Program-made: the position numbers and the translations under genes
Part shown: positions 1 through 64,000 of the stretch, one piece after another
How positions within the stretch are numbered: the first letter of the stretch is position 1
How the letters are laid out: every line of letters begins with the position of its first letter
Assembly: GCA_030644725.1 (NCBI GenBank)
Contig: CP130629.1
Coordinates: 4,479,501-4,543,500 of the forward strand
DNA length: 64,000 nucleotides
Direction: 5' to 3'
Origin: Candidatus Electrothrix communis
Lineage (GTDB): Bacteria > Desulfobacterota > Desulfobulbia > Desulfobulbales > Desulfobulbaceae
The notes under the pieces: model-generated
Told to the model about the DNA's origin: nothing
What the model saw: the letters and a program-made list of their open reading frames with translations, nothing else
The model's database searches: none

Positions 1-102
1 GAGCAAGTTGCTGAGGGTACGGTAAATCTCGCTATGCCCTTCATTGGTATTAATGTCCGTGACCGTACCGTTAATATCAAAAATCAGCCCCTTGATGATC
101 AT
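1..102 (-). CDS. HAD-like hydrolase, N-terminal fragment (runs off the window)
   Basis: Only the first 34 codons are in the window. From the ATG at 100-102 the protein begins MIIKGLIFDINGTVTDI, which matches HAD motif I. The nucleophile Asp is present, but the second acidic residue of the usual DxD is Asn (DIN), and that position is the general acid/base in HAD phosphatases. It may therefore be a non-phosphatase HAD. The start overlaps the stop of the upstream kinase-like gene by four bases (ATGA), so the two are translationally coupled. The specific substrate cannot be judged from this fragment. Confidence 0.7.
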   Translation of the reverse strand, partial: MIIKGLIFDINGTVTDINTNEGHSEIYRTLSNLL

Positions 103-1115
103 GCAAACCTCCGTAGACATTCTTTTGCCTCGTTGATCAAACAGCGGCGGTACCCCCCAGCAATCCAGCTGTTGCGGGCAATACGCAGCAGAGTAATCCC
201 CATGTAAAACGGTACTCTCGCAGTAATAGAACGGAACGCCTTATCTCTGTCGGGAAAATGGCAGGCATATTCCCAGAGGAAGTGACCGATAAAGGGTTCT
301 GCGGCCTCTTTGCTGCCTGTATCACGCAGGAAAAAATGCTTCAGCTCGCCAGCAATGCGGCCTATATCAAAGACTCTGTCGTCCCGATGCGCTCGTTCCA
401 GATCAAAGGTACTGACGTTCAGGCCGCCGGTAAATTTAAAATTTTCCGGGGTGGCATCGCCATGCACCAGCACCTGCCGATCTTCCCACATCCGCTGTTG
501 TCGGTGCCACTGATCGCGCAGCCAGCGCAGTTCATCCGCTTCTTTTTCCTTAATGCCATGAATCCGCAGCAGTTTCTTGATCAGGTGCTCTGTATAGTCG
601 CAGCTCGGCTGGAAGTTGACTTGGCGGCCGTTCGCTGTTCGGTTATGGAGTTTCGCGAAAAAATAAGCCAAGGCCGTCAATCGACGGAAGAGTTTTTCCT
701 GCTCGCCATTATGGATTGCTGCGAGAATCACCTTGCTCAACAGCTCGCCTTCACAAATCTCTGTGACCAAGAGAGCATTGAGGTCGTAGTTGCGTCCCAA
801 AGGTCGGGCCACATGATGAGGCGCACCGGTCAGGCCGCAACCGCGCATGGCTTGAAGATTATCAAACTCATGGGTCAGCCGGGCAGCAGCTTTGTCTGCA
901 TCCTTGGTACGGTCGCAGCGAAAGAATTTACCAATGAACTTTGCACCACTGTACTTTTCTTCATAGAGAAAAACGTCATTGGAGGCGTTGAGACGAAAGA
1001 CCCGATATTTTGCCCGTTCAGGTGGTCTGCCGGTTTGCGGATGAATTTCATGTCGCAGGTAGCCGTAAAGCGGGTCATCCCTGCGGACATGGCCAAGATA
1101 TTGTCCATTGTTCAT
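99..1115 (-). CDS. Aminoglycoside phosphotransferase (APH)-like kinase
   Basis: A soluble protein of about 338 residues with APH/choline-kinase family motifs. The catalytic loop is HGDATPENF, where Asp is the catalytic base and Asn the metal ligand. It is followed by STFDLERAHRDDRVFDIGR, which holds the DFG-like metal-binding Asp. Family members phosphorylate small molecules such as antibiotics, choline or sugars; the substrate here is unknown. The frame can extend upstream to a TTG at 1157, but the ATG at 1115 is preferred. Neither start has a clear Shine-Dalgarno sequence. The stop overlaps the HAD-like gene by four bases, suggesting one transcript and a joint role. Confidence 0.8.
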   Translation of the reverse strand: MNNGQYLGHVRRDDPLYGYLRHEIHPQTGRPPERAKYRVFRLNASNDVFLYEEKYSGAKFIGKFFRCDRTKDADKAAARLTHEFDNLQAMRGCGLTGAPHHVARPLGRNYDLNALLVTEICEGELLSKVILAAIHNGEQEKLFRRLTALAYFFAKLHNRTANGRQVNFQPSCDYTEHLIKKLLRIHGIKEKEADELRWLRDQWHRQQRMWEDRQVLVHGDATPENFKFTGGLNVSTFDLERAHRDDRVFDIGRIAGELKHFFLRDTGSKEAAEPFIGHFLWEYACHFPDRDKAFRSITARVPFYMGITLLRIARNSWIAGGYRRCLINEAKECLRRFA

Positions 1116-1324
1116 GATGTTCAGCCCGTTTGCACGATTAGTAGAGAAATTTACCAAGTTATAACATCATATATAATGTTTTCATAACATTTTTTTGTAC
1201 TGGAGATGCTGCGTACTCCCTTGACCATGTCGATACCGCACTATGGGGGGAATCCGTCACAATTACGGCGGCAGACTGGTGGATATACTGGAGCTGAAAT
1301 CCTATTGACTTTTCTCTCCGTTTT

Positions 1325-1356
1325 CCCTGACAATGTACTATTAGCCATTGTCAGGG
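1325..1356. repeat. Perfect 11-bp inverted repeat upstream of the Yip1-like gene
   Basis: CCCTGACAATG at 1325-1335 is exactly repeated in inverse at 1346-1356, with a 10-nt spacer. It lies 46 bases before the start of the next gene and has no T-run behind it. An operator or an RNA leader hairpin fits better than an intrinsic terminator. The rest of 1116-1401 is AT-rich and shows no gene. Confidence 0.6.
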
Positions 1357-1401
1357 AGTGTTGCCTGCGCCCTGATCAACACCATATAACGGAGGCAAAA
1401 G

Positions 1402-2016
1402 ATGGAAGACACCAGCAAGCAGCACCTGAATCCTTGGTTTTCGATGTGGACGCAGCCGCGCGCCACAATCCAGCAGATAATTGATGACGACCCGGAACAC
1501 ATGGTACTGCTACTGGCAGCTCTAGCAGGGTTTGTTCAAGCATTAGAGATGACCACCGTCAATACGGGCAGCAGTTACGATTGGCTTTTTCGCTTGCTTC
1601 TTATCGTGATAGCTGGGCCAATTGGCGGCATAATATGGTTATACATAAACAGTGCCCTGATTCATTGGACAGGAGAGGGAAGCGGAGGGCAAGCCTCAAC
1701 AGAGGATATTCGAGCCGCAATAGCCTGGGCCTTTATTCCGATACTATGGACATCCCTGTTCCTACAGCCTTTGCTTGCCTTGTTCGGCGGCCAGCAGCCG
1801 TCACCGGAAGGTAATCCAAGCACTCCTATCCTTGTTGGGTTGGGCCTGATTCAAAATATAGCAGAGGTATGGGCCTTTGTCGTCTTTCTAAAGAGTTTGG
1901 CTCAAGTGCAGAGATTCTCTGTCTGGGACGCTTTGTGTAATTCTTTCAAGGCCTTGTTTGTTATCGGAATTGCGGGGATGGTACTATACAAACTCATCTT
2001 TTCAATTTTTTTGTAA
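1402..2016 (+). CDS. Yip1-like integral membrane protein
   Basis: 204 residues with a soluble N-terminus carrying an NPWFSMWTQPRATIQQII segment, followed by about five hydrophobic helices (roughly residues 35-52, 60-80, 105-127, 145-165 and 180-203). The NPW...P.AT...I opening and the helix pattern are typical of bacterial Yip1-domain proteins, whose function is poorly known. GGAGG at 1392-1396 lies just ahead of the ATG and fixes the start. The gene appears to stand alone, with the 11-bp inverted repeat in its leader. The family assignment is by pattern, so it is moderately sure. Confidence 0.65.
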   Translation: MEDTSKQHLNPWFSMWTQPRATIQQIIDDDPEHMVLLLAALAGFVQALEMTTVNTGSSYDWLFRLLLIVIAGPIGGIIWLYINSALIHWTGEGSGGQASTEDIRAAIAWAFIPILWTSLFLQPLLALFGGQQPSPEGNPSTPILVGLGLIQNIAEVWAFVVFLKSLAQVQRFSVWDALCNSFKALFVIGIAGMVLYKLIFSIFL

Positions 2017-2031
2017 CAGAGAAGTCAGATG

Positions 2032-2115
2032 CTGGCGGAGGCGGCGCTGCGGCAGGGCGACTTGCTAGCTATGTATAGGGGGAAACCAGCAGATCGTGTT
2101 CACCAAATGGGCGGG
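2032..2115 (+). pseudogene. Relic of an RND efflux operon (includes a 32-nt copy of the pump gene)
   Basis: Bases 2084-2115 are identical over 32 nt to 2694-2725 inside the RND pump gene downstream. The bases before them (2032-2080) can be read as MLAEAALRQGDLLA, the kind of helical segment found in RND partner proteins, but this is only suggestive. No long frame survives. The rest of 2017-2489 shows no gene. The natural reading is that the membrane-fusion or outer-membrane partner genes were once here and were deleted, leaving the pump alone. Confidence 0.55.
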
Positions 2116-2489
2116 ATGCACGCCATACCCTCAGTGATAAATCAATCCTCTGTCTGACTCGGATGATAATCCAACTTCGTAAAACCGGCAGCCATCAACC
2201 CCAGGTCTCGCCAGCATCTACCTGAAACTGCTCATCTAAAAACCGTTGAGCAAGTCAACGCTAATCAGTCAAATAAAAAATATCAATTGGTATTTATTAT
2301 TGATTAGTTCAAAGATGCAGCAAAAAAATGTCACCAAGCGACATAAAACGTCTGAACCCACTCCTTACGATGACGCTGAACAGGGAAAGAAATAACATTG
2401 GAAGATCATATTGTATGCCGTACAATAGCTCAGACTGTTCAAACACTCCGTATCAGCACGGCAACCAACCATCCTGCCAAACATAAGCA

Positions 2490-5400
2490 ATGAATTCTCC
2501 AAACCAGCAACTCCCCCCGGCCACCTCCCTAGTCAGCGCAATCATCCGCTTCTGCCTCCTCAACAAGATGGTCGTCGGCCTGCTCCTGCTGGCCGTAACC
2601 GGCTGGGGCTTGATGGTTGCCCCCTTTGACTTCAACCTTGGCGACCTGCCCCGCAACCCGGTGCCGGTGGATGCCATTCCAGATATCGGCGAGAACCAGC
2701 AGATCGTGTTCACCAAATGGGCGGGCCGTTCGCCCCAGGACATGGAGGATCAGGTCACCTATCCCCTGACCGTTTCCCTGCTCGGTCTGCCCGGCGTCAA
2801 GACCGTGCGCAGCTACTCCATGTTCGGTTTTTCCTCTATCTACGTCATCTTTGACGACTCTGTGGAGTTCTATTGGTCCCGGTCCCGGCTCTTGGAGAAG
2901 CTGTCCAGTATGCCGCCGGGAACTCTGCCAGCGGGTGTGCAGCCAACCCTGGGCCCGGATGCCACCGGTCTGGGCCAGATTTTCTGGTACACTTTGGAAG
3001 GCCGGACCCCGGAGGGCAAACCCGCAGGCGGCTGGGATCTGGCCGAACTGCGTTCCATTCAGGACTGGTATGTGCGCTACGCCCTGATGGGGGCCTCCGG
3101 GATTTCGGAGGTGGCCTCCATCGGCGGTTTTGTTAAGGAATATCAGATCGACGTGGACCCGGATGCCCTGCACGACCGGGGCGTAAGCCTAGAGGAGGTC
3201 TTTGCCGCAGCCCGTCAGTCTAATATCGACGTGGGCGCACGGACCATCGAGATCAACCGGGTGGAGTACGTGATCCGAGGCATCGGCTTTGTCAAGAGCA
3301 TCAAGGATTTGGAGCAGTCGGTGATCAAGGCCGTGGATAATATCCCCATCCGGATATCGGACGTGGCCACGGTGAGCCTCGGCCCGGCCCTGCGGCGGGG
3401 CGTGCTGGACAAGGCTGGGAGCGAGGTTGTGGGCGGGGTGGCGGTGGTGCGCTACGGCGACAACCCACTGGCCGCCATTGAACGGGTCAAGGAGAAGATC
3501 CGGGAGATCTCACCAGGCCTACCGAGCAAGACCCTGGCCGATGGCACAGTGAGCAAGATAACCGTCGTGCCCTTCTATGATCGCTCCGGCCTGATCCACG
3601 AGACCTTGGACACCCTGAAGACCGCCCTGAGCGAGGAAATCCTGATCACGATCATCGTGGTGCTGGTCACGGTCATGCACCTGCGCAGCTCGATCCTCAT
3701 TTCCGCTCTTCTGCCCCTGACCGTGCTCATGGCCTTTGTTGGTATGAAGCTCTTTGGCGTGGATGCGAACGTGGTGGCCTTGTCCGGGATTGCCATCGCC
3801 ATCGGCACCATCGTGGATATGGGCATCATCATCTGCGAAAATATTCTCACCCGGCTGGATGAGGCCGGGCCGGAAGAGCCCACCCTGCGGATCATCTATG
3901 ATGCTTCGGTGGAGGTGGGCGGCGCAGTCCTGACCGCTGTGTCCACCACCATAGTCAGCTTTCTGCCGGTCTTCACCATGCAGGCCGCCGAGGGCAAGCT
4001 GTTCAAACCCCTGGCCTACACCAAGACCTTTGCCTTGATTTCCTCGGTGGTCATCGCCTTGACCGTGCTGCCACCCCTGGCCCATATTCTGTTCCGGCGC
4101 AAAAAGGAAGGCAAGGCATCATGGAAGATCCGCCTTGCCCTGCCTATCCTGCTGATCATCGCTGGAGTAATTCTAGTCTGGAAAGTACACCTGCTCGGGT
4201 TGGTGGTGGTTGGTTTCGGTTGCTATAAACTGATCCTCCAATTTCTGCCGAAGAAGCTGTTGCCCGTCTTCACCCGGCTGGAGAACTGGCTGGTCATCCT
4301 GCTGGTCATGGTTCTGTTGGCCCGGAGCTGGCAGCCCCTGGGGATTGAGAAAGGCGATTCAACGAATTTCTTTTTTGTCGCCCTGCTCATCGGCGGGCTA
4401 CTGGGATTTTTTCAGGTTTTTCAATGGCTTTATCCGCACCTGTTGCGTGTTTTCCTGCGCTGGAAGCTGGCTTTCCTGATTTTTCCCTTGCTGGTGGTCA
4501 TCGGCGGGGCCATGGTCTGGTTAGGGGTTCCGAAACTCACCGGCTGGCTGCCGGACAGCATCCGTCGGGCCAAGCCGATGATGAGTCTGGCGCACAGCTT
4601 TCCCGGTCTGGGTCGGGAGTTCATGCCCTTCCTGGACGAGGGCTCCTTTCTCTATATGCCGACCACCATGCCCCATGCCGGGCTGACCGAGGTACAGGAG
4701 GTCTTGGCGGCTCAGGACCGGGCCATCACCGCCATCCCGGAGGTGGAATCGGCGGTAGGCAAGCTGGGCCGGGCCGAGACCCCGCTGGATCCGGCCCCCC
4801 TGTCCATGATTGAAACCATTATCAACTATCATCCAGAATATCTGGAGGATGAACAGGGAAATCGCCTCCTCTTTGCCTGGCGGGCGGATCGCAAGGATTT
4901 CTGCCGCAGCCCGGCAGGGGTGCTGCTCAAGGCCGGGGACGGCATGCCCTATCTGGTCCAGGGACGCTTTGCGCGGGATGAGCGCGGACGGCTTGTTCCT
5001 GATCCGGACGGCAGACCCTTCCGGCTCTGGCGGGCCTCCCTTGATCCGGCGATTAACCCGGACCGCGAGCCCTGGCCCGGCATTGAAAACACCGACGACA
5101 TCTGGAACGAGATTGTTGTGGCTGCCGAGATCCCTGGTGTGACCTCGGCTCCCAAGCTCCAGCCCATTGCGGCCCGCATCGTCATGCTTCAGAGCGGCAT
5201 GCGTGCGCCCATGGGTATCAAGGTCAAGGGACCCGATTTGGCCACCATTGAGCGGGTGGGTCTGGACCTGGAGCGGCTGGTCAAACAGGTACCCTCGGTC
5301 TCCCCCCTGACCGTGCTGGCCGACCGGGTGGTGGGCAAGCCCTATCTGGAGATCGTCATTGACCGCGAGGCCATCTCCCGCCACGGTATCAGGCTGGGCA

Positions 5401-6383
5401 GAGTGCAGGAGGTGATCTCGGCGGCAGTGGGCGGAAAAATGGTCACCATGACCGTGGAAGGCCGGGAGCGTTACCCGGTGCAGGTGCGCTATCAGCGCGA
5501 GCGGCGAGATTCGGTCGAAGCCCTGAGCCGCATCCTGGTCACCGCCTCCACGGGCAAGCACATCCCGCTGGCCCAGCTGGCCGATATTCGCTACGTGCGC
5601 GGCCCCCAGATGATCAAGAGTGAGGACACCTTCCTGACCGGCTATGTCCTGTTTGATAAGAAGAAGGGTTTTGCCGAGGTGGACGTGGTCGAGCAGACCC
5701 GCAGCTTTCTGCTGGAAAAAATCGACAGCGGCGAGCTGCGCATTCCGCTCGGCGTATCCTATACCTTTGCTGGCAATTACGAGAACCAGATCCGGGCCCA
5801 GAAGCGACTGTCCGTAATCCTGCCCCTGGCCCTGCTGGTGATCATGCTCATCCTCTATCTCCAATTCCGTTCTTTGGGTACCACTATGATGGTCTTTTCC
5901 GCCATCCTGGTGGCCTGGTCCGGCGGCTTCCTGATGATCTGGCTCTATGGTCAGGACTGGTTCCTGGATTTTTCTTTGTTTGATACGGACATGCGCAGAC
6001 TTTTCCAGGTGCATGCGATCAACCTGTCCGTGGCCATCTGGGTGGGCTTCCTGGCCCTGTTCGGCATCGCCACTGATGATGGGGTGCTCATGGCCACCTA
6101 TCTGGATGAATCCAAGGCCCGCCTCAAGGATAGGGAGGGCCGAACCCGGCAGGACATCCGCGACATGGTCCTGCACGGGGCCCAGCGCCGCATCCGCCCG
6201 GCCCTGATGACCTCGGCCACCACTATCCTGGCCCTGATTCCGATTCTGACCTCCACTGGTCGGGGCTCGGATATTATGGTGCCTATGGCTATTCCTTCTT
6301 TCGGGGGGATGATTATTGCGATGCTGACTGTTTTTGTGGTGCCGGTGTTGTATTGTTGGGTTGAGGAGAGAAAATCGGGATGA
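2490..6383 (+). CDS. CusA/CzcA-type heavy-metal efflux RND transporter, unusually long
   Basis: An inner-membrane proton-driven pump of 1297 residues, against roughly 1040 for typical CusA or CzcA. An N-terminal helix is followed by the porter domain, and SGIAIAIGTIVDMGIIICEN marks helix 4. FMPFLDEGSFLYMPTT begins the second periplasmic half, and the last helices carry FGIATDDGVLMATYLDE. The extra length lies around residues 545-690, where several additional hydrophobic segments are inserted between the two halves. The membrane-fusion and outer-membrane partners that such pumps need are not adjacent; only relics are seen upstream. No strong ribosome-binding site precedes the ATG. Monovalent (Cu/Ag) or divalent specificity cannot be decided from sequence alone. 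Confidence 0.88.
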   Translation: MNSPNQQLPPATSLVSAIIRFCLLNKMVVGLLLLAVTGWGLMVAPFDFNLGDLPRNPVPVDAIPDIGENQQIVFTKWAGRSPQDMEDQVTYPLTVSLLGLPGVKTVRSYSMFGFSSIYVIFDDSVEFYWSRSRLLEKLSSMPPGTLPAGVQPTLGPDATGLGQIFWYTLEGRTPEGKPAGGWDLAELRSIQDWYVRYALMGASGISEVASIGGFVKEYQIDVDPDALHDRGVSLEEVFAAARQSNIDVGARTIEINRVEYVIRGIGFVKSIKDLEQSVIKAVDNIPIRISDVATVSLGPALRRGVLDKAGSEVVGGVAVVRYGDNPLAAIERVKEKIREISPGLPSKTLADGTVSKITVVPFYDRSGLIHETLDTLKTALSEEILITIIVVLVTVMHLRSSILISALLPLTVLMAFVGMKLFGVDANVVALSGIAIAIGTIVDMGIIICENILTRLDEAGPEEPTLRIIYDASVEVGGAVLTAVSTTIVSFLPVFTMQAAEGKLFKPLAYTKTFALISSVVIALTVLPPLAHILFRRKKEGKASWKIRLALPILLIIAGVILVWKVHLLGLVVVGFGCYKLILQFLPKKLLPVFTRLENWLVILLVMVLLARSWQPLGIEKGDSTNFFFVALLIGGLLGFFQVFQWLYPHLLRVFLRWKLAFLIFPLLVVIGGAMVWLGVPKLTGWLPDSIRRAKPMMSLAHSFPGLGREFMPFLDEGSFLYMPTTMPHAGLTEVQEVLAAQDRAITAIPEVESAVGKLGRAETPLDPAPLSMIETIINYHPEYLEDEQGNRLLFAWRADRKDFCRSPAGVLLKAGDGMPYLVQGRFARDERGRLVPDPDGRPFRLWRASLDPAINPDREPWPGIENTDDIWNEIVVAAEIPGVTSAPKLQPIAARIVMLQSGMRAPMGIKVKGPDLATIERVGLDLERLVKQVPSVSPLTVLADRVVGKPYLEIVIDREAISRHGIRLGRVQEVISAAVGGKMVTMTVEGRERYPVQVRYQRERRDSVEALSRILVTASTGKHIPLAQLADIRYVRGPQMIKSEDTFLTGYVLFDKKKGFAEVDVVEQTRSFLLEKIDSGELRIPLGVSYTFAGNYENQIRAQKRLSVILPLALLVIMLILYLQFRSLGTTMMVFSAILVAWSGGFLMIWLYGQDWFLDFSLFDTDMRRLFQVHAINLSVAIWVGFLALFGIATDDGVLMATYLDESKARLKDREGRTRQDIRDMVLHGAQRRIRPALMTSATTILALIPILTSTGRGSDIMVPMAIPSFGGMIIAMLTVFVVPVLYCWVEERKSG

Positions 6384-6437
6384 TTGTGGATTTGCCTCTT
6401 TACCTGCACAGAATGATTGCTGTATACTGAGATCATA

Positions 6438-6878
6438 ATGAAAATATATCTTGATAACTGCTGCATTCAGCGACCACTTGATGACAGGACTCAGCTAAGG
6501 ATTGCGGTGGAGGGTGAAATCATCCTGAACATTCTCTCGCTGATTGAAGCGGGACAAATCAGGCTGCTTTCATCTGAAATCTCGCTTTATGAGGCGGAGA
6601 AAATCAGCAATACCTTTCGCAGAGAATTCACGCTGAAGGTACTGAGCGAACGAAGCGGATTCACCCAGCTCAATGATGCGATTGAAGAACGTTCAGGGCT
6701 GTTCACCGATTTTGGCATCAAACCGATTGATGCCCTGCATCTTGCAGCAGCGGAAATGCTGAAAGCTGACTTCTTCTGCACCTGCGATGACAGGTTTTTG
6801 AAAAAGGCGAAGAGAGTAGACGACCTCAGAGTCAGGGCTGTTTCAATCCTTGAACTGTTACAGGAGATGGAAAAATGA
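6438..6878 (+). CDS. PIN-domain nuclease (VapC-like toxin)
   Basis: 146 residues. MKIYLDNCCIQRP gives the first acidic residue of the PIN fold. An acidic residue follows in the SEISLYEAEK segment, and GIKPIDALHLAAAEML plus TCDDRFL supply the remaining conserved acids. PIN toxins are Mg-dependent RNases. The ATG at 6438 is chosen because the family begins with this strand. The stop overlaps the next small gene by four bases, and here the toxin comes first. The 5' end of this gene and the preceding pump tail are repeated in decayed form at 7217-7535. Confidence 0.75.
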   Translation: MKIYLDNCCIQRPLDDRTQLRIAVEGEIILNILSLIEAGQIRLLSSEISLYEAEKISNTFRREFTLKVLSERSGFTQLNDAIEERSGLFTDFGIKPIDALHLAAAEMLKADFFCTCDDRFLKKAKRVDDLRVRAVSILELLQEMEK

Positions 6879-7084
6879 GTGCTACGGCGACAACGTTGAA
6901 TGATATAAATATCAAGGCTATTACTCTGTTAAGCAGCAAGCTCGGAACGGCGGACACCATCCGCTTTCTGAATCAGTTCACAACCGGATTTGGCGATTAC
7001 ACGGAAGAAAGAAAAAAGGTGTTCGACAAAATGAGCTTAGACGATATTGTGACTGAAATAAAGGAGCGGAGAAAGAGAAGCTGA
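6875..7084 (+). CDS. Small putative antitoxin partner of the PIN protein
   Basis: 69 residues beginning MSATATTLNDINIKAI, with an amphipathic C-terminus rich in Lys, Arg and Glu (MSLDDIVTEIKERRKRS). It starts inside the stop of the PIN gene (ATGA overlap). No domain is recognised. The role as antitoxin is inferred only from size, charge and coupling to a PIN gene. The order toxin then antitoxin is the reverse of usual vapBC operons. A decayed copy of its first codons occurs at about 7506-7535. Confidence 0.5.
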   Translation: MSATATTLNDINIKAITLLSSKLGTADTIRFLNQFTTGFGDYTEERKKVFDKMSLDDIVTEIKERRKRS

Positions 7085-7216
7085 AATTTCCTCTTTATTT
7101 CCTCCTTGCCCCCTCGGATGCCTGTCAGCATCCCGTCAGCCCCATTCAATGATCGCCTTGATCACCGCTTCCCGTCCGGGCAGAGAGTTTATCCCGGTGA
7201 GTCCTCTCCTCTATCA

Positions 7217-7416
7217 CAGCGGCGCATCCGCCCGGCCCTGATGACCTCGGCCACTACCATTCTGGCCCTGATTCCGATCCTGACCTCCACCGGTCGGGGA
7301 TCGGATATTATGTGCCTATGGCTATTCCTTCGTTTGGCGGGATGGTTATTGCTCTACTGACGGTTTTTGTGGTGCCGGTGTTGTATTGTTGGGTTGAGGA
7401 GGGGAGTGTCGAATGA
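7217..7416 (+). pseudogene. Decayed copy of the 3' end of the RND pump gene
   Basis: This stretch closely matches 6183-6383, the last 65 or so codons of the upstream pump. The match starts at CAGCGGCGCATCCG and ends at a stop in the same context. A lost base in GATATTATG/TGCCTATGG breaks the frame. It has no start and cannot be made as protein. With the next relic it shows that the pump-PIN junction was duplicated in tandem. Confidence 0.85.
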
Positions 7417-7535
7417 TTCTGGATTTTTGTTTCTTTGCCTGTATGGAGTGATTACTGTATACTGAGATCATGATAAAAATATATCTTGTTAACTGCTGCA
7501 TTCCTATGGCGACAACGTTGAACGATATAATCAAG
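7417..7535 (+). pseudogene. Fused relic of the PIN gene start and the small antitoxin start
   Basis: Bases 7441-7505 match the leader and first ten or so codons of the PIN gene (6417-6470), including CTGTATACTGAGATCAT. The match then jumps directly to GGCGACAACGTTGAACGATAT, which corresponds to the start of the small partner gene near 6887. About 415 bases of the original are missing between the two. The duplicated segment therefore suffered an internal deletion. Its remaining leader now sits just ahead of the Uma2 gene. Confidence 0.8.
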
Positions 7536-7546
7536 GAGAAGAACTT

Positions 7547-8167
7547 ATGCAGGCACAGGAGCAGCATCATATCAGCCCTGAAGAATATCTTACCGGGGAA
7601 CGTGATGGTGATATCCGGCATGAATACTTTGCCGGAGAAGTTTTTGCCATGGCCGGAGCAAGCCGGGAGCATAACCAGATCTCGACAAATATCGTCCGCC
7701 TGCTGGGCAATCAGCTGTTGGAGAAGCCGTGCAGCGTCTTTGCCAGCGACATGAAGGTGAAGGTCCAAAAGAGGAAAAAGTATTCCTACCCGGATATCGT
7801 TGTTGTCTGTGAAGAAGAGGAGTATGAGGATGAACATAACGATGTGCTGCTGAATCCCGTCGTTCTTATAGAAATCCTTTCCGGCAGCACCGAGGCCTAT
7901 GATCGGGGGGACAAGTTCTCCCATTATCAGGATATCCCTTCATTTACCGAATATATCCTGGTTTCTCAGTACACCTTTAAGATGGAACGATTTGCCCGGC
8001 AGGCCGATAATTCCTGGGTGTATACGATATATCAGGGTGAAGAAGATATACTCTCTGTCGAAACAATAGATTGCGAACTGCCGCTGGCCGAGATGTACAG
8101 AAAAGTACGGTTTGCTGAACAGGGGGCGCGAAGAAATCGGTTGACTGTGCGCGGGCTTGCTGAGTAG
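7547..8167 (+). CDS. Uma2-family (DUF820) putative endonuclease
   Basis: 206 residues with the PD-(D/E)XK-like layout of the Uma2 family. An N-terminal SPEEYL helix is followed by RHEYFAGEVFAMAGAS, the metal-binding motif in YPDIVVVCEE and the conserved strand VLIEILSGSTEAYDRGDKF. These proteins are common in multiple copies in cyanobacteria and Desulfobacterota. Their biological role is not established. An AAGGAGAAG motif stands about six bases ahead of the ATG. The leader region is borrowed from the duplicated PIN and antitoxin relic. Confidence 0.82.
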   Translation: MQAQEQHHISPEEYLTGERDGDIRHEYFAGEVFAMAGASREHNQISTNIVRLLGNQLLEKPCSVFASDMKVKVQKRKKYSYPDIVVVCEEEEYEDEHNDVLLNPVVLIEILSGSTEAYDRGDKFSHYQDIPSFTEYILVSQYTFKMERFARQADNSWVYTIYQGEEDILSVETIDCELPLAEMYRKVRFAEQGARRNRLTVRGLAE

Positions 8168-8210
8168 GGGGAAAGGGGATTATTCGAGTTGTGATATTTG
8201 ATCAGGTGCG

Positions 8211-8231
8211 GAGTAAAATTTAATTTTACTC
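8211..8231. terminator. Perfect 10-bp inverted repeat between converging genes
   Basis: GAGTAAAATT at 8211-8220 pairs with AATTTTACTC at 8222-8231 around a single base, followed by CTGACCC and T-rich sequence. It lies between the Uma2 gene and a convergent small gene. It could terminate transcription both ways, or be a remnant of a REP-type palindrome, since TTTTACTCTGACCC-like motifs are common as dispersed repeats in this group. Confidence 0.5.
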
Positions 8232-8240
8232 TGACCCTTT

Positions 8241-8438
8241 TTACCCTTTCAGTGCCAGGATACGAGCTGCGAGCCTGTTCGTTGCTTCAACTATCTGTTG
8301 TTCGGTTTCATGTAAAGAATTGGGATCTTTGATATGTACGACCTCTTTACGGAGCCATTCAATTTCAAGCTCACTGTCATAGAGCGCATTTTCCAATATA
8401 CCAAGATTTCCTTCGACGGAACACGTTGCTTTTTTCAT
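8241..8438 (-). CDS. Small coiled-coil protein of unknown function
   Basis: 65 residues, highly helical and charged (ENALYDSELEIEWLRKEV, then HETEQQIVEATNRLAARIL), likely a short coiled coil. No family is recognised. The start MKKATCS has only a weak AGGA upstream. Codon use and the clean frame make it plausible but not certain. It converges on the Uma2 gene with a palindrome between them. Confidence 0.45.
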   Translation of the reverse strand: MKKATCSVEGNLGILENALYDSELEIEWLRKEVVHIKDPNSLHETEQQIVEATNRLAARILALKG

Positions 8439-8863
8439 GATTTGCTGTCCTGAATTTGAGAGAGTGATTCAGGATGCTGTTAATTCCATGAATTGCTCCG
8501 GATGTCTTGCAAAAACGGAGCAGCAGTCTAAAAAAAATACATTCCTACTTTTTGGGAATGCTCCCTTTCCGAGGTCAGTAGGTTTTTGCTGTTTATGTAA
8601 ACAATAATCACTTGCGATAATAATAATCTTTTTATCCTAGTATCTTGCGAAACATTGGAAGTTTTTAGCAGGATTTTGCAAAATTGAGCTTGCCAGCTAA
8701 TATATGATCAAAATACAGCTTCAACTATTTTATATTATATGATTAATCGAGCATGCAAGTGTCCTCCACACAAAAAGGTCACACTCAATTGGTTTTTCGT
8801 GTTCGTGTTTTTTTTACTCTTACGTTGTTAGTGGAAAACATGGTGTGTCCCTGGTTTACTTAA
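8439..8863. other. AT-rich intergenic region without a recognised gene
   Basis: No open frame of note is seen. The sequence is AT-rich and must hold the promoter of the small minus-strand gene. I see no repeats or RNA gene that I can support. Confidence 0.5.
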
Positions 8864-8886
8864 AAGCGGTTTGTTATTCACCGCTT
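8864..8886 (-). terminator. Weak hairpin just after the caspase-like gene
   Basis: AAGCGGT at 8864-8870 pairs with ACCGCTT at 8880-8886. Read on the minus strand the stem is followed by TTTT, five bases beyond the stop of the protease gene. It is a short stem, so termination is likely but modest. Confidence 0.45.
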
Positions 8887-8890
8887 GACA

Positions 8891-10462
8891 TCAATTTGAA
8901 TAAGAGCAACATCCGCCTTTGCTTGCACGATAGTAAGTGTCAAAATTTTTTCCTTTAGCATACTGCGGACACTTTTCCCTTGCTTTGCGGACAAAGCTTG
9001 ATTCACAACTTATACGATAGGCTTCACCGCAGGCAATGTCCGGATTATCAGTCATTCCGGCGAATTCTGCCGAACTGCCGATCACCTCTGACACCGAGCA
9101 AAATAATTCTGCACTCATTTCTCCACTTGCTGTTCCCATTTTTGAGCACTCGTTGCTTATCCCCGCCGTTTCGAGATTGTCTTTATTTGAATTTTTTTGT
9201 GGATTGCTGGAGTGTCCGCCGCGCACCAGACGGACCGTTATTTTGCCTTCCTTGCCGATGCTGATACCATCATAGTGGCAAATGAATTTGACACCCCACG
9301 CGAAGCGGGTGTCGTCAGAAGCTGGCGTTCGAGACCAGTAATGGGGGACTTGATCTGTGTTCGGAAAAATCTGTTGATTAACTTTCTGATAATCATTGGA
9401 GCCTTTGTTGCAATATAACAAAGCTGTTAGTTCGTCGATTGTGGGCAGTCGCCAATCTGTATAACCGGCATACTCAACATTCTTGAATCGTTGCACTGCA
9501 TCATTCCATGAATATTTCCTCACCTCACCTTTCTCGCAGTTCTCACCGCTCAAACCTTCCGAGCAACGTTTCCACATAAGGCCGGTTTCAGCGTCCTTTA
9601 TTGTGCCATCGCGGTTGTCAATATACTTTCCTATCTTGATTTTTTCTGCTGTATCTGAATTATCTTTATTTGAATTTTTTTGTGGATTGCTGGAGTCAGG
9701 AGGGATGAAGTAAAATGGCTTCTCGCCATAAAGGCCTGAAGCAGTCCAAGGGATCTGTTTTTTATCGCTTTCCCTGCCGACTTGATAACTGACTCTTCTG
9801 AACAGCTCTTCTATTGTCAGCCCCGGAGTCTCAAGTGTTTTGAGTAATTTCTCTGTGTACAGGCCGTTACGTCCCATTAAGTTGTCACTAGCCACGCTCC
9901 CTGGAGCAGTGGAATAAGCAATAAATGCACCTCTCGTATCCATTGCGGCAAGCCCCTCATTTAAAGAACGAAACCCTTTGGACGGATTATTCCGACATGC
10001 ATCCAGTATCACAATATTCACCTTGCTGCCAGCCGATTCCATCTTGGAAAGGACAAACCCTGCTTGAACACTTTTATATTTTATTTCTTCCGGTCCATAT
10101 ATTGTCTGACCGACCGGCAAAAGATAGTTTGTTCCATCTATTTGCACCCCATGCCCGCTAAAATAAAACAGTGCGACCCCGCCGGGTTCAACTCTTTGTC
10201 CGAACTCACGAAGGGAACGTTCCATTTCCTGGTGCGTCAAATTTATCTTTTTGATGACATCAAATCCTAGCCGACCGAGTGCTTCAGATAAGTCGTTCGC
10301 ATCATTGATAGGATTTTTCAATGGCGCATCCTGATAATCTTTATTGCCGATAACAAGAGCAATCCTGTCTGACGCGCAAAGTCCGTCATGGCACCATAGA
10401 AACCCTATCAGGCTGGCTATTATAACATAATGTTTTTTTCTCATGACTGTCATCTTGCTCAT
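8891..10462 (-). CDS. Secreted caspase-like (C14) peptidase with DUF1566 and a Cys-rich tail
   Basis: 523 residues. The N-terminus RKKHYVIIASLIGFLWC...CAS is a signal peptide, best read from the Met at residue 7. The caspase domain spans about 32-250, with the catalytic dyad His104 in FSGHGVQ and Cys156 in VILDACRNNP. A DUF1566-type domain follows at about 275-415 (DNRDGTIKDAETGLMWKRC, YTDWRLPTIDELTAL). The C-terminus holds six or more cysteines, suggesting disulfides outside the cytoplasm. The linker SSNPQKNSNKDN occurs twice, on each side of DUF1566, and is an exact 34-bp DNA repeat. The gene lies behind a CsgG-like secreted protein on the same strand. Substrate unknown. Confidence 0.85.
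   Translation of the reverse strand: MSKMTVMRKKHYVIIASLIGFLWCHDGLCASDRIALVIGNKDYQDAPLKNPINDANDLSEALGRLGFDVIKKINLTHQEMERSLREFGQRVEPGGVALFYFSGHGVQIDGTNYLLPVGQTIYGPEEIKYKSVQAGFVLSKMESAGSKVNIVILDACRNNPSKGFRSLNEGLAAMDTRGAFIAYSTAPGSVASDNLMGRNGLYTEKLLKTLETPGLTIEELFRRVSYQVGRESDKKQIPWTASGLYGEKPFYFIPPDSSNPQKNSNKDNSDTAEKIKIGKYIDNRDGTIKDAETGLMWKRCSEGLSGENCEKGEVRKYSWNDAVQRFKNVEYAGYTDWRLPTIDELTALLYCNKGSNDYQKVNQQIFPNTDQVPHYWSRTPASDDTRFAWGVKFICHYDGISIGKEGKITVRLVRGGHSSNPQKNSNKDNLETAGISNECSKMGTASGEMSAELFCSVSEVIGSSAEFAGMTDNPDIACGEAYRISCESSFVRKAREKCPQYAKGKNFDTYYRASKGGCCSYSN
9180..9213. repeat. Direct repeat (copy 1 of 2) encoding a linker in the caspase-like gene
   Basis: These 34 bases recur exactly at 9663-9696. 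Both copies encode the linker NPQKNSNKDN in the same frame, one on each side of the DUF1566 domain. Exact DNA identity argues for recent duplication or gene conversion of a domain boundary, not selection on the peptide alone. Confidence 0.9.
9663..9696. repeat. Direct repeat (copy 2 of 2) encoding a linker in the caspase-like gene
   Basis: Second exact copy of the 34-bp unit at 9180-9213. The two copies bracket the DUF1566-coding segment of the caspase-like gene. Recombination between them would delete that domain in frame (483 bp apart, divisible by three). Confidence 0.9.
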
Positions 10463-10473
10463 TTTTTAGATAG

Positions 10474-10504
10474 CCGGTCTGATCATTTTTTATGACCAGA
10501 CCGG
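10474..10504. terminator. Hairpin between the CsgG-like and caspase-like genes
   Basis: CCGGTCTGATCA at 10474-10485 pairs with TGACCAGACCGG at 10493-10504, with one mismatch and a 7-nt loop. There is no clean U-tract on the minus strand, so it is more likely an attenuator or mRNA-stabilising hairpin than a full terminator. It sits just upstream of the protease start. Confidence 0.5.
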
Positions 10505-10564
10505 ATTTTGTGTTCCAGCATCACCGGAATGGTGTGCAAGATGTGATTTGACTTGCTGCGGTAA

Positions 10565-11905
10565 TTATGGCGTTACAGGAAAGCGATCCTCTTGCTTAAC
10601 AGGACAATCCCCCTTCTTGCGATAGAAAATACGCCATACTTCAACCGGATTGGGTTTTAATTTCGGATTCACTGCAACGACCGGATTGTTCACAGGCTTA
10701 CCTGGCTTGGTTCCCAAGTCTAACCTTACAGGCATCTCTCTTGTCTGAGACGTTGTTGTGTCATTCTTCATATCCTCAGGATAAAAATGAACAGTAATCA
10801 CACCGATGTCGTTTGTAATACCAACAGTTTCAGCGATTGACTCGCGCGGATTGGCAAAGATGAATTTCTCGGCAGTTCTGCTGTCTCTTTGGAAACCAAG
10901 AATGTCGATAACCGAATGCGAATACTTTACATCGGAAACAGCTTCAAGGCGGTAGCGAGTTGGGCGTGAGGAATCAGGAACGAGCTTCTGTCCTGGCCCG
11001 GAAATAATCCATTTGCGGGCATTCCGTGGATGGACAACAACAGGACCTGTAGAGCCATTGCCCTGATCCTGATAAAGACTGTTCACACCATCAATGGTGA
11101 CAGCCACGCCGAAAATTCGTTCCATATCCTTCTCATTATAAAATTTAACCTCTGGTCTTCCACTATTAGAAATGCGAATTTTGTAACTCGCCGCATCGGT
11201 TCCAAAAGCAAGATTATCAGGAATTTCGGCAAAGAAGACATTGTGATATTCAGAATCAGGGTTCTTTGAGGTGATCAGCGAAATTTCTTCTTCAGCACCT
11301 CTTCCGGTAAGGAATAACTGCACCCCGAACCGACGTGACTTGATTGTCGTCGGCGGTTGGATATCACTTGGCGAACCAGTTCCTGCAATCTGGTCGGCAC
11401 TGCCATCCTTATAAATAATGGTGACAGCAACATTGATCTTTTTCAGCCCGTCTTTTTGTACCTGAACAGCGCTCTTGGCATCTATGGAGCCGACAATAGC
11501 GACATCCACTCCGATCTTTTTGATGATCTCGGCAGTGTTTTTTGGGTCGTTCGAGGCTATGCCAGACGGATCTATACCGGCAGCCCGGAATTCTTTCTTC
11601 AGGCCAGCCTTGTCAAGAACCAGGTATTTTCCTTTAGCGTGCTTCATCAGATTGACAATAAGCTCGCCCTGCAATATCGTGTTCGGTTCGTGCATGGAAA
11701 TGGTGACGTTGCCATCAGAGTCACCGAATGGAAAGACAGCAATACGAAAAGGCTGATTGCCCATCTTGGCTCTAGCCTTTCCGCTAATATCCGGTGCCAT
11801 TTTTTCAGCGACTTGGGCAAAATCATCTTGTTCCTGCGCTATGGATGCCACTGGCGGCACCACGACAAAAAAACAGAACAACAACCACATGAAATGAAAT
11901 TTCAT
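10565..11905 (-). CDS. Secreted protein with a CsgG/FlgO-like N-terminal domain
   Basis: 446 residues. It opens with a signal peptide (MKFHFMWLLFCFFVVVPPVASIAQ). An alpha/beta domain at about 50-170 reads FRIAVFPFGDSDGN, GKYLVLDKAGLKKEF and VDVAIVGSIDAKS, the pattern of CsgG/FlgO-type periplasmic proteins (compare the TolB N-terminal fold). The remaining 270 residues are beta-rich and I do not recognise them. No lipobox Cys is seen. It is upstream of the caspase-like gene with 102 bases between, and the two are probably co-expressed. A role in envelope assembly or in controlling the protease is only a guess. Confidence 0.6.
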   Translation of the reverse strand: MKFHFMWLLFCFFVVVPPVASIAQEQDDFAQVAEKMAPDISGKARAKMGNQPFRIAVFPFGDSDGNVTISMHEPNTILQGELIVNLMKHAKGKYLVLDKAGLKKEFRAAGIDPSGIASNDPKNTAEIIKKIGVDVAIVGSIDAKSAVQVQKDGLKKINVAVTIIYKDGSADQIAGTGSPSDIQPPTTIKSRRFGVQLFLTGRGAEEEISLITSKNPDSEYHNVFFAEIPDNLAFGTDAASYKIRISNSGRPEVKFYNEKDMERIFGVAVTIDGVNSLYQDQGNGSTGPVVVHPRNARKWIISGPGQKLVPDSSRPTRYRLEAVSDVKYSHSVIDILGFQRDSRTAEKFIFANPRESIAETVGITNDIGVITVHFYPEDMKNDTTTSQTREMPVRLDLGTKPGKPVNNPVVAVNPKLKPNPVEVWRIFYRKKGDCPVKQEDRFPVTP

Positions 11906-11992
11906 TCCATATCCTCCTGGATAAAGTGTTAAACAGCTTAATCTTGATATAATTACCCTTTCTTGTTCAAAATAGTATCACAACGGACATTG

Positions 11993-12033
11993 ACTTGTCA
12001 AAACTAACCTCAACATAGTTCGTTATGACAAGT
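11993..12033. promoter_or_regulatory. Inverted repeat in the promoter region of the CsgG-like gene
   Basis: ACTTGTCA at 11993-12000 pairs exactly with TGACAAGT at 12026-12033 across 25 bases. It lies 88-128 bases upstream of the CsgG-like start, where a regulator could bind. This is a weak call from symmetry alone. Confidence 0.3.
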
Positions 12034-12424
12034 TGGGATAGAGGATATCTATGATAAATAACAAAAAAAGGAGAGTAGAACACTGATTTGGATTAATTGG
12101 GCTCAGAGCACAATTAAGCAAACTCGTTTGTCACCTCCTCCAATCCCCAACCGCCACCGTAAATATAAAGCCCAGGAACGCAACAACCTCAGCCCTTCCC
12201 CCGAAGGGCTGTCCCCCTCCATCCTCTTCAATTATCTCCGACAAATACCCAATCCCCCACAAAAAAGAAATAATCGCAACTCGTCCCCTCATCCCACCGT
12301 CTGCCGCCCCGCAACCACCCGCATCCCCTGTTCCGTCACAACGGTCGTGCTTCCGGGAGAATTTGAATATACTGAACATACTAAATATTTCCAGAACGTT
12401 GACATGCAGGGTCAGGAGATGATT

Positions 12425-12656
12425 ATGAAAGAATTAAACATGGAAATATTACCCGAGGCCGCAAAAAGAGAGCTGTTCGGCTTCTATGAATATCTCGTTG
12501 ACAAATATACAAAAAAAGGCTGTAAAACAGTCGGATCAAGCAAGGGGCAAGAAGGTTTTGGTTGCCCTGCAAGAGTTTAAGCGCCTGAGAGAACGATTAC
12601 ATCCTGTTGTCGACCCATCTGTGGATATCGACAAACTCATCAATACAATGAAGTAG
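12425..12656 (+). pseudogene. Small antitoxin-like gene frameshifted in an A7 run
   Basis: The ATG at 12425 has AGGAG six bases ahead. The frame reads MKELNMEILPEAAKRELFGFYEYLVDKY and then meets seven A residues at 12511-12517. With six A the frame would continue AVKQSDQARGKKVLVALQEF...VDIDKLINTMK and stop at 12654-12656, giving about 76 residues. As sequenced the frame runs off to a stop at 12580. The intact form would resemble short DUF2281/VapB-type antitoxins. No toxin gene follows directly. It is either a decayed gene, a slippage-controlled gene or a sequencing error. Confidence 0.65.
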
Positions 12657-12929
12657 GGGCGAACCCCATGTGTTCGCCAAGTCCATAGGCAGGTCAGCGT
12701 ATTTTTCCATCAGCCTCAGAAGAATGCCGCTGTGTTCATTTTCACAACAACCATGCCGTAAATCAGGGTCAGAGTCTGATTCATTACGCACCCCCACCGG
12801 TCAAAGCGTTCCGTCACCTCTATCACGCTTTATTGATTTTCGCAGGATAATCAATTAAGATAGAAGAATATCTTCGGAGAATCAATCACGTTTGACCATA
12901 TGATTCTTTCAACAACACGGGGCCATGAT

Positions 12930-13223
12930 ATGAGGAAATCGACAGCAAAGAAAGAACTCCTGGTTACCAGGGCATTACTGAAGCAGGAAATTGACAGGGT
13001 GCGGGAAGAACACTTAACCGCATTGTACAATATTATTAAAGTATTTGAATTTCCTGCCGGAACCTTGATTTCCGATGCGAAGGACGGTACGGCGGACACA
13101 GCTGTGGCATCAGATGGACTTAATTGGGAGAAATTTATTCAGAAGACCTACGGATGCTTAAAAGATGATCCGATTAAACGCAGCAGCCAAGGCGAGTTTG
13201 AAGTGCGCGAGGGTATAGAATGA
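12930..13223 (+). CDS. Putative antitoxin of the VapC pair
   Basis: 97 residues from the ATG at 12930: MRKSTAKKELLVTRALLKQEI, strongly helical, basic at the front and acidic at the end (GEFEVREGIE). It overlaps the VapC start by four bases. I do not recognise a DNA-binding fold with certainty; the antitoxin role is inferred from size, charge and coupling. The frame is open upstream to 12900, but the later ATG starts the Lys/Arg-rich helix. Confidence 0.6.
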   Translation: MRKSTAKKELLVTRALLKQEIDRVREEHLTALYNIIKVFEFPAGTLISDAKDGTADTAVASDGLNWEKFIQKTYGCLKDDPIKRSSQGEFEVREGIE

Positions 13224-13639
13224 AGTATCTTCTTGATACCAATGTCTGCATCAGGTATCTGAACGGAAGATCGGAAAATATCCGAAAAAATATAGCGACC
13301 AAAAGACCGCAGGATATTTTTCTCTGCTCAATTGTCAAAGCCGAGTTATTTTACGGGTCCATGAAAAGCGATTTCCCGGATAAGAATCTGGCCCGACAGA
13401 AAAACTTTGTCGATCACTTCATTTCGCTTTCTTTTGACGACAAAGCGGCTGAAATTTATGGTCAAGTTCGTTCTCAGTTGGAAAAAGCAGGTACCCCGAT
13501 AGGCCCCAATGATCTGCTGATTGCCGCAATTGCCTTATCCAACGACCTGACCCTTGCAACTGCCAACATACGGGAATTTACACGGGTTGAAAACTTGGTT
13601 TGCGAAGACTGGGAAGCTGTCATTCCTTCAGCTGGTTGA
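13220..13639 (+). CDS. vapC: VapC-type PIN-domain RNase toxin
   Basis: 139 residues, the usual VapC length. The PIN acids are clear: Asp in MKYLLDTNVC, Glu in IVKAELFYGSMKS, Asp in PIGPNDLLIAAIAL and the TANIREF segment. VapC toxins cleave tRNA or rRNA when free of antitoxin. Start and stop overlap with the preceding gene form a standard antitoxin-first operon. The leader is the end of the antitoxin gene, so expression is coupled. Confidence 0.85.
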   Translation: MKYLLDTNVCIRYLNGRSENIRKNIATKRPQDIFLCSIVKAELFYGSMKSDFPDKNLARQKNFVDHFISLSFDDKAAEIYGQVRSQLEKAGTPIGPNDLLIAAIALSNDLTLATANIREFTRVENLVCEDWEAVIPSAG

Positions 13640-13938
13640 AATCAACAGGTATTGATATGGTATTCCGCCGTGCAGGCCTCCTCACCTGCACCCGCTCTCT
13701 TTTTCGATCAAGAAAAACGACCTTGCATCATATTGGATGGTCGCCCTGTTGAGTGTTGCTACAGATAAAGAAGGCAATAATTAACCAGGCATCACCTATC
13801 TAGCTGTTTATATGGTCATCGCTCAATTTTACGCCCTTTTCCTTGCCTTTCGCGACAAATAACGACATGATGAGTGTCGCAATATGTCGCTATTTAGTAG
13901 GGCAATTCATCTCCCAAGGTTGAACGAAGGAAATAAAG
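13640..13938. other. Intergenic region with GCGACA/TGTCGC repeats before the fic gene
   Basis: No gene is seen. Between about 13850 and 13895 the hexamer GCGACA occurs once and its complement TGTCGC twice (GTGTCGCAATATGTCGC), 30-90 bases before the fic start. The spacing of ten bases between the last two copies would place them on one DNA face. This could be an operator, possibly for the winged-helix domain of the Fic protein itself. Confidence 0.35.
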
Positions 13939-15336
13939 ATGGCAAAAACTGACTTGACCCGGCAACAGAAAGAAGTTCTGGGGATTTTAGCCGACAATCC
14001 ACAGGGTGCAGATGTCAGGCAAATTATACAGAGCTTGCAAGCCCCTCCTCACAAACGAACAGTTCAACGCTGGCTAACGGCGCTGGTTGTTGAAGGACAC
14101 ATATCCATTGTCGGTAAGGGTCGAGCAACGCTCTACAGACTGTCTGCAGACCAGCATGACAAGCTGATAACTCCCACAGATGATACGGCCAGGGAAGATT
14201 ATGAGCGTTATATTCCCATCTCCAGAGAAGGCCGGGAAATTATGGCCTATGTTCGACAAAGCCGCACAGGCCGAACTCCGGTAGGCTATGAACGGGGCTT
14301 TTTGAGTGATTATATTCCTGGCAAAACAAATTATCTGGACGATTCGCTCCGTGCCCATCTCTATCACATTGGTGAAACAGAAGAACAAAAACATCCTGCG
14401 GGCACCTATGGCCGCGCGATTTTAAGCCGATTGCTGATTGACCTATCCTGGGCCTCCAGCCGCCTGGAGGGGAACACCTACTCCCGGCTCGACACAGAAC
14501 GCCTCATTGAACTGGGCCAATGCGCTGAAGGCAAGGGTGCTCAGGAAGCACAAATGATCCTCAACCACAAAGCGGCAATCGAACTTCTTATTGATGGCGC
14601 TGAGGACATTGGCTTTGACACGTATACCTTTCTCAGTCTCCACGGACTGTTGTCAGAAAACCTGATGCCTGACCCGGAAAGCAGTGGACGATTACGCTGG
14701 CGCCCCGTACATATCGGCGGTTCAGTGTATGTGCCGCTTGCAATGCCACAACTCATAGAAGAATATTTTCGGGAAATCATCGATAAGGCAGCGACAATCA
14801 AAGATCCTTTTGAGCAGGCATTTTTTATTATGGTGCAACTGCCCTATCTACAGCCTTTTGAGGATGTCAATAAAAGAGTATCCCGGCTCGGTGCAAATAT
14901 CTCCCTCATCAAAAACAACCTTTGTCCACTGACGTTCCTGGATGTGCCTGAACGCGCCTATATTGACGCCCAATTGGGAATCTATGAAATGAATCGGTAT
15001 GAACTGCTGCGTGACCTCTTTATATGGGCCTACGAACGTTCAGCAAATGAATACAATGCGGTCAGGAAAAGTTTGGCAGATCCGGACCCACTCAGGCTGC
15101 GTTATAGAAAAGAGATGCACGAACTCATAGGTGATATAGTCCGGAATTGCCGCTTGGATGCTGAAGCGGTCATCAGCAGTTATGCTGACAGGCGACTTGC
15201 TCAGGCAGACCGGCTGGCCTTTGTGGAAATGGTAAAAAAAGAAATCAGCCGTCTGCATATGGGAATCATTGCCCGTTACCGCATCCGGCCTGCGGAGTTT
15301 GCTGCCTGGCAGAAGAGGAAAGAAAGATTGTTCTGA
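13939..15336 (+). CDS. Fic-family protein with winged-helix N-terminus and variant active site
   Basis: 465 residues. Residues 1-75 form a helix-turn-helix domain (LTRQQKEVLGILADNPQGADV, TVQRWLTALVVEGHISIVGKG). The Fic core follows, with an autoinhibitory motif SSRLEGN near residue 172. Where active Fic enzymes have HPFxDGNGR, this protein has QPFEDVNKR (about residue 304), so the catalytic His is Gln and the phosphate-binding GNGR is altered. AMP transfer by the standard mechanism is unlikely. It may act mainly as a regulator. AAGGA precedes the ATG. It is alone, next to toxin-antitoxin genes. Confidence 0.8.
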   Translation: MAKTDLTRQQKEVLGILADNPQGADVRQIIQSLQAPPHKRTVQRWLTALVVEGHISIVGKGRATLYRLSADQHDKLITPTDDTAREDYERYIPISREGREIMAYVRQSRTGRTPVGYERGFLSDYIPGKTNYLDDSLRAHLYHIGETEEQKHPAGTYGRAILSRLLIDLSWASSRLEGNTYSRLDTERLIELGQCAEGKGAQEAQMILNHKAAIELLIDGAEDIGFDTYTFLSLHGLLSENLMPDPESSGRLRWRPVHIGGSVYVPLAMPQLIEEYFREIIDKAATIKDPFEQAFFIMVQLPYLQPFEDVNKRVSRLGANISLIKNNLCPLTFLDVPERAYIDAQLGIYEMNRYELLRDLFIWAYERSANEYNAVRKSLADPDPLRLRYRKEMHELIGDIVRNCRLDAEAVISSYADRRLAQADRLAFVEMVKKEISRLHMGIIARYRIRPAEFAAWQKRKERLF

Positions 15337-15354
15337 ACGAAATCCCGCACACGA

Positions 15355-15572
15355 AACAATGCAATATCATACAGCCCATCCTTCAGCTTTGTTATGATCT
15401 CTCTGTCCAATGGATGATCGGCTATGATCAGAAAATCCCAGTCAGAATCCTGCCGGGCTTCATTACGGGCACGGGAGCCATGCAGAATTACTTTCGCATC
15501 AGGCAGCAGACGATGCACTTCTTCCCGCACCTGATGCGGGATCTTGACCTGATTAACCAAATAAGTTACCAT
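15355..15572 (-). pseudogene. N-terminal half of a MntA-like nucleotidyltransferase
   Basis: The ATG at 15572 opens MVTYLVNQVKIPHQ, followed by the intact nucleotidyltransferase motif HGSRARNEARQDSDWDF (GS...DxD). After KDGLYDI the frame departs from the family and runs into the tail of the fic gene on the other strand, stopping at 15276. The missing C-terminal half is found about 960 bp away at 16187-16440. In MNT/HEPN modules this protein AMPylates the HEPN toxin; no HEPN gene is seen here. Confidence 0.75.
15361..15468. repeat. About 108-bp direct repeat (copy 1) flanking the TumA/TumE genes
   Basis: CAATATCATACAGCCCATCC and the following bases match 16323-16431 with about ten differences. 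Both copies code for the same central part of a nucleotidyltransferase on the minus strand. They enclose the TumA/TumE pair. Confidence 0.85.
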
Positions 15573-15623
15573 AAGAATATGGAAAAATGCCCCACACATG
15601 AGATAAAACCGGAGAAGAACGTC

Positions 15624-15890
15624 ATGGTTACAGTGTACAGACAGGAAATCGCGGAATGGCTTCTGATGGAAGACCATGCCGCTCTGCATACAGTACGCGA
15701 AAAAATACGGCTCTTTGAACAGAAATACAAGCAACCGTGGAATGAATTCAAAGAGCAGGTTGAACATGCTGAACAGGAAGACTTTTCCCGATGGGACGAT
15801 TACATTGAATGGAAATCGCAGGTAAAAATATTTGACGAATTGTCCGTCAAGATTGAAGAGGTCAGGCATGGAAATTTCGAGATTGCTTGA
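15624..15890 (+). CDS. TumA-like antitoxin
   Basis: 88 residues beginning MVTVYRQEIAEWLLMEDHAAL, helical and acidic (FKEQVEHAEQEDFSRWDDYIEW). The frame is open far upstream, but GGAG at 15611-15614 places the start at the ATG 15624. It overlaps the next gene by 23 bases, and that gene has DUF6516/TumE features. This context is the reason for calling it the antitoxin; the protein alone shows no well-known domain. Confidence 0.55.
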   Translation: MVTVYRQEIAEWLLMEDHAALHTVREKIRLFEQKYKQPWNEFKEQVEHAEQEDFSRWDDYIEWKSQVKIFDELSVKIEEVRHGNFEIA

Positions 15891-16190
15891 CGAGTCAGAT
15901 TGGATAGAAGGATATGAAATTCAGGAATACAGAACAAATCCGTCTTGTTTGCTAGAGAGTATGTGGATGCGTCAGAGCGCAATTACTCATTTCACCGGCA
16001 GAGTGAAGAGGGAACCATGCTCGCCCGCTGGGACAATGCACCGCATCATAAACATATCGCAACATTTCCGCACCATAAGCATATCGACAGCGAAAAGATA
16101 GTTGAAAGCGGTGCAATCTCTCTGAAAGAAGTTTTGGAGTTCATTTACAGAACAGCATTCCGAAATGAAGACCGATTTCTCGATGATTAA
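15868..16190 (+). pseudogene. TumE-like (DUF6516) toxin, broken near its N-terminus
   Basis: From the ATG at 15868 the frame reads MEISRLLDESDWIEGYEIQEY and then, after about residue 25, runs into a short dead-end frame. In another frame the family core follows: VLFAREYVDASERNYSFH, then MLARWDNAPHHKHIATFPHHKH and a helix EVLEFIYRTAF, ending at 16190. The DNAPHH...TFPHHKH motif is characteristic of DUF6516/TumE toxins. The expected stretch between the two parts is also short, so a small deletion with frameshift is likely. Confidence 0.7.
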
Positions 16191-16440
16191 ATAGGGGGCG
16201 CACCAAGTTTCACTACACTCTCTTTCTCCACCGCCTTTTTGAACGGCAACGCATCGTATTCAGGCGAAGACCACTCCTGCCTCCTCCGTATAATGCTGCT
16301 CATCATCTCATCATTTTCCAGTTCAATATCATACAGCCCATCCTTCAGCTTTGTTATGATCTCTCGCTCCAGCGAATGATCGGCTATGATCAAAAAATCC
16401 CGGTCAGAGTCCTGCCGGGTTGCATTGGCGGACGCGAGAA
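16187..16440 (-). pseudogene. C-terminal half of the MntA-like nucleotidyltransferase
   Basis: On the minus strand the frame reads QDSDRDFLIIADHSLEREI, KDGLYDIELENDEMMSSII and ends FKKAVEKESVVKLGAPPI at 16187. It lacks the N-terminus and the GS motif. Together with 15355-15572 it would make one complete protein of about 120 residues. Its stop is interleaved with the TumE stop on the other strand. Confidence 0.75.
16323..16431. repeat. About 108-bp direct repeat (copy 2) flanking the TumA/TumE genes
   Basis: Second copy of the unit at 15361-15468. It ends at the upstream edge of the M1-ChaN-PDZ gene region, so the junction with the next gene lies here. Confidence 0.85.
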
Positions 16441-16606
16441 CCGTGCAAAGAGCTCACCTCCCTCCAACATTCCTCCATTCCCCCGGTTTTTCCTTTCACC
16501 TGACGTATCTCCTTGCAATTTCCAAGATCATACGATAGTGATTGAAAAAGTCTGTTTCAAAGACGGAACCAAATTCACAAAAATCACCTCTGCACCACGG
16601 AATTCT

Positions 16607-19600
16607 ATGCCTACCTTCCTGCTCCCTTGTTTATTATTCATGACCTTTTTTCTCTCCTCACCTTCGTTGCTCCATTGTGCTGAAGAAGCTCCTGCTTCGG
16701 ATGCCCCGGAGCCCCTGCGTCAGGATATCCAGGTTACCTTTGACCTTGTATCCTCTGAGATGCAGGGCAAAGCCACTCTCGTTCTACCGCCGGAGAGAGA
16801 GCTAGAACTCTCGTTGAGTGAGCTGGAACACGTACGGATAGAGATTTCAGAAACAGGGCAGGGGGGAATCGACGAAGAACCCATCCCGCAAGAAATCGCT
16901 CCGAACAGCGACAACACCCTAACCCTGCCCCCGGCAGCACAGGAGCGTACTCTTTCCTTGAGCTGGCAAATAACAGCTCCGCCACCCGGCCACGACACAG
17001 GTAATCTGATCACCCCCCAAGGCATCACCCTGACCGGTCTTTGGCATCCGACAACGGGTGAGAACATGATTTTCTCTCTGAATGCGGAGCTGCCGCCCGG
17101 CTTTTCCGGGGTAACCGAGGCTGATGAGATAGAAATTGCAACAGACGGGGAGCAACAAATCCTCAAGGCAACAGCTCCCCAGCCCCTCCAGACCATTAAC
17201 TTTGCTGCCGGACCGTACACCGTTCTCTCGCGCCAGCTCAACAATTTGATCCTTTATAGCTATTTCTTTGCAGAAGATGAAGAGCTCGCCCCGGCCTATC
17301 TGGACCGGGCTGTGGAATACGTTCAGCGCTATGAAACGCTGATTGGCCCCTTTCCCTATAAACGATATTCCATTGTCGAGAATCGGCTGCCCACCGGCTA
17401 TGGCATGCCGAGTTTCACCCTCTTGGGGCAGGCGGTCGTTCGACTGCCCTTTATCAAGGATATCTCCTTGGGACACGAGGTCCTTCATTCTTGGTTCGGC
17501 AATGCGATTGATAATGATGCGGGTGGGAACTGGTGCGAAGGACTGACCACCCTGCTGGCGGATCAAACCTATGCCGAAGAAAAGGGCAACGGCGCAGCCT
17601 CTCGCAAAAACCAGCTCCTCCGCTATCAGGCCTATGTCGGGCAGAATAATGAGGTTGCTGTGCTGGATTTTCAGCATGGTGGCGATTCCCAGCCCATGGC
17701 TCGGAAAATGCGGGCTGTCGGCTATGATAAGACGAGCATGCTCTTCCATACCCTGCGCCGGGAGATCGGTGATGAGTATTTCTTTGCCGCGCTTCGGCAA
17801 TTCTATCAGGACAGAAAATATGCTCATGCCAATTGGTCCGACCTGGAAAACACCTTTGCCGCAACCTCAGGCCGCGATCTCTCCTCGTTTTTCAGCCAAT
17901 GGCTGTCCCGCACAGATATTCTCTCCTTTACTGTGGAGCAGGTCGGGATGGAGCAAAAAGGGGGCAGCTCTGTGGTTTCCTTTCATCTCGTCCAGCAGAA
18001 TGATAAACCATACCATTTCCGTTTGCCGGTCATCGTCAAGACGCGCCAGAAAACGATCCACGAGACCATCATGATCGACTCAGCAGATCAGGAGGTGACG
18101 ATCACGGTGCCCAGCCTGCCCATAGAGTTGGTCATTGACCCGGAATATGACCTGATGCGTACATTGGACACCAAAGAGCGTCCCCCTGTCTGGATGCACT
18201 TTATGGGGGCAAAGCAGAAGACAGTGGTCTTGCCGGATAACGAGGCCAGCCAGCCCTTTTACCTCCCCCTGATGACGGAGCTTCAACGCTGGGGCTGTCG
18301 CTTGGTTAAGGCCGAGGAGTTGAAAAACAGCGAGCTGTTGCAGGGAAGTTTTCTCTTCCTGGGTAGCTCTTCCCAGAGCCGGGCACTCTTCGGGACAATT
18401 GAGGCTGAGGAAACCGGTTTCAGCCTTGATGTACGTACAAACCCCCTCAACCAAGAACAGGTCATGGTGCTGATTTCATCGGCCTCTGTGGCGGAAAGCC
18501 AAAACGCCTTACCCAAACTCAGGCATTACGGCAAGTATTCCCGCCTCCTTTTTCATAGCGGCAGGATACAGGAAAAGCAGATCGCTCCGGCTGATAACGG
18601 CATCCGTCTGCCCCTGCTCAAGCCTGCTGTCGGTTTTCCTGTCCCGCAGGTTCAAGGATTTTCGGCCATTCTCAACGATATCTCCCAAAGCAGAGTCATC
18701 TACGTGGGGGAAACGCATACAGATTACGGGACTCATCTTCTTCAATTGCAGGTTGTCCAGGCCCTGCGGGAACAGCTGGACCAGGAGAAGCAGAAGGGGG
18801 AAAATGTGGGTCTGGTCATCGGGATGGAGATGTTCCCCCGTTCCTCCCAGCATGCTCTGGACGGCTACATCAACGGAACCATCCCCACGGAGCAAGATTT
18901 TCTTCGCCTCTCTGATTATTATGAGGTCTGGGGCTATGATTACCGCATGTACCGGGATATTATCAATTATGCCAAGGCGCATCGCATTCCTATCATCGCG
19001 TTGAATCTCAATAAAAAAATTGTCAGCAAGGTCTTCAAAACAGGATCAACCGATGAGCTGACACCGGAACAACTCACCGAGGCGGCATCGGACCGTGCCC
19101 TGGATCTTGCCAGCTATCGGGAGCGTCTTGCCCAGGTCCATGCCATGCATAAGGAACCGGAAAAAAGCGGCGGGTTCGGAGGATTCCTCCAGGCCCAGGC
19201 CATATGGGATGAAACTATGGCTGAATCCATTGCCGAGTATCTTCAGGACCATCCTGAAAAAAAGATGGTGGTTCTGGCCGGGACAGGCCATGTGTATAAG
19301 GACAGTGCCATGCCGCCCAGGGTGGCTCGCCGGGTGGATGGCCGTCAGTCCGTGCTCATTGCCAATAACGGCCAGGTCACCGGTGCGGAAAAGGGTTGGC
19401 AGGCCGATTACCTGATGTTCACCGAGGATGTTGAGTTGCCGCCTGCCGGGAAGATTGGAGTGATGCTCAAAGAGGAGGAGAAGACCGAAGATCGGCCCTC
19501 AAGGGTGGAGGTCCTTGATATAAGTCCCTTGGGTAAGGCCGGTGAGGCTGGCTTGCAAAAAGGAGATGTTATCTTAGCGGTGGACAATGCTCAGGTCGCC

Positions 19601-19756
19601 ACCATCGGTGATCTGAAAATAGCTCTTCTTGATAAAAAGCCTGGGGAGATGGTTCAGCTCAATATCGTCAGAAAGGATACGATGGTGGACATCAAGGTGG
19701 AGCTGTCTGATATGGAGAAGGCTGCCATGATGCCGCCTGGGCATCCTAAGAAGTAG
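16607..19756 (+). CDS. Secreted M1-like metallopeptidase fused to ChaN and PDZ domains
   Basis: 1049 residues from the ATG at 16607, whose product opens with a signal peptide (MPTFLLPCLLFMTFFLSS). The reading frame is open further upstream into the nucleotidyltransferase relic, but that part is not protein-like. Three parts follow. First, a gluzincin peptidase has zinc motif GHEVLHSW near residue 289 and the third ligand in NWCEGLTTL near 309. Second, a ChaN/DUF399 (haem-binding, Tiki-like) domain at about 685-930 carries VIYVGETHTDYGTH, IGMEMFPR and LAGTGHVY. Third, a C-terminal PDZ domain at about 955-1040 carries GEAGLQKGDVIL. The mature protein should act in the periplasm or on the surface. 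Linking a peptidase to a haem/iron domain suggests processing of haemoproteins, which is an inference. Confidence 0.85.
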   Translation: MPTFLLPCLLFMTFFLSSPSLLHCAEEAPASDAPEPLRQDIQVTFDLVSSEMQGKATLVLPPERELELSLSELEHVRIEISETGQGGIDEEPIPQEIAPNSDNTLTLPPAAQERTLSLSWQITAPPPGHDTGNLITPQGITLTGLWHPTTGENMIFSLNAELPPGFSGVTEADEIEIATDGEQQILKATAPQPLQTINFAAGPYTVLSRQLNNLILYSYFFAEDEELAPAYLDRAVEYVQRYETLIGPFPYKRYSIVENRLPTGYGMPSFTLLGQAVVRLPFIKDISLGHEVLHSWFGNAIDNDAGGNWCEGLTTLLADQTYAEEKGNGAASRKNQLLRYQAYVGQNNEVAVLDFQHGGDSQPMARKMRAVGYDKTSMLFHTLRREIGDEYFFAALRQFYQDRKYAHANWSDLENTFAATSGRDLSSFFSQWLSRTDILSFTVEQVGMEQKGGSSVVSFHLVQQNDKPYHFRLPVIVKTRQKTIHETIMIDSADQEVTITVPSLPIELVIDPEYDLMRTLDTKERPPVWMHFMGAKQKTVVLPDNEASQPFYLPLMTELQRWGCRLVKAEELKNSELLQGSFLFLGSSSQSRALFGTIEAEETGFSLDVRTNPLNQEQVMVLISSASVAESQNALPKLRHYGKYSRLLFHSGRIQEKQIAPADNGIRLPLLKPAVGFPVPQVQGFSAILNDISQSRVIYVGETHTDYGTHLLQLQVVQALREQLDQEKQKGENVGLVIGMEMFPRSSQHALDGYINGTIPTEQDFLRLSDYYEVWGYDYRMYRDIINYAKAHRIPIIALNLNKKIVSKVFKTGSTDELTPEQLTEAASDRALDLASYRERLAQVHAMHKEPEKSGGFGGFLQAQAIWDETMAESIAEYLQDHPEKKMVVLAGTGHVYKDSAMPPRVARRVDGRQSVLIANNGQVTGAEKGWQADYLMFTEDVELPPAGKIGVMLKEEEKTEDRPSRVEVLDISPLGKAGEAGLQKGDVILAVDNAQVATIGDLKIALLDKKPGEMVQLNIVRKDTMVDIKVELSDMEKAAMMPPGHPKK

Positions 19757-20501
19757 GAGGCTTCTTACTCTGCCTGGATTGATTCTGCTTCCTACTGATT
19801 TTACCACTGATTTTAGAAATCTCCTTTAGAAGTATTTCGTTTCCAACTCGGAGAGATAAGGGATGATCCGGGTCTATTTTTTGGAGAAGAAGATAACAAA
19901 ATATTGCCCTGGTCATGTTACCTGATCTGGCATGTAAGGTGCCGATGATAGAATGAAATGAACGGGCTTCACTGATGTGGTAGGTCGTGCGGGAAGCGGG
20001 GAAATGATAGTGTATTTCTAGCTTATTTTTGAAAATATTTCGTATTTCCCTGTGGTTGCCTCTGCTGAGGTGATATTCTGCCAGCGTTATTTTGCCGAAC
20101 AGGTAATCAGGAAATAATTTCACTGTGTCATGAAGTATTTCTTTGTATTTGTCGAGTTGTTGAGAATTTTCATAAGCAACGCCGAGATAATTGTACAGTA
20201 CCGGAAGGTTAGGGTGTTTTTCTTTGAGTTGTAACAAGATGGGGATTTGTTTGGTCGGCTCTGTATAAACTCGCTGGAGAATGTTATTGATTTTATTCTT
20301 CTCTGCAACCGACAACTTTGCAAAATGTTCTTCTTCGACAGGCTCAGTTGTCCATTTGATTGGTTGAGGAAGCCCGTCTTTGCTTCTTTTCAGGGACGCT
20401 ATTATCTTGTGCTCGTCCACCTCTTTCAGGAACGCTTTGGCATTTGGCGTTTTTCTTTCGACAAGGCATTGAATTAATTTGAACGTGTTAAGGTAACTCA
20501 T
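19746..20501 (-). CDS. TPR-like helical-repeat protein
   Basis: 251 residues with TPR-type helical pairs between about 75 and 220 (LPVLYNYLGVAYENSQQLDKY, LFGKITLAEYHLSRGN, IIGTLHARSGNMTRA, LQKIDPDHPLSLRVGNEIL). The C-terminus is very basic (KISRKQNQSRQSKKPPTS). No signal peptide, so cytoplasmic. It lies 90 bases downstream of the STAND NTPase gene on the same strand and is probably its partner. Its stop overlaps the M1-ChaN-PDZ gene end by 11 bases from the opposite strand. Confidence 0.6.
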   Translation of the reverse strand: MSYLNTFKLIQCLVERKTPNAKAFLKEVDEHKIIASLKRSKDGLPQPIKWTTEPVEEEHFAKLSVAEKNKINNILQRVYTEPTKQIPILLQLKEKHPNLPVLYNYLGVAYENSQQLDKYKEILHDTVKLFPDYLFGKITLAEYHLSRGNHREIRNIFKNKLEIHYHFPASRTTYHISEARSFHSIIGTLHARSGNMTRAIFCYLLLQKIDPDHPLSLRVGNEILLKEISKISGKISRKQNQSRQSKKPPTS

Positions 20502-20591
20502 ATCTTTTTTTTGTTTGAGAGAGTTGAATGTAAAGCTCGTTTGCCCGTCTATGCATCACATGGAAGATCTGGGCGGGAGCCTGAATTTTAA

Positions 20592-23500
20592 TCAAGATTT
20601 TTTCTTGGGAGCTACACAGTCAATGCCGATGACATGTAGAGCCTCTACGTTGGCTGACGATGCCTTGATACTGTCAGCTTGTTGTTGCAAATATTCAACC
20701 AGCACAGAAAGTGGCTGTCCATTTTTGCCGTCAGGTATATTCCATTTTTTCTCATCAAGGCGGAACAGCACGAGAATACCATGCCGACTGTTGTCTCCCT
20801 TGAGATATTGCCCTACAAGCTGTCTTTGCAGAGTATCGCTTGATAGCGATTTGGCGTAATAATTTCGTGTTCTATCGATAGGTTTGATCTCAATGCAGAC
20901 GTTGCCGTGCTTGCAGCTCACTTGAATATCTGGTTTTTTGTCGTTATCAAGCTCCTCTTCCCGATGCACGCTGAAACGCCGATGCTGTGTGTCCCGTAAT
21001 TTGGCCGCGAGCCAGTGCTGCAAATCCTTTTCAGGCATTCCAGGAGAGAAGAGACATCGTTCACTGAACGGGCCTTCTTCAATGCCTTTTTTGATTTCTT
21101 CCAATCTGGCCAGAACTTGCTGGAAAAGCTGTGCTTCGCTTTGCGGATTAGTTTGAAACACTGAACCAATATTACGGAGTTTGGCAGGTTCAATAATTGC
21201 TGCTGCCTGTGCTGTATGGGCGGCGTGTTTTGTTCGTTCTGCAAGAAGCCAATCACGAACCTCTAGGTTTGCTTTTTCTTCGGATAAGTTGGTGAGAATA
21301 TCATGCGCAACCCGGCCCGGCGTTTGAACCAGCATATTGACAATATGGTTCCGTAGTTCTGGAACAGGCTCGAACGGTTCGGTTTTCTTATTTTCGCCAG
21401 CCTCCTTTGCTGAGGAGATATATGCATTCAGGCGGTTGAATAATTTGACGAGGATATCTGCGGCATGATCAATTTGATCCGGCTGCATCTGTATCCAATT
21501 GGGAGATTCATATCGGCTGGCTTTTGCAAAGTACTCAAACTGCTTGTCTGCGTTTTTACCGATCTGCTTCAAGTGGTTTTCAAACCAGTTCCAGGCAGCA
21601 ACTATGTCTGTTGCTAGCCAAAGATACAGCCAGCGTATATCCTTGACTAATTTGTCGTTATCCAGCAACGTACCCTGTACTTTGCAGATTTCGGCAATTT
21701 TCTCCGAAGAAAGCAAGTTGTCTTCATAGAGAGTTTTAACAAGGTTGAGTAGCAGATCTACGTTTTGAATTTCATCATTCTTGATTAACGGAATAATTGG
21801 TTGCAGCAATTTAGTACGAACTTTTTTGGAGCATTGTAATGCCAATACTATCGTGCGAGAAAATTGACTCGTTGATTTTGCTTCTTTGACTATCCACGGA
21901 CGCAGGGCTTTGCAGACCTCTGAGCTATGGATTTCCGCAAGGCGTTCAAACCAAGAAAGTGAATTTTGCTGCTCCCAGATAGCCAGATATGCCGCACGGC
22001 TAATTTCGTCATGATTGAAAGAGGATATTGAGTCAGGATAGTTTGTAATTTCTGCTGTTACAGCCGCAAGCAGGTAACTTTCCTTAAAGCGTGTTCCGTT
22101 TAGATTGTGCTCATCAGGAGTAGCTATCTTTTCGGTTCTCCAATACCTTTTCATTCCAGCAGTCAGAGCATCTGCAATATCTTGTCCGAAATCTTTCTTG
22201 ATCAAATCAAGATCAATGCGAGATCTCTCTTGATCTGTTGAATGGTTGAACGAATAATCGATAAGCCATTGCAGTAATCCTTTGTGTGAACCATCACGTA
22301 TCTGATCAATATTAGCCAGTAGATTAGCTTTATTTTCCTGCCGTTTTTCTTTCTTCTTTCTACGTTTTTCAGCTTCCTCCTTGCGTTGATTTTGTAACGA
22401 ATCTATGCGTTCTTTCCGACGCCCTTTGATATGTTTTTGTCGAATTGCGGCCTCTGGGCCAACAGCCAAAGCATTGATAGCTTCTGATCGTAACCGTCCG
22501 CGAAGCGTGGTATAGAAGGAAATATTAAAAGTGATATGGAACCAAATAGTACGTTCCTCTTCTGTTAGATCCAAATTGTTTGCCCGCTTGGTCAGCTCTG
22601 GAAGATCATCATGATCAAAGCTGATAGTTTGGGAATCAGTATGATTCTTGTACCAGAATGATTTTCTGACCGTTTCAAGTCCTTGGGAAAGAGCTATCTC
22701 CAAGGCAATCTGGTAGCGCAGATGATGATGTTGGGCTATCAGTTTTCGTAACCGCTCAATCTTATTTTGGTGGCTGTTATTATATTGTTGTGCCTCGATA
22801 TGTTCAGCCGCATCAATGCAGACTTGGGGATATGATGTGCTGGACTTAGGTAGTATCTCAAGCATACGTTCATAGCAGGGCGGAAGGACTCTGTTGAGCC
22901 ATGTTATCTTTTCAGATATTCTGGAAAAACGAGTTGCCGGTTCAGGTTGAGGCAAAGCAGTCACGATGGCACTCAGGAGTAATTCTGCGAAGTTGCTGTC
23001 ATTGATTGCGGGTAACAGACTGTGTTGGACACAGTCCGACATAGGGCTAAAATCATAACGATCTTCATCAGCAACAACTTTGAAAATGCTCGAAAGCTGT
23101 TCAACGGTCAGGCTTTTCCAGTCAATGACGGGCAAGGCTGCTGCAATAAGCTCATTTGTTGTCAGCTTACCGGTAAGCAGATCCTTTTTGATTGCAGCAC
23201 GTTGTTCCTGTGTGCCAACCTCCTCCAATATGGCTAACGCCCAACCCCGTTCACCGTCCGGCTTTTTTGCATCTTGGTAAATATTGAAGGCAACTTTCGC
23301 GCAATCAGTTAAACGCGCAAACTTGGCATAGGAAAACAGCGTTACTCGTATCCGTTCCGGCTGATTCGGCTCGGCAAGCAATGAGGCAATTTTACCGGCA
23401 GAAAGCCTGCGGCCAACCCGTCGGTATTCGCTGGCATCGTTGTGCCAGTCGGTTCGCAATCCATCTTGCAACCGCTGAAGATATGCCATAAAGGCCCGGT

Positions 23501-24767
23501 CTGCTGAAAGCTCATCCCAAGATTCCGGATCACCATCAAAGGCGATCATTTCCGGAAAGTTATTCGTCACCCACTCCCGAACGTTGGCATTAATGGTCGC
23601 AAGCCAGCATAATGCCCAGCGGCGGCTCGGAATCAGTACGAGTTCACCGAACGGGGCCGCAGAAAAAAGGTCTATCGCTTTCTGCACCGGCCAACCTTTC
23701 TCGATTCGTCGCTTCACCCAACAGGCTGCCAGGTATTCCCGTACAGAACGATGGTGGAATTTCACCCGGCTATAGGTTGCCACGTCAAAAATAGCTGAGG
23801 CAAGAAGGCGCATGATTTCCGGCTCGTTCCAATTGGTCAGGACGGCTGACGGGACAACTTCGTTATCTCTGGGCACAGCAACCGTTACGATATGGTGGCG
23901 ACCGGAAAACTCTGCTGCGGCAGCCAGTTTTTCCGCACCGCGTCGCAGCTTTTTTGGCGAGAGCAGAAACTTGTCGGCGGTTTTGTAATTGGTGTTTGTT
24001 TCCGTGAGCCGATTAGTTAAGTTTCCCTTGATCAATGCCAGATAGTTGCCGAACTTTTTCTTCTGATTCCAAAGAGCAATCAGCCATTCAAGATCAAGCG
24101 GACTAGTGGCCATGTACCAGTAATTACCGCGATTGATTGCACGCCAGAATTCTTCGCTATTCTCCACATTTTTTTCGGACGCAAAACGCTGCGCTTCAGC
24201 TTTTGAGAGCCGATTAAGCGAGACAACAAAAGGTTCGGTCTGCTGGTTAATTGGTTTGACCAGTAATTCAGTTACAGCTTCTTGGACTTCTTTTTGTCCC
24301 CAGTCTGTCCAGCGACTGGAGATAACCACTTTTATGCGTGAAAAATGCGCCTTCAGGCTCGTCTTCACAACTAAAAGTGCTCTCCTAAAAACGTCATGGC
24401 CTTTTAATCTTGACTCATCTATCGCATCAAAAAAGAAATAACCAACCTCAGATGAGGTTGACCATGTTGTGTAATCAGTACCGTTCTGATCTGTAACAAG
24501 TTCCCAATCATCTTTTGTCGCAAGCTGGTTCAGCTCAACGAAAAAGGCCACCTCATCCCTATTTTGAAGCCGCTTAATTTCATTCTTGAACTCGCTGGTT
24601 TTGCCGATTCCTGCCTCACCGACAACAACGGTAACGGCGTTTTCGTACAGCTTGGGCCAAGTGAGTTCTTCCTTGTCACGATTAAGATACTGAAGCCACT
24701 CATCCTGTTCGTCTTGCAGCTCTTTAGCGGGAGAAAAGGTACGGTGAAGATCAATTAAGTCAGTCAA
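20592..24767 (-). CDS. STAND/NACHT-type NTPase with C-terminal PD-(D/E)XK-like nuclease motif
   Basis: 1391 residues. The P-loop is GEAGIGKT at 50-57, Walker B is YFFFDAIDES at about 110-119 (a NACHT-like DxxDE), and a sensor Arg lies in VVISSRWTDW. VKFHHRSVREYLAA fits the winged-helix end of the STAND module. A long helical-repeat region follows (about 350-1200), with a Lys/Arg/Glu-rich coiled segment near 800-830. The last 130 residues carry KPDIQVSCKHGNVCIEIKP (Asp1280, Glu1293, Lys1295), the PD-(D/E)XK nuclease pattern. Known Avs-type STAND defence proteins usually have the nuclease at the N-terminus; here it is at the C-terminus. The region is AT-richer than the flanking hyp operon, suggesting transfer. 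A TPR gene follows. Confidence 0.75.
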   Translation of the reverse strand: MTDLIDLHRTFSPAKELQDEQDEWLQYLNRDKEELTWPKLYENAVTVVVGEAGIGKTSEFKNEIKRLQNRDEVAFFVELNQLATKDDWELVTDQNGTDYTTWSTSSEVGYFFFDAIDESRLKGHDVFRRALLVVKTSLKAHFSRIKVVISSRWTDWGQKEVQEAVTELLVKPINQQTEPFVVSLNRLSKAEAQRFASEKNVENSEEFWRAINRGNYWYMATSPLDLEWLIALWNQKKKFGNYLALIKGNLTNRLTETNTNYKTADKFLLSPKKLRRGAEKLAAAAEFSGRHHIVTVAVPRDNEVVPSAVLTNWNEPEIMRLLASAIFDVATYSRVKFHHRSVREYLAACWVKRRIEKGWPVQKAIDLFSAAPFGELVLIPSRRWALCWLATINANVREWVTNNFPEMIAFDGDPESWDELSADRAFMAYLQRLQDGLRTDWHNDASEYRRVGRRLSAGKIASLLAEPNQPERIRVTLFSYAKFARLTDCAKVAFNIYQDAKKPDGERGWALAILEEVGTQEQRAAIKKDLLTGKLTTNELIAAALPVIDWKSLTVEQLSSIFKVVADEDRYDFSPMSDCVQHSLLPAINDSNFAELLLSAIVTALPQPEPATRFSRISEKITWLNRVLPPCYERMLEILPKSSTSYPQVCIDAAEHIEAQQYNNSHQNKIERLRKLIAQHHHLRYQIALEIALSQGLETVRKSFWYKNHTDSQTISFDHDDLPELTKRANNLDLTEEERTIWFHITFNISFYTTLRGRLRSEAINALAVGPEAAIRQKHIKGRRKERIDSLQNQRKEEAEKRRKKKEKRQENKANLLANIDQIRDGSHKGLLQWLIDYSFNHSTDQERSRIDLDLIKKDFGQDIADALTAGMKRYWRTEKIATPDEHNLNGTRFKESYLLAAVTAEITNYPDSISSFNHDEISRAAYLAIWEQQNSLSWFERLAEIHSSEVCKALRPWIVKEAKSTSQFSRTIVLALQCSKKVRTKLLQPIIPLIKNDEIQNVDLLLNLVKTLYEDNLLSSEKIAEICKVQGTLLDNDKLVKDIRWLYLWLATDIVAAWNWFENHLKQIGKNADKQFEYFAKASRYESPNWIQMQPDQIDHAADILVKLFNRLNAYISSAKEAGENKKTEPFEPVPELRNHIVNMLVQTPGRVAHDILTNLSEEKANLEVRDWLLAERTKHAAHTAQAAAIIEPAKLRNIGSVFQTNPQSEAQLFQQVLARLEEIKKGIEEGPFSERCLFSPGMPEKDLQHWLAAKLRDTQHRRFSVHREEELDNDKKPDIQVSCKHGNVCIEIKPIDRTRNYYAKSLSSDTLQRQLVGQYLKGDNSRHGILVLFRLDEKKWNIPDGKNGQPLSVLVEYLQQQADSIKASSANVEALHVIGIDCVAPKKKS

Positions 24768-24821
24768 AAGAGATGCTCCTGGGAAAGGCGAGTTTGACGG
24801 ATCATGATGACTTTGCGAAAA

Positions 24822-24869
24822 TTACCCTTACAAAAATCAGTTTCTGTGTATTTTTTACCCTTACAAAAA
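24822..24869 (-). promoter_or_regulatory. Direct repeats in the leader of the STAND gene
   Basis: Read on the minus strand, TTTTTGTAAGGGTAA occurs twice (24855-24869 and 24822-24836), 33 bases apart, or about three helical turns. The copies lie 55-102 bases before the start codon. Identical spaced direct repeats at this place suggest a regulator-binding site. Confidence 0.45.
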
Positions 24870-25003
24870 GCCCATCTCTTGAGGAACCTTGCAATGTCGG
24901 CCTGCCGAGTCTGCATAAAGACACTAAAATAACATACACCCAGCCGGGAGAATTTACCAGTGGAGATAGGGGGATACTCCCGGTTTACTGACCTTCCAAC
25001 CAC

Positions 25004-26074
25004 TCAGCAAATCCTCGGCAACAACTCGCCGGGTAGCATATCCAGAAGCCGGGTGCCACCGATGGCCGTCCGTAACCGAACTTCCGCCTTATCTGCGTTG
25101 ATGACCCTACCAATGATCGCGGCATCTTCCCCGTACCGTGTCTGACGCATGGTTGCCAGCACGGCCTCGGCATCTTCCGGCGGAACAAAGGCGACCAGCT
25201 TGCCCTCATTAGCGATAAAAAGTGGATCAAAGCCCAGCATTTCGCAGGCAGCGCGGACAGCAGGTTTCACGGGCAATTTGTCTTCTTCGATCAGCAGGCT
25301 GATCTTGGATTGCTCAGATATTTCGACTAATGAGGTCGCTAACCCGCCACGGGTGGGATCGCGCAGGGTATGGACCTCACCAGCAGCCAGCATGGATTGG
25401 ACAAGATGATTGAGCGGAGCCGCATCGCTGACCAGATCAGTATCAAAGCCCAGGCCCTCGCGGGCAGCCAGCACAGCGATACCATGATCACCGATGGTGC
25501 CGGACAGGATGATCACATCCCCTGGTCGAGCATTGGCCCCGGAGATCTGCACGCCTTGGTCTACCAGGCCGACCCCGGAGGTGTTGATGAAGAGCTTGTC
25601 CGCACTGCCGCGTTGCACCACCTTGGTGTCACCCGCAGCAAAATGGATGCCTGCCTCTTGAGCTGCTGCCCGCATTGAGGCCAGCACCCGCCGAAGTGTG
25701 TCAAAGGGCAGGCCTTCCTCCAGGATAAAGCCGCAGGTCAGGGCCAAGGGCTTTGCTCCGACCATAGCCAAGTCGTTCACGGTCCCGCAGACCGCCAAAT
25801 GACCGATATCTCCGCCAGGAAAAAAGAGGGGCTCTACCACATGGGAATCGGTGCTCAGGGCCAAACGCTGGCCTTGGCGTTGCCCTTGATCCAGGGTTGC
25901 AATGATCGCGGCATCGTCCAGGGCGCGCGGGGCAGCCTCACCCAGCTCCGGGAGAAAGACCTGTTCAACCAGTTCCCGGCTCAGGGTGCCGCCGGAGCCG
26001 TGCCCGAGCAGGACGGTTTCCTTGGGACGATGTGGAGTCGGGCAGGTCGGGCCTGCAAACGTTGGTTCATCCAT
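25004..26074 (-). CDS. hypE: Hydrogenase maturation protein HypE
   Basis: 356 residues from MDEPTFAGP. The frame is open further upstream only across a repeat. HypE dehydrates the HypF-made thiocarbamate on its C-terminal Cys to thiocyanate, the source of the CN ligands of the [NiFe] site. Seen here: LLGHGSGGTLSREL at the N-terminus, AIIATLDQGQRQGQRLALSTDSH, AAGDTKVVQRG, LRDPTRGGLATSLVEI and the essential C-terminal PRIC. It is the last gene of the hyp operon. It lies 83 bases after hypD, and a dispersed hairpin repeat fills that gap. Confidence 0.95.
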   Translation of the reverse strand: MDEPTFAGPTCPTPHRPKETVLLGHGSGGTLSRELVEQVFLPELGEAAPRALDDAAIIATLDQGQRQGQRLALSTDSHVVEPLFFPGGDIGHLAVCGTVNDLAMVGAKPLALTCGFILEEGLPFDTLRRVLASMRAAAQEAGIHFAAGDTKVVQRGSADKLFINTSGVGLVDQGVQISGANARPGDVIILSGTIGDHGIAVLAAREGLGFDTDLVSDAAPLNHLVQSMLAAGEVHTLRDPTRGGLATSLVEISEQSKISLLIEEDKLPVKPAVRAACEMLGFDPLFIANEGKLVAFVPPEDAEAVLATMRQTRYGEDAAIIGRVINADKAEVRLRTAIGGTRLLDMLPGELLPRIC

Positions 26075-26090
26075 GTATTTATGTTTTGTT

Positions 26091-26123
26091 ATCCCTCCCC
26101 TTATCCCCACCAAAGGGAGGGAT
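26091..26123. repeat. Dispersed hairpin repeat ATCCCTCC/GGAGGGAT between hypD and hypE
   Basis: ATCCCTCC at 26091-26098 pairs with GGAGGGAT at 26116-26123. The block begins TTTTGTTATCCCTCCCC, and the same block recurs at 27537-27564 near the end of hypF. It looks like a small dispersed repeat used as intergenic filler in this operon. Confidence 0.65.
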
Positions 26124-26157
26124 GGGGCTTTGTTGTGATGATCTTGATCGATGGTAT

Positions 26158-27240
26158 CTATCGATGATACCTATAATAGGCAGCGCAGGCCCCTTCCGAG
26201 GAAACCATAGGGGCACCGAGCGGAGTTTGCGGTGTGCATTCTTTGCAAAAGGCAGGACATTCCACGGTTTTTTTTAGGCCCTGAAGGATTTCACCGGCGA
26301 TGCAGAGCGGCGACTCCTGGGTGAGTAGGCCCTGTACCTCGAATTTGAGTTCCGCATCAAAGGCGGCAAATTCCGGGCGTAAGTCCCAGCCACTTTGGGG
26401 GATGGTGCCGATGCCTCGCCATTTGCGATCCACCGGCTGGAAGGCCTGTTGGATGCTCTGTTGGGCCGCCGTATTCCCCTGCTGACTGACTGCCCGTAAA
26501 TACTGATTTTCCACCTTAGTCTGTCTTGTTTCCAGTTGTTTGATGGTTGCGTACAGGCCGTGGAGTAAATCAACAGGCTCAAACCCGGTGATCACGATGG
26601 GCACCTGATAGGTTTCTGCGATGGGCAGATATTCGTGAAAGCCCATGACCGCACAGACATGGCCTGCGGCTAAGAACCCCTGGACCCGGCAGTCCTCTGC
26701 CTGGAGAATGGCCTCCATGGCAGGCGGCACCCGGACCTGGGCTGTGATGAGCGAGAAGTTCTTCACCCCCTTCTTTTGGGCCAGCAGGACTGCCATTGCA
26801 TTGGCCGGAGCCGTGGTCTCAAAGCCGATGGCAAAGAAGACCACTTCCTTGTCTGGCTGGGCCTCAGCCAATTGGACCGCTTCCAGGGGCGAGTAGACCA
26901 CCCGCACATCCCCGCCCTTGGCCCGTACCGAGAAAAGATCTGTGTTGGAACCAGGCACCCGCAACATGTCCCCGTAGGAGGTAAAGATAACCTCTGGCCG
27001 GGAGGCAATGGCAATGGCCTTGTCGATCTGCTCCAGTGGGGTCACACAGACCGGGCAGCCCGGCCCGTGGACCAGCTCAATCTGTGGGGGTAGGAGGGCA
27101 TCCAGGCCGTGTCGGAGAAAGGAATGGGTCTGGCCGCCGCAGATCTCCATGATCACCCAGTGTTGGGTGACAAGCCCCTTAATTTCTTGAAGCAGGGCCT
27201 TGACCTGGGCCGGATCGCGGTATTCGTCAAGATACTTCAT
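26158..27240 (-). CDS. hypD: Hydrogenase maturation protein HypD
   Basis: 360 residues from the ATG at 27240. HypD is the Fe-S scaffold on which Fe(CN)2CO is built together with HypC. Conserved motifs are present: [39 protein letters not shown] and FEPVDLL, with the Fe-S cysteines near the C-terminus ([23 protein letters not shown] contains three of them). The start lies inside the end of hypC, overlapping by 14 bases, so translation is coupled. Confidence 0.96.
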
Positions 27241-27469
27241 CGTCAAAGCGGGAGGCCTCCTGGATCAGTTGGATATTTTCCTGGGCCTCGGTCTCGTTCA
27301 TCAGGCTGATGGCAAACCCGGCATGAACCAGGGCATAATCGCCCAGCTCTGCTTCGGGGACAAACTCCAAACAGATTTCTTTGGCAACCCCGCCAAAGTC
27401 GATCTTGGCCATTTGGAGCGCATTTTTTTGATAGATCTCTGTCAGTTTTCCTGGGATAGCAAGGCACAT
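27227..27469 (-). CDS. hypC: Hydrogenase maturation chaperone HypC
   Basis: 80 residues, the usual size. The start is set by the N-terminal MCLAIPGKL, whose Cys2 is needed to carry the Fe(CN)2CO group and to contact the large subunit. The open frame extends 16 codons upstream, but that part is not conserved. [17 protein letters not shown] is the second family motif. It overlaps hypD. Confidence 0.96.
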
Positions 27470-27498
27470 GGTTTTTCTCAGTTTATATGAAAGTACCG

Positions 27499-27518
27499 GG
27501 TGACTCCTTGAAGTCACC
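27499..27518. repeat. Short hairpin between hypF and hypC
   Basis: GGTGACT at 27499-27505 pairs with AGTCACC at 27512-27518. It is a small intercistronic stem, with no T-run, so a role in mRNA stability or in setting expression ratios is possible. Confidence 0.4.
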
Positions 27519-27529
27519 CAACCTAACTT

Positions 27530-30067
27530 TCATTTTTTGTTATCCCTCCCCAGAGGGGAGGGATGGGGGGGTATCATTTGATGATGGGCCACAGCAAGTT
27601 GCCCCAAGGCAAGGCCGCCGTCATTACATGGAATCTGTTGATGGCAATAGACTGTCAGCCCCTGTTCTTTTAAGCCGTTGCGGACCAGCTCAAGCAGGAG
27701 CTGATTTTGCCAGACCCCGCCGGATAGGGCCACCTCGTGCAGGTCGGTTGCTGCACGGGCCTGGAGGCAGAGGTCAATGGTCAGTTGGGCAATGCTGTGG
27801 TGAAATTTTGCTCCGATCAAACCGGCTGGTTCTTTGCTGTGGATATCCTCAATCATGGCTCGGAACAGCTCCAGCAGAGGAATCGCTCTATCCGCTTTTT
27901 CTGCTGTATCAGCAGAGAGAGAGTAGGGTGCATAAGAGGGATAAGGGGCTGCCGAGGTTAGATAGGGCCTGGACAACACCTCCAGCTCAATGGCGGCCTG
28001 GCCCTCGTAGCTGACCCGATTACGGATACCTATCAGGCTGGCTGCTGCATCAAAGAGTCGCCCTAGCGAAGAGGTCAGTGGGCAATTGATTTGCTTATCC
28101 ACCTGTTGCCGGATAATAGTCAGGGCCTGTGGATCAATATTATCGAGAAAGGGCAGGCCGTCAAGCTCTTCGCTTGCTATACCGAGAGCGTGGGCCGCCC
28201 CCACTGCAATGCGCCAGGGCTGGCGGATGGCTGCCTCGCCACCGGGTAGGGGCAGATATTGGAGATGGGCAAAGCGTTTGCACTGTCCGTAGGAGGCAAT
28301 CAGGACTTCGCCGCCCCAGATGGTGCCGTCCGGGCCAAAGCCGGTGCCGTCAAAGGCAAGGCCGATGAGTCGCCGATCCTCCAGGCTGTTATCCACCATG
28401 CAGGCCGCTATATGAGCATGGTGATGTTGGACCGCGATGCAGGGAAGCTCGCTTTGTTGGGCATATTGTTGAGCATAACGGGTGGTGAAGTATTGCGGGT
28501 GAAGATCATGGGCGATGGACTCGGGCTGGATGCGAAAGAGCTGGCTAGCCTGTTGCACAGTCTCTGCAAAGGCGGCACAGGTCGCAGCCTCGTCCATATC
28601 ACCGATATGCTGACTGAGAAAGGCCTGTGTTCTGTCGGCAAGGCAGAAGGTGTTCTTCATTTGACCGCCCACAGCAAGCATGGGTGGAACTGCAAAGGGG
28701 AGCTGGATAGGGTAGGGGGCATAGCCTCGGCTCCTGCGGAGAAAAAGGGCTGTGCGGTTTCCTCTGTCTATCCGCCGCACCGAGTCATCGCAACGACTAT
28801 GGATGGGCCGGTCATGGAAAAGCAGGGCATCAGCCAAGGGAGCCAGTTCGGCAAGGGCTTCTTCGTTTTCTGTCAGAATGGGTTCGCCGCTGCGGTTGCC
28901 GCTGGTCATTACCAGCAGGGCCGGGGCAGGTTCTTGGGCCAAAACAGGATCGTTCTGATCAAGCAGAAGGAGATGGAGTGGGGTATAGGGGAGTATGCAA
29001 CCTAGTTGATCTAGGTTGGGAGCAACAACGGCTTGTTCCGTTGGGGATTCTGTAGGGACACGGCATGCCGTGTCCCTACGTATCAGGCAGGCACGGGGAC
29101 TTGCCTCTACAGACTTCTCCAGCAGGACAATGGGTTTCTCTGATCCCTGGAGTAATTCTGCCTCCGCGTGGCTGACCTGACAGATCCCCCTGATCTGCTC
29201 TAAATCTGCTGCCATCAAGGCAAACGGCTTGTCCGGGCGACCCTTGCGGCGGCGGAGTTCAGCAATTGCGTCGGGATTATTTGCATCACAGGCCAGATGA
29301 AAGCCGCCTAATCCCTTAATGACGAGGATTTTTCCTTGGCGGAGAAGACGACGGGCTGAGAGCAGGGTATCCAGGGCTGTTGTAGGGGTAGATCCCTGTG
29401 TCTGCCCGATGATGTGTAGGGGCACGGCATGCCGTGCTGACCCTACGGGATCCTGGGGAAACGACGATTCCGTAATACAAGGGGCATGCAAGGCAAGGCG
29501 TGGCCCACAGGCCGGGCAGGCAGAAGCCTGGGCATGGAAACGGCGATCCAGCGGGTTGTCGTATTCTGCCTGGCAGGCCGGACAGAGGGGGAAATTCGCC
29601 ATGACCGTATTTGCCCGATCAATGGGCAAATCCTGGATGATGGTAAAACGTGGCCCGCAATTGGTGCAGCTGAGAAAGGGGTAGAGATAACGCCTAGCCG
29701 TCGGATCAAGCAGTTCCTGCTCACAGTCTGAGCAGAGGGATGCATCCGGGGTAATAGGAGTGATGGGCTGGTGTTGGCCCGGTTGATCCGCAGAGGGCAG
29801 GATCGTAAAATCTGTGTACTGGTCCGTATATTGCTCGGCAGGGGTGTCCGTCTCGGTGGTAAGAGCATCAATACGGGCTAGCGGCGGGGCTTTTTTTCTC
29901 AGGCAGGCCAGAAATTCTTCGATAATCGAGGTCTGCCCTTGAAGGAAGATTTCCACCCCAGCGGAGGTGTTGCGCACCCAGCCACAGAGGTGCAGGCGTG
30001 TTGCTAACCCGTAGACAAAGGGGCGAAAACCAACCCCCTGCACCAGGCCCTGTACCCGAATAAACAT
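27530..30067 (-). CDS. hypF: Carbamoyltransferase HypF with palindromic repeat insertions
   Basis: 845 residues, about 95 longer than E. coli HypF (near 750). HypF turns carbamoyl phosphate into carbamoyl-AMP and loads it on HypE. The order is: acylphosphatase domain (VQGVGFRPFVYGLA), two Zn-finger CxxC pairs (SDCEQEL, CTNCGPRF, CPACQAEY, CPACGPRL), YrdC-like domain (VIKGLGGFHLACDA), and Kae1-like domain with CIAVQHHHAHIAAC. Two extra pieces, around residues 200-225 and 320-348, are the translation of palindromic repeats (29416-29446 and 29052-29107) and lie in poorly conserved loops. The last residues (PPHPSPLGRDNKK) come from another dispersed repeat. The frame is otherwise intact, so the enzyme is probably active. 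Confidence 0.95.
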   Translation of the reverse strand: MFIRVQGLVQGVGFRPFVYGLATRLHLCGWVRNTSAGVEIFLQGQTSIIEEFLACLRKKAPPLARIDALTTETDTPAEQYTDQYTDFTILPSADQPGQHQPITPITPDASLCSDCEQELLDPTARRYLYPFLSCTNCGPRFTIIQDLPIDRANTVMANFPLCPACQAEYDNPLDRRFHAQASACPACGPRLALHAPCITESSFPQDPVGSARHAVPLHIIGQTQGSTPTTALDTLLSARRLLRQGKILVIKGLGGFHLACDANNPDAIAELRRRKGRPDKPFALMAADLEQIRGICQVSHAEAELLQGSEKPIVLLEKSVEASPRACLIRRDTACRVPTESPTEQAVVAPNLDQLGCILPYTPLHLLLLDQNDPVLAQEPAPALLVMTSGNRSGEPILTENEEALAELAPLADALLFHDRPIHSRCDDSVRRIDRGNRTALFLRRSRGYAPYPIQLPFAVPPMLAVGGQMKNTFCLADRTQAFLSQHIGDMDEAATCAAFAETVQQASQLFRIQPESIAHDLHPQYFTTRYAQQYAQQSELPCIAVQHHHAHIAACMVDNSLEDRRLIGLAFDGTGFGPDGTIWGGEVLIASYGQCKRFAHLQYLPLPGGEAAIRQPWRIAVGAAHALGIASEELDGLPFLDNIDPQALTIIRQQVDKQINCPLTSSLGRLFDAAASLIGIRNRVSYEGQAAIELEVLSRPYLTSAAPYPSYAPYSLSADTAEKADRAIPLLELFRAMIEDIHSKEPAGLIGAKFHHSIAQLTIDLCLQARAATDLHEVALSGGVWQNQLLLELVRNGLKEQGLTVYCHQQIPCNDGGLALGQLAVAHHQMIPPHPSPLGRDNKK
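27542..27564. repeat. Dispersed hairpin repeat, second copy, at the hypF 3' end
   Basis: ATCCCTCCCC at 27542-27551 pairs with GGGGAGGGAT at 27555-27564. It is the same block as at 26091-26123. Here it supplies the last codons of hypF, so the natural stop was displaced by the repeat. Confidence 0.65.
29052..29107. repeat. Palindromic repeat unit inside hypF (28-bp perfect palindrome plus tail)
   Basis: Bases 29052-29079 form a perfect 28-bp palindrome with half-site GTAGGGACACGGCA. It is followed by GGCAGGCACGGGGACTTGCC, which is also found in variant form between hypA and the protease gene. It is read in frame by hypF. Confidence 0.85.
29416..29446. repeat. Second palindromic repeat unit inside hypF
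   Basis: GTAGGGGCACGGC runs into GCCGTG and ends ACCCTAC, an imperfect palindrome of 31 bp with the same core as the unit at 29052. It is also read in frame, about 340 bp upstream in the gene. Confidence 0.8.
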
Positions 30068-30078
30068 TATTTCGGTTA

Positions 30079-30780
30079 CTACGGGATGATGGCCGCGTTG
30101 ACCTGGCTAAACAGCCAGTCAGCCCAGGCGTCCATGCCTTCACCGGTCTGGCAGGAAAGCGGGAAGGTGGCAATGCCGGGGTTGAGGATCTCAACGCCTT
30201 GGCGGAAATAATCCATATCAAAAGGCACATACGGCAGGAGGTCAATTTTGTTGATGATTAGGGCCTGCATGCCCATGTACATGCCAGGGTATTTATAGGG
30301 TTTATCATCACCCTCGGGGATGGAGGCAATCACCACGTTAAGATGGGTGCCGAGCTGGAAATTGGCCGGGCAGATCAGGTTGCCTACGTTTTCCACCACC
30401 ACCAGATCAATATCGTCCAGAGGCAGCTGGCTCAGGGCATCTTCCATCATCACCGCATCCAGATGGCATTCGCCGCCGGTGTTGACCTGGACTGCTGGCA
30501 TGCCCGCCGCAATGGCCCGGTCCGTATCAATGGAGCCTGCCGGATCGCCCTCAATCACCCCGAGCCGCAGTCGTCCCTTGAGGGCCTCCAGAGTTTTGAG
30601 TAGGGTACTGGTCTTGCCTGCACCAGGGGAGGCCATGATGTTGATCCCGTACACCTTTTTCTGATGCAACAGGCTGTGGTTACGCTGGGCTATCCTGTCA
30701 TTTGCAGACAGGATATTTTCCACCACTGCAACCCGTGTTGTCGTACTCCTCTGAGTAGTATGGCTGTGACCATCGCACAT
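30079..30780 (-). CDS. hypB: Hydrogenase nickel incorporation GTPase HypB
   Basis: 233 residues. HypB drives nickel insertion by GTP hydrolysis together with HypA. The P-loop is ASPGAGKTS; the metal-site motif GGECHLDA, the VVVENVGNL switch and NKIDLLPY (guanine recognition) are all present. The N-terminus is short (MCDGHSHTTQ) without a long His-rich nickel store. It begins 17 bases after hypA and ends 11 bases before hypF. Confidence 0.96.
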   Translation of the reverse strand: MCDGHSHTTQRSTTTRVAVVENILSANDRIAQRNHSLLHQKKVYGINIMASPGAGKTSTLLKTLEALKGRLRLGVIEGDPAGSIDTDRAIAAGMPAVQVNTGGECHLDAVMMEDALSQLPLDDIDLVVVENVGNLICPANFQLGTHLNVVIASIPEGDDKPYKYPGMYMGMQALIINKIDLLPYVPFDMDYFRQGVEILNPGIATFPLSCQTGEGMDAWADWLFSQVNAAIIP

Positions 30781-30797
30781 AGTATTTCTCCGATAAA

Positions 30798-31130
30798 TTA
30801 TTCAACGTCAATGCTGTCCACCTGAAATTCCCGGCCTCCACTGACCCGCACCGCGTTGCTCTTGCAGGAAGGGCAGGTAAAGGTCTCGTTGCCAGGATGA
30901 AAGATATGGTCGCAGGCGGTGCAGGTCATCTCGCCGGGGATGCGCTCGAAATGGAGCTGCGCTTCTGCTGCCACGGTGTTCTCGGCAATGATCTCCCAAT
31001 AAAAATGTACCGAATCATCGACAATGGAGGAGAATTGCCCGATCACCAGATTGACCTGCTGGACTTTTCTGTCCTTGGCGTGTTGGAGGACGATATCAAG
31101 GATGCCTTGGGTGACAGAGAGTTCGTGCAT
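30798..31130 (-). CDS. hypA: Hydrogenase nickel incorporation protein HypA
   Basis: 110 residues. The N-terminal MHE binds nickel, and the zinc site is formed by CTAC and CPSC in the C-terminal half. It passes nickel to the large subunit with HypB. It follows the protease gene after a 73-base gap filled by palindromic repeats. Confidence 0.96.
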   Translation of the reverse strand: MHELSVTQGILDIVLQHAKDRKVQQVNLVIGQFSSIVDDSVHFYWEIIAENTVAAEAQLHFERIPGEMTCTACDHIFHPGNETFTCPSCKSNAVRVSGGREFQVDSIDVE

Positions 31131-31155
31131 GATATTTTGTTAATGATTTTCGTTG

Positions 31156-31203
31156 GGGCACGACGCGTTGTGCCCTTACTCGGGCAGGCACAGGGACCTG
31201 CCC
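31156..31203. repeat. Palindromic repeat pair between the protease gene and hypA
   Basis: GGGCACGACGCGTTGTGCCC at 31156-31175 is a near-perfect palindrome. It is followed by GGGCAGGCACAGGGACCTGC at 31182, a second stem. The same two-part unit occurs inside hypF (29052-29107) and after truA (41893-41912), so it is a dispersed family. Confidence 0.75.
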
Positions 31204-31716
31204 TTACTTGCCAATCAGATCCAGCACCTTTTGCACGGCCAGCGGCACAGCAGCGGCAATTACTGGGCTGAGCTCTTTTTGGAAATCGTAGACATGGGTA
31301 GCCTCCATCGCGACAATATGCATCTGCGCATCATCGGGCAAGAATTCTCTCATGCTGCGACCCAGCTTGAGGGCCTGCTTGAGCGAGACATCATGGGCTG
31401 AAGCGGTATGACCGTGGGTCAGGTCTTCCATATTATCCAGGGTGAAACAGACCACCTCGCCCTGCGGGTGCTTGCCGGTGTTCAGAGCATCAATGAGGAT
31501 AACCCGGTCGAAACCGACGAGCCGTTCCATCAGGCTGAGGCCTTCCAGGGAATAGCGCTCAATGGTGATCGGCTGCTGCTCCTGCTTGTACAGGCCGGGC
31601 AGGGGGGCGTCGCCCAAGGCAATGCCGCTTTGTCTGCTGACTTCTTCGGCGACTCGCCAGCCTACACCGTCATCTCCGAGGATGGGGTTGCCTAGGCCGA
31701 CTATGAGGGTCGTCAT
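31204..31716 (-). CDS. Hydrogenase maturation endopeptidase (M52 family)
   Basis: 170 residues from MTTLIVGLGNPILGDDG. These nickel-dependent proteases cut the C-terminal tail of the [NiFe] large subunit after metal insertion. Nickel ligands fit the family: the acidic residue in GNPILGDDGVG, Asp in VILIDALNTG and His in AHDVSLKQAL. It heads the hyp operon. The structural hydrogenase genes are not in the window, so the target enzyme is unknown. Confidence 0.88.
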   Translation of the reverse strand: MTTLIVGLGNPILGDDGVGWRVAEEVSRQSGIALGDAPLPGLYKQEQQPITIERYSLEGLSLMERLVGFDRVILIDALNTGKHPQGEVVCFTLDNMEDLTHGHTASAHDVSLKQALKLGRSMREFLPDDAQMHIVAMEATHVYDFQKELSPVIAAAVPLAVQKVLDLIGK

Positions 31717-31817
31717 GATGGATGATTGAGAGGGGGTGTCAAACATACTTGAATTTATTATATTTTATTTCTAGCTCTAGTTGCGATGAAATAAGAATAT
31801 ATTTTTATATTAGCTTG

Positions 31818-33130
31818 TTATGGTTGGGCGGGAACAGATTGTTGCGATGCTGTGAAATAAGCTAAACCCAAGCAGGTAGATTCTCTTTGTTGCAACTGCG
31901 ATAAAAGTTTGTTGGTTCGGGCAAGGGCAGGACTCATGGCATTGGCTTTGGTCAGCACCTCGCCTAAAAGCCTTCCATTTGACGCTTGCTCAATGTGGAA
32001 GCCGTATTGCTTTTTGATGTGGTCGGCAAAAGTAAACGCCAGCACAGGGGGGATTGCATTTCCTATTTGCCGGATGCGCTCCGAAGCACTGCCGCAGAAT
32101 GTGAAGGTATCCGGGAAGGTTTGGATTCGGGCACATTCCCTTAAGGTCAACGGCCTGTCCTGTGTAGGATGAATCAACTCTCTGGTTGCAGCCCCTGTAA
32201 TAGTAAGGCAGGGCTGGTCTGCGTACAGCCTTTTTAATCCTGATGGAGGACCACCGCGTTTTTCAGTTGGCGTTCCGTCCGAAACCCGTCGGTTTGCCCG
32301 TTTTTTGAATGATTCATGCTGTAATCTCTCGGGCAGGTCTTTCATTGTCTGACCGGGTTTGAGGGCACAAATGCGTTCCTTTTGGATTCCTTGAATATTC
32401 GGTGAATAATGGTCATCTACTGTATGTTCTTTTTCTTCTCTGCCGAGAATATTATGAGTTATTGGTAAAACCGTGTGTTCTCCGTACTTTTCGGCTGGAG
32501 CTGGAAGATCTGAAATTGCATCTGAAATGGTGTTTTCAGCGTTGTTGAATATTCTTCCGCTTACTTTGCTTGTCGGTCGGGGCATTTCAAAATTGAGCCC
32601 CAGTCGGTTACCAAATATTAAAACCCGCTTCCGTCGCTGGGAAATACCGTATTCATGGGCATATACTTTCTCAATTCGTATTGTGTATCCCAGCTCGATA
32701 AACGCTTTGGCGGCTTCTGTTATATAGGTACCCCGGTTTGCGGTAAGCAGTCCCTCTACATTTTCCATTAAGAACCATTTCGGTTTTAATATGTTGAGAG
32801 CGTGTACATAGCTTTTGAGAAGGTGATTTCTCGGGTCATCCCAAAAGCGGCTGCCTGCTGTGGAAAAGCCTTGGCAGGGTGGGCCGCCGATAAGTATATC
32901 CAATTGTTCTGGAAGCAGATTAAGGTCAAATAACAACTGGTTGAAATCAATTTTATCTATATCAACTTGCTCGACTTTTGTGCTCGGAAAGTTTTTTTAT
33001 AAGTTGTTACAGCATTTTTATCGATATCAGAGGCGTATAAAATATCAAATCCGGCTTTCTGAAAGCCGCAAGAGCATCCTCCTGCGCCGCAAAAAAGGCT
33101 TATCGCTGTTGGGTACCCTGTTTTTTTCAT
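31818..33130 (-). pseudogene. C5 cytosine DNA methyltransferase frameshifted in an A7 run
   Basis: The start MKKTGYPTAISLFCGAGGCSCGF (33130) carries motif I. The frame then meets seven A on the coding strand (T7 at 32992-32998) and stops. Adding one A restores NFPSTKVEQVDIDKIDFNQL, joined to the long downstream frame with motif IV GGPPCQGFS, ENVEGLL, QRRKRVLIFG and the C-terminal RECARIQTFPD and GNAIPP. The complete protein would have about 438 residues. No restriction enzyme gene is adjacent, so it looks solitary. The tract may be a phase-variable switch, a true mutation, or a sequencing error. Confidence 0.85.
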
Positions 33131-33368
33131 TTTATTGATGTTAAATCAATTTAGTAACTGCTGGTGATCTGGTAAAAAGTCATAGTTTACGTTTTTGGCG
33201 ACGATAACTCAATGGGTTACGACACGAAAAAAGAATATTTTGGACTTTTTGCGAATTCATCAAGTGTTAGGCATTGAAGTAAATAAAAAGACTCTAAAAG
33301 TCATGCGGTTGCCGTGCCATGCTGATTATGCAACCGAACCTCCAGTGGCACCTAGCCGAGAAGCGAAC

Positions 33369-35081
33369 TCAGCGAATATACCCCTGTTCTTCAAGATAAA
33401 GGAAGATCTCTTGCACCGCTTCCGCCGGAGTCATCTTTGAGGTGTCGATGACGATTTCCGGCTTGCTTGGCGGGATATAGGGATCTGAAATTCCTGTCAC
33501 CCCTTTAACGAGCCCGGCCCGAGCCTTTGCATACAGCCCCTTCCTGTCCCGCTGCTCACAGACCTCCAATGGGGTTGCGATGTGGACCTCGATATAACCG
33601 CCGTACCGACTGATCAGGCGGCGGTTTGCTTGGCGTGACTCCTCATAGGGTGCAATGGGGGCGCAGAGGGCGATGCCGCCGTTCTTGGTGATTTCGCTGG
33701 CCACAAAGCCGATTCGGGTGACATTGAGATCGCGGTGCTCCTTGGAAAAAGTCAGCTCCGAGGAGAGATTTTTGCGGACAATATCTCCGTCCAGCAAGGT
33801 CACCGGGCGGTCGCGCATCTCCATAAAGCGCACCATCAGGACCTTGGCAATGGTTGATTTCCCGGATCCGGACAGGCCGGTGAGGAAAACAGTGAGGCCC
33901 TGCTTGGAGCGCGGCGGAAAAGAACGGCGCAGTTCGGCGACAACGTTGGGAAAGGAAAACCATTCCGGGACGTTCTCTCCTTGTTCCAGGCGTCGTTTTA
34001 ACTCTTTGGAGTTAATGTGCTTGACCTTCTCGTCAGGTATGTCGGCAAGGTAGACGTATTTTCCTTGTTCCTCGGCATAGCCCATAGCCCGTTCTGGAAC
34101 CATTGCAATACCGGTTTCTTCTGCCAATGAAGCAACAAATTGCTGGGCCTCGCCTTGAGGATAGAACAGGTCGGCATTGGTGCCAGCAAAGGGGTCTCCG
34201 TGGTCTGCTGCCACTATAAAATGAGTACAACCGTAGTTTTTGCGGATCAGGGCATGCCAGAGCGCCTCTCTGGGGCCGGCGTATCGTTCTGCCAGCGGGA
34301 TAATCCCGAGCTGGATCATGTTGCGGGGGAAATGTTGGACAAATTCCTGATAACAATGGACATGGGTGTAATGCTCCATATTGCCGGGATGGTCCAGCCC
34401 GACCAACGGATGCAGGAAAAGAGAGCCGCCGGTTTCCCGAGCTGCTGCCAGGACCATCTCCCGATGGGCGCAGTGTAGGTATTCTCTGGTATGGAAACCC
34501 ACCACCCGTCGCCAGCCATACTGGAGAAAACGGCGGTTGCTCTCTGCCGGAGTGAGACGAAGGTCACAAAAATCATAATGGATGGGCAAGGTCACGCCTT
34601 CCACGGTTCCGCCTATATACCAGTCTTTCACTTCGGTGAACAGGGTCTGGACACCGGGATGCTGTTCAGGGTCCTCTGTGCCGTAGACCGCTTTTGCTTC
34701 TGCTTTTTTATCCACCTTCCAGATGTCGCTGATAGTGAGAATTGCCAGGAGGAAACCTTCCTGATCGTTGAGTCCTATGCATTGTCCCGGTTGCAGTGAA
34801 GCCGCGAACTCTTCGTTCACATCAAGGCAGATAGGAATGGGCCAGACAGAGCCGTCGCTCAGGCGCATCTCTTTGAGCACGCTTTCATAATCATCCCGTC
34901 CCAGGAAGCCTGCCAGCGGATAAAAGGCCCGATTGAGCAGGGATTCAAGGTCACGCAGCTGCCGCCTATTGAGATCCTTTGATAGCAGATGGACAGCCTC
35001 GGTCCGTAACTGCTTGGCTCGGCAGGAATGAACAATGAGGCTCTCAGAATAGGAGATAGTATGGGGAAGGTTGCCTTTCAT
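33369..35081 (-). CDS. Bifunctional ATP sulfurylase / APS kinase
   Basis: 570 residues. The N-terminal part is ATP sulfurylase, making APS from sulfate and ATP, or the reverse in dissimilation. It has GFHTREYLHCAHRE (HxxH nucleotide site), PLVGLDHPGN and FIVAADHGDP. The C-terminal part (about 395-570) is APS kinase with P-loop GLSGSGKST, DGDIVRKNLS and NRRLISRYGGY. The first motif departs from the usual QTRNPLHRAH, keeping the Arg and His but with His for Gln and Glu-Tyr for Asn-Pro. The frame is clean. It stands alone on the minus strand. Its role in sulfate assimilation or in energy metabolism is not decided. Confidence 0.85.
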   Translation of the reverse strand: MKGNLPHTISYSESLIVHSCRAKQLRTEAVHLLSKDLNRRQLRDLESLLNRAFYPLAGFLGRDDYESVLKEMRLSDGSVWPIPICLDVNEEFAASLQPGQCIGLNDQEGFLLAILTISDIWKVDKKAEAKAVYGTEDPEQHPGVQTLFTEVKDWYIGGTVEGVTLPIHYDFCDLRLTPAESNRRFLQYGWRRVVGFHTREYLHCAHREMVLAAARETGGSLFLHPLVGLDHPGNMEHYTHVHCYQEFVQHFPRNMIQLGIIPLAERYAGPREALWHALIRKNYGCTHFIVAADHGDPFAGTNADLFYPQGEAQQFVASLAEETGIAMVPERAMGYAEEQGKYVYLADIPDEKVKHINSKELKRRLEQGENVPEWFSFPNVVAELRRSFPPRSKQGLTVFLTGLSGSGKSTIAKVLMVRFMEMRDRPVTLLDGDIVRKNLSSELTFSKEHRDLNVTRIGFVASEITKNGGIALCAPIAPYEESRQANRRLISRYGGYIEVHIATPLEVCEQRDRKGLYAKARAGLVKGVTGISDPYIPPSKPEIVIDTSKMTPAEAVQEIFLYLEEQGYIR

Positions 35082-35397
35082 GGTGTATTTTTTGTGTTAT
35101 CAGTGCGATGGGCTGATGTATGTTAATGTATGCGGTATGCCGAAGCTTAGATTGCAACTAGCATAACCTCGTAAACTCTACAGGGTATCTTCTGTAAAAA
35201 AAAGCTGAAATTGTAAAAAAGAAATTTTATTGCGCGGCAATAATATTTTCATGATTTCATTGTAACATCTCGTAACCCCATGTTTTTCCCTGTTGACTTT
35301 CATGGAGTGGCGAGCCTATAGTACAATAACTCCGGAGCGTGACAGATAATGCCTGTGCGAGCAGGCGGCAGATTAAAAAATCAAGAAGGAAGGAATT
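35082..35397. other. Intergenic region between sat-cysC and the ComEA-like gene
   Basis: A divergent promoter region of about 315 bases with no gene. AAGAAGGAAGGAATT ahead of 35398 is the ribosome-binding site of the ComEA-like gene. I see no clear operator. Confidence 0.5.
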
Positions 35398-35733
35398 ATG
35401 AAAGCATTCTACCTGTCCCTGTTCTTTATTTTTTTCCTGACGACTTCGGCAGCTGCTGTTATCAATATTAATACAGCGAGCTTGGAAGAATTGACCTCTT
35501 TGCCTGGTATAGGGCAGGTCAAAGCGGAGTCTATTATCAAGTATCGGGAGGAAAAAGGTTTGTTCAAGAAGGTTGATGAGCTGAAAAATGTGTATGGAAT
35601 GGGTGTCAAAAGTGTTGCACGGCTCAAAAACGAGATCACCGTGGGAGGGGAATCCCCAGCTCCAGCTCCGGGCGCAGCAACCACCGTGAATAAAGAGAAC
35701 AAAGCAACAACGGCGCTTCCTGCCAAAAAATAA
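35398..35733 (+). CDS. Secreted ComEA-like helix-hairpin-helix DNA-binding protein
   Basis: 111 residues. A signal peptide (MKAFYLSLFFIFFLTTSAAA) is followed by the ComEA HhH domain, ININTASLEELTSLPGIG then KVDELKNVYGMGVKSVARLK. The C-terminus is a Pro/Ala/Thr-rich tail. Such proteins bind incoming DNA in the periplasm during transformation; a periplasmic DNA-binding role is likely, though no other competence gene is nearby. A strong AAGGAAGGAA precedes the ATG. Confidence 0.85.
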   Translation: MKAFYLSLFFIFFLTTSAAAVININTASLEELTSLPGIGQVKAESIIKYREEKGLFKKVDELKNVYGMGVKSVARLKNEITVGGESPAPAPGAATTVNKENKATTALPAKK

Positions 35734-35748
35734 CACGAAACTGAAAAA

Positions 35749-35805
35749 GGTAAGGGGAGCTGGCGCTTAGTCCCTTGATGTGGCAAAAAACAAGCTCCCC
35801 TTACC
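35749..35805. terminator. Long-loop hairpin after the ComEA-like gene
   Basis: GGTAAGGGGAGCT at 35749-35761 pairs exactly with AGCTCCCCTTACC at 35793-35805 across 31 bases. It lies between convergent genes. No long T-run follows, so it may act as a bidirectional barrier or RNA stabiliser. Confidence 0.55.
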
Positions 35806-35853
35806 CGTATATTCAGATGATGAGTAAAAAAAGAAAGGAACTTTAAAATTATA

Positions 35854-36543
35854 TTACGATTTTTCATCCAGCCTTGCCGCTGCCTGGATCAGGGCATCAT
35901 GCAAGGGGACTGGGTCGACAGATAAGGGGATGCTCTGCCCGCCCTTACAGGTTTTAATTGTTGGAGATTCCCAGGAAAGCATTTCTGTGACCGCGTTTAC
36001 TCCTTGTTGGCCAGCTGCTTCGGCTTCCAGCAGGTTCCCTTTGCGGATCCGAATAATTCCTCGCTCTCTTTTTGCATTAATAACAATTACATCTGTTGAG
36101 TGGTTTCCCATGCCTATGAGTTGGAGGAGGTCTGCCAAGGGAATCGTGTCCAAGGTAGTGGTGCTGCCGGACTCTTTGGCAAGAATATTCGCTAGCACCT
36201 TAAGCAGTTCTTCGAACTTGAAGGGATAGGGGATAATGGCGGAGACGCCGCTATGGTAGGCAGATCGTTTGAGTTCTTCTGTTAATTCGTCACTGTACAG
36301 GACAATATGGGTTTCCGCATGCCAACGCCGAACGGAGAGCAGGAGCTCCAAGCCGCTTTCTCCTGAAAGCTGAACATTTGCGATGACCGTGTGGACAGTA
36401 AATTTACGCAGAATTTCTTGAGCTTTGGCAAGGGTGGAGACAAAGGCCAGTTGATAGACGTTGTTAAACGGAATAAAGGCCTCTCGCAATTCCAGCAGAA
36501 AGTCTTTATCTCGGTCAACGATCAGAATGTTTTTGCGGCTCAT
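35854..36543 (-). CDS. Pseudo-receiver plus DUF4388 protein
   Basis: 229 residues. The N-terminal receiver fold (NILIVDRDKDFLLELREAF) has Asn where the phospho-acceptor Asp should be (TVIANVQLSGESG), so it cannot be phosphorylated normally. The C-terminal part (DTIPLADLLQLIGMGNHSTDV, GIIRIRKGNLLEAEAAG) is DUF4388, common in signalling proteins of deltaproteobacteria. It starts nine bases after the ODP-like gene and is surely co-expressed. It probably works as a protein-interaction module. Confidence 0.78.
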   Translation of the reverse strand: MSRKNILIVDRDKDFLLELREAFIPFNNVYQLAFVSTLAKAQEILRKFTVHTVIANVQLSGESGLELLLSVRRWHAETHIVLYSDELTEELKRSAYHSGVSAIIPYPFKFEELLKVLANILAKESGSTTTLDTIPLADLLQLIGMGNHSTDVIVINAKRERGIIRIRKGNLLEAEAAGQQGVNAVTEMLSWESPTIKTCKGGQSIPLSVDPVPLHDALIQAAARLDEKS

Positions 36544-36552
36544 GAGTCCCTG

Positions 36553-37635
36553 TTATTCGAAATAATCCGGCAAATCTTGGTCTCCGGCGGCCTGCGGCAG
36601 GATGTCGCCGATCGGTATATTGCGTCCGATTAGGGTCTTCAGGGCTACAAGGTTTACGAGGCTCTCCAGCTCTGCTCCTCCGTCTTCACGAAGATGCGCT
36701 AAGAGCGTTTTGAGCGCGATAGGCGGGTCGACCTTAAATGAGGTGACCCTGTTTTTTTCCACTGTCAGTATATTGGTGAAGGATTGATCCTTGTTCAGCG
36801 TGGCGAGACCTCGGGCAATGGATTCGGAGGAGTCCTCTTTTTCTAATTCTATCAGGATTTCATTAACCGCACCAAGATAATTTTCCTCTTTTTCACCCGC
36901 CATGAGGAGGTCTAGGCCAACATCCAGATTGTACATCCGATCCGTAAAGTCGCGAATAAGATCTCCCTGAATAAGAGAACCGTGCTGAGGTGCTATCATT
37001 TCTGGAGGAGGGTCAAGGTTCCGTATCCTGGAAACTGCGAGTTTTAAGGCGTCGCGGGAGGGCATGTAGAGTTGATGAAAGGTTTTGATGCCCTCCCATG
37101 ATTTTTCGTCGGCATACAGGTCATGGGTATAAGACAGTCCACCGAACAGGTCACCGGAAAAGAGTATCCTGCTTCTAACATCATAATACATCATAGCGCC
37201 TCGAAAATGGCAGAACGGTGAGGGAACAAAGACAAGCCTGTTTCCACCCGGCATCATGGCTCTATTGTTTTTGTATGTTTCCACTGCCTTGAAGCGTGAG
37301 GCCTTGAGGCCAAGGAAATGGATAAGACGCCAGGTATCCTCCGAGGCGACGACCATGCATTTTGGGTTCAGTTTTTGGAGAAAAGCAGCGTTCGGTGCGA
37401 CATCCGGGTCCTGATGATTAATGAGGACACCGTGAACATTTTCCAGACCTCCTATAATTGGGCGCACGGCCTTTTGTAATACGGTGAGTAATTCACCTGG
37501 ACCGGGATCAATGATGATGTTTGCCTGTCCCTTTGCATGGGGATAGCAAAGCAGGTAGATATTTACCTCCAGGAGGGAATCCGAACGGTTGGCTATCCAC
37601 CATACATTCTTTCTTAACTCAACAGGTTCCATCAT
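36553..37635 (-). CDS. ODP-like metallo-beta-lactamase fold protein (oxygen-sensing or diiron type)
   Basis: 360 residues. The N-terminal 250 form a metallo-beta-lactamase domain like that of flavodiiron proteins without the flavodoxin part: NIIIDPGP, the metal motif LINHQDPDVAPN, SPFCHFRGAMMYYD, ILFSGDLFGG and APQHGSLI. ODP-type proteins of this layout bind O2 at a diiron site and serve as oxygen sensors. The C-terminal 100 residues are unfamiliar. It sits between a tandem universal stress protein and a pseudo-receiver protein on the same strand, a likely stress-sensing operon. AGAGGA precedes the ATG. Confidence 0.75.
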   Translation of the reverse strand: MMEPVELRKNVWWIANRSDSLLEVNIYLLCYPHAKGQANIIIDPGPGELLTVLQKAVRPIIGGLENVHGVLINHQDPDVAPNAAFLQKLNPKCMVVASEDTWRLIHFLGLKASRFKAVETYKNNRAMMPGGNRLVFVPSPFCHFRGAMMYYDVRSRILFSGDLFGGLSYTHDLYADEKSWEGIKTFHQLYMPSRDALKLAVSRIRNLDPPPEMIAPQHGSLIQGDLIRDFTDRMYNLDVGLDLLMAGEKEENYLGAVNEILIELEKEDSSESIARGLATLNKDQSFTNILTVEKNRVTSFKVDPPIALKTLLAHLREDGGAELESLVNLVALKTLIGRNIPIGDILPQAAGDQDLPDYFE

Positions 37636-37686
37636 ATCCTCTTTCTTGTTGTCGTGGGCGCTCTCCTACGATGCTCCCCTTGCCCG

Positions 37687-38610
37687 CTAACCGACCAGCC
37701 AGACAGACATATTCTGAGCATTTTGGGTTGTTCTGTCGGAAACCCCGCCGAAAAAACCCTTATCCACTCGGTCCCTGCGTCCGATCACAAGCGTTCCGCA
37801 TTGATGTCTCTTTGCCTGGCGGAGCAGGTCATGGCTGGGATGGATACCCCGGCGTGGCGGAAGCTGCTTGATCCGTTCTTCGGGGATGCCGTTTTCGATC
37901 AGTATCTGGCTATGAGCCTTATACAGGCATGTTTCCACATCAAGGTTTTTTTCGCACCATCTCGATCCCCAGCGACTGTGAAACTCTTCTGTCTCAGTAG
38001 GCGGTGTTGAACCGAACGCGGCAAGGGAATGGTAGATATAGATCTCGGCCTTCGGGTTGTCTTGCAGAATAAAGGCCAAGTGGTCCGCCGCCATAAGCGA
38101 TTGAGTAGACGTATGAACAGCGAGAAGAAAGCGGGTGGAGGTGACATTGCCGTCAATAATCCAAAGGGGGATTTCATGACATTTTCTCACCAGATCAGCG
38201 GAGACGCTGCCCAACAGCATTTCGCCGACTCTTCCCACGCCTCTTCTGCCGACCAGTAGGCCGTCATACATGTTTTCTTTGGCAAAATGATAAATGGAAT
38301 TGGTAAGACCTTCATCTGATCCGTGGATAAAGGTTGTTATCTTTTCCTTGGGAAAGCCGTTGCGCACAAGGCGGGCTTTGGCATCTTTAAGATATCTTGT
38401 TGCCTTGGCCTTGCGTTGGAGCACAACAGTGCTTTCCGTCCGTTGGGTATCAATATCCGACATCCAGCTTTGATCGCCGCAGCAGGTTGAAACCGCAGCA
38501 AGCAGATCAATGCTGAAGTTTTGATCTTGTCGAAACAGGCGTATCAGGTAATCTAAACTGTTTGAGCTATATACTGACCCGTCTACCGCCACCAGAATTT
38601 TTTTTTTCAT
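37687..38610 (-). CDS. Tandem universal stress protein (two UspA domains)
   Basis: 307 residues. The first UspA domain (KKILVAVDGSVYSSNSLDYL) ends with a nucleotide-binding loop GRRGVGRVGEMLLGSVS. The second, diverged, domain ends with VIGRRDRVDKGFFGG. The G-2x-G-9x-G-S signature for ATP binding is best kept in the first half. It is the first gene of the three-gene minus-strand set with the ODP-like and pseudo-receiver genes. UspA proteins act in the cytoplasm under stress; the exact role is unknown. Confidence 0.88.
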   Translation of the reverse strand: MKKKILVAVDGSVYSSNSLDYLIRLFRQDQNFSIDLLAAVSTCCGDQSWMSDIDTQRTESTVVLQRKAKATRYLKDAKARLVRNGFPKEKITTFIHGSDEGLTNSIYHFAKENMYDGLLVGRRGVGRVGEMLLGSVSADLVRKCHEIPLWIIDGNVTSTRFLLAVHTSTQSLMAADHLAFILQDNPKAEIYIYHSLAAFGSTPPTETEEFHSRWGSRWCEKNLDVETCLYKAHSQILIENGIPEERIKQLPPRRGIHPSHDLLRQAKRHQCGTLVIGRRDRVDKGFFGGVSDRTTQNAQNMSVWLVG

Positions 38611-38809
38611 CCAGAAATCCTCACTAATAACTAAAATAATCTAAGCTTGTTATCATATTACGGCATGAGAGGAAAAAGGAGAAGAGAAAATAACAGGAAA
38701 ATCTTTATCAAAGTGCCTTTTTTAGGGAAAATCAAGGAGTTGTTTTTTATAATCCGTAAGATTATGTGGGTTAGTATTTTATGAAAAGTTGTTTGGTGTA
38801 ATTTTTTTA

Positions 38810-38840
38810 TTGACACGGCCGGTTGTTCTGTGGTAAATAT
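38810..38840 (+). promoter_or_regulatory. Sigma-70-type promoter of tRNA-Gly
   Basis: A perfect -35 TTGACA at 38810-38815 and a weaker -10 (TAAATA near 38834) stand 25 bases ahead of the tRNA gene. The spacing of 17-18 fits. Confidence 0.6.
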
Positions 38841-38864
38841 CTCCTCGTTTCAATTGCTCAATGA

Positions 38865-38939
<75 letters not shown>

Positions 38940-38951
38940 TTTAAACAACTC

Positions 38952-38982
38952 AAGGTTCGAACATCGTTCGAACCTTTTTTTT
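38952..38982 (+). terminator. Intrinsic terminator between tRNA-Gly and rplM
   Basis: AAGGTTCGAAC at 38952-38962 and GTTCGAACCTT at 38966-38976 form an 11-bp perfect stem with a three-base loop, followed by eight T. It ends only 22 bases before the rplM start, leaving no room for an rplM promoter after it. Confidence 0.85.
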
Positions 38983-39003
38983 ATTACTCATTGGGGCGCA
39001 TGC

Positions 39004-39432
39004 ATGAAAACGTATTATACGCCGGTTGATGAAATTGATCGCAAGTGGAGTGTCGTTGATGCCGACGGTAAGGTCCTTGGCCGTATCGCGACAGAGATTG
39101 CCCGTCGTTTGCGCGGCAAACATAAACCGACCTTTTGTAACTTTCAGGATAACGGTGATTTTGTCGTTGTTGTCAATGCAGACCGTGTTCATCTGACTGG
39201 GACCAAGTGGGATGATAAGATTTATTATCGCCACACCGGTTTTATGGGCGGGATTAAAGATCGGACCGCAAAAGAGGTTCGTGAGAAATCTCCGGAAGAT
39301 CTGATCGTTATGGCGGTTAAAGGTATGCTGCCCAAGAATAAACTCGGTCGGGCCCAGCTGAAAAAATTAAAAGTGTATGCAGGTGCCGAACATCCTCATG
39401 CGGCCCAGCAGCCTGAACTTCTCGATATCTAA
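39004..39432 (+). CDS. rplM: 50S ribosomal protein L13
   Basis: 142 residues, the standard size. [30 protein letters not shown] and [10 protein letters not shown] and [14 protein letters not shown] are diagnostic. It forms the usual operon with rpsI, 11 bases apart. Its transcription must pass the hairpin at 38952-38982, either by readthrough from the tRNA promoter or from a start within it. Confidence 0.98.
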
Positions 39433-39443
39433 CGGAGCTTAAC

Positions 39444-39836
39444 ATGGCGCAGGAACAGACATACGCAACCGGAAAACGAAAGAGTGCTATAGCTCGGGTC
39501 TGGATTACTCCCGGCAGCGGCAATATCATTGTCAATCAGCTGACAACAGATAACTATTTCGGTAATATCTTCTTTGAGCAGAAAGTTGATAAACCGTTTG
39601 CGGTTACGGAAACTGCTGAAGCATTTGATGTACGAGCTACTGTGAAAGGCGGTGGTAAGTCTGCCCAGGTTGATGCCTTAGTTCATGGCATTTCTAAGGC
39701 TCTTCAAGAAGTGAATCCAGAATTTCGCGATTCTCTGAAAAAAGCAGGTCTGCTGACCCGTGATTCCCGCATCAAAGAGCGGAAAAAATACGGTCAGCGC
39801 GGTGCCCGTGCCCGCTTCCAGTTCTCCAAGCGTTAA
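39444..39836 (+). CDS. rpsI: 30S ribosomal protein S9
   Basis: 130 residues. YATGKRKSAIARVWI at the N-terminus and the invariant C-terminal RARFQFSKR, whose end reaches the decoding P site tRNA. GGAG precedes the ATG. It is followed by an intrinsic terminator. Confidence 0.98.
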   Translation: MAQEQTYATGKRKSAIARVWITPGSGNIIVNQLTTDNYFGNIFFEQKVDKPFAVTETAEAFDVRATVKGGGKSAQVDALVHGISKALQEVNPEFRDSLKKAGLLTRDSRIKERKKYGQRGARARFQFSKR

Positions 39837-39881
39837 GGAGAGGGAACAGGCTGTTTTTCAGCGCAGTTCATATTGTTTTTT

Positions 39882-39921
39882 AAAGGGAATGACGAAGCGA
39901 TTCGTTATTCCCTTTTTTTAT
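39882..39921 (+). terminator. Intrinsic terminator of rplM-rpsI
   Basis: AAAGGGAATGACGAA at 39882-39896 pairs with TTCGTTATTCCCTTT at 39901-39915 (one G-U pair), with loop GCGA and a following T-run. It ends the ribosomal operon 27 bases before argC. Confidence 0.9.
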
Positions 39922-39947
39922 GTCAAGCTACTTATCAAGGATACGTT

Positions 39948-40988
39948 ATGCTGAAAGTAGGAATCATAGGGGCCTCCGGCTATACCGGTGTTGAATTGGC
40001 CCGCATCCTTTCCACCCATCCAGAGGTCGAGCTGACCGTCGCCACTTCCCGCCAATATGCAGGTAAACCGCTCTCGGAAGTCTTCCCCAATCTGCGTAAA
40101 CGGGTGGATTTGGTCTGTGAGAACCTTGGACCAGAAGAACTGGTCGAGCGGGCTGACTTCTTCTTTGCCGCAGTACCCCATAAGACGGCAATGGATCTGG
40201 TGCCTGTCCTGCTTAAAGCGGGCAAAAAGGTGGTGGATCTCAGTGCTGACTTTCGTATTCGGGATGCTGCGGTCTACGAAGAGTGGTACCAGCCCCATTC
40301 CAGTGCGGAGTTCATCCAAGAGGCGGTTTACGGGTTGCCAGAGCTGTACCGGGATCAGGTCAAGGAGGCCCGGCTGACTGCCAATCCGGGTTGCTACCCC
40401 ACCTCCATCATCCTTGGTTTGGCACCTTTGTTGCGGGAGGGGTTGATCGACCCGACCGGGCTGATCGTTGATTCCAAATCAGGCACCTCCGGGGCGGGCC
40501 GATCCGCTGCTGTGGGCACCCTGTTCTGCGAGGTCACGGACGGCTTCCGGGCCTATAAGGTCGGGGGAGAGCACCGTCATATCCCGGAGATTGAGCAGGA
40601 GCTGAGCGTGCTGGCTGGCAAGCCGGTGACTATATCCTTTACCCCGCATCTGCTGCCCATCTCGCGCGGCATCCTCAGCACCATGTATGCACCACTCAGC
40701 AGTGCGATGTCTGAGCAGGAGATTCAAGAGCTGTACGAGAGTACCTATGCGGACGAGCCCTTTGTCCGGGTCTGTCCGGCAGGCTCCTTTCCTGCCACCC
40801 AGTATGTGCGGGGCAGTAATTGCTGCGATATCGGTATCAAGATTGATCCGCGTACCAACCGAATTATTGTGGTCTCAGCCATTGATAATGTCGCCAAAGG
40901 GGCCTCGGGTCAGGCTGTGCAGAATATGAACTTGATGAACGGCTTTGATGAGACCTGCGCCTTGATGGGTGCCCCCTTCTTTCCCTGA
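39948..40988 (+). CDS. argC: N-acetyl-gamma-glutamyl-phosphate reductase
   Basis: 346 residues from [14 protein letters not shown], the NADP-binding start of ArgC; the frame open upstream covers the terminator and is not protein. The catalytic Cys lies in NPGCYPTS and the second motif is [11 protein letters not shown]. It makes N-acetylglutamate semialdehyde in arginine synthesis. AAGGA precedes the ATG. The next gene, truA, follows after 14 bases. Confidence 0.97.
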
Positions 40989-41002
40989 AGTTTTCCTGAA
41001 GC

Positions 41003-41800
41003 ATGAAGCAGCGCAACATCCGCCTCCTTATTACCTATGACGGTACCAACTTCTGCGGGTGGCAACGGCAGCGTAACGGCCTGAGTATTCAGGAGGCACT
41101 GGAGCAACGACTAGCCCGGATCACCAGGACAGCCGTGCAGGTGAACGGGGCAGGGCGGACTGATGCCGGTGTCCACGCCCAAGGCATGGTGGCGAATTTT
41201 ACCACTGGAGTGACCATGCCTGCCCCTGCCTTTGTCAAGGCCCTCAACTCCATGCTGCCCAAGGACATCCGTATCCTGGGGGCCGAGGAGGCTGCCCCGG
41301 ATTTCCATGCCCGCTTCTCTGCCAAGGGCAAGACCTACCGCTACGATTTCTTCACCGGGGCTATGCAGTCCCCGCTTGAACGCCTCTATCGCACCCATTT
41401 CCCCTGTTCCTTTATGCCGGATAACGTCCAAGCCAGTCTGGACTTCCTGGTCGCTACCCATGACTTTGCCAGCTTCGAGGCTGTAGGCAGCCGAGACCGT
41501 ACCCGGACCACGGGTCGAGGGGCAGTCCGCACCTTGTTCCAGGCTCAATGTCTTGTTGATCCGGCGCGACCGGAACATTTTTCCCTCCGCTTTAGTGGGG
41601 ACGGTTTTCTGCGCCATATGGTGCGGAATCTGGCCGGAACCCTGATTCGGGTGGGGACTGGCCGCCTCACCCCCGAGCAGTTTGTTGCCATCCTTGAAGC
41701 CCAGGATCGGAAAGAGGCCAGCCCGACTGCTCCGGCCTGCGGGCTTTTTCTGGAGAAGGTGCATTATGAGGAGATGGCGGGAAATAACGGGGTCTTGTAG
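41003..41800 (+). CDS. truA: tRNA pseudouridine(38-40) synthase
   Basis: 265 residues. The catalytic Asp is in GAGRTDAGVHA; YDGTNFCGWQRQ, KTYRYDFF and FLRHMVRNLAGTLI are family motifs. It modifies uridines 38-40 in the anticodon arm of tRNAs. It follows argC closely and may share its transcript. Confidence 0.97.
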   Translation: MKQRNIRLLITYDGTNFCGWQRQRNGLSIQEALEQRLARITRTAVQVNGAGRTDAGVHAQGMVANFTTGVTMPAPAFVKALNSMLPKDIRILGAEEAAPDFHARFSAKGKTYRYDFFTGAMQSPLERLYRTHFPCSFMPDNVQASLDFLVATHDFASFEAVGSRDRTRTTGRGAVRTLFQAQCLVDPARPEHFSLRFSGDGFLRHMVRNLAGTLIRVGTGRLTPEQFVAILEAQDRKEASPTAPACGLFLEKVHYEEMAGNNGVL

Positions 41801-41940
41801 GAGCAGACCTGTGTGTCTGCCCGGAATAACACCATAAGGGCGGACACATAGGTCCGCACCCTACGGGGCGTGGTTTTGATGAGGTGCGGTACGGGCACGA
41901 CGCGTCGTGCCCCTTCGCGTAAACAGGCGCATTGCCTTTT
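41801..41940. repeat. Cluster of dispersed palindromic repeats after truA
   Basis: Three stems lie in a row: GCAGACCTGTGTGTCTGC (41806-41823), GGGCGGACACATAGGTCCGC (about 41838) and the perfect 20-bp palindrome GGGCACGACGCGTCGTGCCC at 41893-41912. The same families occur between the protease gene and hypA, inside hypF and after the polyprenyl synthase gene. Confidence 0.75.
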
Positions 41941-42013
41941 GCCGCGCCTTGGCCTATAAAGACCAGTCAACCAGCAATCAGCCCTTTTTCCTAAAAAACC
42001 CCGGAGGTTTCCT

Positions 42014-42616
42014 ATGTTCACCACCTGCAAACCCCTGATCCTTGCCTCGGCCTCACCCCGGCGGCAACAGTTCCTTACCGATTTCGGCCTGCAATTTACC
42101 GCCCTGGCAGCAGATATTGATGAAACGCCTCTGGACGGCGAAAAACCTGATGCCTTTGCCCGGCGTATGGCCGAAGAAAAGGCCGAGGTCATTGCTCGGC
42201 AGCATCCTGAAAGTTGGGTTATCGGCGCGGATACAGTGGTCACCCTTGAGGGCCGCATCCTCGGAAAACCGGACGATGCAACCCATGCCCTGGAGATCCT
42301 GCGCAGTTTGCAAGGCAAAAAACACCAGGTCATCACCGGGGTTGCCCTGCGTTGTGCCCAGGAAAACTGTATTGAGAGTCTGAGTAAGACAACTGAGGTG
42401 AAGTTTGCCGATTTCAGCGATGCAATCCTCTCCGCTTACGTGCAAACCGGCGAACCTATGGATAAAGCAGGGGCCTATGGTATCCAGGGAAGGGGGGGCT
42501 TTTTGGTCCGAGCAATTATCGGTTCCTGTTCTAATGTAATCGGCCTGCCTGTCAATACCTGCATCAGTTTACTCCTGCGCCATAATGTTATTGCGCCTTT
42601 ACAGGAAAGAAAATAA
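42014..42616 (+). CDS. maf: Maf-type nucleoside triphosphate pyrophosphatase
   Basis: 200 residues. LILASASPRRQQFL is the Maf signature and GADTVVTLEGRILGKP holds the catalytic Asp; GSCSNVIGLPV is near the end. These enzymes hydrolyse dTTP, UTP or modified nucleotides to the monophosphate. GGAGG ahead of the ATG supports the start. Confidence 0.94.
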   Translation: MFTTCKPLILASASPRRQQFLTDFGLQFTALAADIDETPLDGEKPDAFARRMAEEKAEVIARQHPESWVIGADTVVTLEGRILGKPDDATHALEILRSLQGKKHQVITGVALRCAQENCIESLSKTTEVKFADFSDAILSAYVQTGEPMDKAGAYGIQGRGGFLVRAIIGSCSNVIGLPVNTCISLLLRHNVIAPLQERK

Positions 42617-42732
42617 TGGTATATTTGTAAAGTGAGTCCTATGTTTTTTACTATATAGAGCCTACCATCCGATAATCGGACCAAAAGAGAGCGCTGTTTT
42701 TGCTGTTGCGTGGTTTTTAACTATGCTCTGGT

Positions 42733-45060
42733 ATGATTGATGGGAAACTACGGGGCCGGGGGAAGTTGTCACTCTCCATTCCGGCTAAGAATTTTGCTGC
42801 GCAGCTGAACATGACGCTTATGAAAACATCTCACGACCAAATCCAAGATCCAGTATCGACGAATCAACAGCCCGAATCAGGCGGTATTGATAAAATGTTT
42901 TCACATACGCTCTCTGAGTTGATCGTGCAAAAAAAGGACCGGCAGGCAGACATTCTGTTGGACCAGTTGATATCTTGGTTGCACGGCGATAAGCTGCAAG
43001 TGCGGATTGAGGCTGTCAGTCATCTGACAGACAGCCTAGAACTCCTGATTGCCCATCGTGAATGGCAGCGGATAGAGAAGCTTTTACCCGCAGTCTTCCA
43101 GGCCCTCTCTGTCGCTTCTGAGGATGATGTTGTTGTCTGGCAGATCATTACGGCTCTTTCCATCTTTGCCGCCTATCAGATCGAAATAGGTCGGTATGCA
43201 CCAGCCCGCAAGGCCCTCTTGATTTTTGGCGGGCCAAAGGCCTTAACAGCCACAAGCGCAGATATCCGCGAACAGGCAGAACAGCTCATTAATGACCTGG
43301 CAACCAAGCCCCTGATGGAGTTGTTGTTGATCGAATATCTTTACGACAGGAATAAAGGAGAGGATGCCGGGCGTCTCCTTGTGCTTTTTGGGAAAACAGC
43401 TGCGGATTTTCTCGTTGATTCACAAAGCTTGCAACAAAGCCGGGGTAAATCAGATGCTCTGCTCAAGCTTTTTGAAAACATAGGCCCGGCAGCAGAAAGG
43501 AGTTTGGGTGCCTTACTGCATCGGACAAAAGATTGGTATCTGCTCAGGAACAGTATTAAACTGCTGGGGGAAATGGGCTTGCCTTCTTGCTTTGCCGATA
43601 TAACCGCCTTGCTCGACCATGATGATCTCCGCGTTAAGGGTGAGGTGTTGCGTGCTGCCAGCAAAATTGAGACAAAGGAGAAAAAAGATTTCTTTCTTAA
43701 AGCCTTGCGCTCTGTGCCGAGGCAACTCAAGGAACCTGTTGTGGCCCTACTCGGTGATATCCCGGACAGCAGCCTTGTTGCCCCCTTGGCGGACTTGCTG
43801 GATGAAACGGCATCTGCCCGGAACAAGGCAGGGTATCAACTGCGGACGACCATCTGTAAGACCCTTGGGAAGATTGGCTCTGTTAAGGCGATTCCAACCC
43901 TAAAAAAGATTATTGCCGATAATGCTGATCCTGAAAAAGAGGGGGGAGCAGCAAGGGAGAAATTGGTTCAGGCAGCGAAACAAGCTATCCAATATATTAA
44001 CCACGGCGGAAAATATAAAGCGCATCGAGCCACAACAGACGACGAGCTGAATGTTCCGGTGAAAAATAATCCGGTTGCTGCCCGAGAAACCAATATTGTA
44101 CAGATCGCTATGGCTGGTGATCAGGCCAGAGCGACCTCTCAGCTTTTCGATTTGATAGTCGAATGTGTACATAATAGAGATTTTCATAATGCCGAGCGAC
44201 TCAAAGAACGCTTTAATGAGATTAATCCCAATGCGTTGACAGAGATCATTCAATCCGCTGAGCTGATTGAGCAGGAAAAGAATGGTGTCCAGGTGCGCGG
44301 CTACTTGGAGATATGGTCTAATCTTTTACGGGAATTGACGGCTGAAGAATTCAGTGCTATTTACCATGAGCTGGAGGATCGCGAGTTGAAACCTGATGAA
44401 TTATTGGTAAAGCAAGGGGATAGGAATGATGAGCTGTTCTTTATCAACCACGGTATGATCAAAACCTTTTATCAGAAGAGTGGGCGGAAAGTCTATGTAA
44501 AGAGTCTTTCCGGTGGTGATCTTGCCGGGGAAAATTTCTTTGATGCCTCGGTCTGGACTATCAGTATGGCTGCCCAGACCGAGAGTAAGATTTCCATTCT
44601 CAAACGCTCCAGCTTTTCTCGTTGGCAGGAGGCCTTTCCTGGGCTTGAAGCCAAGCTCCGTGCATTCTATAATCGCTCCAATGATGTTCAAGATTTGCTT
44701 TTGCGGAAAGGGTTGAATCGTCGAGCCTTTGAGCGCTATCAACTGGCACGTAAAATAGAATTTCAAATTATCAATAATCTCGGAAATTCTATGGGGCAAC
44801 GCTTTAAAGGTCGACTCTCGGATATTTCACGGGGTGGTCTTGCTATGAAGTTTCATCTTTCCCAAAAAAAGCATATTAGAGTCTTGTTCGGTCGTAAATT
44901 GCATATCTCTATCCCTGTTGCTGGTAAGCCTCCGGAGTTGAATGTCTACGGGGCAGTTTTATCCATCAACCCGGCTGAAGAGGATGGGAACGAGTATAAA
45001 CTTCATTTTGTTTTTGATGCACCAATGGAGCAGGAAGCACTTCAGCAGGTGCTGGGATAG
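42733..45060 (+). CDS. HEAT-repeat, cyclic-nucleotide-binding and PilZ protein
   Basis: 775 residues without a signal peptide. Residues about 100-450 are HEAT-like repeats (DLLDETASARNKAGYQLRTTI, GSVKAIPTLKKIIADNADPEK). A cyclic-nucleotide-binding domain spans about 545-650 (PDELLVKQGDRNDELFFINHG, LAGENFFDASVWTISMAAQTES). A PilZ domain follows at about 660-770 with RRAFERYQLA and DISRGGLAM, the c-di-GMP-binding pattern (RxxxR and [D/N]xSxxG). It could integrate two second messengers, which is an inference from the domains. The start is uncertain: ATGs at 42733, 42811 and 42820 are possible and none has a good ribosome-binding site. Confidence 0.8.
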   Translation: MIDGKLRGRGKLSLSIPAKNFAAQLNMTLMKTSHDQIQDPVSTNQQPESGGIDKMFSHTLSELIVQKKDRQADILLDQLISWLHGDKLQVRIEAVSHLTDSLELLIAHREWQRIEKLLPAVFQALSVASEDDVVVWQIITALSIFAAYQIEIGRYAPARKALLIFGGPKALTATSADIREQAEQLINDLATKPLMELLLIEYLYDRNKGEDAGRLLVLFGKTAADFLVDSQSLQQSRGKSDALLKLFENIGPAAERSLGALLHRTKDWYLLRNSIKLLGEMGLPSCFADITALLDHDDLRVKGEVLRAASKIETKEKKDFFLKALRSVPRQLKEPVVALLGDIPDSSLVAPLADLLDETASARNKAGYQLRTTICKTLGKIGSVKAIPTLKKIIADNADPEKEGGAAREKLVQAAKQAIQYINHGGKYKAHRATTDDELNVPVKNNPVAARETNIVQIAMAGDQARATSQLFDLIVECVHNRDFHNAERLKERFNEINPNALTEIIQSAELIEQEKNGVQVRGYLEIWSNLLRELTAEEFSAIYHELEDRELKPDELLVKQGDRNDELFFINHGMIKTFYQKSGRKVYVKSLSGGDLAGENFFDASVWTISMAAQTESKISILKRSSFSRWQEAFPGLEAKLRAFYNRSNDVQDLLLRKGLNRRAFERYQLARKIEFQIINNLGNSMGQRFKGRLSDISRGGLAMKFHLSQKKHIRVLFGRKLHISIPVAGKPPELNVYGAVLSINPAEEDGNEYKLHFVFDAPMEQEALQQVLG

Positions 45061-45529
45061 TAAACTTATTGCGCTGCAAGAAAATAATCACGATGCTTAC
45101 TTTCTCCTTTTTTACTCGTACAGGCTTGTCGAGCCTTGTCGATCGCTCTTGGCAAGTATGAAGAGATTTTTTTTCTGTTTGCGTTGACTCGCGTTTTTTC
45201 TGGCTTAGGTGCTTTGATTTATAAGTTTTTTTTGATCTCGCTTTGTTTGCCCCCGTTCTTGTCTGTATTAATGAAGTATGAATGTTAGGATTGTGTTTGT
45301 TTTTTTATATTAAACTGTTAAATTAGTATGGATTTGGTCATGCTGATTCAGCGAGAGAAATAAAGACGTGTGGAAAAAATTGTACAGCTATAAAATATTC
45401 TTGACTGTTTTTTCAAAGTATCATATTTTGAATTTACAGTGGAAATGTTGCTGTAAATAAAAAAAATAGTGAACACGTTGCAAGGCAACGAAATCAAGAC
45501 CCTATTACAAAAAGTCAAAGGAGATGGAT
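45061..45529. other. AT-rich upstream region of the porin gene
   Basis: About 470 bases without a gene. It must carry the porin promoter. Runs such as TTTTTTTATATTAAACTG occur. AAGGAG at 45518-45523 is the porin ribosome-binding site. I see no supported operator or RNA. Confidence 0.5.
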
Positions 45530-46801
45530 ATGAAAAAAGTACTTGTTGCCGGTGCAGCATTGATGTTAGCTGGCTCTATGGTTTCCGCAGTATATGCTGG
45601 AAATCCTGGAGAGGCTCCTGAAGAAACTACAGGTGTTAGCATCAGCGGTGATGCTCGCGTAACCTATGTCGGAATGACCGATTATATGCGTGACACGAGT
45701 GATGACAGTGCGAACGGCTACAGTGATTACTTCGAATCTCGTGTTGGTTTGAATTTTGACGCAAAAGCTACAGGTGGGTCTTCCATTCATGCACGTCTGT
45801 ATTTCGATGATATGGGATACAATGATGATGTGATGTGGGATGGAAGCGGCAATGCTCAGGTTGGCGTATCTACAGACTATGCCTATTTTAAAGTACCCCT
45901 GTCTGATACCATGACCCTGAGAGCTGGTCGCATTCCTTTGGAGTTCACAAAGTTTTACTCTTGGGATATTCGTCCTACTCGAGTTCAGCTTATTTATAAA
46001 GCAGGTAATTTGAAGCTGGTGCCCTTTGTTGGTGTTGTAAAAGAGACGGGTAGCGGTATGGACGATTTGAATGATAGTGATTTCATGCAGTATGGTATTG
46101 TTCCCGTTCTCAAGATAAATGATGCTTGGACAGTAAAAGCTTTTCTCCGTTATAATGACGACGCGAGAGAGTGGGCCACAGATGCAACAACTGATATCGT
46201 TAATGATGTAGAGGTTACTGTACCTGCAACAGCGCATAATGATCGCTCCGGTTTTGATGGCACTGTGAACTTGACCGGTACTATGGGGAATGTCGGCTTG
46301 ACTGCTGAGCTTGCTTATAAGGCTGCCGACTTTCAAGATAAAGAGAACGACGGTATCGGTGGATATGTCCAGGCCGCTTTTAGTATGCCTGGGATCACCC
46401 CGATTGTTCTTGCCGGTATGACCCAGGATGGCTTCATGGCTGACCAAAACTTTGGTTTTGTTATGGTTGGTGGTAATGAGTCTACAACTGTTGTTAATGT
46501 AGGTAACGGTGACGGTGATCTCATGTTCGGTGCTCTGGTACTGCTGCATGACATCAGTGACCGTTTCAGCGTCCAGGGTAACCTGCTCTATGCCGCCTAT
46601 GATTATGAGGATGACAGTGTTGCTGCTGGTCAGCTTGATAGCGCAATTGAGGTGTCTGGTGTTATGAGCTATGCCGTTTCTGAAAGCACCAACTTTGAAT
46701 ACAAGCTCGGTTATTTGGCACCGACCTATAATGACGGTGCTGCCGAAGTCTTGGAAGATGCATACATTGGTCAGGTTATGCGTATGAACGTCGAATTCTA
46801 A
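45530..46801 (+). CDS. Outer-membrane beta-barrel porin
   Basis: 423 residues. A signal peptide (MKKVLVAGAALMLAGSMVSAVYA) leads to a protein of alternating beta strands with aromatic girdles (SISGDARVTYVGMTDYM, YFKVPLSDTMTLRAGRIPLEF) and a C-terminal Phe (RMNVEF), the mark for outer-membrane assembly. It should be a general or selective pore. The first ATG (45524) abuts AAGGAG; the second at 45530 has correct six-base spacing and is chosen. A strong intrinsic terminator follows, consistent with a highly expressed single gene. Confidence 0.82.
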   Translation: MKKVLVAGAALMLAGSMVSAVYAGNPGEAPEETTGVSISGDARVTYVGMTDYMRDTSDDSANGYSDYFESRVGLNFDAKATGGSSIHARLYFDDMGYNDDVMWDGSGNAQVGVSTDYAYFKVPLSDTMTLRAGRIPLEFTKFYSWDIRPTRVQLIYKAGNLKLVPFVGVVKETGSGMDDLNDSDFMQYGIVPVLKINDAWTVKAFLRYNDDAREWATDATTDIVNDVEVTVPATAHNDRSGFDGTVNLTGTMGNVGLTAELAYKAADFQDKENDGIGGYVQAAFSMPGITPIVLAGMTQDGFMADQNFGFVMVGGNESTTVVNVGNGDGDLMFGALVLLHDISDRFSVQGNLLYAAYDYEDDSVAAGQLDSAIEVSGVMSYAVSESTNFEYKLGYLAPTYNDGAAEVLEDAYIGQVMRMNVEF

Positions 46802-46838
46802 GAGAATTCTTCAAGTTAGAAGTAATGTTGTGAATGAG

Positions 46839-46872
46839 AAACGAGCCCTTTTTTTTGGGCTCGTTTTTTTTT
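46839..46872 (+). terminator. Intrinsic terminator of the porin gene
   Basis: AAACGAGCCC at 46839-46848 pairs with GGGCTCGTTT at 46857-46866 around a T8 loop and is followed by more T. It lies 38 bases after the stop. Confidence 0.92.
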
Positions 46873-46914
46873 GCTCTATCCGTAGCTTCTTAATGGACGT
46901 ATTTGGGCTTAGAA

Positions 46915-48747
46915 TTAATTTTTAAGTGCGCTTGGTAAAGTAACTATGACTTCTGTGCCTCCACTGTCTCTGCAACGAATATGGAGTGTTCCCCGGTGAT
47001 CTTTGACGATACGTTCTACCAAGGCCAGCCCTACGCCAGTCCCAGCCACTTTGGTCGTGTAGAAAGGATCTGAAACTCTCTGTAGATCAGCTGCAGCAAT
47101 CCCCATCCCGCTGTCCCGTACCGTAATTTGGTTATATTCCAGATTGTTTGTCACCTCGACCTCTAAGGTTCCTCCGATTTCCATCGCCTCAACTGCATTG
47201 CGTACAAGATGGACAAGGACCCTCCGTATCTGGTTGGGATCAAGCTCACAGATTAACTGCTCAGGCACGATTGCTTGATACGTGATCCCTTGTTTCTGCA
47301 TAGTCTTATAAAAGAGCATCAACGTTTTGATAATAAGGGGATAGATAAGGACGCGTTCTTTTTTTACTGGTGAGGTGTCGACAAAGTTAAAAAGATCTTC
47401 TAAGGTTTGTTCAATGCGTGTGACCTCCATGGTCATCATGTCGAAAAACTTTAATTGCTGGGGATCGGTTGTTTTACGACTGAGTAATCTGGCTGTGCCA
47501 CCGATTGAAGTAATTGGGTTGCGGATATTATGGGCAAGCTGCGCCGCAACTTGGCCTAGTGCAGAGTAGCGTTCGGACTCGACAAGCAGATCTTTGTTCG
47601 CTTCAAGCTCGTGGGTGACAAGTTCAAGCTGTTTGATTTTTTCTTCCATGTCGGTATAAAGCCGACAATGCTCGATGGCAAGGCTTGCCTGGCTGGCAAA
47701 GCTTTCCAGGGCATGGGTCAGCGGAGAATCAATTTCTTTCCCCGTTACAAAATGATCCGCAATAATCACGCCGAGTGATCGGCTTGATGAATACAAAGGA
47801 ACCACCACAAAACTGTCTTCTTGGAGCAAGCCCATGAGATCCACCGGTACCGGAAATTCGCACTGACCGTGGCAGACATTGATGGTTTTTCGTTCCGTTG
47901 CTGCTCGGATCAACAGGTGGTCTCTGTTATCCGAGGTGATGCGCAAGGCTCGAACTATCTTGTTGACCTCACTGTCTTCCTGGAAGTCGTGTTCTTTTAT
48001 TGAGTCTATAATATCTCGAAACCTCAACGCCTTGGTGCTCATTTCCTGCCAGATGCGAACAGCGTCTTCACGACATCCAGGTCCGACAGCCAGTCTTCCT
48101 TCAAGGATGGTTCCGGTTGCGTTAAAGAGGGCCAAGAATGCTCGGTTGAACTTTAGGCCTTCTTCAGCCGTGATACCTACCAAGATCGCTTGCAGTATTT
48201 CTTCTAACGCAGTCATGCTGAGGTAGGCCGTATTCATCTTCATGGCCAATTCATGGAGGAGCTGGATGCGAAAATGTGCCTGCTCAAGCTGTTGCTGATA
48301 CCGTCGGTTATTAATCTGTAACCTTCTTTTTTCGAGAACCTTACGCACGGTCTCCCAGAAGGATGCGAGCTGTACAGGTTTGGTCAGATAGTCATCAGCC
48401 CCATGTCGAAGGCATTCCAGAGCGGTATGGAGGTCTGTGGCCGCTGAAAGCATTATGATGGCGGTGCTTGGACTCGCCTCCTTGATCTCGGAAATGAGCT
48501 CTGTCCCGTTGCCGTCAGGTAGGTTAATATCAAGGAGGATGAGAGCAATTGGGACTTCTTTCAAATACTGCCTGAATTCGTGGGCTGAACCGGCGGTTAA
48601 TGTTGTTAAACCACGCTGATGTAAAAAGTTTTGCAGGAGAACAACGACAGCATGGTAATCATCAACGGCAAGGATAACCTCGGCACCTTCAAGGAATTCA
48701 TTATCGTCTAGCGAAACAGATGGTAAGCTCGGTTCAGTATCCGACAT
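46915..48747 (-). CDS. Receiver-GAF-histidine kinase hybrid
   Basis: 610 residues from MSDTEPSLPSV; the frame is open 20 codons further. A receiver domain (VILAVDDYHAVVVLL, with phospho-acceptor Asp in LILLDINLPDGNG) is followed by a GAF domain (about 195-370) and a kinase with H-box QLAHNIRNPITS (about residue 404), N-box LVRNAVEAM, G1 DSGMGIAAAD and G2 GTGVGLALVERIV. It is cytoplasmic, with no membrane helix. The layout with an N-terminal receiver suggests it relays a signal from another kinase. No obvious response-regulator partner is adjacent. Confidence 0.9.
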   Translation of the reverse strand: MSDTEPSLPSVSLDDNEFLEGAEVILAVDDYHAVVVLLQNFLHQRGLTTLTAGSAHEFRQYLKEVPIALILLDINLPDGNGTELISEIKEASPSTAIIMLSAATDLHTALECLRHGADDYLTKPVQLASFWETVRKVLEKRRLQINNRRYQQQLEQAHFRIQLLHELAMKMNTAYLSMTALEEILQAILVGITAEEGLKFNRAFLALFNATGTILEGRLAVGPGCREDAVRIWQEMSTKALRFRDIIDSIKEHDFQEDSEVNKIVRALRITSDNRDHLLIRAATERKTINVCHGQCEFPVPVDLMGLLQEDSFVVVPLYSSSRSLGVIIADHFVTGKEIDSPLTHALESFASQASLAIEHCRLYTDMEEKIKQLELVTHELEANKDLLVESERYSALGQVAAQLAHNIRNPITSIGGTARLLSRKTTDPQQLKFFDMMTMEVTRIEQTLEDLFNFVDTSPVKKERVLIYPLIIKTLMLFYKTMQKQGITYQAIVPEQLICELDPNQIRRVLVHLVRNAVEAMEIGGTLEVEVTNNLEYNQITVRDSGMGIAAADLQRVSDPFYTTKVAGTGVGLALVERIVKDHRGTLHIRCRDSGGTEVIVTLPSALKN

Positions 48748-49138
48748 GATCAATCGTGAGTAGTTATTTTTTTGAATGACAGAACAGTTTAGGCTGTTGA
48801 GAAGCAACTGTATCTGTCCCTTCCTTTCCTTCTTTGGTATAGAAGGTCGCTATATCCAATGTGGAAAAATGGTGTATTACAGAAAATACACATCCCACTT
48901 GAGGAATCTTGAAGAAAATCCAGAAAGAGGTCTGTTGATGTTTCTTGTTCGATAGCAAAAACCTCTTCTTTTTATACCGTAAATTATATTGCTTTGCCCT
49001 GAAAAAGAACCGAAGAAGGTTATGGAAGGAATCTCGGATTGCTCGACAGGGCTCTCCGTGGTAAAGATTATGCTGGAAAAATAGTCTGCTTGTTCCTGCC
49101 GCTATCAGAAGCGAATTCATCATTAGCTTATCAAATAT
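48748..49138. other. Divergent intergenic region between the kinase and dinG-like genes
   Basis: About 390 bases, AT-rich, with promoters expected for both directions. No small gene or structured RNA is supported. Confidence 0.45.
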
Positions 49139-51241
49139 ATGAAAAATATTTTTGCAGAGATCGGGCTACTTGCCGAGCATCTTCCGAACTATGAATCTCG
49201 TTCCGGCCAGTTGGAGATGGCAGAGGCGGTTGCCGATCTGTTGGGGAAAGAGGGGAGGGAGGAAAGCTCTGGTCAGGACATTTCTCAGGCAAACTGTCTG
49301 ATAGTGGAAGCAGAGACAGGGCTGGGGAAGACGCTTGCCTATCTTGTTCCGGCAGCTCTCAGCGGACGAAGGGTTGTTGTGTCCACAAACACTCGTAATC
49401 TGCAAGATCAAATCCTCAAAAGAGAAATCCCCTTTATCCAAAAGTATATTGCACCCGGTCTGACCGCGATGTCTGTCAAAGGACGGCAAAATTATCTCTG
49501 CCTTTACCGTTGGCACCAGTTGGCTGCCCAAAGCCATCAGACCCATCGGACAATTTTTCAGGACTCTGTTCAGGATTCGATACAGGCAGGGAGAAAAGAA
49601 GGCGAGGCGCTGTACGATAAAGTTGAAGGTTGGCTGCAAAGAACAGCTGTTGCGGACCGCGCTGAATTGGCCGGAGTAGCAGGAAATTCTTTTTTTTGGC
49701 AGAAGGTTTGCTGTCTGCCCTATTTTTGTCTTGGCTCAGACTGCCCCCACGCTGGTGATTGCTATCTGAATCGCCTTCGTCGGTTGGCGGCTTCCTGTCA
49801 GTTATTGGTTGTTAATCATCATCTGCTTTTTTCCGATCTGGCTGTTCGGAAAAACGGTTTTGGCGAGGTTCTTCCCCGCTACCAATCTGTTATTATAGAT
49901 GAAGCACATCATTTGGAAAACGTGGCAGGTAATTTTTTTGGTTTTTCGTTTTCCAAATACCAAGTTATTGATCTGATAACGGACATTGAGCAAAGTATGC
50001 TGAAAAAAGGCGGAGGGGCCGGAACAAGCAAGCAGTATGCGAGCATTTTATCCGCAGCCAGAGCGCTCTCCGGTCTGAACGAGCAATTCGCCGCAATGTT
50101 TCCTCTCCAGAAAGGACGTTTTCCGCTTGCAGATCTTTTTGCGGAATATCCTGAGCTGCAAAAGGCCCGAGGCATCTTGGTGACCGCTTTGAACTCTCTT
50201 GCTGAGCAGCTTGACAAGGCAAAAGCACAGGACGAGCCGTGGGGGCATTACGGGCAGCGGAGCCAGGACATTGCCCTGCATCTTGATCAAATCACCTCGC
50301 CGGTGATCTCCAGAGCTGAGCAGCCCGAGCAGGCTCCTGAACAGTCTGATGAGCAGTCCAACTATATTCAATGGGTTGAGCGGACAGAAAAAAATCTTAC
50401 CCTCTCTGCGACTCCGATTGATGTTGCTGATGAGCTGAGGGCCACGTTGTTTGCCGGAGCAGAACATTGCCTTTTTACCTCGGCCACGCTGAGGACAGAC
50501 GGTGGAAACGGAGAATTCGGGTATTTTCGTCAACGGCTCGGAATACCCGAAGGCACGAAAGCCTATTCTTTTCCCTCTCCCTTTGATTACCAGAAGCGCA
50601 GCCTGCTCTACGTTCCAGGGGATCATTTTCCCGAACCGACTGATTCGGAATATAGAAATGCATTGCATCTGGAAATATCGCGGCTTATTACCTGTTCTAA
50701 GGGGAGGGCCTTGGTGCTGTTTACCTCATTTCGGGCTTTGGAGCTGGCCTGGCATAGCCTGCAAGACGAACTCCCGTATCCCCTCCTGCGCCAAGGAGCC
50801 AGTTCGCGCTCCCAATTGCTGGATCGTTTTGCTGAAAAAACAGATTCCGTTCTTTTTGCTGTTGCCAGCTTCTGGGAAGGCGTTGATGTCCCTGGAGAAT
50901 CTTTGAGTCTGGTCATTATTGATAAATTGCCGTTTGAAGTCCCCAGCGACCCTGTTATTATGGCCCGAATGGAGAGGATTAAGGCGGCAGGGGGGAATCC
51001 GTTTATGGAATTCCAGATCCCAAGGGCTATCCTCACGCTTCGACAGGGGGTGGGGCGGCTTATGCGCCGCACCAATGATCGAGGGGTCATGGCAATTTTG
51101 GATGTCCGTTTATTCAGTAAGTTTTATGGTCGGCGCTTTAGGGCGAGTTTGCCTGAGGCTCCCGTCAGCAGAGCTGTGCAGGATGTAGAAGAATTTTTTA
51201 ACGGTGACCGATCATCCCGTTCTCAAGATATAAGAGAGTAA
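49139..51241 (+). CDS. DinG/XPD-type Fe-S helicase
   Basis: 700 residues. Superfamily 2 helicase motifs: AETGLGKTLAYLVPA (Walker A), TNTRNLQDQIL, DEAHHLENVAG (DEAH), LFTSATLRTDGG and VASFWEGVDVPG, with QGVGRLMRR at the end. Cysteines of the [4Fe-4S] cluster are in CCLPYFCLGSDC and PHAGDCYLNRL. DinG-family helicases unwind DNA with 5'-3' polarity during repair or replication restart. It ends 5 bases before the polyprenyl synthase start, so the two are co-transcribed. No strong ribosome-binding site precedes the ATG. Confidence 0.88.
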   Translation: MKNIFAEIGLLAEHLPNYESRSGQLEMAEAVADLLGKEGREESSGQDISQANCLIVEAETGLGKTLAYLVPAALSGRRVVVSTNTRNLQDQILKREIPFIQKYIAPGLTAMSVKGRQNYLCLYRWHQLAAQSHQTHRTIFQDSVQDSIQAGRKEGEALYDKVEGWLQRTAVADRAELAGVAGNSFFWQKVCCLPYFCLGSDCPHAGDCYLNRLRRLAASCQLLVVNHHLLFSDLAVRKNGFGEVLPRYQSVIIDEAHHLENVAGNFFGFSFSKYQVIDLITDIEQSMLKKGGGAGTSKQYASILSAARALSGLNEQFAAMFPLQKGRFPLADLFAEYPELQKARGILVTALNSLAEQLDKAKAQDEPWGHYGQRSQDIALHLDQITSPVISRAEQPEQAPEQSDEQSNYIQWVERTEKNLTLSATPIDVADELRATLFAGAEHCLFTSATLRTDGGNGEFGYFRQRLGIPEGTKAYSFPSPFDYQKRSLLYVPGDHFPEPTDSEYRNALHLEISRLITCSKGRALVLFTSFRALELAWHSLQDELPYPLLRQGASSRSQLLDRFAEKTDSVLFAVASFWEGVDVPGESLSLVIIDKLPFEVPSDPVIMARMERIKAAGGNPFMEFQIPRAILTLRQGVGRLMRRTNDRGVMAILDVRLFSKFYGRRFRASLPEAPVSRAVQDVEEFFNGDRSSRSQDIRE

Positions 51242-51246
51242 TTATT

Positions 51247-52275
51247 TTGAAAGAAAAAAAGACAGTTCCAACTGTTGAAGATACAGTTTTTTTGATTGAA
51301 TTTATACAAAGGCATGCGGAACGAACCGAGGAGGCCATACGGCTGGATTTGGAGTCGGCCTTGGTAGGAAATGATCCATTGCTTCTTGAAGTGCTTAAAT
51401 ATTCCCTGCTCAAGGGGGGGAAGCGATTGCGCCCTGTTTTGGCGATTCTCAGTTCAAGACTCTGCGGAAGAAATGATGATGATAATCTTTACCTGTTGGC
51501 AGCGACTTTCGAGTATCTGCACGCAGGATCCCTGATTCATGATGATGTGATTGATCATGCTGAAAATCGGCGTGGTAAAGAATCAGTCGTAAAAAAGTAC
51601 GGTATAGCCGCTGCCATTCTTGCTGGTGACTGGCTTCATGCCCGTTGTATGCACCTTGTTGGCACTTTGGCTGGGCAGAAAGGGCTAGATATAGTGTGCA
51701 ATGCGACACAGGCTATGGTTGATGGGGAATTTCTTCAGCTGCGTTACGCAGCAAATCCTGCGGTAACCGAAGAGCAATATTTCTCCGTTGTTTTGCGCAA
51801 GACGGCCCGCCTGATCAGCGCGACCTGTGAAATAGGCGCTCTGTACGGTAATGCCGATTCGACGCAACAAAAGGCCTTGGCTCGGTATGGAGAGAAAATA
51901 GGAATCGCCTTTCAGATTATTGATGATCTTCTGGATTATCTGGGGGATGAGCAGGCGACTGGCAAGCTGGCGGGCAATGATTTTGTTGAGGGAAAAATGA
52001 CGCTTCCCTTGATTCATGCCCTTGCTCATGCCTCGGGATCGGAAAAGATTGAGTTGATGAAGGCAGTAGAAAGCACCACCAGAGACAGTGCTGGCTGTGC
52101 AAGAGCCCGAAAACTGATGCACACAGCGGACAGCTTTGCGTTTTCCCGTCAGAGGGCCTGTCAGGAAACAGAAAAGGGGGTTGCCGCATTATCCTGTTTT
52201 GATAACAAGCAGCACCGGGAGAGCTTGACTGTTTTGGAGCAACTTGCCGGATATATTCTGCGTCGAGATCGCTAA
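51247..52275 (+). CDS. Polyprenyl diphosphate synthase
   Basis: 342 residues starting at a TTG (51247) a few bases after the helicase stop. The first Asp-rich motif is LIHDDVIDHAENRRG and the second is DDLLDYLGD; GGKRLRP binds the allylic or IPP substrate. The length and motifs fit long-chain trans-prenyl synthases (IspB-like) that make the quinone side chain; the chain length is not certain. A dispersed palindromic repeat follows the stop. Confidence 0.9.
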   Translation: MKEKKTVPTVEDTVFLIEFIQRHAERTEEAIRLDLESALVGNDPLLLEVLKYSLLKGGKRLRPVLAILSSRLCGRNDDDNLYLLAATFEYLHAGSLIHDDVIDHAENRRGKESVVKKYGIAAAILAGDWLHARCMHLVGTLAGQKGLDIVCNATQAMVDGEFLQLRYAANPAVTEEQYFSVVLRKTARLISATCEIGALYGNADSTQQKALARYGEKIGIAFQIIDDLLDYLGDEQATGKLAGNDFVEGKMTLPLIHALAHASGSEKIELMKAVESTTRDSAGCARARKLMHTADSFAFSRQRACQETEKGVAALSCFDNKQHRESLTVLEQLAGYILRRDR

Positions 52276-52313
52276 GGGATTCAACAGGAAATACCTTCCC
52301 CGCCTTATGTCGG

Positions 52314-52395
52314 GTTCCGTAGGGGCAAACCCCTGTGTTTGCCCAAAGGATGGACGGTTCAGGTCAGGCACGGGGCACTGACCCTACGATTCTGC
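52314..52395. repeat. Dispersed palindromic repeats between the polyprenyl synthase and glgP genes
   Basis: TAGGGGCAAACCCCTGTG pairs with the following TTTGCCC, and GGTCAGGCACGGGGCACTGA runs to CCCTACG. Both stems belong to the TAGGGGC...GCCC family seen near 12656, 31156, 41801 and inside hypF. They lie between converging genes and may also stop transcription. Confidence 0.6.
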
Positions 52396-52411
52396 GCCTG
52401 AAAAGGGAATC

Positions 52412-54937
52412 TTATTCCTTTTCAGTTTCTCCTGGATGAAAAAGTACTCCGTCCTCAGGCAGTTCATTCCATTTTAGTTTAACGGGACAGGGGCGAACAT
52501 CCCACACTTTTCGGGAATACTCTTTTACAGAGCGATCTGAAGAGAATTTGCCCATTCGGGCGGTGTTCATGATCGACATTTGGGACCAGCGTTTTTGGTC
52601 TGCATACAGGTGGCTGACTCGCTCCTGGCAGTCGATATAGTCCTGATAATCTGCAAAAAGCATGTACGGATCCTCATGGAGGAGGGAGTCGATAATTGGC
52701 TTGAATAGCTCCCGATCACCGGAGGTGAAGATTCCTGATCCGATGAGGTCAATCACCGCCCGCAGGGCGTCATTATGCAGGTAATAGTCCATCGGTGTGT
52801 AGCCATTTCTCCGTAACTCCATGACCTCCTCGACATTGAGGCCGAAGAGGAAAAAATTTTCTTCCCCCACCTCCTTTCGGATTTCCACATTGGCTCCGTC
52901 AAGAGTGCCGATGGTTAAGGCCCCGTTCATGGAAAATTTCATATTTCCTGTGCCCGAGGCCTCCATTCCCGCCTGTGAGATTTGCTCTGAAAGGTTAGCC
53001 ATGGGGTAGACAATATGGCCTATTTTTACGTTATAATTTGGAATGAAAAAGACCTTGAGTTGGTTGCGCACAGACGGGTCCTTATTCACCACCCGGGCCA
53101 CAGAGGTAATCAACTTAATGATGCGCTTGGCCATGAAATAACCAGGTGCCGCCTTGCCGCCAAAGACAAAAAGACGAGGAGTTATTTCAAGATTGGGATC
53201 TGCCTTAATCCTGGCATAGAGTGTGATGATGTGTAGGATGTTGAGATGCTGTCGTTTATACTCGTGGATTCGTTTGACCTGGACATCAAACATGGCTCTG
53301 TAATCAACGTTAATATTATCGCAAGATTTAATCAGAGCAGAAAAATCTTGTTTATTCTCTTCCTTAACCCTTCTCCAGGCGTCTAAAAAGGGAGCATCAT
53401 CAGTAAGTTTTTCTAGCTTACGTAACTCATCAAGATCTGTGATCCATTTTTCGCCGATGGCCTCGGTGATCAACCGGGTGAGACGGGGATTACTGACTGC
53501 CATCCAGCGACGCGGGGTAACTCCATTGGTCACATTACGGATCTTGCCGGGGTACATGTCATTCCAATCCGCCAGCGTATGGCTTCGCAGGAGATCGGTA
53601 TGCATAGCAGCAACGCCGTTGATGGCTTTGGCCCCCATGCAGGCAAGATTGACCATGCGAATAGAGCGCGGCTCGGTCTCGTCAATTACCGACATCCGTT
53701 GCAGTCGTGCATCATCGCCGGGATACCTGATTCGGACCTCATCAAGAAAATGACCGTTCAGTTCTAAGATGATTTCCAGATGACGAGGCAAGAGGCTACC
53801 GAACAGCTCCAACGACCATTTTTCCATAGCCTCGGGCAATAAGGTGTGATTCGTATAGCTGAGGGTCTTTTTTGTAATCTCCCAAGAAACATCCCAGTCG
53901 TAGAGATGCACATCAATCAAAAGGCGCATCAGCTCAGGAACGGCCACTGCCGGATGGGTGTCATTGAGCTGACCTTGGAAATACTCATGAAAGTTGAGCA
54001 GATTATCGTGGCGGAAAAGATGCAGGCGGATCATATCCTGCAATGAGCAGGAAACGAGGAAGAATTGTTGTTCCAGGCGCAGTTTTTTTCCCTGAAATTG
54101 CTCGTCATTGGGATAGAGAACCTTGGTGACAGTCTCCGCCTTGATTTTATCTTCCACTGCGCCGTAATAATCACCGGTATTAAAATCGGCAAAATCAAAA
54201 GAAGAATGTGATTCCGCACTCCAAAGGCGCAGGTAGTTAACGGTGTTTACCTTATAACCGGGAACGGGAACATCATAAGGGACTCCGGTGATGACTCGGC
54301 TGGGCCGCCAGCGGATTCGGCGGATGCCCTTTTCTGTATGGTAGATCTCTGAATGGCCGCCGAAACCGACATCGCAGGCCATAACCGGTTTTTTAATCTC
54401 CCAAGGGTTGCCGGGATGCAGCCAGCGATCGCTGAGCTCTTTTTGCCAGCCGTTGACGATTTCTTGATCAAACATGCCGTATTCATAGCGAATGCCGTAA
54501 CCAATGGCCGGTATCTCCAGGGAGGAGAGGGAGTCAAGGTAGCAGGCCGCCAATCTCCCGAGGCCTCCGTTTCCAAGACCGGGCTCTTCTTCATGGTCGA
54601 TAATCGTTTTGAGATCAAGACCACTTTCCTGGGCAGCTTGAGCAAAATCTTCGTACAGGCCCAGATTGACCAGATTGTTGTGCAGATGGGGGCCGGTGAG
54701 AAACTCTGCTGACAGGTAGCAGACAATTTTAGGGTCTTTTTCCAGCAGGGTTTCAACAGAGTTGACAAAAAGATGCTGCATTCTATCCCGCAGGGTATAG
54801 GAAAGTGCGAGATAATAGTCGTTTGGGGTCGCCGTCTTGGTGGTGACCCCCTGCCGGTAAAAGAGGTTATAGGCAAAAGCCCTTTTAAGTTGATTAATGC
54901 GCTTCTTTCGCTGGTCCTTCCCTGGAACTGAGGTCAT
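52412..54937 (-). CDS. glgP: Glycogen/starch/alpha-glucan phosphorylase
   Basis: 841 residues, the normal size. It cuts alpha-1,4-glucans with phosphate to glucose-1-phosphate. The PLP site is in the segment EASGTGNMKFSMNGALTIGT (Lys of GTGNMKF), and the phosphate/glucose loop residues in GLGNGGLGRLAACYLDS are present. RVIYAR-type regulatory parts are not obvious. GGAGAAATTTTT precedes the ATG. The gene stands alone. Confidence 0.95.
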   Translation of the reverse strand: MTSVPGKDQRKKRINQLKRAFAYNLFYRQGVTTKTATPNDYYLALSYTLRDRMQHLFVNSVETLLEKDPKIVCYLSAEFLTGPHLHNNLVNLGLYEDFAQAAQESGLDLKTIIDHEEEPGLGNGGLGRLAACYLDSLSSLEIPAIGYGIRYEYGMFDQEIVNGWQKELSDRWLHPGNPWEIKKPVMACDVGFGGHSEIYHTEKGIRRIRWRPSRVITGVPYDVPVPGYKVNTVNYLRLWSAESHSSFDFADFNTGDYYGAVEDKIKAETVTKVLYPNDEQFQGKKLRLEQQFFLVSCSLQDMIRLHLFRHDNLLNFHEYFQGQLNDTHPAVAVPELMRLLIDVHLYDWDVSWEITKKTLSYTNHTLLPEAMEKWSLELFGSLLPRHLEIILELNGHFLDEVRIRYPGDDARLQRMSVIDETEPRSIRMVNLACMGAKAINGVAAMHTDLLRSHTLADWNDMYPGKIRNVTNGVTPRRWMAVSNPRLTRLITEAIGEKWITDLDELRKLEKLTDDAPFLDAWRRVKEENKQDFSALIKSCDNINVDYRAMFDVQVKRIHEYKRQHLNILHIITLYARIKADPNLEITPRLFVFGGKAAPGYFMAKRIIKLITSVARVVNKDPSVRNQLKVFFIPNYNVKIGHIVYPMANLSEQISQAGMEASGTGNMKFSMNGALTIGTLDGANVEIRKEVGEENFFLFGLNVEEVMELRRNGYTPMDYYLHNDALRAVIDLIGSGIFTSGDRELFKPIIDSLLHEDPYMLFADYQDYIDCQERVSHLYADQKRWSQMSIMNTARMGKFSSDRSVKEYSRKVWDVRPCPVKLKWNELPEDGVLFHPGETEKE

Positions 54938-55626
54938 AAAAATTTCTCCGTAGCTGTCATTGCACGCGGGTTTCGGGTGCTGGCGAACTTTTTGAAAAAA
55001 GATGGGGCAAACGTGAACTCTTTGTTCATATTCTTTGTCGAATGTTTGAAAATTTTACAGTCAGCCACTGTCGTATTTTATTCCCTATTGATTATACTTG
55101 TAATCTGTTCTTCTGCAAAAAAAAACTTGTTTGGGTGAACCTGGAAAAATAACGTTCTTTATTATTTTTTCAAGTCAGTCTGTTCGGGAGGAAATAGTGA
55201 AAGAGCAGTCTGGTTGATAATTATGAGGAATTATCCAGAGGAGATTACCTGATTTGGTCAAATGAATTATAGGCCTTGTGTAATAGCCCCGAATTGTACA
55301 GATTATGTTCAATATCATTCGGTTACGGGGTTTTTCCAACAGGTTTAAGAGTCAGATAATCCCGGTCTTGGCACCGAGTGTGGGCAAGCAGATTAAAGAA
55401 CAGCGGGCCGGGAGCTGACCCTGATTTGATAGGGTTGAATGTGTTTTTTTATCATTATCCAAATGGTATTGTCTGTTATCTTGTTGTTTGACTGGGTGAA
55501 TGAGAGATAGTTAAGATAAAAAGCAGATTTGGTAAAAAAAATTTTACAAGCCATCAATAATCTCTTATTATAGAGGGAAGGTTATTGAGTAACTTTTTAT
55601 TTTAGAAAAAGACAAGGAGGAAGAAA
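54938..55626. other. Long intergenic region without a recognised gene
   Basis: Nearly 690 bases between divergent genes. No credible frame is seen. The middle (about 55300-55430) contains GGTTACGGGGTTTTTCC and GGCCGGGAGCTGACCCTGAT, which look like decayed repeat material. The strong AAGGAGGAAG before 55627 belongs to the next gene. Confidence 0.45.
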
Positions 55627-55977
55627 ATGCTGCAAGAAATGAAATCAGGAACGGTAAAAGTCGCGCTTATGCTTACTTTGGCTGCTTCTGCGTTCGCGGT
55701 GGGTAATGTTCAGGCTGTTGAGATTCCCCTGCCGACGAGCGACGCGGAAATTCAGCAGGTGGTCAGTGCTGTGAAGACTGATTCAATGGTAAAAGACATG
55801 ATGAACGCCACCCGCGCGAATGTTATCACTGACATGTCTGCTAATATGCCTTTGATTGATCAGGTTATGGCAAAAATGCAGCCGATGATGAAAAACAAGA
55901 TCATGAATACCCAGATGGGCGCTTTGAAGAACCCCAATGGTGGTATTCCTGGATCAATTGCTCCTCCTCCTTTCTAG
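55627..55977 (+). CDS. Small secreted protein of unknown function (paralogue 1)
   Basis: 116 residues with a signal peptide (MLTLAASAFAVGNVQA core). The mature part starts EIPLPTSDAEIQQVVSAVKTD, is Met-rich (MAKMQPMMKNKIM), and ends GSIAPPPF. It has no Cys. The next gene encodes a relative with the same start (MLQ), the same IPLPT-D--IQ-VV block and the same IAP-F end. A perfect AAGGAGG ribosome-binding site and a good terminator suggest high expression. The family is not recognised. The mature protein should be periplasmic or exported. Confidence 0.75.
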   Translation: MLQEMKSGTVKVALMLTLAASAFAVGNVQAVEIPLPTSDAEIQQVVSAVKTDSMVKDMMNATRANVITDMSANMPLIDQVMAKMQPMMKNKIMNTQMGALKNPNGGIPGSIAPPPF

Positions 55978-56051
55978 GACCGCAGGAGATGATCTTATAA
56001 GGAAAAGGTGCGATTGATGCGCTTTTTTCTTTGTAAAATCGGTTGCAAAAG

Positions 56052-56097
56052 TTCGCACAGGAGGTCTTGCACAGGCCTCCTGTGCGAATGTTTTTTA
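56052..56097 (+). terminator. Intrinsic terminator of the first small secreted protein gene
   Basis: TTCGCACAGGAGG at 56052-56064 pairs exactly with CCTCCTGTGCGAA at 56076-56088, followed by TGTTTTTTA. Confidence 0.88.
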
Positions 56098-56241
56098 TAA
56101 GAGATAATGAGATAGAAACAGTCATTTTATAAAAATATTTTTTATTCTTCGATGTTGTTTCTGTCGATGAGTAGGGAATGTGGAAAAGTTTTTAAGTAGA
56201 TAAAATAGTAAGTTGTACAATAGAAAAAAAAGGAGATGAGT

Positions 56242-56622
56242 ATGCTGCAATTTAAAAAACTATCAGTTAATCTTGCCTTGGCTGTTTCTTTGGCAGCCTT
56301 TGCAGGTAGTAACTCTGCACAGGCAGAGAATATCAACATTCCTCTTCCGACCGATGATCCTCAAATTCAGGCGGTTGTAGATAATGTCAGAGCCGATGTT
56401 GATGGGAAGGCTTTGATGCGCCAGACAAGGGATAAGATAAAGGTGGAGCAGGTTAAGAGACTCCCTTTGCTTCGTCCTCTGGGGGATGCTATTAGTCAGG
56501 TGGTCAGCACAAGAGTACGGCAGGAAACCCGAGACAGGACCAGGAAAACCCAGATGGCCGCAATGCAGGATCCTATGAATCCAGAAGGTATGCCCAATTT
56601 TATTGCTCCGACATTTGACTGA
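56242..56622 (+). CDS. Small secreted protein of unknown function (paralogue 2)
   Basis: 126 residues. MLQFKKLSVNLALAVSLAAFAG is a signal peptide; the mature part has NIPLPTDDPQIQAVVDNVRAD, many basic residues (RQETRDRTRKTQ) and ends NFIAPTFD. The ATG at 56236 abuts AAGGAG; the ATG at 56242 has proper spacing and matches the MLQ start of the paralogue, so it is chosen. Unknown function. It has its own terminator, so the two paralogues are separate transcripts. Confidence 0.72.
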   Translation: MLQFKKLSVNLALAVSLAAFAGSNSAQAENINIPLPTDDPQIQAVVDNVRADVDGKALMRQTRDKIKVEQVKRLPLLRPLGDAISQVVSTRVRQETRDRTRKTQMAAMQDPMNPEGMPNFIAPTFD

Positions 56623-56693
56623 TCCAGCGAAAATAACATCAAGGAGACTTTCGGCAAGCTTATCTAAGTGCTGAGAGCTTTCCTTTTTTTATG

Positions 56694-56720
56694 AAACCAT
56701 CCCTCTGGGATGGTTTTTTT
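56694..56720 (+). terminator. Intrinsic terminator of the second small secreted protein gene
   Basis: AAACCATCCC at 56694-56703 pairs with GGGATGGTTT at 56707-56716 with loop TCT and a T7 run. Confidence 0.92.
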
Positions 56721-56854
56721 ATGTCTGCTGGTTTGTTGCTACCTACCACAGAACCAAGGTCGGGCTGCTTTTAGCACCCTTCTTCATTCATTGGGAAGAA
56801 CCGTGAGATTCCTCCCTTGACTTCCCGGACCCCCTTGACTAGAGTGTTGTCTGT

Positions 56855-57028
56855 TTTCAGGTGTCCGCTGCATCTAACTATAGAGCGGATGAAAAGGGAA
56901 CCCGGTGTGAATCCGGGACGGGCCCGCCGCTGTAACCGGGGACAAACCTGCATGATGTCACTGTCTTTTTTCAAGGCGGGAAGGCGCAGGGGAGGAAGAG
57001 CCGGAAGTCAGAAAACCTGCCTGAAAAA
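56855..57028 (+). promoter_or_regulatory. Cobalamin riboswitch (aptamer)
   Basis: The core is clear. GGGAACCCGGTGTGAATCC leads to GGGACGGGCCCGCCGCTGTAA, and the B12 box AGTCAGAAAACCTGCC is at 57006-57021. The flanking TTTTCAGGT and ACCTGCCTGAAAA form the closing stem. The aptamer controls the periplasmic chelatase and importer genes downstream through the terminator at 57091-57129. Cobalamin binding should reduce expression, as in known B12 riboswitches. Confidence 0.95.
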
Positions 57029-57090
57029 GATGTTCAGATGCCTCGGCAAAGGTCTGAACAATATGGACGTTATCTGGGTAGAAAAGGGAT

Positions 57091-57129
57091 ATCCCGGATC
57101 AATTTTTTAATTGGTCCGGGATTTTTTTT
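57091..57129 (+). terminator. Terminator of the riboswitch expression platform
   Basis: ATCCCGGATCAATT at 57091-57104 pairs with AATTGGTCCGGGAT at 57109-57122 (one G-U pair), followed by eight T. It lies between the aptamer and the chelatase start. An alternative pairing by GTTCAGA (57032) and TCTGAAC (57053) may belong to the switch. Confidence 0.88.
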
Positions 57130-57179
57130 GTGACCTGCCCAGATCAGGCCTCCCGGATCGGCAATACAGGGAGGTTCCC

Positions 57180-58169
57180 ATGAAGTTACGTTCTCTTTTT
57201 CTGATCATGCTGCTGTTTTGCAGTGCAACAACTGCTCTTGCAAGCGAGGGGTGGAAGGTGAAGCATAAAAACGCCATTGTCTTAGCCATGTTCGGCACAA
57301 CAGTTGAGCCCGCCCTGCAAGGATTGCTTAATATTCGCACCAAGATGATGGAGAAGTACCCGGAGACCCCTGTGAAAATAGCCTTCACCTCCAATATCAT
57401 TCGTAAAAAATGGCAGGGGCGGGCCGAAGATCCCGCCTACAGCAAGGCACACCCAGAAATCCCGGAAGAGGTACTGCACGTCAAAACCGTGCTGGCCACT
57501 ATTGCCGACCTTCAGAACATAGGATACGACACCATTGTTCTTCAGCCCACCCATATCGCTATGGGGGAAGAATTTCTCGACCTCGGTACCTATGTGGACA
57601 GCCTGATGCGCATGGGCACGGTAAAAAAGAAAAAATATAAGCCCTTTCATAAGGTCGTGCTCGGTCGACCCGCTTTGGGAACCTATGGCCTGGGGCATCC
57701 TTATACCGAAGATATCATAACTGCGGCAGAGGCTCTGGCTGCGGATGCCGAGCTGGCAGCCAAAGAAAACGCAGCCTTAGTGTACATGGGACACGGCAAT
57801 GCGCATTTTCCGTCTGGAGGTGCTTATCTTGAGCTTGCCGACCGGATGCGGGAACTGTACCCGGAAGTGGTCACCCTTATCGGGAATGTTGAGGGTTTTC
57901 CTTCGCTTGAGGATGTAATTGATAAGCTGAGACTGCGCGGCGTGAAAAAGGTGATGCTCAAACCCTGCATGGTCGTGGCCGGAGACCATGCCATGAATGA
58001 TATGGCGGGTAGTGATCCCGAAGAGCCCTCCTGGCAGATGATTCTGGAAAAGGAAGGATTCGAGGTCATTGCAGTGAAAAAAGGGCTCGGTGAGTTGGGT
58101 GCCTTTGCCGATATCTTTGTTAATCATGCCGGTGATGCTGCCGCTGATGCCGGGATCACCCTGAAGTAG
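57180..58169 (+). CDS. Periplasmic CbiK-type sirohydrochlorin cobaltochelatase
   Basis: 329 residues from MKLRSLFLIMLLF, whose signal peptide (ending ALASEG) sends it to the periplasm. The frame is open further upstream but covers the terminator; GGGAGGTTCC fixes the start. CbiK motifs: VLAMFGTTVEPAL, LQPTHIAMGEEF with the metal His, and YMGHGNAHFPSG with the second His; VMLKPCMVVAGDHAMNDM follows. CbiK inserts Co(II) into sirohydrochlorin for cobalamin, or Fe in some cases. In Desulfovibrio a similar secreted form (CbiKP) exists alongside transport genes. The riboswitch supports a cobalamin link. Confidence 0.88.
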   Translation: MKLRSLFLIMLLFCSATTALASEGWKVKHKNAIVLAMFGTTVEPALQGLLNIRTKMMEKYPETPVKIAFTSNIIRKKWQGRAEDPAYSKAHPEIPEEVLHVKTVLATIADLQNIGYDTIVLQPTHIAMGEEFLDLGTYVDSLMRMGTVKKKKYKPFHKVVLGRPALGTYGLGHPYTEDIITAAEALAADAELAAKENAALVYMGHGNAHFPSGGAYLELADRMRELYPEVVTLIGNVEGFPSLEDVIDKLRLRGVKKVMLKPCMVVAGDHAMNDMAGSDPEEPSWQMILEKEGFEVIAVKKGLGELGAFADIFVNHAGDAAADAGITLK

Positions 58170-58196
58170 GGTTGCCGGGAATAGGGGATAAGGGCG

Positions 58197-59240
58197 ATGG
58201 CTATAGCTGTACGGTCGGGTGTTTCATACATCACAGGTGGAGGGCTTTTTTTGCTCCTGCTTCTTGGAGTGGTTGTTTCTGCCACTATGGGCTTTATGCA
58301 GATCCCGGCTACAACGGTTTTGCAGCTTATCGGGCATGCTCTTTCTTTGAGCGGCAAGGATGCCGGATTTGATCCGGTGGTGACGGCAGTAGTCATGGAT
58401 GTGCGGCTGCCCCGCATCTTAGCGGCTGTTTTGGTTGGTGGTATGCTGGCCCTCTGCGGTACGGTTTTTCAGGCCATTCTCCTTAATCCGCTGGCAGATC
58501 CCTACACCCTGGGCATCTCCTCAGGGGCGGCCTTTGGTGCATCCTTGGTCATTGTTCTCCAAGTTGTCGGCTTGGCTCTGCCCTCCGCGCTTTCCGTGCC
58601 GATTTTCGCCTTTGCGGGCAGTATCGGTACCCTATTCACGGTCTTGGCCCTTGCCTCTGAAGACCGACGGCTGTCTTCAACCAGCCTGATCCTGTCCGGG
58701 GTCATTGTGGCGGCTATCCTTTCCGCAGCCATCGGTTTCCTGAAATTTATTGCTGATGAGCAGGTCGGAATTATTATATTTTGGCTCATGGGTTCCCTTT
58801 CCGGGATCTCCCGTCAAAATATTCTTCTTCTGCTGCCGGTGGCCCTGATCGGCATGGCGGTTTGCCTGTTTTATAGCCGCGATCTCAATATCATGGCTAC
58901 CGGGGAACGGGCCGCTGCCACCCTCGGGGTCAATACGGTGCGTCTGCGCTGGATTCTTCTAATCACCTGCTCCCTCATGACGGCACTCTGTGTCTCGGTC
59001 TCTGGAATTATCGGTTTTGTCGGTCTGATTGTCCCCCATCTGCTTCGCCATCTTATTGGCCCGGATAATCGGCAGCTGATTATTCTCTCCACACTAGGCG
59101 GGGGGCTGCTCCTGCTCCTGGCCGATACCGTGACCAGGGCTGTGCTCCCTGCTGAAGTCCCCATCGGGGTACTGACCGCCCTTATTGGCGGGCCCTTTTT
59201 TGCCTATATCTTTAAAAAACGACAACAGGAAAATGGCTAG
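58197..59240 (+). CDS. BtuC/FecCD-type ABC permease
   Basis: 347 residues with about ten helices. DVRLPRILAAVLVGGMLALCGTVFQ and NPLADPYTLGISSGAAFGA are the family signatures; GFVGLIVPHLLRHLIGPDNR near the end is the ATPase contact. It imports metal chelates such as cobalamin, haem or siderophores. It follows the chelatase by 27 bases, and its stop TAG overlaps the GTG start of the ATPase by one base. Confidence 0.93.
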   Translation: MAIAVRSGVSYITGGGLFLLLLLGVVVSATMGFMQIPATTVLQLIGHALSLSGKDAGFDPVVTAVVMDVRLPRILAAVLVGGMLALCGTVFQAILLNPLADPYTLGISSGAAFGASLVIVLQVVGLALPSALSVPIFAFAGSIGTLFTVLALASEDRRLSSTSLILSGVIVAAILSAAIGFLKFIADEQVGIIIFWLMGSLSGISRQNILLLLPVALIGMAVCLFYSRDLNIMATGERAAATLGVNTVRLRWILLITCSLMTALCVSVSGIIGFVGLIVPHLLRHLIGPDNRQLIILSTLGGGLLLLLADTVTRAVLPAEVPIGVLTALIGGPFFAYIFKKRQQENG

Positions 59241-60049
59241 TGGATAGAATTGCTTCTGATATCCTCTGGCAGTTGGAGCAGGTCGACTTCTCCTACAAGG
59301 ATCAGCCTGTCTTAGCCGGAATAGATCTTACCCTGTCTTCCGGGAAATGTTACGGTATTCTCGGGCCTAACGGCAGTGGTAAGACCACTCTGCTGGACCT
59401 GCTCTGTGGTCTGTCAGCAGCGGATAAAGGGGAGATCCGCTATCGCGATATCCTGCTCAAACGTTGGCAGGCACGGGAATTGGCAAAACGAGTTGCTTTG
59501 GTGCCCCAGGATTTTCAGGTACGCTTTGGTTTTTCCGTGCGTGAGGTGGTGGAGATGGGCCGCCATCCTCATCTTGGCCGATTCGCCTCCTTGACGGAGC
59601 AGGGACATGTCTTGGTTGATGCTGTGATGGAGGAGATGGGCGTGGCCGGATTTGCGGCTCGCTCGGTAACCCAGCTTTCCGGCGGGGAAAAACAGCGAGT
59701 CGCTGTGGCTCGGGCCTTAGTTCAGGACCCGGAGGTGCTGCTCCTTGATGAGGCCACCTCTAATCTGGATATTTACCACTCCCTGGCCATTCTTGCTTTG
59801 ATTCGTCGTCGGGTTGTAGAGCAGGGCTTGACAGTGGTTGCTGCAATCCATGATCTTAATTTGGCAGCCTATTTTTGTGATGAATTGATTTTTTTGAAAA
59901 AAGGGCGGATTATCTGCCAAGGTCCCACCGATGAGGTGCTGCGTCCCGATGTTATTGAGGAGGTCTACGGCGTGGAGGCGCAGGTTCGGGAGGATGCCTT
60001 TTCCGCCTGCAATCAGGTGAGTTACAGACTCCCTACAACAACAAAATAA
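59240..60049 (+). CDS. BtuD/FecE-type ABC transporter ATPase
   Basis: 269 residues starting at GTG (59240). Walker A GPNGSGKTTLLDLL, signature LSGGEKQRVAVA, Walker B EVLLLDEATSNLD and the H-loop AIHDLNLAAYFCDE. It powers the permease encoded just upstream. C-terminal residues beyond about 250 are unremarkable. Confidence 0.94.
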   Translation: MDRIASDILWQLEQVDFSYKDQPVLAGIDLTLSSGKCYGILGPNGSGKTTLLDLLCGLSAADKGEIRYRDILLKRWQARELAKRVALVPQDFQVRFGFSVREVVEMGRHPHLGRFASLTEQGHVLVDAVMEEMGVAGFAARSVTQLSGGEKQRVAVARALVQDPEVLLLDEATSNLDIYHSLAILALIRRRVVEQGLTVVAAIHDLNLAAYFCDELIFLKKGRIICQGPTDEVLRPDVIEEVYGVEAQVREDAFSACNQVSYRLPTTTK

Positions 60050-60103
60050 TGGCAAGGTATCCCCTGGTACCCTCCTGAGCAAAATTCAAATCAAGAGGAA
60101 AAA

Positions 60104-61003
60104 ATGCTGAAACATATTCTTATTGCTCTCCTGTTTTCTTGCCTATTGGCCGTCCCTGCCTTTGGAGAGCCGATCATTGATAACGACGGCCGGGTGATCC
60201 AGCCGAAGAACTCTTTTCAACGGATCATTTCCCTGTATGCGGCCCATACTCGCAACCTGATTGACATGGGGGCCGGAGCCCAAATTGTAGCGATCGGACG
60301 GAGTGATAAGCAGCGGCCTGATCTGCCCAAGCTTAGCTTTCGTGATGACCCGGAACGCCTGTTGGCCCTGAAGCCGGACCTTGTCCTGATTCGTCCTATG
60401 CTTAGCCGTTCTTATCCGCAAATGGTGGAGCGTCTTGAGGCGAACGGCGTGACCGTGGTTTCTCTTCAACCCACCTCGGTGGATGAAATGTTTCGATACT
60501 GGGAGAATCTCGGCGTGTTGAGCGGTCATCAGGATGAGGCCTCGCAGATGATTGCTCGTTTTGGTGCTGGGCTTGTGGAAATCAACCGAGAGGTGGGACG
60601 TATTCCTGCTGAGAAGAGAAAAAAGGTCTATTTTGAATCTATCCATAAGCGCATGAAGACCTTTGCCCCTGAGTCTATGGCGATGTTTGTTCTGGAATTT
60701 GCTGGCGGTATTAACGTGGCTACGGACGCTGTCCAGGTGCGCAAGAGTAATATTGCTGCGTACGGCAAAGAACGTATCCTGAGCAAGGCAAAGAAGATAG
60801 ATGCCTTCCTGGCCCAGGAGGGACGGATGAATAAGGTGACCACAGAGATGATTAGGAATGAACCTGGCTTTCAGGTCATTAAGGCCGTCCGGGAAAATCA
60901 GGTTTTTCTCGTTGATGAGAAGCTGGTGTCACGTCCTACTCTGGGTATGCTGGATGGGATTCGGACCATTTTTGGGATACTCTACTCAGAGGATACTCCA
61001 TGA
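60104..61003 (+). CDS. BtuF/FecB-type periplasmic binding protein
   Basis: 299 residues with signal peptide MLKHILIALLFSCLLAVPAFG. It has the helical-backbone fold of class III binding proteins (RIISLYAAHTRNLIDMGAGAQIVAIG, DDPERLLALKPDLVLIRP, VSLQPTSVDEMFRYWENLG). It completes the importer of this operon; the ligand could be cobalamin, a cobalt chelate or haem. It is not a lipoprotein by sequence. A long-loop terminator ends the operon. Confidence 0.9.
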   Translation: MLKHILIALLFSCLLAVPAFGEPIIDNDGRVIQPKNSFQRIISLYAAHTRNLIDMGAGAQIVAIGRSDKQRPDLPKLSFRDDPERLLALKPDLVLIRPMLSRSYPQMVERLEANGVTVVSLQPTSVDEMFRYWENLGVLSGHQDEASQMIARFGAGLVEINREVGRIPAEKRKKVYFESIHKRMKTFAPESMAMFVLEFAGGINVATDAVQVRKSNIAAYGKERILSKAKKIDAFLAQEGRMNKVTTEMIRNEPGFQVIKAVRENQVFLVDEKLVSRPTLGMLDGIRTIFGILYSEDTP

Positions 61004-61084
61004 GCATAAGAGGGGATCTTTTCTGGGAAGAAGAGCTCCTTTGTATTTTCGTGCGCTTGCGTTGACCAAGCTGTTGCGAAGAAG

Positions 61085-61160
61085 ACGGTTGAAAAATATG
61101 GGGTTGCTTTGGGTGCTTGTCAATTCTTTTTCGGAGTAATAATTTTTCAACCGTTTTTTT
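61085..61160 (+). terminator. Terminator of the chelatase-importer operon
   Basis: ACGGTTGAAAAAT at 61085-61097 pairs exactly with ATTTTTCAACCGT at 61142-61154, followed by a T-run. The loop is 44 bases long, so it is less compact than usual. Confidence 0.6.
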
Positions 61161-61214
61161 GAGGGATCATTCCAGGTAAAGACGTCCTGTCGAGTTTGCG
61201 TTTTCTTTATTCTC

Positions 61215-61931
61215 CTACCAGAAAAGAAAATCTCTTAATCGTGGAAATATCTGTATCCTTTTCCCGTTTTCCCATATCCCTTTGTAGGTCGTCCCGTCCT
61301 TAAAGGTGTAGGTTCCTTTGCCGTGCCTTTTTCCATTGGACCAACTGCCTGAATACTTATCTCCGTTTGTATAAAACATAACGCCGGTTCCGTGAAATTG
61401 ATCTTCTTTCACGTCACCTGTATATTTTTTTTCATCACGATCAGCCCAGATATAGGTGCCTTTGCCGGTACTCTTATCATCTCTCCAGTCGCCGATATAT
61501 TGTGTACCGTTTTTCCAAACGAATTTACCCGTCCCGTGCCGTTTTCCCTCAACCCAATCTCCTGTGTACTCGTTGCCGTCCGGCCAGGTAAGGGTTCCTT
61601 TGCCATACAGGTCGTTATTTTTTAACTGTCCGACATATTTAAATTTATTTTTCCCGGAGGCAACAAGTGCAACGCATTCTCCCTGACAACGCCCATCATT
61701 CATAATACCTTGTATGCTAGTGACTACTCTATTCCCCACGTGCCATTTGGCAATGCCTTTGCTATTCGCTTTTCCGTTTTTGCATTCTCCGTCCCAGGTC
61801 AATGACTGGTTAGGGGTTGGGTTAGGATCCCAAACCTGACATTGTGTTTTTTGGTCAGTAATCCAGTCGCCTTTTGCCCAGACAGCGCTCGCTGTAAGGC
61901 ATAAAAATGTAACCAATAATTTTTTCTTCAT
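61215..61931 (-). CDS. Secreted MORN-repeat protein
   Basis: 238 residues. A signal peptide (MKKKLLVTFLCLTASAVWAKG) is followed by a Cys-containing region and about six MORN repeats of about 23 residues (GKGTLTWPDGNEYTGDWVEG, HGTGKFVWKNGTQYIGDWRDD, HGKGTYTFKDGTTYKGIWENG). MORN repeats form curved sheets that often bind lipid or proteins. It stands alone on the minus strand, upstream of the group II intron. Function unknown. Confidence 0.85.
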   Translation of the reverse strand: MKKKLLVTFLCLTASAVWAKGDWITDQKTQCQVWDPNPTPNQSLTWDGECKNGKANSKGIAKWHVGNRVVTSIQGIMNDGRCQGECVALVASGKNKFKYVGQLKNNDLYGKGTLTWPDGNEYTGDWVEGKRHGTGKFVWKNGTQYIGDWRDDKSTGKGTYIWADRDEKKYTGDVKEDQFHGTGVMFYTNGDKYSGSWSNGKRHGKGTYTFKDGTTYKGIWENGKRIQIFPRLRDFLFW

Positions 61932-62029
61932 TGAGCGTCACCCTGTTGATTTTTTCAAAGGCGATTTCAGCCCGCCCCGAGTTCTCATCTATTTAAACAT
62001 GATGCGTAGAGTATAAAAAAAAATGCTCT
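61932..62029. other. Leader of the MORN gene, with a hairpin
   Basis: GCGTAGAG near 62004 and the CTCTTTACGC block ending near 62035 could pair. The region separates the MORN gene from the intron end, and a promoter for the MORN gene is expected. Confidence 0.35.
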
Positions 62030-62116
62030 TTACGCAAGGAAGATATTCTCAAAAAAAATCATATTTTGATTCCCTCGTATCGGGTCAGAGGGAGCCGAAG
62101 CTCCCGTCTGCCCACA

Positions 62117-62146
62117 GAACCGTGCGTACGGGTCCGTACACGGCTC
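62117..62146 (-). ncRNA. Domain V hairpin of the group II intron
   Basis: Minus-strand GAGCCGTGTACGGACCCG continues to CACGGTTC. The terminal stem GAGCCGTG/CACGGTTC, a two-base bulge and an upper stem closed by a four-base loop are the shape of catalytic domain V, with AGC at positions 2-4. Confidence 0.75.
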
Positions 62147-63033
62147 CTCATGTAACTCGTATCCATTGATGAAGCGGATCCAATCCCGTTGCCTTTCTGT
62201 TGATCTTATCCACTGCCCTGCTACATCTATAAACCATTGGACAGTATAACCCCTCGTTAAAGCAAAGGTGTTGGACAAGACCCAACGACCGTTATTCGAG
62301 AATACCGAAGCGGCTAGCCTCCAGGAAACCCCCTCTTTTGATAAGTTTCCTGAACAGATAGCGGCGCTTCTTCTGCTGGTCAACAAAGCGAGACCGGAGT
62401 CTCCTTCGTATGTGCGCTTCGATGGCTTGAAGTTGGGAAGGGTACTGAGTCATCATATAGTAGCCTGACCACCCTATATACCAGCTATTAATTCGTTTCA
62501 TCGTCACTTCCAGTGGTTGGTGCGTTCCGCGCGGGGTCAACTCCTTGACTTTCAGCATGGCTCTCTTTATAGACTGAGCGGAAATCACTATTGCACCGTC
62601 TATGATTGTCAGCCCCAGAAATTTAACATCCCGAGACCGGCCAACCCTGCTTTTGTCTTTGTTGATTTTCAGCTTGAGTTTGCCTTCAATAAATTTGCTG
62701 ATACTCTTCATTATCCGTTCCGCTGATTTAGGCGTACGAACAAAAATATTACAGTCATCAGAAAATCGACAAAATTCAAGCCCCCTTTGCTCAAGCTCCT
62801 TATCTAATTCGTCCAGAACCACATTACTCAATAATGGACTCAAAGGGCTTCCTTGAGGTGTCCCTTCCTCGCTGGGTGTCACCAGACCGTCTTTCATGAT
62901 ACCACTTCGCAGCGTCATGCCGATCAAGCGTAGTACCTGCTTGTCGTCAATATGCGCGGAGAGGAGATAGATAAGACGGTCGTGATTAACCCGGTCGAAA
63001 AACTTTGATAAATCAATGTCAACAACATACTCT

Positions 63034-63164
63034 GGGCTTGGTTCTAACTTCGGCCATTGTGCAGAAACAACCTGTGCCTCTACGGATATTCTGCTAATTT
63101 TGTGATCTTATTTGCGCATCAAATGTCAGTCGTAAATTAATTGGCCGAACTTAGAACCAAGCCC
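63034..63164. mobile_element. 131-bp MITE-like element with 23-bp terminal inverted repeats
   Basis: The ends begin GGGCTTGGTTCTAA and are inverse copies over 23 bp with one mismatch (63034-63056 and 63142-63164). It is flanked by an exact 8-bp duplication CATACTCT (63026-63033 and 63165-63172). It has no coding capacity. Removing the element and one duplicate restores the reverse transcriptase frame ...GKEY-VVDIDLSKFF. It must be moved by a transposase encoded elsewhere. Confidence 0.92.
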
Positions 63165-64000
63165 CATACTCTTTCCCGCTCTTTACAATCCGCTGTGCTG
63201 CTTCCACGGCTTGTCGTTGGCTGTAACCAGGACGCAAACCATAGCTATGGTCTGAAAAGGTCAGGTCGAGTATGGGCTCAAGAAGCTGTTTAAGCGTTGC
63301 CTGGACGACTCTGTCACGTACACAAGGTACTCCTAGCAAGCGAACTCCAGCTCCTTTACCGGGCTTGGGTATTTCTACCCGGCGTACCGGGTTTGTTTTA
63401 TACGTCCAGCTTCCAATTTCTCCCAGAAGCTGCACCAGTTCCTCTTCAAGACGGCTCTCGAAATCCTGAATGGTCACACCATCTATTCCTGGTGAGCCAC
63501 CGTTCTTCTTTACCGCTTTAAACCCCGCTTCCAGACTGCTCTGGTCACAAAGTTTCTCAAAGAGACTCCTCTCATCAACGAACAGGTTCAGTTGTCTCGT
63601 TTTGCTTTTCATTTTGAGTTGCCTCTTCATCGTCCCGCATCTCCCTTAATATAGCAGAATATATACGTCTTCCCTGAAAAGGAGACTCCTATGGCTGAAC
63701 TCGCGGCGACCACTATTCTGAGACTCTGTTCCATGTCACATGTTCCGCCCTTCGGCTCCAGCATCACTGTCGCTTTCCGATAGTTTTACCCTCAGATACG
63801 TCACCGCATCCTCATCAGCTACCGGTTTTACGCCTACTATGGCTTCATCTGAAGACCCTCTGTCCATAACGGTAACATTTCTGCACCGCTTAGGGCACGG
63901 TTGTCGCAGTTACAACCGGCCCGGCATGCAGACGGCCCCTCACCGGGTAAGATCACGCACTTTCGTTGCCCACTCACCTCCTATACCCCACGGAATACGG

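What the first reader, a model, noticed from the sequence alone, without database searches (positions are those of the whole stretch)
19746..24767. STAND NTPase with the nuclease at its C-terminus plus a TPR partner: candidate conflict system
Seen: P-loop GEAGIGKT, Walker B YFFFDAIDES, a long helical-repeat body, and KPDIQVSCKHGNVCIEIKP at the extreme C-terminus; a basic TPR gene follows 90 bases later on the same strand. Known: Avs and bNACHT defence proteins use STAND modules with an effector, usually at the N-terminus. Inference: this is a two-gene anti-phage or suicide system with reversed domain order. It lies in a toxin-rich island, is AT-richer than the hyp operon, and carries spaced direct repeats in its leader.
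Basis: partly seen in the sequence, partly recalled or inferred. Interest (0 to 1): 0.75.

Follow-up and report, generated by a model that had tools for sequence, protein, structure and literature searches.

The report
HyoA-like NACHT nuclease, exchangeable defence cassette
A bacterium of the cable-bacteria family carries a distant relative of a known single-protein anti-phage system (HyoA), an immune-receptor-like switch with a DNA-cutting domain at its tail; the small gene next to it is not its own partner but sits behind several unrelated defence genes in sister genomes.

Summary
In detail: a 1391-aa STAND/NACHT ORF (20592-24767, minus) and a basic 251-aa TPR ORF 90 bp downstream. The large protein is not an unknown architecture. 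It aligns end to end with NCBIfam NF058534, "NACHT domain-containing antiphage protein HyoA" (733 bits, E 6e-220), but stays below that family's equivalog cut-off (1200 bits) and forms its own long branch with a 72%-identical protein from Candidatus Electronema. The C-terminal nuclease is supported: E1246, E1270, D1280, E1293, K1295, Q1316 and Y1321 are invariant in homologues about 20-30% identical, and the profile aligns in register with NucS-like PD-(D/E)XK nucleases. A prophage homologue has a transmembrane tail instead, as expected of an exchangeable C-terminal effector. There is no N-terminal effector, so "reversed order" is right, but it is general in this family. The two-gene claim fails: other HyoA relatives lack the TPR gene. 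In sister genomes the same TPR follows a Lamassu-like nuclease-STAND gene or a methyltransferase pair, and the hyoA leader with its paired repeat also precedes the Lamassu-like gene. I read this as an exchangeable defence gene in a conserved leader/TPR frame. Phage defence by this copy is inferred, not shown.

The parts
20592..24767 (-). hyoA-like gene, 1391-aa STAND/NACHT ATPase with C-terminal PD-(D/E)XK nuclease
   Evidence: ORF; NF058534 HyoA 733 bits end to end; 72% identical homologue in Candidatus Electronema; dN/dS 0.22
24776..24780 (-). Shine-Dalgarno-like AGGAG, 8 nt before the TTG start
   Evidence: sequence; upstream block and TTG start conserved in G034 and G004
24597..24620 (-). 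Walker A, GEAGIGKT (residues 50-57)
   Evidence: position; G55 and K56 invariant in 14-16 homologues
24411..24440 (-). Walker B, YFFFDAIDES (residues 110-119)
   Evidence: position; D114, D117, E118 invariant
21378..23450 (-). helical-repeat body, approximate residues 440-1130, likely sensor
   Evidence: helical in the model as far as residue 560; least conserved part of the alignment; sensor role inferred
20595..21050 (-). C-terminal PD-(D/E)XK nuclease domain, residues 1240-1391
   Evidence: E1246, E1270, D1280, E1293, K1295, Q1316, Y1321 invariant; profile match to NucS-like nucleases in register, 29.6 against at most 16.7 in 60 shuffles; a homologue hits the NucS model here
19746..20501 (-). 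TPR gene, 251 aa, pI 9.7; genus-level companion of several unrelated defence genes, not HyoA-specific
   Evidence: copies 75-92% identical behind other genes in sister genomes
20502..20600 (-). spacer in front of the TPR gene, conserved with it even when the upstream gene differs
   Evidence: blocks 19758-20601 (92%) in G004 and G013 and 19809-20600 (82%) in G005
24824..24869 (-). paired direct repeat TTTTTGTAARGGT (24824-24836 and 24857-24869), 33 bp between starts, in the leader
   Evidence: exact at the same spacing in the G003 LmuA-STAND leader and the G004 hyoA-remnant leader
24768..25003 (-). leader between hypE and hyoA, parts of it shared with leaders of other defence genes in the genus
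   Evidence: 163 bp 86% in G003, 101 bp 84% in G004, 73-76 bp in G007 and G001

Best explanation
A single-protein NLR-like antiphage receptor of the HyoA type. The N-terminal NACHT/STAND ATPase (about residues 37-440) is the switch and the helical-repeat body (about 440-1130) the likely sensor. On sensing an infection product the protein would bind ATP, oligomerise and bring together its C-terminal PD-(D/E)XK nuclease domains, which then cut phage and/or host DNA (abortive infection or direct interference). Shown by sequence: relation to HyoA, intact ATPase and nuclease catalytic residues, no N-terminal effector, purifying selection, and a swapped C-terminus in a prophage homologue. Inferred: oligomerisation, the trigger, DNA as substrate, and phage defence by this copy. 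Genomically it is one of several interchangeable defence genes found in this genus between a related leader and a near-constant TPR gene.
For: End-to-end match to NF058534 HyoA; invariant Walker and PD-(D/E)XK residues; NucS-like profile in register, above all shuffles and control segments; NucS model hit by homologue L020; transmembrane tail instead of the nuclease in the P2-like prophage homologue L057; homologues on 55 plasmid records, solitary, near IS elements, R-M, SIR2 or HEPN genes; patchy in the phylum, 13 of 395 genomes; low GC and dN/dS 0.22; not at this locus in sister genome G003; TPR gene and leader shared with other defence genes.
Against: Below the HyoA equivalog cut-off (733 against 1200 bits) and only about 22% identical to members above it. 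The nuclease model has pLDDT 40 and Foldseek finds nothing; hhalign probability is only 23-51%. PADLOC has no hit. No experimental data; the paper describing HyoA was not found.
Confidence: 0.78

Rival explanations
1. A true two-gene system: the TPR protein is a required partner (sensor, adaptor or inhibitor) of this HyoA-like protein.
For: Same strand, 90-bp gap; TPR under purifying selection, dN/dS 0.15; the shared TPR could be a general partner of several defence genes.
Against: No TPR gene beside the Electronema orthologue or the other HyoA-type loci read. Same TPR behind an LmuA-STAND gene and a methyltransferase pair in sister genomes, and alone with remnants in G004 and G013.
Confidence: 0.1
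2. A genus-specific defence frame: the leader and TPR gene are a conserved frame into which defence genes are exchanged by recombination, and the TPR protein is an accessory or regulator used by all of them. This is compatible with the best explanation and concerns the surroundings.
For: Same TPR with its spacer behind three unrelated defence genes, and the same leader before two of them.
Against: Few genomes (six with the TPR gene). The TPR gene may be only a passenger or a recombination anchor. The leader similarity is partial in G005, G007 and G001.
Confidence: 0.3
3. A housekeeping or signalling STAND regulator not concerned with phages, for example in programmed cell death or colony-level recognition in a multicellular bacterium.
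For: STAND proteins are frequent in multicellular bacteria (PMC10907252); the flanking hypE and ChaN/PDZ genes are chromosomal core genes.
Against: Not kept at this locus in G003; family on plasmids and in a prophage; named antiphage family.
Confidence: 0.07

Closest known systems
HyoA (NCBIfam NF058534, NACHT domain-containing antiphage protein)
   Same: Full-length co-linear match, N-terminal NACHT without a preceding effector, long repeat body, C-terminal PD-(D/E)XK residues
   Different: 733 bits against a cut-off of 1200; about 22% identity; separate long branch; TPR gene and paired-repeat leader next to it
EruA (NCBIfam NF058535)
   Same: Related NACHT antiphage protein of similar length
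   Different: Only 197 bits against a cut-off of 1000; outside the clade of the window protein in the tree
bNACHT25/bNACHT32 (clade 6 bNACHT)
   Same: NACHT plus PD-(D/E)XK DNase as effector (PMC12169576)
   Different: Nuclease at the N-terminus and NCH1 sensor at the C-terminus there; the order is opposite here
Avs (AVAST) STAND NTPases
   Same: STAND ATPase plus repeat sensor; Avs4 is the best PDB match of the N-terminal model
   Different: N-terminal effectors in Avs; no PADLOC Avs model hit; weak structural match
Lamassu-type LmuA nuclease plus STAND gene of G003 and G007
   Same: Occupies the same position in front of the TPR gene; in G003 also the same leader
   Different: N-terminal Cap4/LmuA-like nuclease fused to another STAND NTPase; no BLAST similarity to the HyoA-like protein

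Membership tests
HyoA (NF058534) | Full-length co-linear match to the model | tested here: met
   residues 7-1384 on model 1-1427 of 1430
HyoA (NF058534) | Score above the curated equivalog cut-off of 1200 bits | tested here: not met
   733 bits; hence 'HyoA-like', not HyoA
HyoA (NF058534) | Groups with proteins above the cut-off rather than with EruA | tested here: inconclusive
   Same large clade (100/99), apart from EruA, but on its own long branch outside the main HyoA group
HyoA (NF058534) | Protection against phage that needs the ATPase and nuclease | not testable with these tools
   Needs plating assays
STAND/NACHT ATPase | Walker A and B with acidic DxxDE | tested here: met
   invariant G55, K56, D114, D117, E118
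PD-(D/E)XK nuclease | Conserved Glu (helix), Asp, ExK and downstream QxxxY in order | tested here: met
PD-(D/E)XK nuclease | Restriction-endonuclease-like fold | tested here: inconclusive
   AlphaFold pLDDT 40, no Foldseek match
EruA (NF058535) | Score above the cut-off of 1000 bits | tested here: not met
   197 bits
Avs/bNACHT with N-terminal effector | Effector domain before the STAND module | tested here: not met
   P-loop at residue 50; no domain before it
Two-gene HyoA-TPR system | TPR gene conserved beside homologues | tested here: not met
   absent in the other HyoA-type loci examined

The most novel reading that the evidence does not exclude
In this genus a small basic TPR protein and a paired-repeat leader form a fixed frame into which unrelated defence effectors (HyoA-like, LmuA-STAND, methyltransferase pair) are swapped, and the TPR protein is a general accessory that regulates or assists whichever defence gene is loaded.
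Probability: 0.25. Interest if true: 0.6.

Novelty: new variant of a known kind. Interest (0 to 1): 0.4.

Why it matters
It adds a divergent branch to a NACHT antiphage family whose effector sits at the C-terminus rather than the N-terminus, and the natural nuclease-to-transmembrane swap at that end (L057) makes C-terminal effector exchange directly testable. It also points to a defence cassette with a shared leader and TPR gene in the cable-bacteria family, for which a search of the held papers found little on phage defence.

Tried and rejected
PADLOC: no hit for either protein. PDB sequence search with the whole protein and with the C-terminal profile: nothing relevant. Pfam on 15 C-terminal domains: nothing. 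Profile comparison with Mrr_cat: no match. The first NucS alignment held two wrong ORFs (L104, L114) and was rebuilt without them; both versions are reported. Literature for HyoA and EruA as NACHT proteins: not in the library; the EruA of PMC12839154 is an unrelated E. coli regulator. The DefensePredictor paper does not name HyoA. The in-frame TAG reported for the TPR homologues was considered as recoding or decay and rejected: it is the ordinary end of slightly shorter genes.

Full report
Observation. The two ORFs, motifs, spacing, strand, composition difference and leader repeats are all as described. The TTG start is supported by an AGGAG 8 nt upstream and by its conservation in two other genomes.

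Origin. The only hit in the named genome collection is a Candidatus Electronema MAG, 71-72% identical over the full length (locus L029). The genome search holds the same contig (G034, same length) in the window's family.

What the protein is. NCBIfam gives the decisive result: NF058534, 'NACHT domain-containing antiphage protein HyoA', E 6.4e-220, residues 7-1384 on model 1-1427 of 1430, 733 bits against a curated cut-off of 1200; EruA (NF058535) is a weaker match at 197 bits. PADLOC and PDB sequence searches are empty and Pfam gives only sub-threshold AAA/NACHT-type hits. Other proteins in the same genus do pass the HyoA cut-off (L014 1299, L015 1294 bits), as does a Vibrio plasmid protein (L053, 1638 bits). 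A tree of 22 sequences puts the window and Electronema proteins in the HyoA-type clade, apart from EruA, on their own branch of length 1.93 outside the main HyoA group. It is HyoA-like, not a HyoA equivalog.

N-terminus. The P-loop starts at residue 50 and family-wide conserved residues start at 7-11, so there is no room for an N-terminal effector. Walker residues are invariant. An AlphaFold model of residues 1-560 (pLDDT 61, three-sequence alignment) has Avs4 bound to a phage portal as its best PDB match (E 9e-4, low TM-score), which fits a STAND fold but is not strong.

C-terminus. In 14-15 homologues E1246, E1270, D1280, E1293, K1295, Q1316, L1317 and Y1321 are invariant, the order expected of a PD-(D/E)XK nuclease. 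A profile of the domain aligned to profiles of NucS-like proteins collected from the phylum scores 29.6 and 34.3 with the Glu, Asp and ExK in register; four other segments of the same protein score at most 17.2, and 60 column shuffles at most 16.7. One homologue hits the NucS NCBIfam model with this region (E 8e-4). The hhalign probability is only 23-51%, and the structure prediction failed (pLDDT 40), so the nuclease call rests on conserved residues and profile register, not on a fold.

Effector swapping. The viral-contig homologue L057 lies between tail, baseplate and lysis-type genes on one side and portal and terminase genes on the other, which I read as a P2-like phage. Its NACHT part aligns with the window protein (24% over residues 2-545), but it ends in a hydrophobic, transmembrane-like segment instead of the nuclease. 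P2-like prophages are known to carry defence hotspots (PMC9122126). This is independent support for the C-terminus being the effector position.

Context of the family. tblastn finds homologues in 55 plasmid records, 29 of them typed conjugative. The annotated examples are single genes near IS elements, type III R-M, SIR2 or HEPN genes. In the phylum 13 of 395 genomes carry a match. This is the patchy, mobile distribution of a defence gene.

The TPR gene. It has copies 75-92% identical in five other genomes. In G003 (L030) it follows within a few bases a 1355-aa gene with a Cap4/LmuA-like nuclease and a STAND NTPase; in G007 (L033) it follows the same gene, interrupted by a transposase-like ORF; in G005 (L032) it follows a DNA methyltransferase and an ORF that I read as endonuclease-like; in G004 and G013 it follows remnants of that pair. 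It is absent beside the Electronema hyoA and the other HyoA-type loci read. The conserved unit is the TPR gene plus its ~100-bp spacer, ending near the stop of whichever gene stands in front. The pairing with the HyoA-like gene is one combination among several.

The leader. 163 bp of the hyoA leader are 86% identical to the leader of the LmuA-STAND gene in G003, and 101 bp are 84% identical to the leader of a broken hyoA in G004 (about 28 codons, then unrelated sequence with a stop). Both keep the pair TTTTTGTAARGGT with exactly 33 bp between starts. Two further pairs with one mismatch, in G007 and G010, lie upstream of related AAA ATPase genes in the opposite orientation. The pair looks like a regulatory site; this is inference.

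The site. In G003 the ChaN gene and hypE enclose a different 577-aa TPR gene and no hyoA. Conversely, the slot beside cusA (my reading of the efflux-pump gene) that holds the cassette in G003, G005 and G007 corresponds to window 1131-2120, which lacks it. The cassette therefore occupies different chromosomal slots. In Electronema hyoA stands directly behind a cusB-like gene.

Mechanism. Best reading: sensing by the repeat body, ATP-dependent oligomerisation, activation of the C-terminal nuclease, DNA damage and abortive infection, by analogy with bNACHT25 and bNACHT32, where the nuclease active site is needed and DNA is degraded on infection (PMC12169576). Every step after the domain assignments is inferred.

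Limits. The paper defining HyoA was not in the library, so whether its mechanism or C-terminal nuclease has been described could not be checked. The endonuclease-like reading of L032:7440-8513 rests on its sequence alone (Pfam gave one sub-threshold hit, PADLOC none). Several HyoA-type loci were read with only about 1.5 kb of flank.

Noticed in passing
15362-15541 and 16213-16447: A dispersed repeat (~90% identical copies also in G004; short matches at many places in other genomes of the genus) runs into the 5' end of the ChaN/PDZ ORF; its annotated start at 16376 is probably too early, the real one being nearer the signal-peptide-like MPTFLLPCLLFMTFF.
   Followed up: partly
16376-19756: Large protein joining a peptidase M1-like domain, a ChaN-like haem-binding domain and a PDZ domain; core gene in the genus (72-87% identical).
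   Followed up: partly
8891-10462: Caspase-like peptidase (Peptidase_C14) with an Lcl_C domain, possible conflict or cell-death gene.
   Followed up: no
L013:1230-1414: Broken hyoA remnant (leader plus about 28 codons) in sister genome G004, next to copies of the window's dispersed repeat.
   Followed up: partly
L057:5995-9921: HyoA-like NACHT gene in a P2-like phage contig with a transmembrane-like C-terminus in place of the nuclease.
   Followed up: partly
L100:1501-1546 and L097:1501-1546: The paired 33-bp-spaced repeat also lies upstream of related AAA ATPase genes in G007 and G010, in the opposite orientation.
   Followed up: partly

What the first reader, a model, noticed from the sequence alone, without database searches (positions are those of the whole stretch)
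29052..29446. Two palindromic repeats inserted in frame into hypF
Bases 29052-29079 form a perfect 28-bp palindrome followed by a second stem, and 29416-29446 a close relative; the same units are found between genes at 31156 and 41893. In hypF they are translated and lengthen the protein between conserved blocks (after LVIKG-side Zn fingers and after IVLLEK). This is like Rickettsia palindromic elements, which also live inside genes, but here in a hydrogenase maturase.
Basis: partly seen in the sequence, partly recalled or inferred. Interest (0 to 1): 0.7.

Follow-up and report, generated by a model that had tools for sequence, protein, structure and literature searches.

The report
Mobile palindromes translated inside conserved genes
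Two short mobile DNA palindromes (REP elements of a described transposase-linked class) sit in frame inside a hydrogenase-maturation gene and add about 20-30 disordered amino acids at each of two loops; this is a clear, genus-wide example of a known phenomenon, not a new kind of element.

Summary
hypF (27530-30067, minus) carries two REP clusters in frame: a perfect 28-bp palindrome (29052-29079) plus a stem (29085-29110), and a stem (29382-29407) plus an imperfect 31-bp palindrome (29416-29446). Both loops are missing from HypF outside the genus, vary among congeners, and are predicted disordered. A 26% sample of the genome holds 116 such stem-loops (5 in a reversed-sequence control) in 81 clusters. 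Ten clusters lie in frame in six genes: hypF, nadE, purL, cobD-cobQ, a helicase and a ketosynthase gene. Orthologous sites are filled in some congeners and empty in others. The elements have the GTAG tag and 'double foot' described for REPs of TnpA-REP subclass 2.4 (RAYT group 4). The genome encodes one such transposase with the diagnostic motifs, flanked by these REPs and carrying three of them in frame in its own gene, as described in 2018 (PMC6006769). In-frame REPs in host genes were described in 2013 (PMC3733652). Verdict: new member of a known kind. It works like Rickettsia palindromic elements but is not one of them. The least-known part is that some in-gene sites carry different palindrome cores in different species.

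The parts
27530..30067 (-). hypF, carbamoyltransferase HypF, 845 aa, host gene of both insertions
   Evidence: acylphosphatase, two HypF fingers, YrdC, HypF_C domains; TIGR00143, 752 bits
29052..29079 (.). insertion A, double-foot REP (P type, CACGGC core), perfect 28-bp palindrome, translated RRDTACRVPT
29085..29110 (-). insertion A, single-foot REP stem (L type), translated VEASPRACL
29382..29407 (+). insertion B, single-foot REP stem, translated on the minus strand as GQTQGSTPT
29416..29446 (.). insertion B, imperfect double-foot REP (P type with 3-nt bulge), translated VGSARHAVPL
31156..31207 (-). intergenic REP pair between hypA (30798-31130) and the hydrogenase maturation protease ORF (31204-31746)
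41797..41912 (+). REP stems 41797-41822 and 41889-41912, downstream of the truA-like ORF 41003-41800 (gene name from reading the sequence, not searched)
52319..52387 (.). REP pair, 52319-52344 (+) and 52362-52387 (-), GTAG ends outside (head-to-head dimer)
12653..12679 (+). single REP stem

Best explanation
The two hypF inserts are GTAG-tagged REP clusters of the class served by TnpA-REP (RAYT) subclass 2.4, an IS200-like single-strand HUH transposase. The transposase, or a relative now lost, inserts REP stems around the genome. Most insertions that survive lie between genes; insertions in genes survive only if they keep the frame and fall in a surface loop or linker. The REP has a stop codon in only one frame (the TAG inside GTAG), so the other frames read through, giving VGA(R/N)xxVxP, RRGTACRxPT and related peptides. 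In HypF the inserts lie in the linker between the zinc fingers and the YrdC domain and in a loop inside the YrdC domain. They are tolerated as disordered extensions and are probably neutral. Shown here: identity of the repeat, open frame through it, presence/absence in congeners, predicted disorder, and the cognate transposase with its own internal REPs. Inferred: mobilisation by that transposase, and neutrality.
For: Loops absent in 7 HypF homologues outside the genus, including the sister genus, and variable in four congeners. AlphaFold pLDDT is under 50 at residues 198-228 and 322-342, which are the two inserts, in a mostly confident model; the solved HypF 3VTH lacks them. 116 stem-loops in 1.264 Mb against 5 in the reversed control; 10 of 81 clusters in frame in six genes although about 69% of the sample is in clear coding ORFs. 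Filled and empty orthologous sites: helicase site 2 filled in G000/G001/G003/G004, empty in G005/G007; nadE filled in G000/G003/G004, empty in G001/G005/G007/G016; cobD filled in all six genus members examined, empty in both sister-genus genomes G016 and G039. Genus-wide spread: 8 of 8 genomes, 7-60 copies, nearly absent elsewhere in the family. Own transposase G000:C1:1445894-1446544 (L267): motifs NHIH, WQ, YIHNNP, flanking REPs, three internal REPs in frame. Relatives in 21 of 22 genomes searched; almost all of the intact genes carry internal in-frame REPs, and the core type follows the transposase tree (6 changes, the minimum; shuffled mean 16). Literature: PMC6006769, PMC3733652.
Against: No transposition was observed. 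No clean insertion footprint or target duplication could be read, because congeners differ by 10-25% and the loops also vary by ordinary indels. A P-type transposase (the type linked to the 28-bp palindrome) was found in congeners G002 and G004 but not in this genome. NCBIfam NF047646 scores 60.8 bits, below its cut-off of 80. Expression and function of the lengthened HypF were not tested.
Confidence: 0.9

Rival explanations
1. The inserts were domesticated: the translated peptide or the strong mRNA hairpin serves HypF, for example pausing translation between domains or regulating the hyp operon.
For: The hairpins are strong (-33 kcal/mol for insertion A, z -5.6; -25 for insertion B, z -2.6). 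They lie at or near domain boundaries in HypF and NadE.
Against: Each module is lost, shortened or replaced in some congener. G007 has an unrelated element in HypF loop 2. The same modules occur in unrelated genes.
Confidence: 0.07
2. These are Rickettsia-palindromic-element-like repeats of a separate lineage without a dedicated transposase.
For: Same behaviour: palindromic, in frame, several frames used, many unrelated genes.
Against: GTAG tag and double foot, and a cognate subclass 2.4 transposase flanked by and containing the same REPs. PMC3733652 assigns RPE-4/RPE-6 to the CGTC superfamily.
Confidence: 0.02
3. The loops are ordinary low-complexity expansions or an assembly or annotation artefact; the resemblance to the repeats is chance.
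For: Congeners also show short tandem repeats in such loops (helicase of G003).
Against: Zero chance matches in shuffles, near-identical units genome-wide, and the same sites occupied in independently assembled congeners.
Confidence: 0.01

Closest known systems
REPs of TnpA-REP subclass 2.4 (= RAYT group 4), Quentin et al. 2018, PMC6006769
   Different: The host-gene insertions described here (HypF, PurL, NadE, CobD-CobQ, helicase) in this genus are new examples; no difference of mechanism is shown
Intragenic GTAG REPs, Di Nocera et al. 2013, PMC3733652
   Same: REP monomers and dimers in frame in conserved genes, often 20-30 aa, sometimes two per gene (uvrA of Opitutus terrae)
   Different: Different species and target genes; here within-genus filled and empty sites are shown
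Rickettsia palindromic elements (RPE)
   Same: Mobile palindromes translated in frame inside unrelated genes
   Different: RPE-4/RPE-6 belong to the CGTC superfamily (PMC3733652); RPE-1 is longer; no RAYT association

Membership tests
GTAG-tagged REP superfamily | GTAG tetranucleotide directly at the foot of a short stem-loop | tested here: met
   (116 hits, 5 in reversed control)
GTAG-tagged REP superfamily | many dispersed copies, mostly intergenic, singles and dimers | tested here: met
   81 clusters, 50 single, 27 double, 4 triple; 10 intragenic
TnpA-REP subclass 2.4 / RAYT group 4 | transposase motifs NH[IFV]H, WQ, YIxNNP | tested here: met
   L267 has NHIH, LWQPNYW, YIHNNP; signature from PMC6006769
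TnpA-REP subclass 2.4 / RAYT group 4 | gene flanked by the same REPs | tested here: met
   L267 upstream REPs at -257 and -40; likewise L250, L251, L264, L265, L279
TnpA-REP subclass 2.4 / RAYT group 4 | REPs inserted in frame inside the transposase gene, generally between HuH and Y motifs | tested here: met
   nearly all intact relatives; L267 has three internal REPs, one of them before the HuH motif
TnpA-REP subclass 2.4 / RAYT group 4 | double-foot REPs (GTAG...CTAC) | tested here: met
   (14 of 15 double-foot palindromes in the sample are 28 bp)
TnpA-REP subclass 2.4 / RAYT group 4 | NCBIfam NF047646 above cut-off | tested here: inconclusive
   60.8 bits against cut-off 80; PF01797 passes its own cut-off, 27.8 against 23
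TnpA-REP subclass 2.4 / RAYT group 4 | single-strand cleavage of the cognate REP | not testable with these tools
   needs purified protein
Rickettsia palindromic elements | CGTC-type tag (RPE-4/6) and no RAYT association | tested here: not met
   GTAG tag; RAYT association; RPE sequences themselves were not aligned here
Rickettsia palindromic elements | in-frame occurrence in many unrelated genes | tested here: met
classical MITE | terminal inverted repeats with target-site duplication | tested here: inconclusive
   filled and empty sites too diverged to read a footprint

The most novel reading that the evidence does not exclude
A resident intragenic REP can be exchanged in place for another REP of the same length and different core (28 bp for 28 bp), which keeps the host gene in frame. 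At helicase site 3 the core is CACGGC in G000 and G007 but GACCGG in G001, G003, G004 and G005, between nearly the same boundaries and against the species grouping; at one purL codon the sister genus carries an AATTCA palindrome where G000 carries a dimer. If the transposase does this, conserved genes carry reusable REP sockets.
Probability: 0.15. Interest if true: 0.6.

Novelty: new member of a known kind. Interest (0 to 1): 0.36.

Why it matters
It gives a clear natural series of one repeat family entering, shrinking and changing inside conserved housekeeping proteins within a single genus, with empty sites for comparison. It shows that annotation pipelines will meet REP-encoded peptides (VGARHAVPL, RRGTACRAPT, GQAQGPAPT) inside real proteins. 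Because the mobilising transposase itself carries its substrate in frame, the class may be pre-adapted to being translated. The phenomenon itself was already described, so the gain is in examples and in making in-gene turnover testable.

Tried and rejected
(1) The first search for transposases near the repeats used PF01797 in the own genome: none of 15 hits was flanked by this REP, and two were flanked by a different GTAG REP. That would have suggested an orphan repeat; the weakly scoring cognate family was found only through congeners. (2) Two papers cover most of what first looked new: intragenic REPs (PMC3733652) and REPs inside the transposase gene (PMC6006769), so novelty was lowered. (3) Reading a target-site duplication from filled and empty sites failed because flanks are too diverged. 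(4) Testing whether intragenic REPs evolve more slowly than flanking DNA gave mixed results: 88-100% identity in nad, pur, cob and hypF but 70-90% in the helicase, where cores differ. (6) Plasmid search for the transposase gave only 4 distant records. (7) A literature search for the encoded peptide RGTACRAPT found nothing.

Full report
Observation. The finding is correct. hypF (27530-30067, minus strand, 845 aa; TIGR00143 at 752 bits) contains two clusters of palindromic stems, both inside the open frame. Cluster A is a perfect 28-bp palindrome, GTAGGGACACGGCATGCCGTGTCCCTAC (29052-29079), with a second stem (29085-29110). Cluster B is a stem (29382-29407) with an imperfect palindrome (29416-29446). 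A search for the palindrome core with three mismatches finds these two places and none in 100 shuffled windows. Other copies in the window lie between genes (31156-31207, 41797-41912) and at 12653-12679 and 52319-52387.

HypF orthologues. In an alignment of HypF from five members of the genus, the sister genus and more distant relatives, the two segments are absent outside the genus (65 residues in this genome against 36-39 outside for loop 1; 41 against 20-25 for loop 2) and vary inside it. Loop 1 holds three modules in G005 and G007, and two different pairs in G001/G003 and in this genome. Loop 2 holds the L-P pair in G000, G001 and G005, the palindrome alone in G003, and a wholly different palindromic element in G007. 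A structure prediction gives pLDDT under 50 at residues 198-228 and 322-342 and high confidence in most of the rest. These are the inserts: a linker between the zinc fingers and the YrdC-like domain, and a loop inside the YrdC-like domain. The solved HypF 3VTH aligns across with the segments missing.

Genome scale. A systematic sample of the genome (60 stretches of 20 kb plus the window, 1.264 Mb, 26%) was scanned for a GTAG foot followed by a GGGC-type stem. It gave 116 stem-loops in 81 clusters, against 5 in the reversed sequence. Ten clusters (16 stems) lie in frame in six genes: HypF (2 clusters), a 2047-residue DEAD helicase/AAA protein (4), NAD+ synthase, phosphoribosylformylglycinamidine synthase, a CobD-CobQ fusion, and a ketosynthase gene that has a frameshift further downstream. 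The ketosynthase was named by reading its sequence. At least 69% of the sample is clearly coding, so clusters in genes are strongly depleted (binomial tail about 1e-25), as expected if most insertions in genes are lost. Among stems with a sense GTAG, seven use the GTA|GGG phase and three the next phase; the third phase would place TAG in frame and is never used. This is forced by the stop codon and is not independent evidence.

Congener occupancy. Orthologues of four of these genes were read in five congeners and the sister genus. Helicase site 2 has the dimer in G000, G001, G003 and G004 and no REP in G005 and G007. NadE has REPs in G000, G003 and G004 and none in G001, G005, G007 and G016. 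CobD has them in all genus members examined and not in the sister genus. PurL has a dimer in G000 and G003, nothing in G005 and G007, and palindromes of other cores in G001 and in the sister genus, the latter at the same codon. Helicase site 3 carries the CACGGC core in G000 and G007 and the GACCGG core in G001, G003, G004 and G005, whereas the gene as a whole groups G000 with G003/G004 and G005 with G007. The repeat is found in all eight members of the genus examined (7-60 copies) and hardly elsewhere in the family; it is patchy in the phylum, 24 of 395 genomes.

The mobiliser. A first look at 15 IS200-like transposases of this genome found none flanked by this repeat. Searching congeners and other repeat-bearing genomes led to a weakly scoring family. 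It is present in 21 of the 22 repeat-bearing genomes searched and in this genome as one gene at G000:C1:1445894-1446544 (locus L267). These genes are flanked by the repeat and carry it in frame inside their own coding sequence, usually between the HuH and tyrosine motifs. In most, the internal core equals the flanking core, for example GGTTCG in G227, AATTCA in G016, and an identical nested 64-bp unit in G275. On a tree built with the inserts removed, the internal core type follows the protein phylogeny with the fewest changes possible (6; shuffled mean 16), and the L/R type, which includes this genome's gene, is one supported clade. The P type, which goes with the 28-bp palindrome, was found in congeners G002 and G004 but not in this genome.

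Known or new. This matches TnpA-REP subclass 2.4 (RAYT group 4) as described in PMC6006769: motifs NH[IFV]H, WQ and YIxNNP, canonical long and 'double foot' REPs, and REP insertions in the transposase gene that keep the reading frame. In-frame REPs in host genes, often dimers encoding 20-30 residues and sometimes two per gene, were catalogued in PMC3733652. The finding is therefore a new member of a known kind. Rickettsia palindromic elements behave alike, but PMC3733652 assigns RPE-4 and RPE-6 to the CGTC superfamily, which lacks a dedicated transposase.

Mechanism and its limits. Shown: identity and copy number of the repeat, its translation-compatible placement, its variation between species, predicted disorder of the inserts, and a co-evolving transposase family. 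Inferred: that this transposase family moved the copies now in hypF, and that the inserts are neutral. Not shown: transposition, target preference, translation in the cell. The one aspect not found in the papers read is that some in-gene sites hold REPs of different core but equal length in different species, which would preserve the frame if REPs can replace one another in place. The evidence is a few sites and could also reflect independent insertion into the same tolerant loop or exchange of alleles between species.

Noticed in passing
L267 (G000:C1:1445894-1446544), outside the window: The genome's own subclass 2.4 transposase gene carries three REPs in frame inside itself (one before and two after the HuH motif) and REPs upstream.
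   Followed up: yes
L075 1253-2030 and L074 575-2023 (own genome), L247-L249 (congeners): A second, different GTAG REP (GTAGGTTGGGGTGAGCGAAACGAACCCCAAC) flanks another transposase type; none lies well inside those genes, though one copy overlaps the 3' end in L075.
   Followed up: partly
L035, HypF loop 2 of G007: The loop is filled by an unrelated palindromic element (GGGCTATGTTCGCCC...CGTCCCGGAGGGACAGTCGATAATAGCCC), a relative of which also stands next to a REP in L029; 3 places match a loose pattern in the 1.264 Mb sample.
   Followed up: partly
L124 16294-17559 (G000 near 196294-197559): A ketosynthase gene with an in-frame REP loses its frame a few dozen bases further on; a one-base homopolymer difference could be an assembly error or a pseudogene.
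   Followed up: no
L182 (G003 helicase gene, near REP site 3): A short tandem repeat (CAACCGGAGGAT units) occupies the loop where congeners carry a REP dimer.
   Followed up: no
window 25004-31746: Complete maturation cluster in the order hypE, hypD, hypC, hypF, hypB, hypA and a hydrogenase protease, all on the minus strand; a REP pair sits in the gap between the protease ORF and hypA. Names other than hypF were read by eye.
   Followed up: no
window 6183-6503 and 7217-7503; 15357-15464 and 16319-16426: Two pairs of long direct repeats (85-93% identical) about 1 kb apart.
   Followed up: no

What the first reader, a model, noticed from the sequence alone, without database searches (positions are those of the whole stretch)
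63026..63172. MITE nested in a group II intron, with exact 8-bp target duplication
A 131-bp element with 23-bp inverted ends (GGGCTTGGTTCTAA...) sits in the reverse transcriptase gene and is bracketed by CATACTCT on both sides. Excision restores the protein exactly. A mobile element has thus inactivated another mobile element.
Basis: seen in the sequence. Interest (0 to 1): 0.6.

Follow-up and report, generated by a model that had tools for sequence, protein, structure and literature searches.

The report
Short transposon inside group II intron
In a cable bacterium a 131-base "hitch-hiker" transposon has landed inside the reverse-transcriptase gene of another mobile element; this is ordinary nesting of mobile DNA, but its parent turns out to be a poorly described transposon family whose enzyme is still labelled "unknown function" in databases.

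Summary
A 131-bp element (63034-63164) with 23-bp inverted ends (22/23) lies between exact 8-bp direct repeats (CATACTCT) in a group II intron reverse transcriptase (RT). The same genome (one 4.85-Mb contig, genus of Ca. Electrothrix) holds 11 full-length copies, 9 with exact 8-bp target duplications. Over all loci held, 47 of 92 distinct end-pairs have exact 8-bp duplications, against 0.005 by shuffled pairing. It is therefore a MITE. Its two ends match the two ends of a 1,934-bp transposon in a relative, whose only long gene encodes a 558-aa protein with Pfam domain DUF6399 ("unknown function"). A related DUF6399 family in the host genome and a Thiodictyon plasmid copy also have inverted ends and 8-bp duplications. 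DUF6399 proteins share an apparent DDE triad plus D(2)H, as described for Mutator-like transposases.

Removing the insert restores the frame locally, and intact relatives read through the site. But the RT has a second frameshift near its C-terminus, so excision would not restore the whole protein and the MITE need not be what inactivated it. The host holds only broken copies of the parent transposase. Nesting is ordinary; the by-product is evidence that DUF6399 is a transposase.

The parts
63034..63164 (+). 131-bp MITE
   Evidence: 23-bp inverted ends, 22/23; 11 full-length copies in the genome
63034..63056 (+). left terminal inverted repeat of the MITE
   Evidence: the first 35 bases match the right end of the 1,934-bp DUF6399 transposon at 32 of 35
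63142..63164 (-). right terminal inverted repeat of the MITE
   Evidence: the last 26 bases are identical (26/26) to the left end of the host genome's own truncated transposon copy
63026..63033 (.). target-site duplication CATACTCT, left copy
63165..63172 (.). target-site duplication CATACTCT, right copy
63151..63630 (-). N-terminal part of the intron RT, cut by the MITE (159-aa ORF ending inside the MITE)
   Evidence: TIGR04416 E=1.8e-37, RVT_1 E=1.1e-5
62292..63033 (-). C-terminal part of the intron RT (FSDD motif, maturase domain); ATG/GTG/TTG-initiated ORF 62292-62927
   Evidence: RVT_1 E=7.8e-20 and GIIM E=3.4e-9; TIGR04416 E=2.3e-46
62329..62333 (-). 5-base homopolymer where the RT frame breaks relative to relatives (second, independent lesion)
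62079..64000 (-). group II intron, 3' end about 62079; its 5' end (GTGCG...) lies about 256 bases beyond the window
   Evidence: homology to 4 related introns, in 3 of them from 64253-64256, to 62078-62079 in all 4
62079..62148 (-). group II intron domain V
   Evidence: Rfam RF00029, 47.7 bits against a cut-off of 40

Best explanation
The insert is a MITE: an internally deleted, non-coding derivative of a ~1.9-kb cut-and-paste transposon whose only long gene encodes a DUF6399 protein. A transposase of that family, acting in trans, binds the shared ends, inserts the element with an 8-base staggered cut into A/T-rich DNA, and host repair creates the 8-bp duplication. One copy landed in the RT gene of a single-copy group II intron in a genome of the Ca. 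Electrothrix genus. Shown: ends, duplications, copies, shared ends with a transposon carrying the gene, and uninterrupted intron relatives. Inferred: that the DUF6399 protein is the transposase, that it acts by DDE chemistry, and that it acts in trans. The MITE breaks the RT reading frame, but the RT also has a separate C-terminal frameshift, so the intron may have been decaying already.
For: Element and duplication. Copies: 11 full-length copies in the host genome, six of them 91-100% identical to this one, this one counted; 9 of 11 with exact 8-bp duplications, 1 with 7/8, 1 without. All loci: 47 of 92 distinct end-pairs with an exact 8-bp duplication, best length sharply 8; shuffled flank pairing gives a mean of 0.005, maximum 1. 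Parent: L088/L205, 1-1934, both ends present, one 558-aa ORF, DUF6399 E=1.1e-39. The MITE's two ends equal the parent's two opposite ends beyond the 23-bp repeat. Second family in the same genome: 8 copies of 1,782-1,785 bp, 4 exact and 1 near-exact 8-bp duplications, 3 without. Thiodictyon plasmid DUF6399 element: inverted ends and exact 8-bp duplication. Conserved D...D...D(2)H...E in 6 of 6 proteins. RT identity and uninterrupted relatives.
Against: No intact parent is in the host genome: the best copy (482 aa) is cut before the presumed catalytic E, another is cut at about residue 319 with an internal stop, and a third is a 69-aa fragment. The source of transposase for the recent copies is therefore not seen. 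The only full parent sits at a contig start, so its own duplication cannot be read. Of four DUF6399 loci from plasmids and a viral contig searched for ends, three (L224, L225, L230) gave none. The structure model is too poor to confirm an RNase H fold (pLDDT 39). 45 of 92 end-pairs have no exact duplication; some may be mispaired or rearranged.
Confidence: 0.92

Rival explanations
1. The MITE inactivated an otherwise intact, mobile intron; the C-terminal frameshift is a sequencing error or came later.
For: The MITE cuts the RT before its FSDD active site. The frameshift is a single base in a homopolymer of 5, a typical assembly error. Domain V scores above the Rfam cut-off.
Against: As the sequence stands the RT is frameshifted as well, and FSDD replaces the FADD of three uninterrupted relatives. 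Order of events unknown.
Confidence: 0.35
2. The element is mobilised by a different resident transposase (for example IS1595 family, which also makes 8-bp duplications; recalled) and resembles the DUF6399 transposon only by chance.
For: Two IS1595-type transposase genes exist in the genome. No intact parent copy exists.
Against: No similar ends (14 nt, up to 3 mismatches) around either IS1595 gene. The MITE shares more than the 23-bp repeat with the DUF6399 transposon: 32 of 35 at one end, 26/26 at the other.
Confidence: 0.05
3. The element is a repeat of another kind (REP/BIME-like palindrome, terminator, or part of the intron ribozyme) and not a transposon.
For: It is short and has inverted ends.
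Against: Exact 8-bp duplications at 9 of 11 host-genome copies; the 4 related introns, aligned across the site, lack it; the same element stands at 10 other places.
Confidence: 0.01

Closest known systems
MITEs of bacteria, e.g. those of Ca. Thiomargarita nelsonii (PMC4853749), including a MITE inside a group I intron ('MITEtron')
   Same: Short non-coding element with inverted ends and direct repeats, many copies, gene disruption, one sitting inside an intron (passages read).
   Different: There the parent was not found in ISfinder and the host intron is group I; here a likely parent is found and the host is a group II intron RT gene.
[quoted passage not shown] PMC3942029)
   Same: D, D, E pattern with C/D(2)H 11-19 aa after the second D and a long helical insert before E (passages). 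DUF6399 has D(2)H after 18-19 residues. ISH6 duplicates AT-rich AANATNTT; here the duplications tend to nAAWWTTn.
   Different: No full-length A1 member matches an NCBIfam model of IS256, ISH6, ISLre2 or ISKra4 at E<=1. One split-ORF partial protein hit an IS256 variant model at E=3.5e-4, far below its cut-off. Catalytic domain and fold not confirmed.
DUF6399 domain-containing proteins (Pfam PF19936)
   Same: The parent transposon's protein matches the domain over nearly its whole length; NCBI annotation of plasmid homologues uses this name only.
   Different: Pfam lists no function. The link to inverted ends and 8-bp duplications is made here.

Membership tests
MITE | short, non-coding, terminal inverted repeats | tested here: met
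   131 bp, 23-bp ends; no ORF of 50 aa or more lies wholly inside it
MITE | target-site duplication of fixed length | tested here: met
   8 bp at this copy and exact at 9 of 11 host-genome copies; 47 of 92 over all loci
MITE | multiple copies | tested here: met
   11 full-length in the host genome; matches in 7 of 115 relatives, own genome counted
MITE | shares ends with a coding transposon (parent) | tested here: met
   L088/L205 1-1934; parent in another genus of the same family, only broken copies in the host
Group II intron with RT | domain V, RT and maturase domains | tested here: met
Group II intron with RT | intact full-length RT | tested here: not met
   MITE insertion and C-terminal frameshift
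Group II intron with RT | splicing or retrohoming | not testable with these tools
   needs RNA or a mobility assay
Prokaryotic Mutator-like (p-MULT) transposon, for the parent | D, D, E with C/D(2)H 11-19 aa after the second D | tested here: met
   6 of 6 DUF6399 proteins examined; published range from passages of PMC3942029
Prokaryotic Mutator-like (p-MULT) transposon, for the parent | sequence similarity to known p-MULT families | tested here: not met
   no NCBIfam p-MULT model matched any of 5 A1 members; one partial protein at E=3.5e-4, 19.9 bits against 150
Prokaryotic Mutator-like (p-MULT) transposon, for the parent | RNase H-like fold | tested here: inconclusive
   single-sequence model, mean pLDDT 39; weak rve hits, E 0.02-0.06
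IS1595 family | its transposase carries these ends | tested here: not met
   2 genes in the genome, no such ends in L031 or L032

The most novel reading that the evidence does not exclude
DUF6399 (PF19936) is the C-terminal part, holding the catalytic glutamate, of a DDE/D(2)H transposase. It defines an insertion-sequence family with 8-bp duplications, related in mechanism to the Mutator-like group but outside its named prokaryotic families, present in cable bacteria, other Desulfobacterota, Chromatiaceae and cyanobacteria. It has spawned MITE families that in Ca. Electrothrix have outlived every intact parent copy in the host genome.
Probability: 0.65. Interest if true: 0.45.

Novelty: new member of a known kind. 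Interest (0 to 1): 0.35.

Why it matters
Nested mobile elements are common, so the insertion itself changes little. The chain of evidence from a MITE to its parent gives a testable function to a domain that Pfam and NCBI list as unknown: DUF6399 looks like a transposase with 8-bp target duplications. Genes in cable bacteria and their relatives annotated only as 'DUF6399 domain-containing' could then be read as mobile DNA, and the MITE copies become markers of recent insertions in organisms for which few genetic tools exist.

Tried and rejected
Rejected: chance (shuffled pairing); IS1595 as parent; another intron copy in the host genome (none at DNA level; distant RTs at 32-57% identity only); REP-type palindrome (duplications).

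Led nowhere: viral contigs, with the exact ends (0 stretches), with the parent protein (0 relatives), with two further DUF6399 proteins (0 relatives each), and with the alignment (1 relative, L230, for which no ends were found); plasmids with the MITE DNA (no match); PDB by sequence (0 for the single protein; 7 weak, unconvincing matches for the profile); structure prediction from one sequence (pLDDT 39), so no fold search was run. The second structure job was not used because too few sequences that the tool admits were on hand. In one search the loci L091, L092 and L096 were read on the wrong strand, so those three rows there are meaningless; L091 and L092 were re-read correctly, L096 was not. 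ISfinder could not be consulted, so whether these elements already stand there (for example as unclassified) is unknown.

Literature: a search for DUF6399 found 0 papers; Electrothrix with transposase 0; Electrothrix with MITE 0; Electrothrix with 'transpos' 2, listing only. Papers seen in passages only: PMC4853749, PMC3942029, PMC9769881. All others only as search listings.

Full report
What was checked. The window's end holds a 131-bp element, 63034-63164, with 23-bp inverted ends (22 of 23 complementary) and CATACTCT directly on either side. The octamer occurs only at these two places on the + strand of the window. Removing the element and one octamer fuses two ORFs into a 399-aa reverse transcriptase. 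Its parts match the group II intron RT model TIGR04416, RVT_1 and the GIIM maturase domain, and Rfam finds a group II domain V at 62079-62148. Homology to related introns runs from about 64256 (GTGCG..., beyond the window) to 62079, interrupted at the MITE (three of four relatives align from 64253-64256, the fourth from 63777). The intron is single-copy in the genome at DNA level.

It is a mobile element. The window lies in a genome of one 4,845,585-base contig. That genome holds 11 full-length copies at 72-100% identity, this one counted, and one other copy is identical to it. Nine of 11 have exact 8-bp duplications, one has 7 of 8 and one has none. Matches at E<=1e-4 occur in 7 of 115 relatives, own genome counted: own, five of the same genus, and one of the same family. 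A scan of the genome-contig collection (one genome for each of 84,980 species, by the tool's description) for the exact end pattern gave 88 stretches (all 88 listed), most from one Desulfobacteraceae MAG (S24.Bin080), others from Ca. Electrothrix aarhusensis and marina, a Desulfobulbaceae MAG, Desulfococcaceae HSG9, Desulfocicer and further Desulfobacterota. Over all loci held, 92 distinct nearest end-pairs of 60-420 bp were collected (ends within 3 mismatches of 14; duplicates removed by sequence). 47 of 92 have an exact 8-bp repeat, 52 of 92 with at most one mismatch, and no other length stands out (9 bp: 8 of 92; 7 bp: 1). Shuffled flank pairing gives a mean of 0.005 and a maximum of 1. The 47 duplications are A/T-rich, near nAAWWTTn.

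The parent. L088 (the same contig as L205, JAOTSI010000001.1, Desulfobulbaceae MAG 13_Jan_SF_Bin14) begins exactly at an element of 1,934 bp with both ends and one 558-aa ORF. The protein matches DUF6399 at E=1.1e-39 and no NCBIfam model at E<=1. Beyond the inverted repeat, the MITE's left 35 bases match the parent's right end at 32 of 35, and its right 26 bases equal the left end of the host genome's own truncated copy, 26 of 26. It is thus best read as an internal-deletion derivative. The host genome itself holds only broken parents: a 482-aa ORF cut by insertion of a second transposon before the EGRN motif, a copy truncated at about residue 319 with an internal stop, and a 69-aa fragment. 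Copies of the MITE at 99-100% identity nevertheless suggest recent movement, so an intact source was lost, lies outside the assembly, or was itself mobile between cells (inference).

DUF6399 as a transposase. The second transposon family in the genome also encodes a DUF6399 protein (542 aa intact). Eight copies of 1,782-1,785 bp have their own inverted ends; 4 have exact 8-bp duplications (one of them eight A's, weak), 1 has 7 of 8, 3 have none. A Thiodictyon plasmid DUF6399 gene lies in a 1,916-bp element with inverted ends and an exact 8-bp duplication; 160 shuffled controls gave none. Two cyanobacterial plasmid loci and one viral contig gave no ends. An alignment of five proteins has invariant DETF, D, DxFH and EGRN. 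In six of six proteins the order is D1, 53-55 residues, D2, 18-19 residues, D(2)H, then E 249-272 residues after D2. PMC3942029 (passages) gives C/D(2)H 11-19 aa after D2 and a long helical insert before E as the Mutator-like signature. The fold could not be confirmed (pLDDT 39; the best-modelled part is a helical stretch at about 250-325). NCBIfam p-MULT models do not match any of the five A1 members. So it works like a Mutator-type transposase by motif, and is not filed as a member of a named family. The family is rare among relatives: PF19936 was found in 7 of 389 and in 2 of 395 genomes drawn from the phylum, own genome counted in both.

What the insertion did. Uninterrupted relatives read KE(Y/H)VVDIDLSKFF through the site: 444-aa frames in two same-genus genomes, 455 aa in one of the same family, and one more with its own stop. 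But the joined RT ends early: its last ~50 residues continue in another frame, broken at a 5-base homopolymer at 62329-62333. This could be a real mutation or an assembly error. FSDD replaces FADD of three relatives. The MITE is therefore one of at least two apparent lesions, and cause and order are open. Of the other 10 host-genome copies, none spans a reading frame longer than 184 codons when the empty site is read, so this insertion is the clearest gene disruption of the set.

Verdict. Observation confirmed; interpretation partly supported; ordinary nesting, with a useful by-product on DUF6399. No paper naming DUF6399 was found in the held library, and none on MITEs or transposases in Electrothrix; ISfinder was not available. 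A MITE inside an intron has precedent, in a group I intron of Thiomargarita (PMC4853749, passages).

Noticed in passing
L034 1043-2971 and 2198-2333 (own genome, contig range 890000-895600): Multiple nesting: a 136-bp MITE-like copy of the second DUF6399 family (repeat 7 of 8) sits inside a copy of that family, which itself interrupts the parent transposase of the MITE reported here.
   Followed up: partly
L062 (A6) against L048-L050 (A5), second DUF6399 family, own genome: Near-identical copies fall into two classes by one A in a run (GAAAAAAG against GAAAAAG). The A5 class splits the transposase into two ORFs. Programmed frameshifting, trans-complementation of a dead class, or assembly error are all possible.
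   Followed up: partly
L089 1192-1626 (G003, same genus): A remnant of the parent transposase with its end lies just downstream of an ABC transporter ATPase gene very similar to the one at window 59240-60049, close to where the window has its MITE.
   Followed up: no
L230 2917-4443 (viral contig IMGVR_UViG_3300002092_000058): A DUF6399-type protein on a predicted viral contig; no inverted ends found around it.
   Followed up: partly
window 56842-57038: Cobalamin riboswitch (129 bits), upstream of genes that look like a cobalamin-type ABC transporter ATPase (59240-60049) and substrate-binding protein (60104-61003) by inspection.
   Followed up: no
window 61215-61931 (-): Gene with MORN-like repeats (by inspection of the translation) next to the intron's 3' end.
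   Followed up: no
L082 1142-1529 (G004, Ca. Electrothrix aarhusensis): A 388-bp element with the same ends and an exact TTTAAAAT duplication: a longer relative of the MITE.
   Followed up: no
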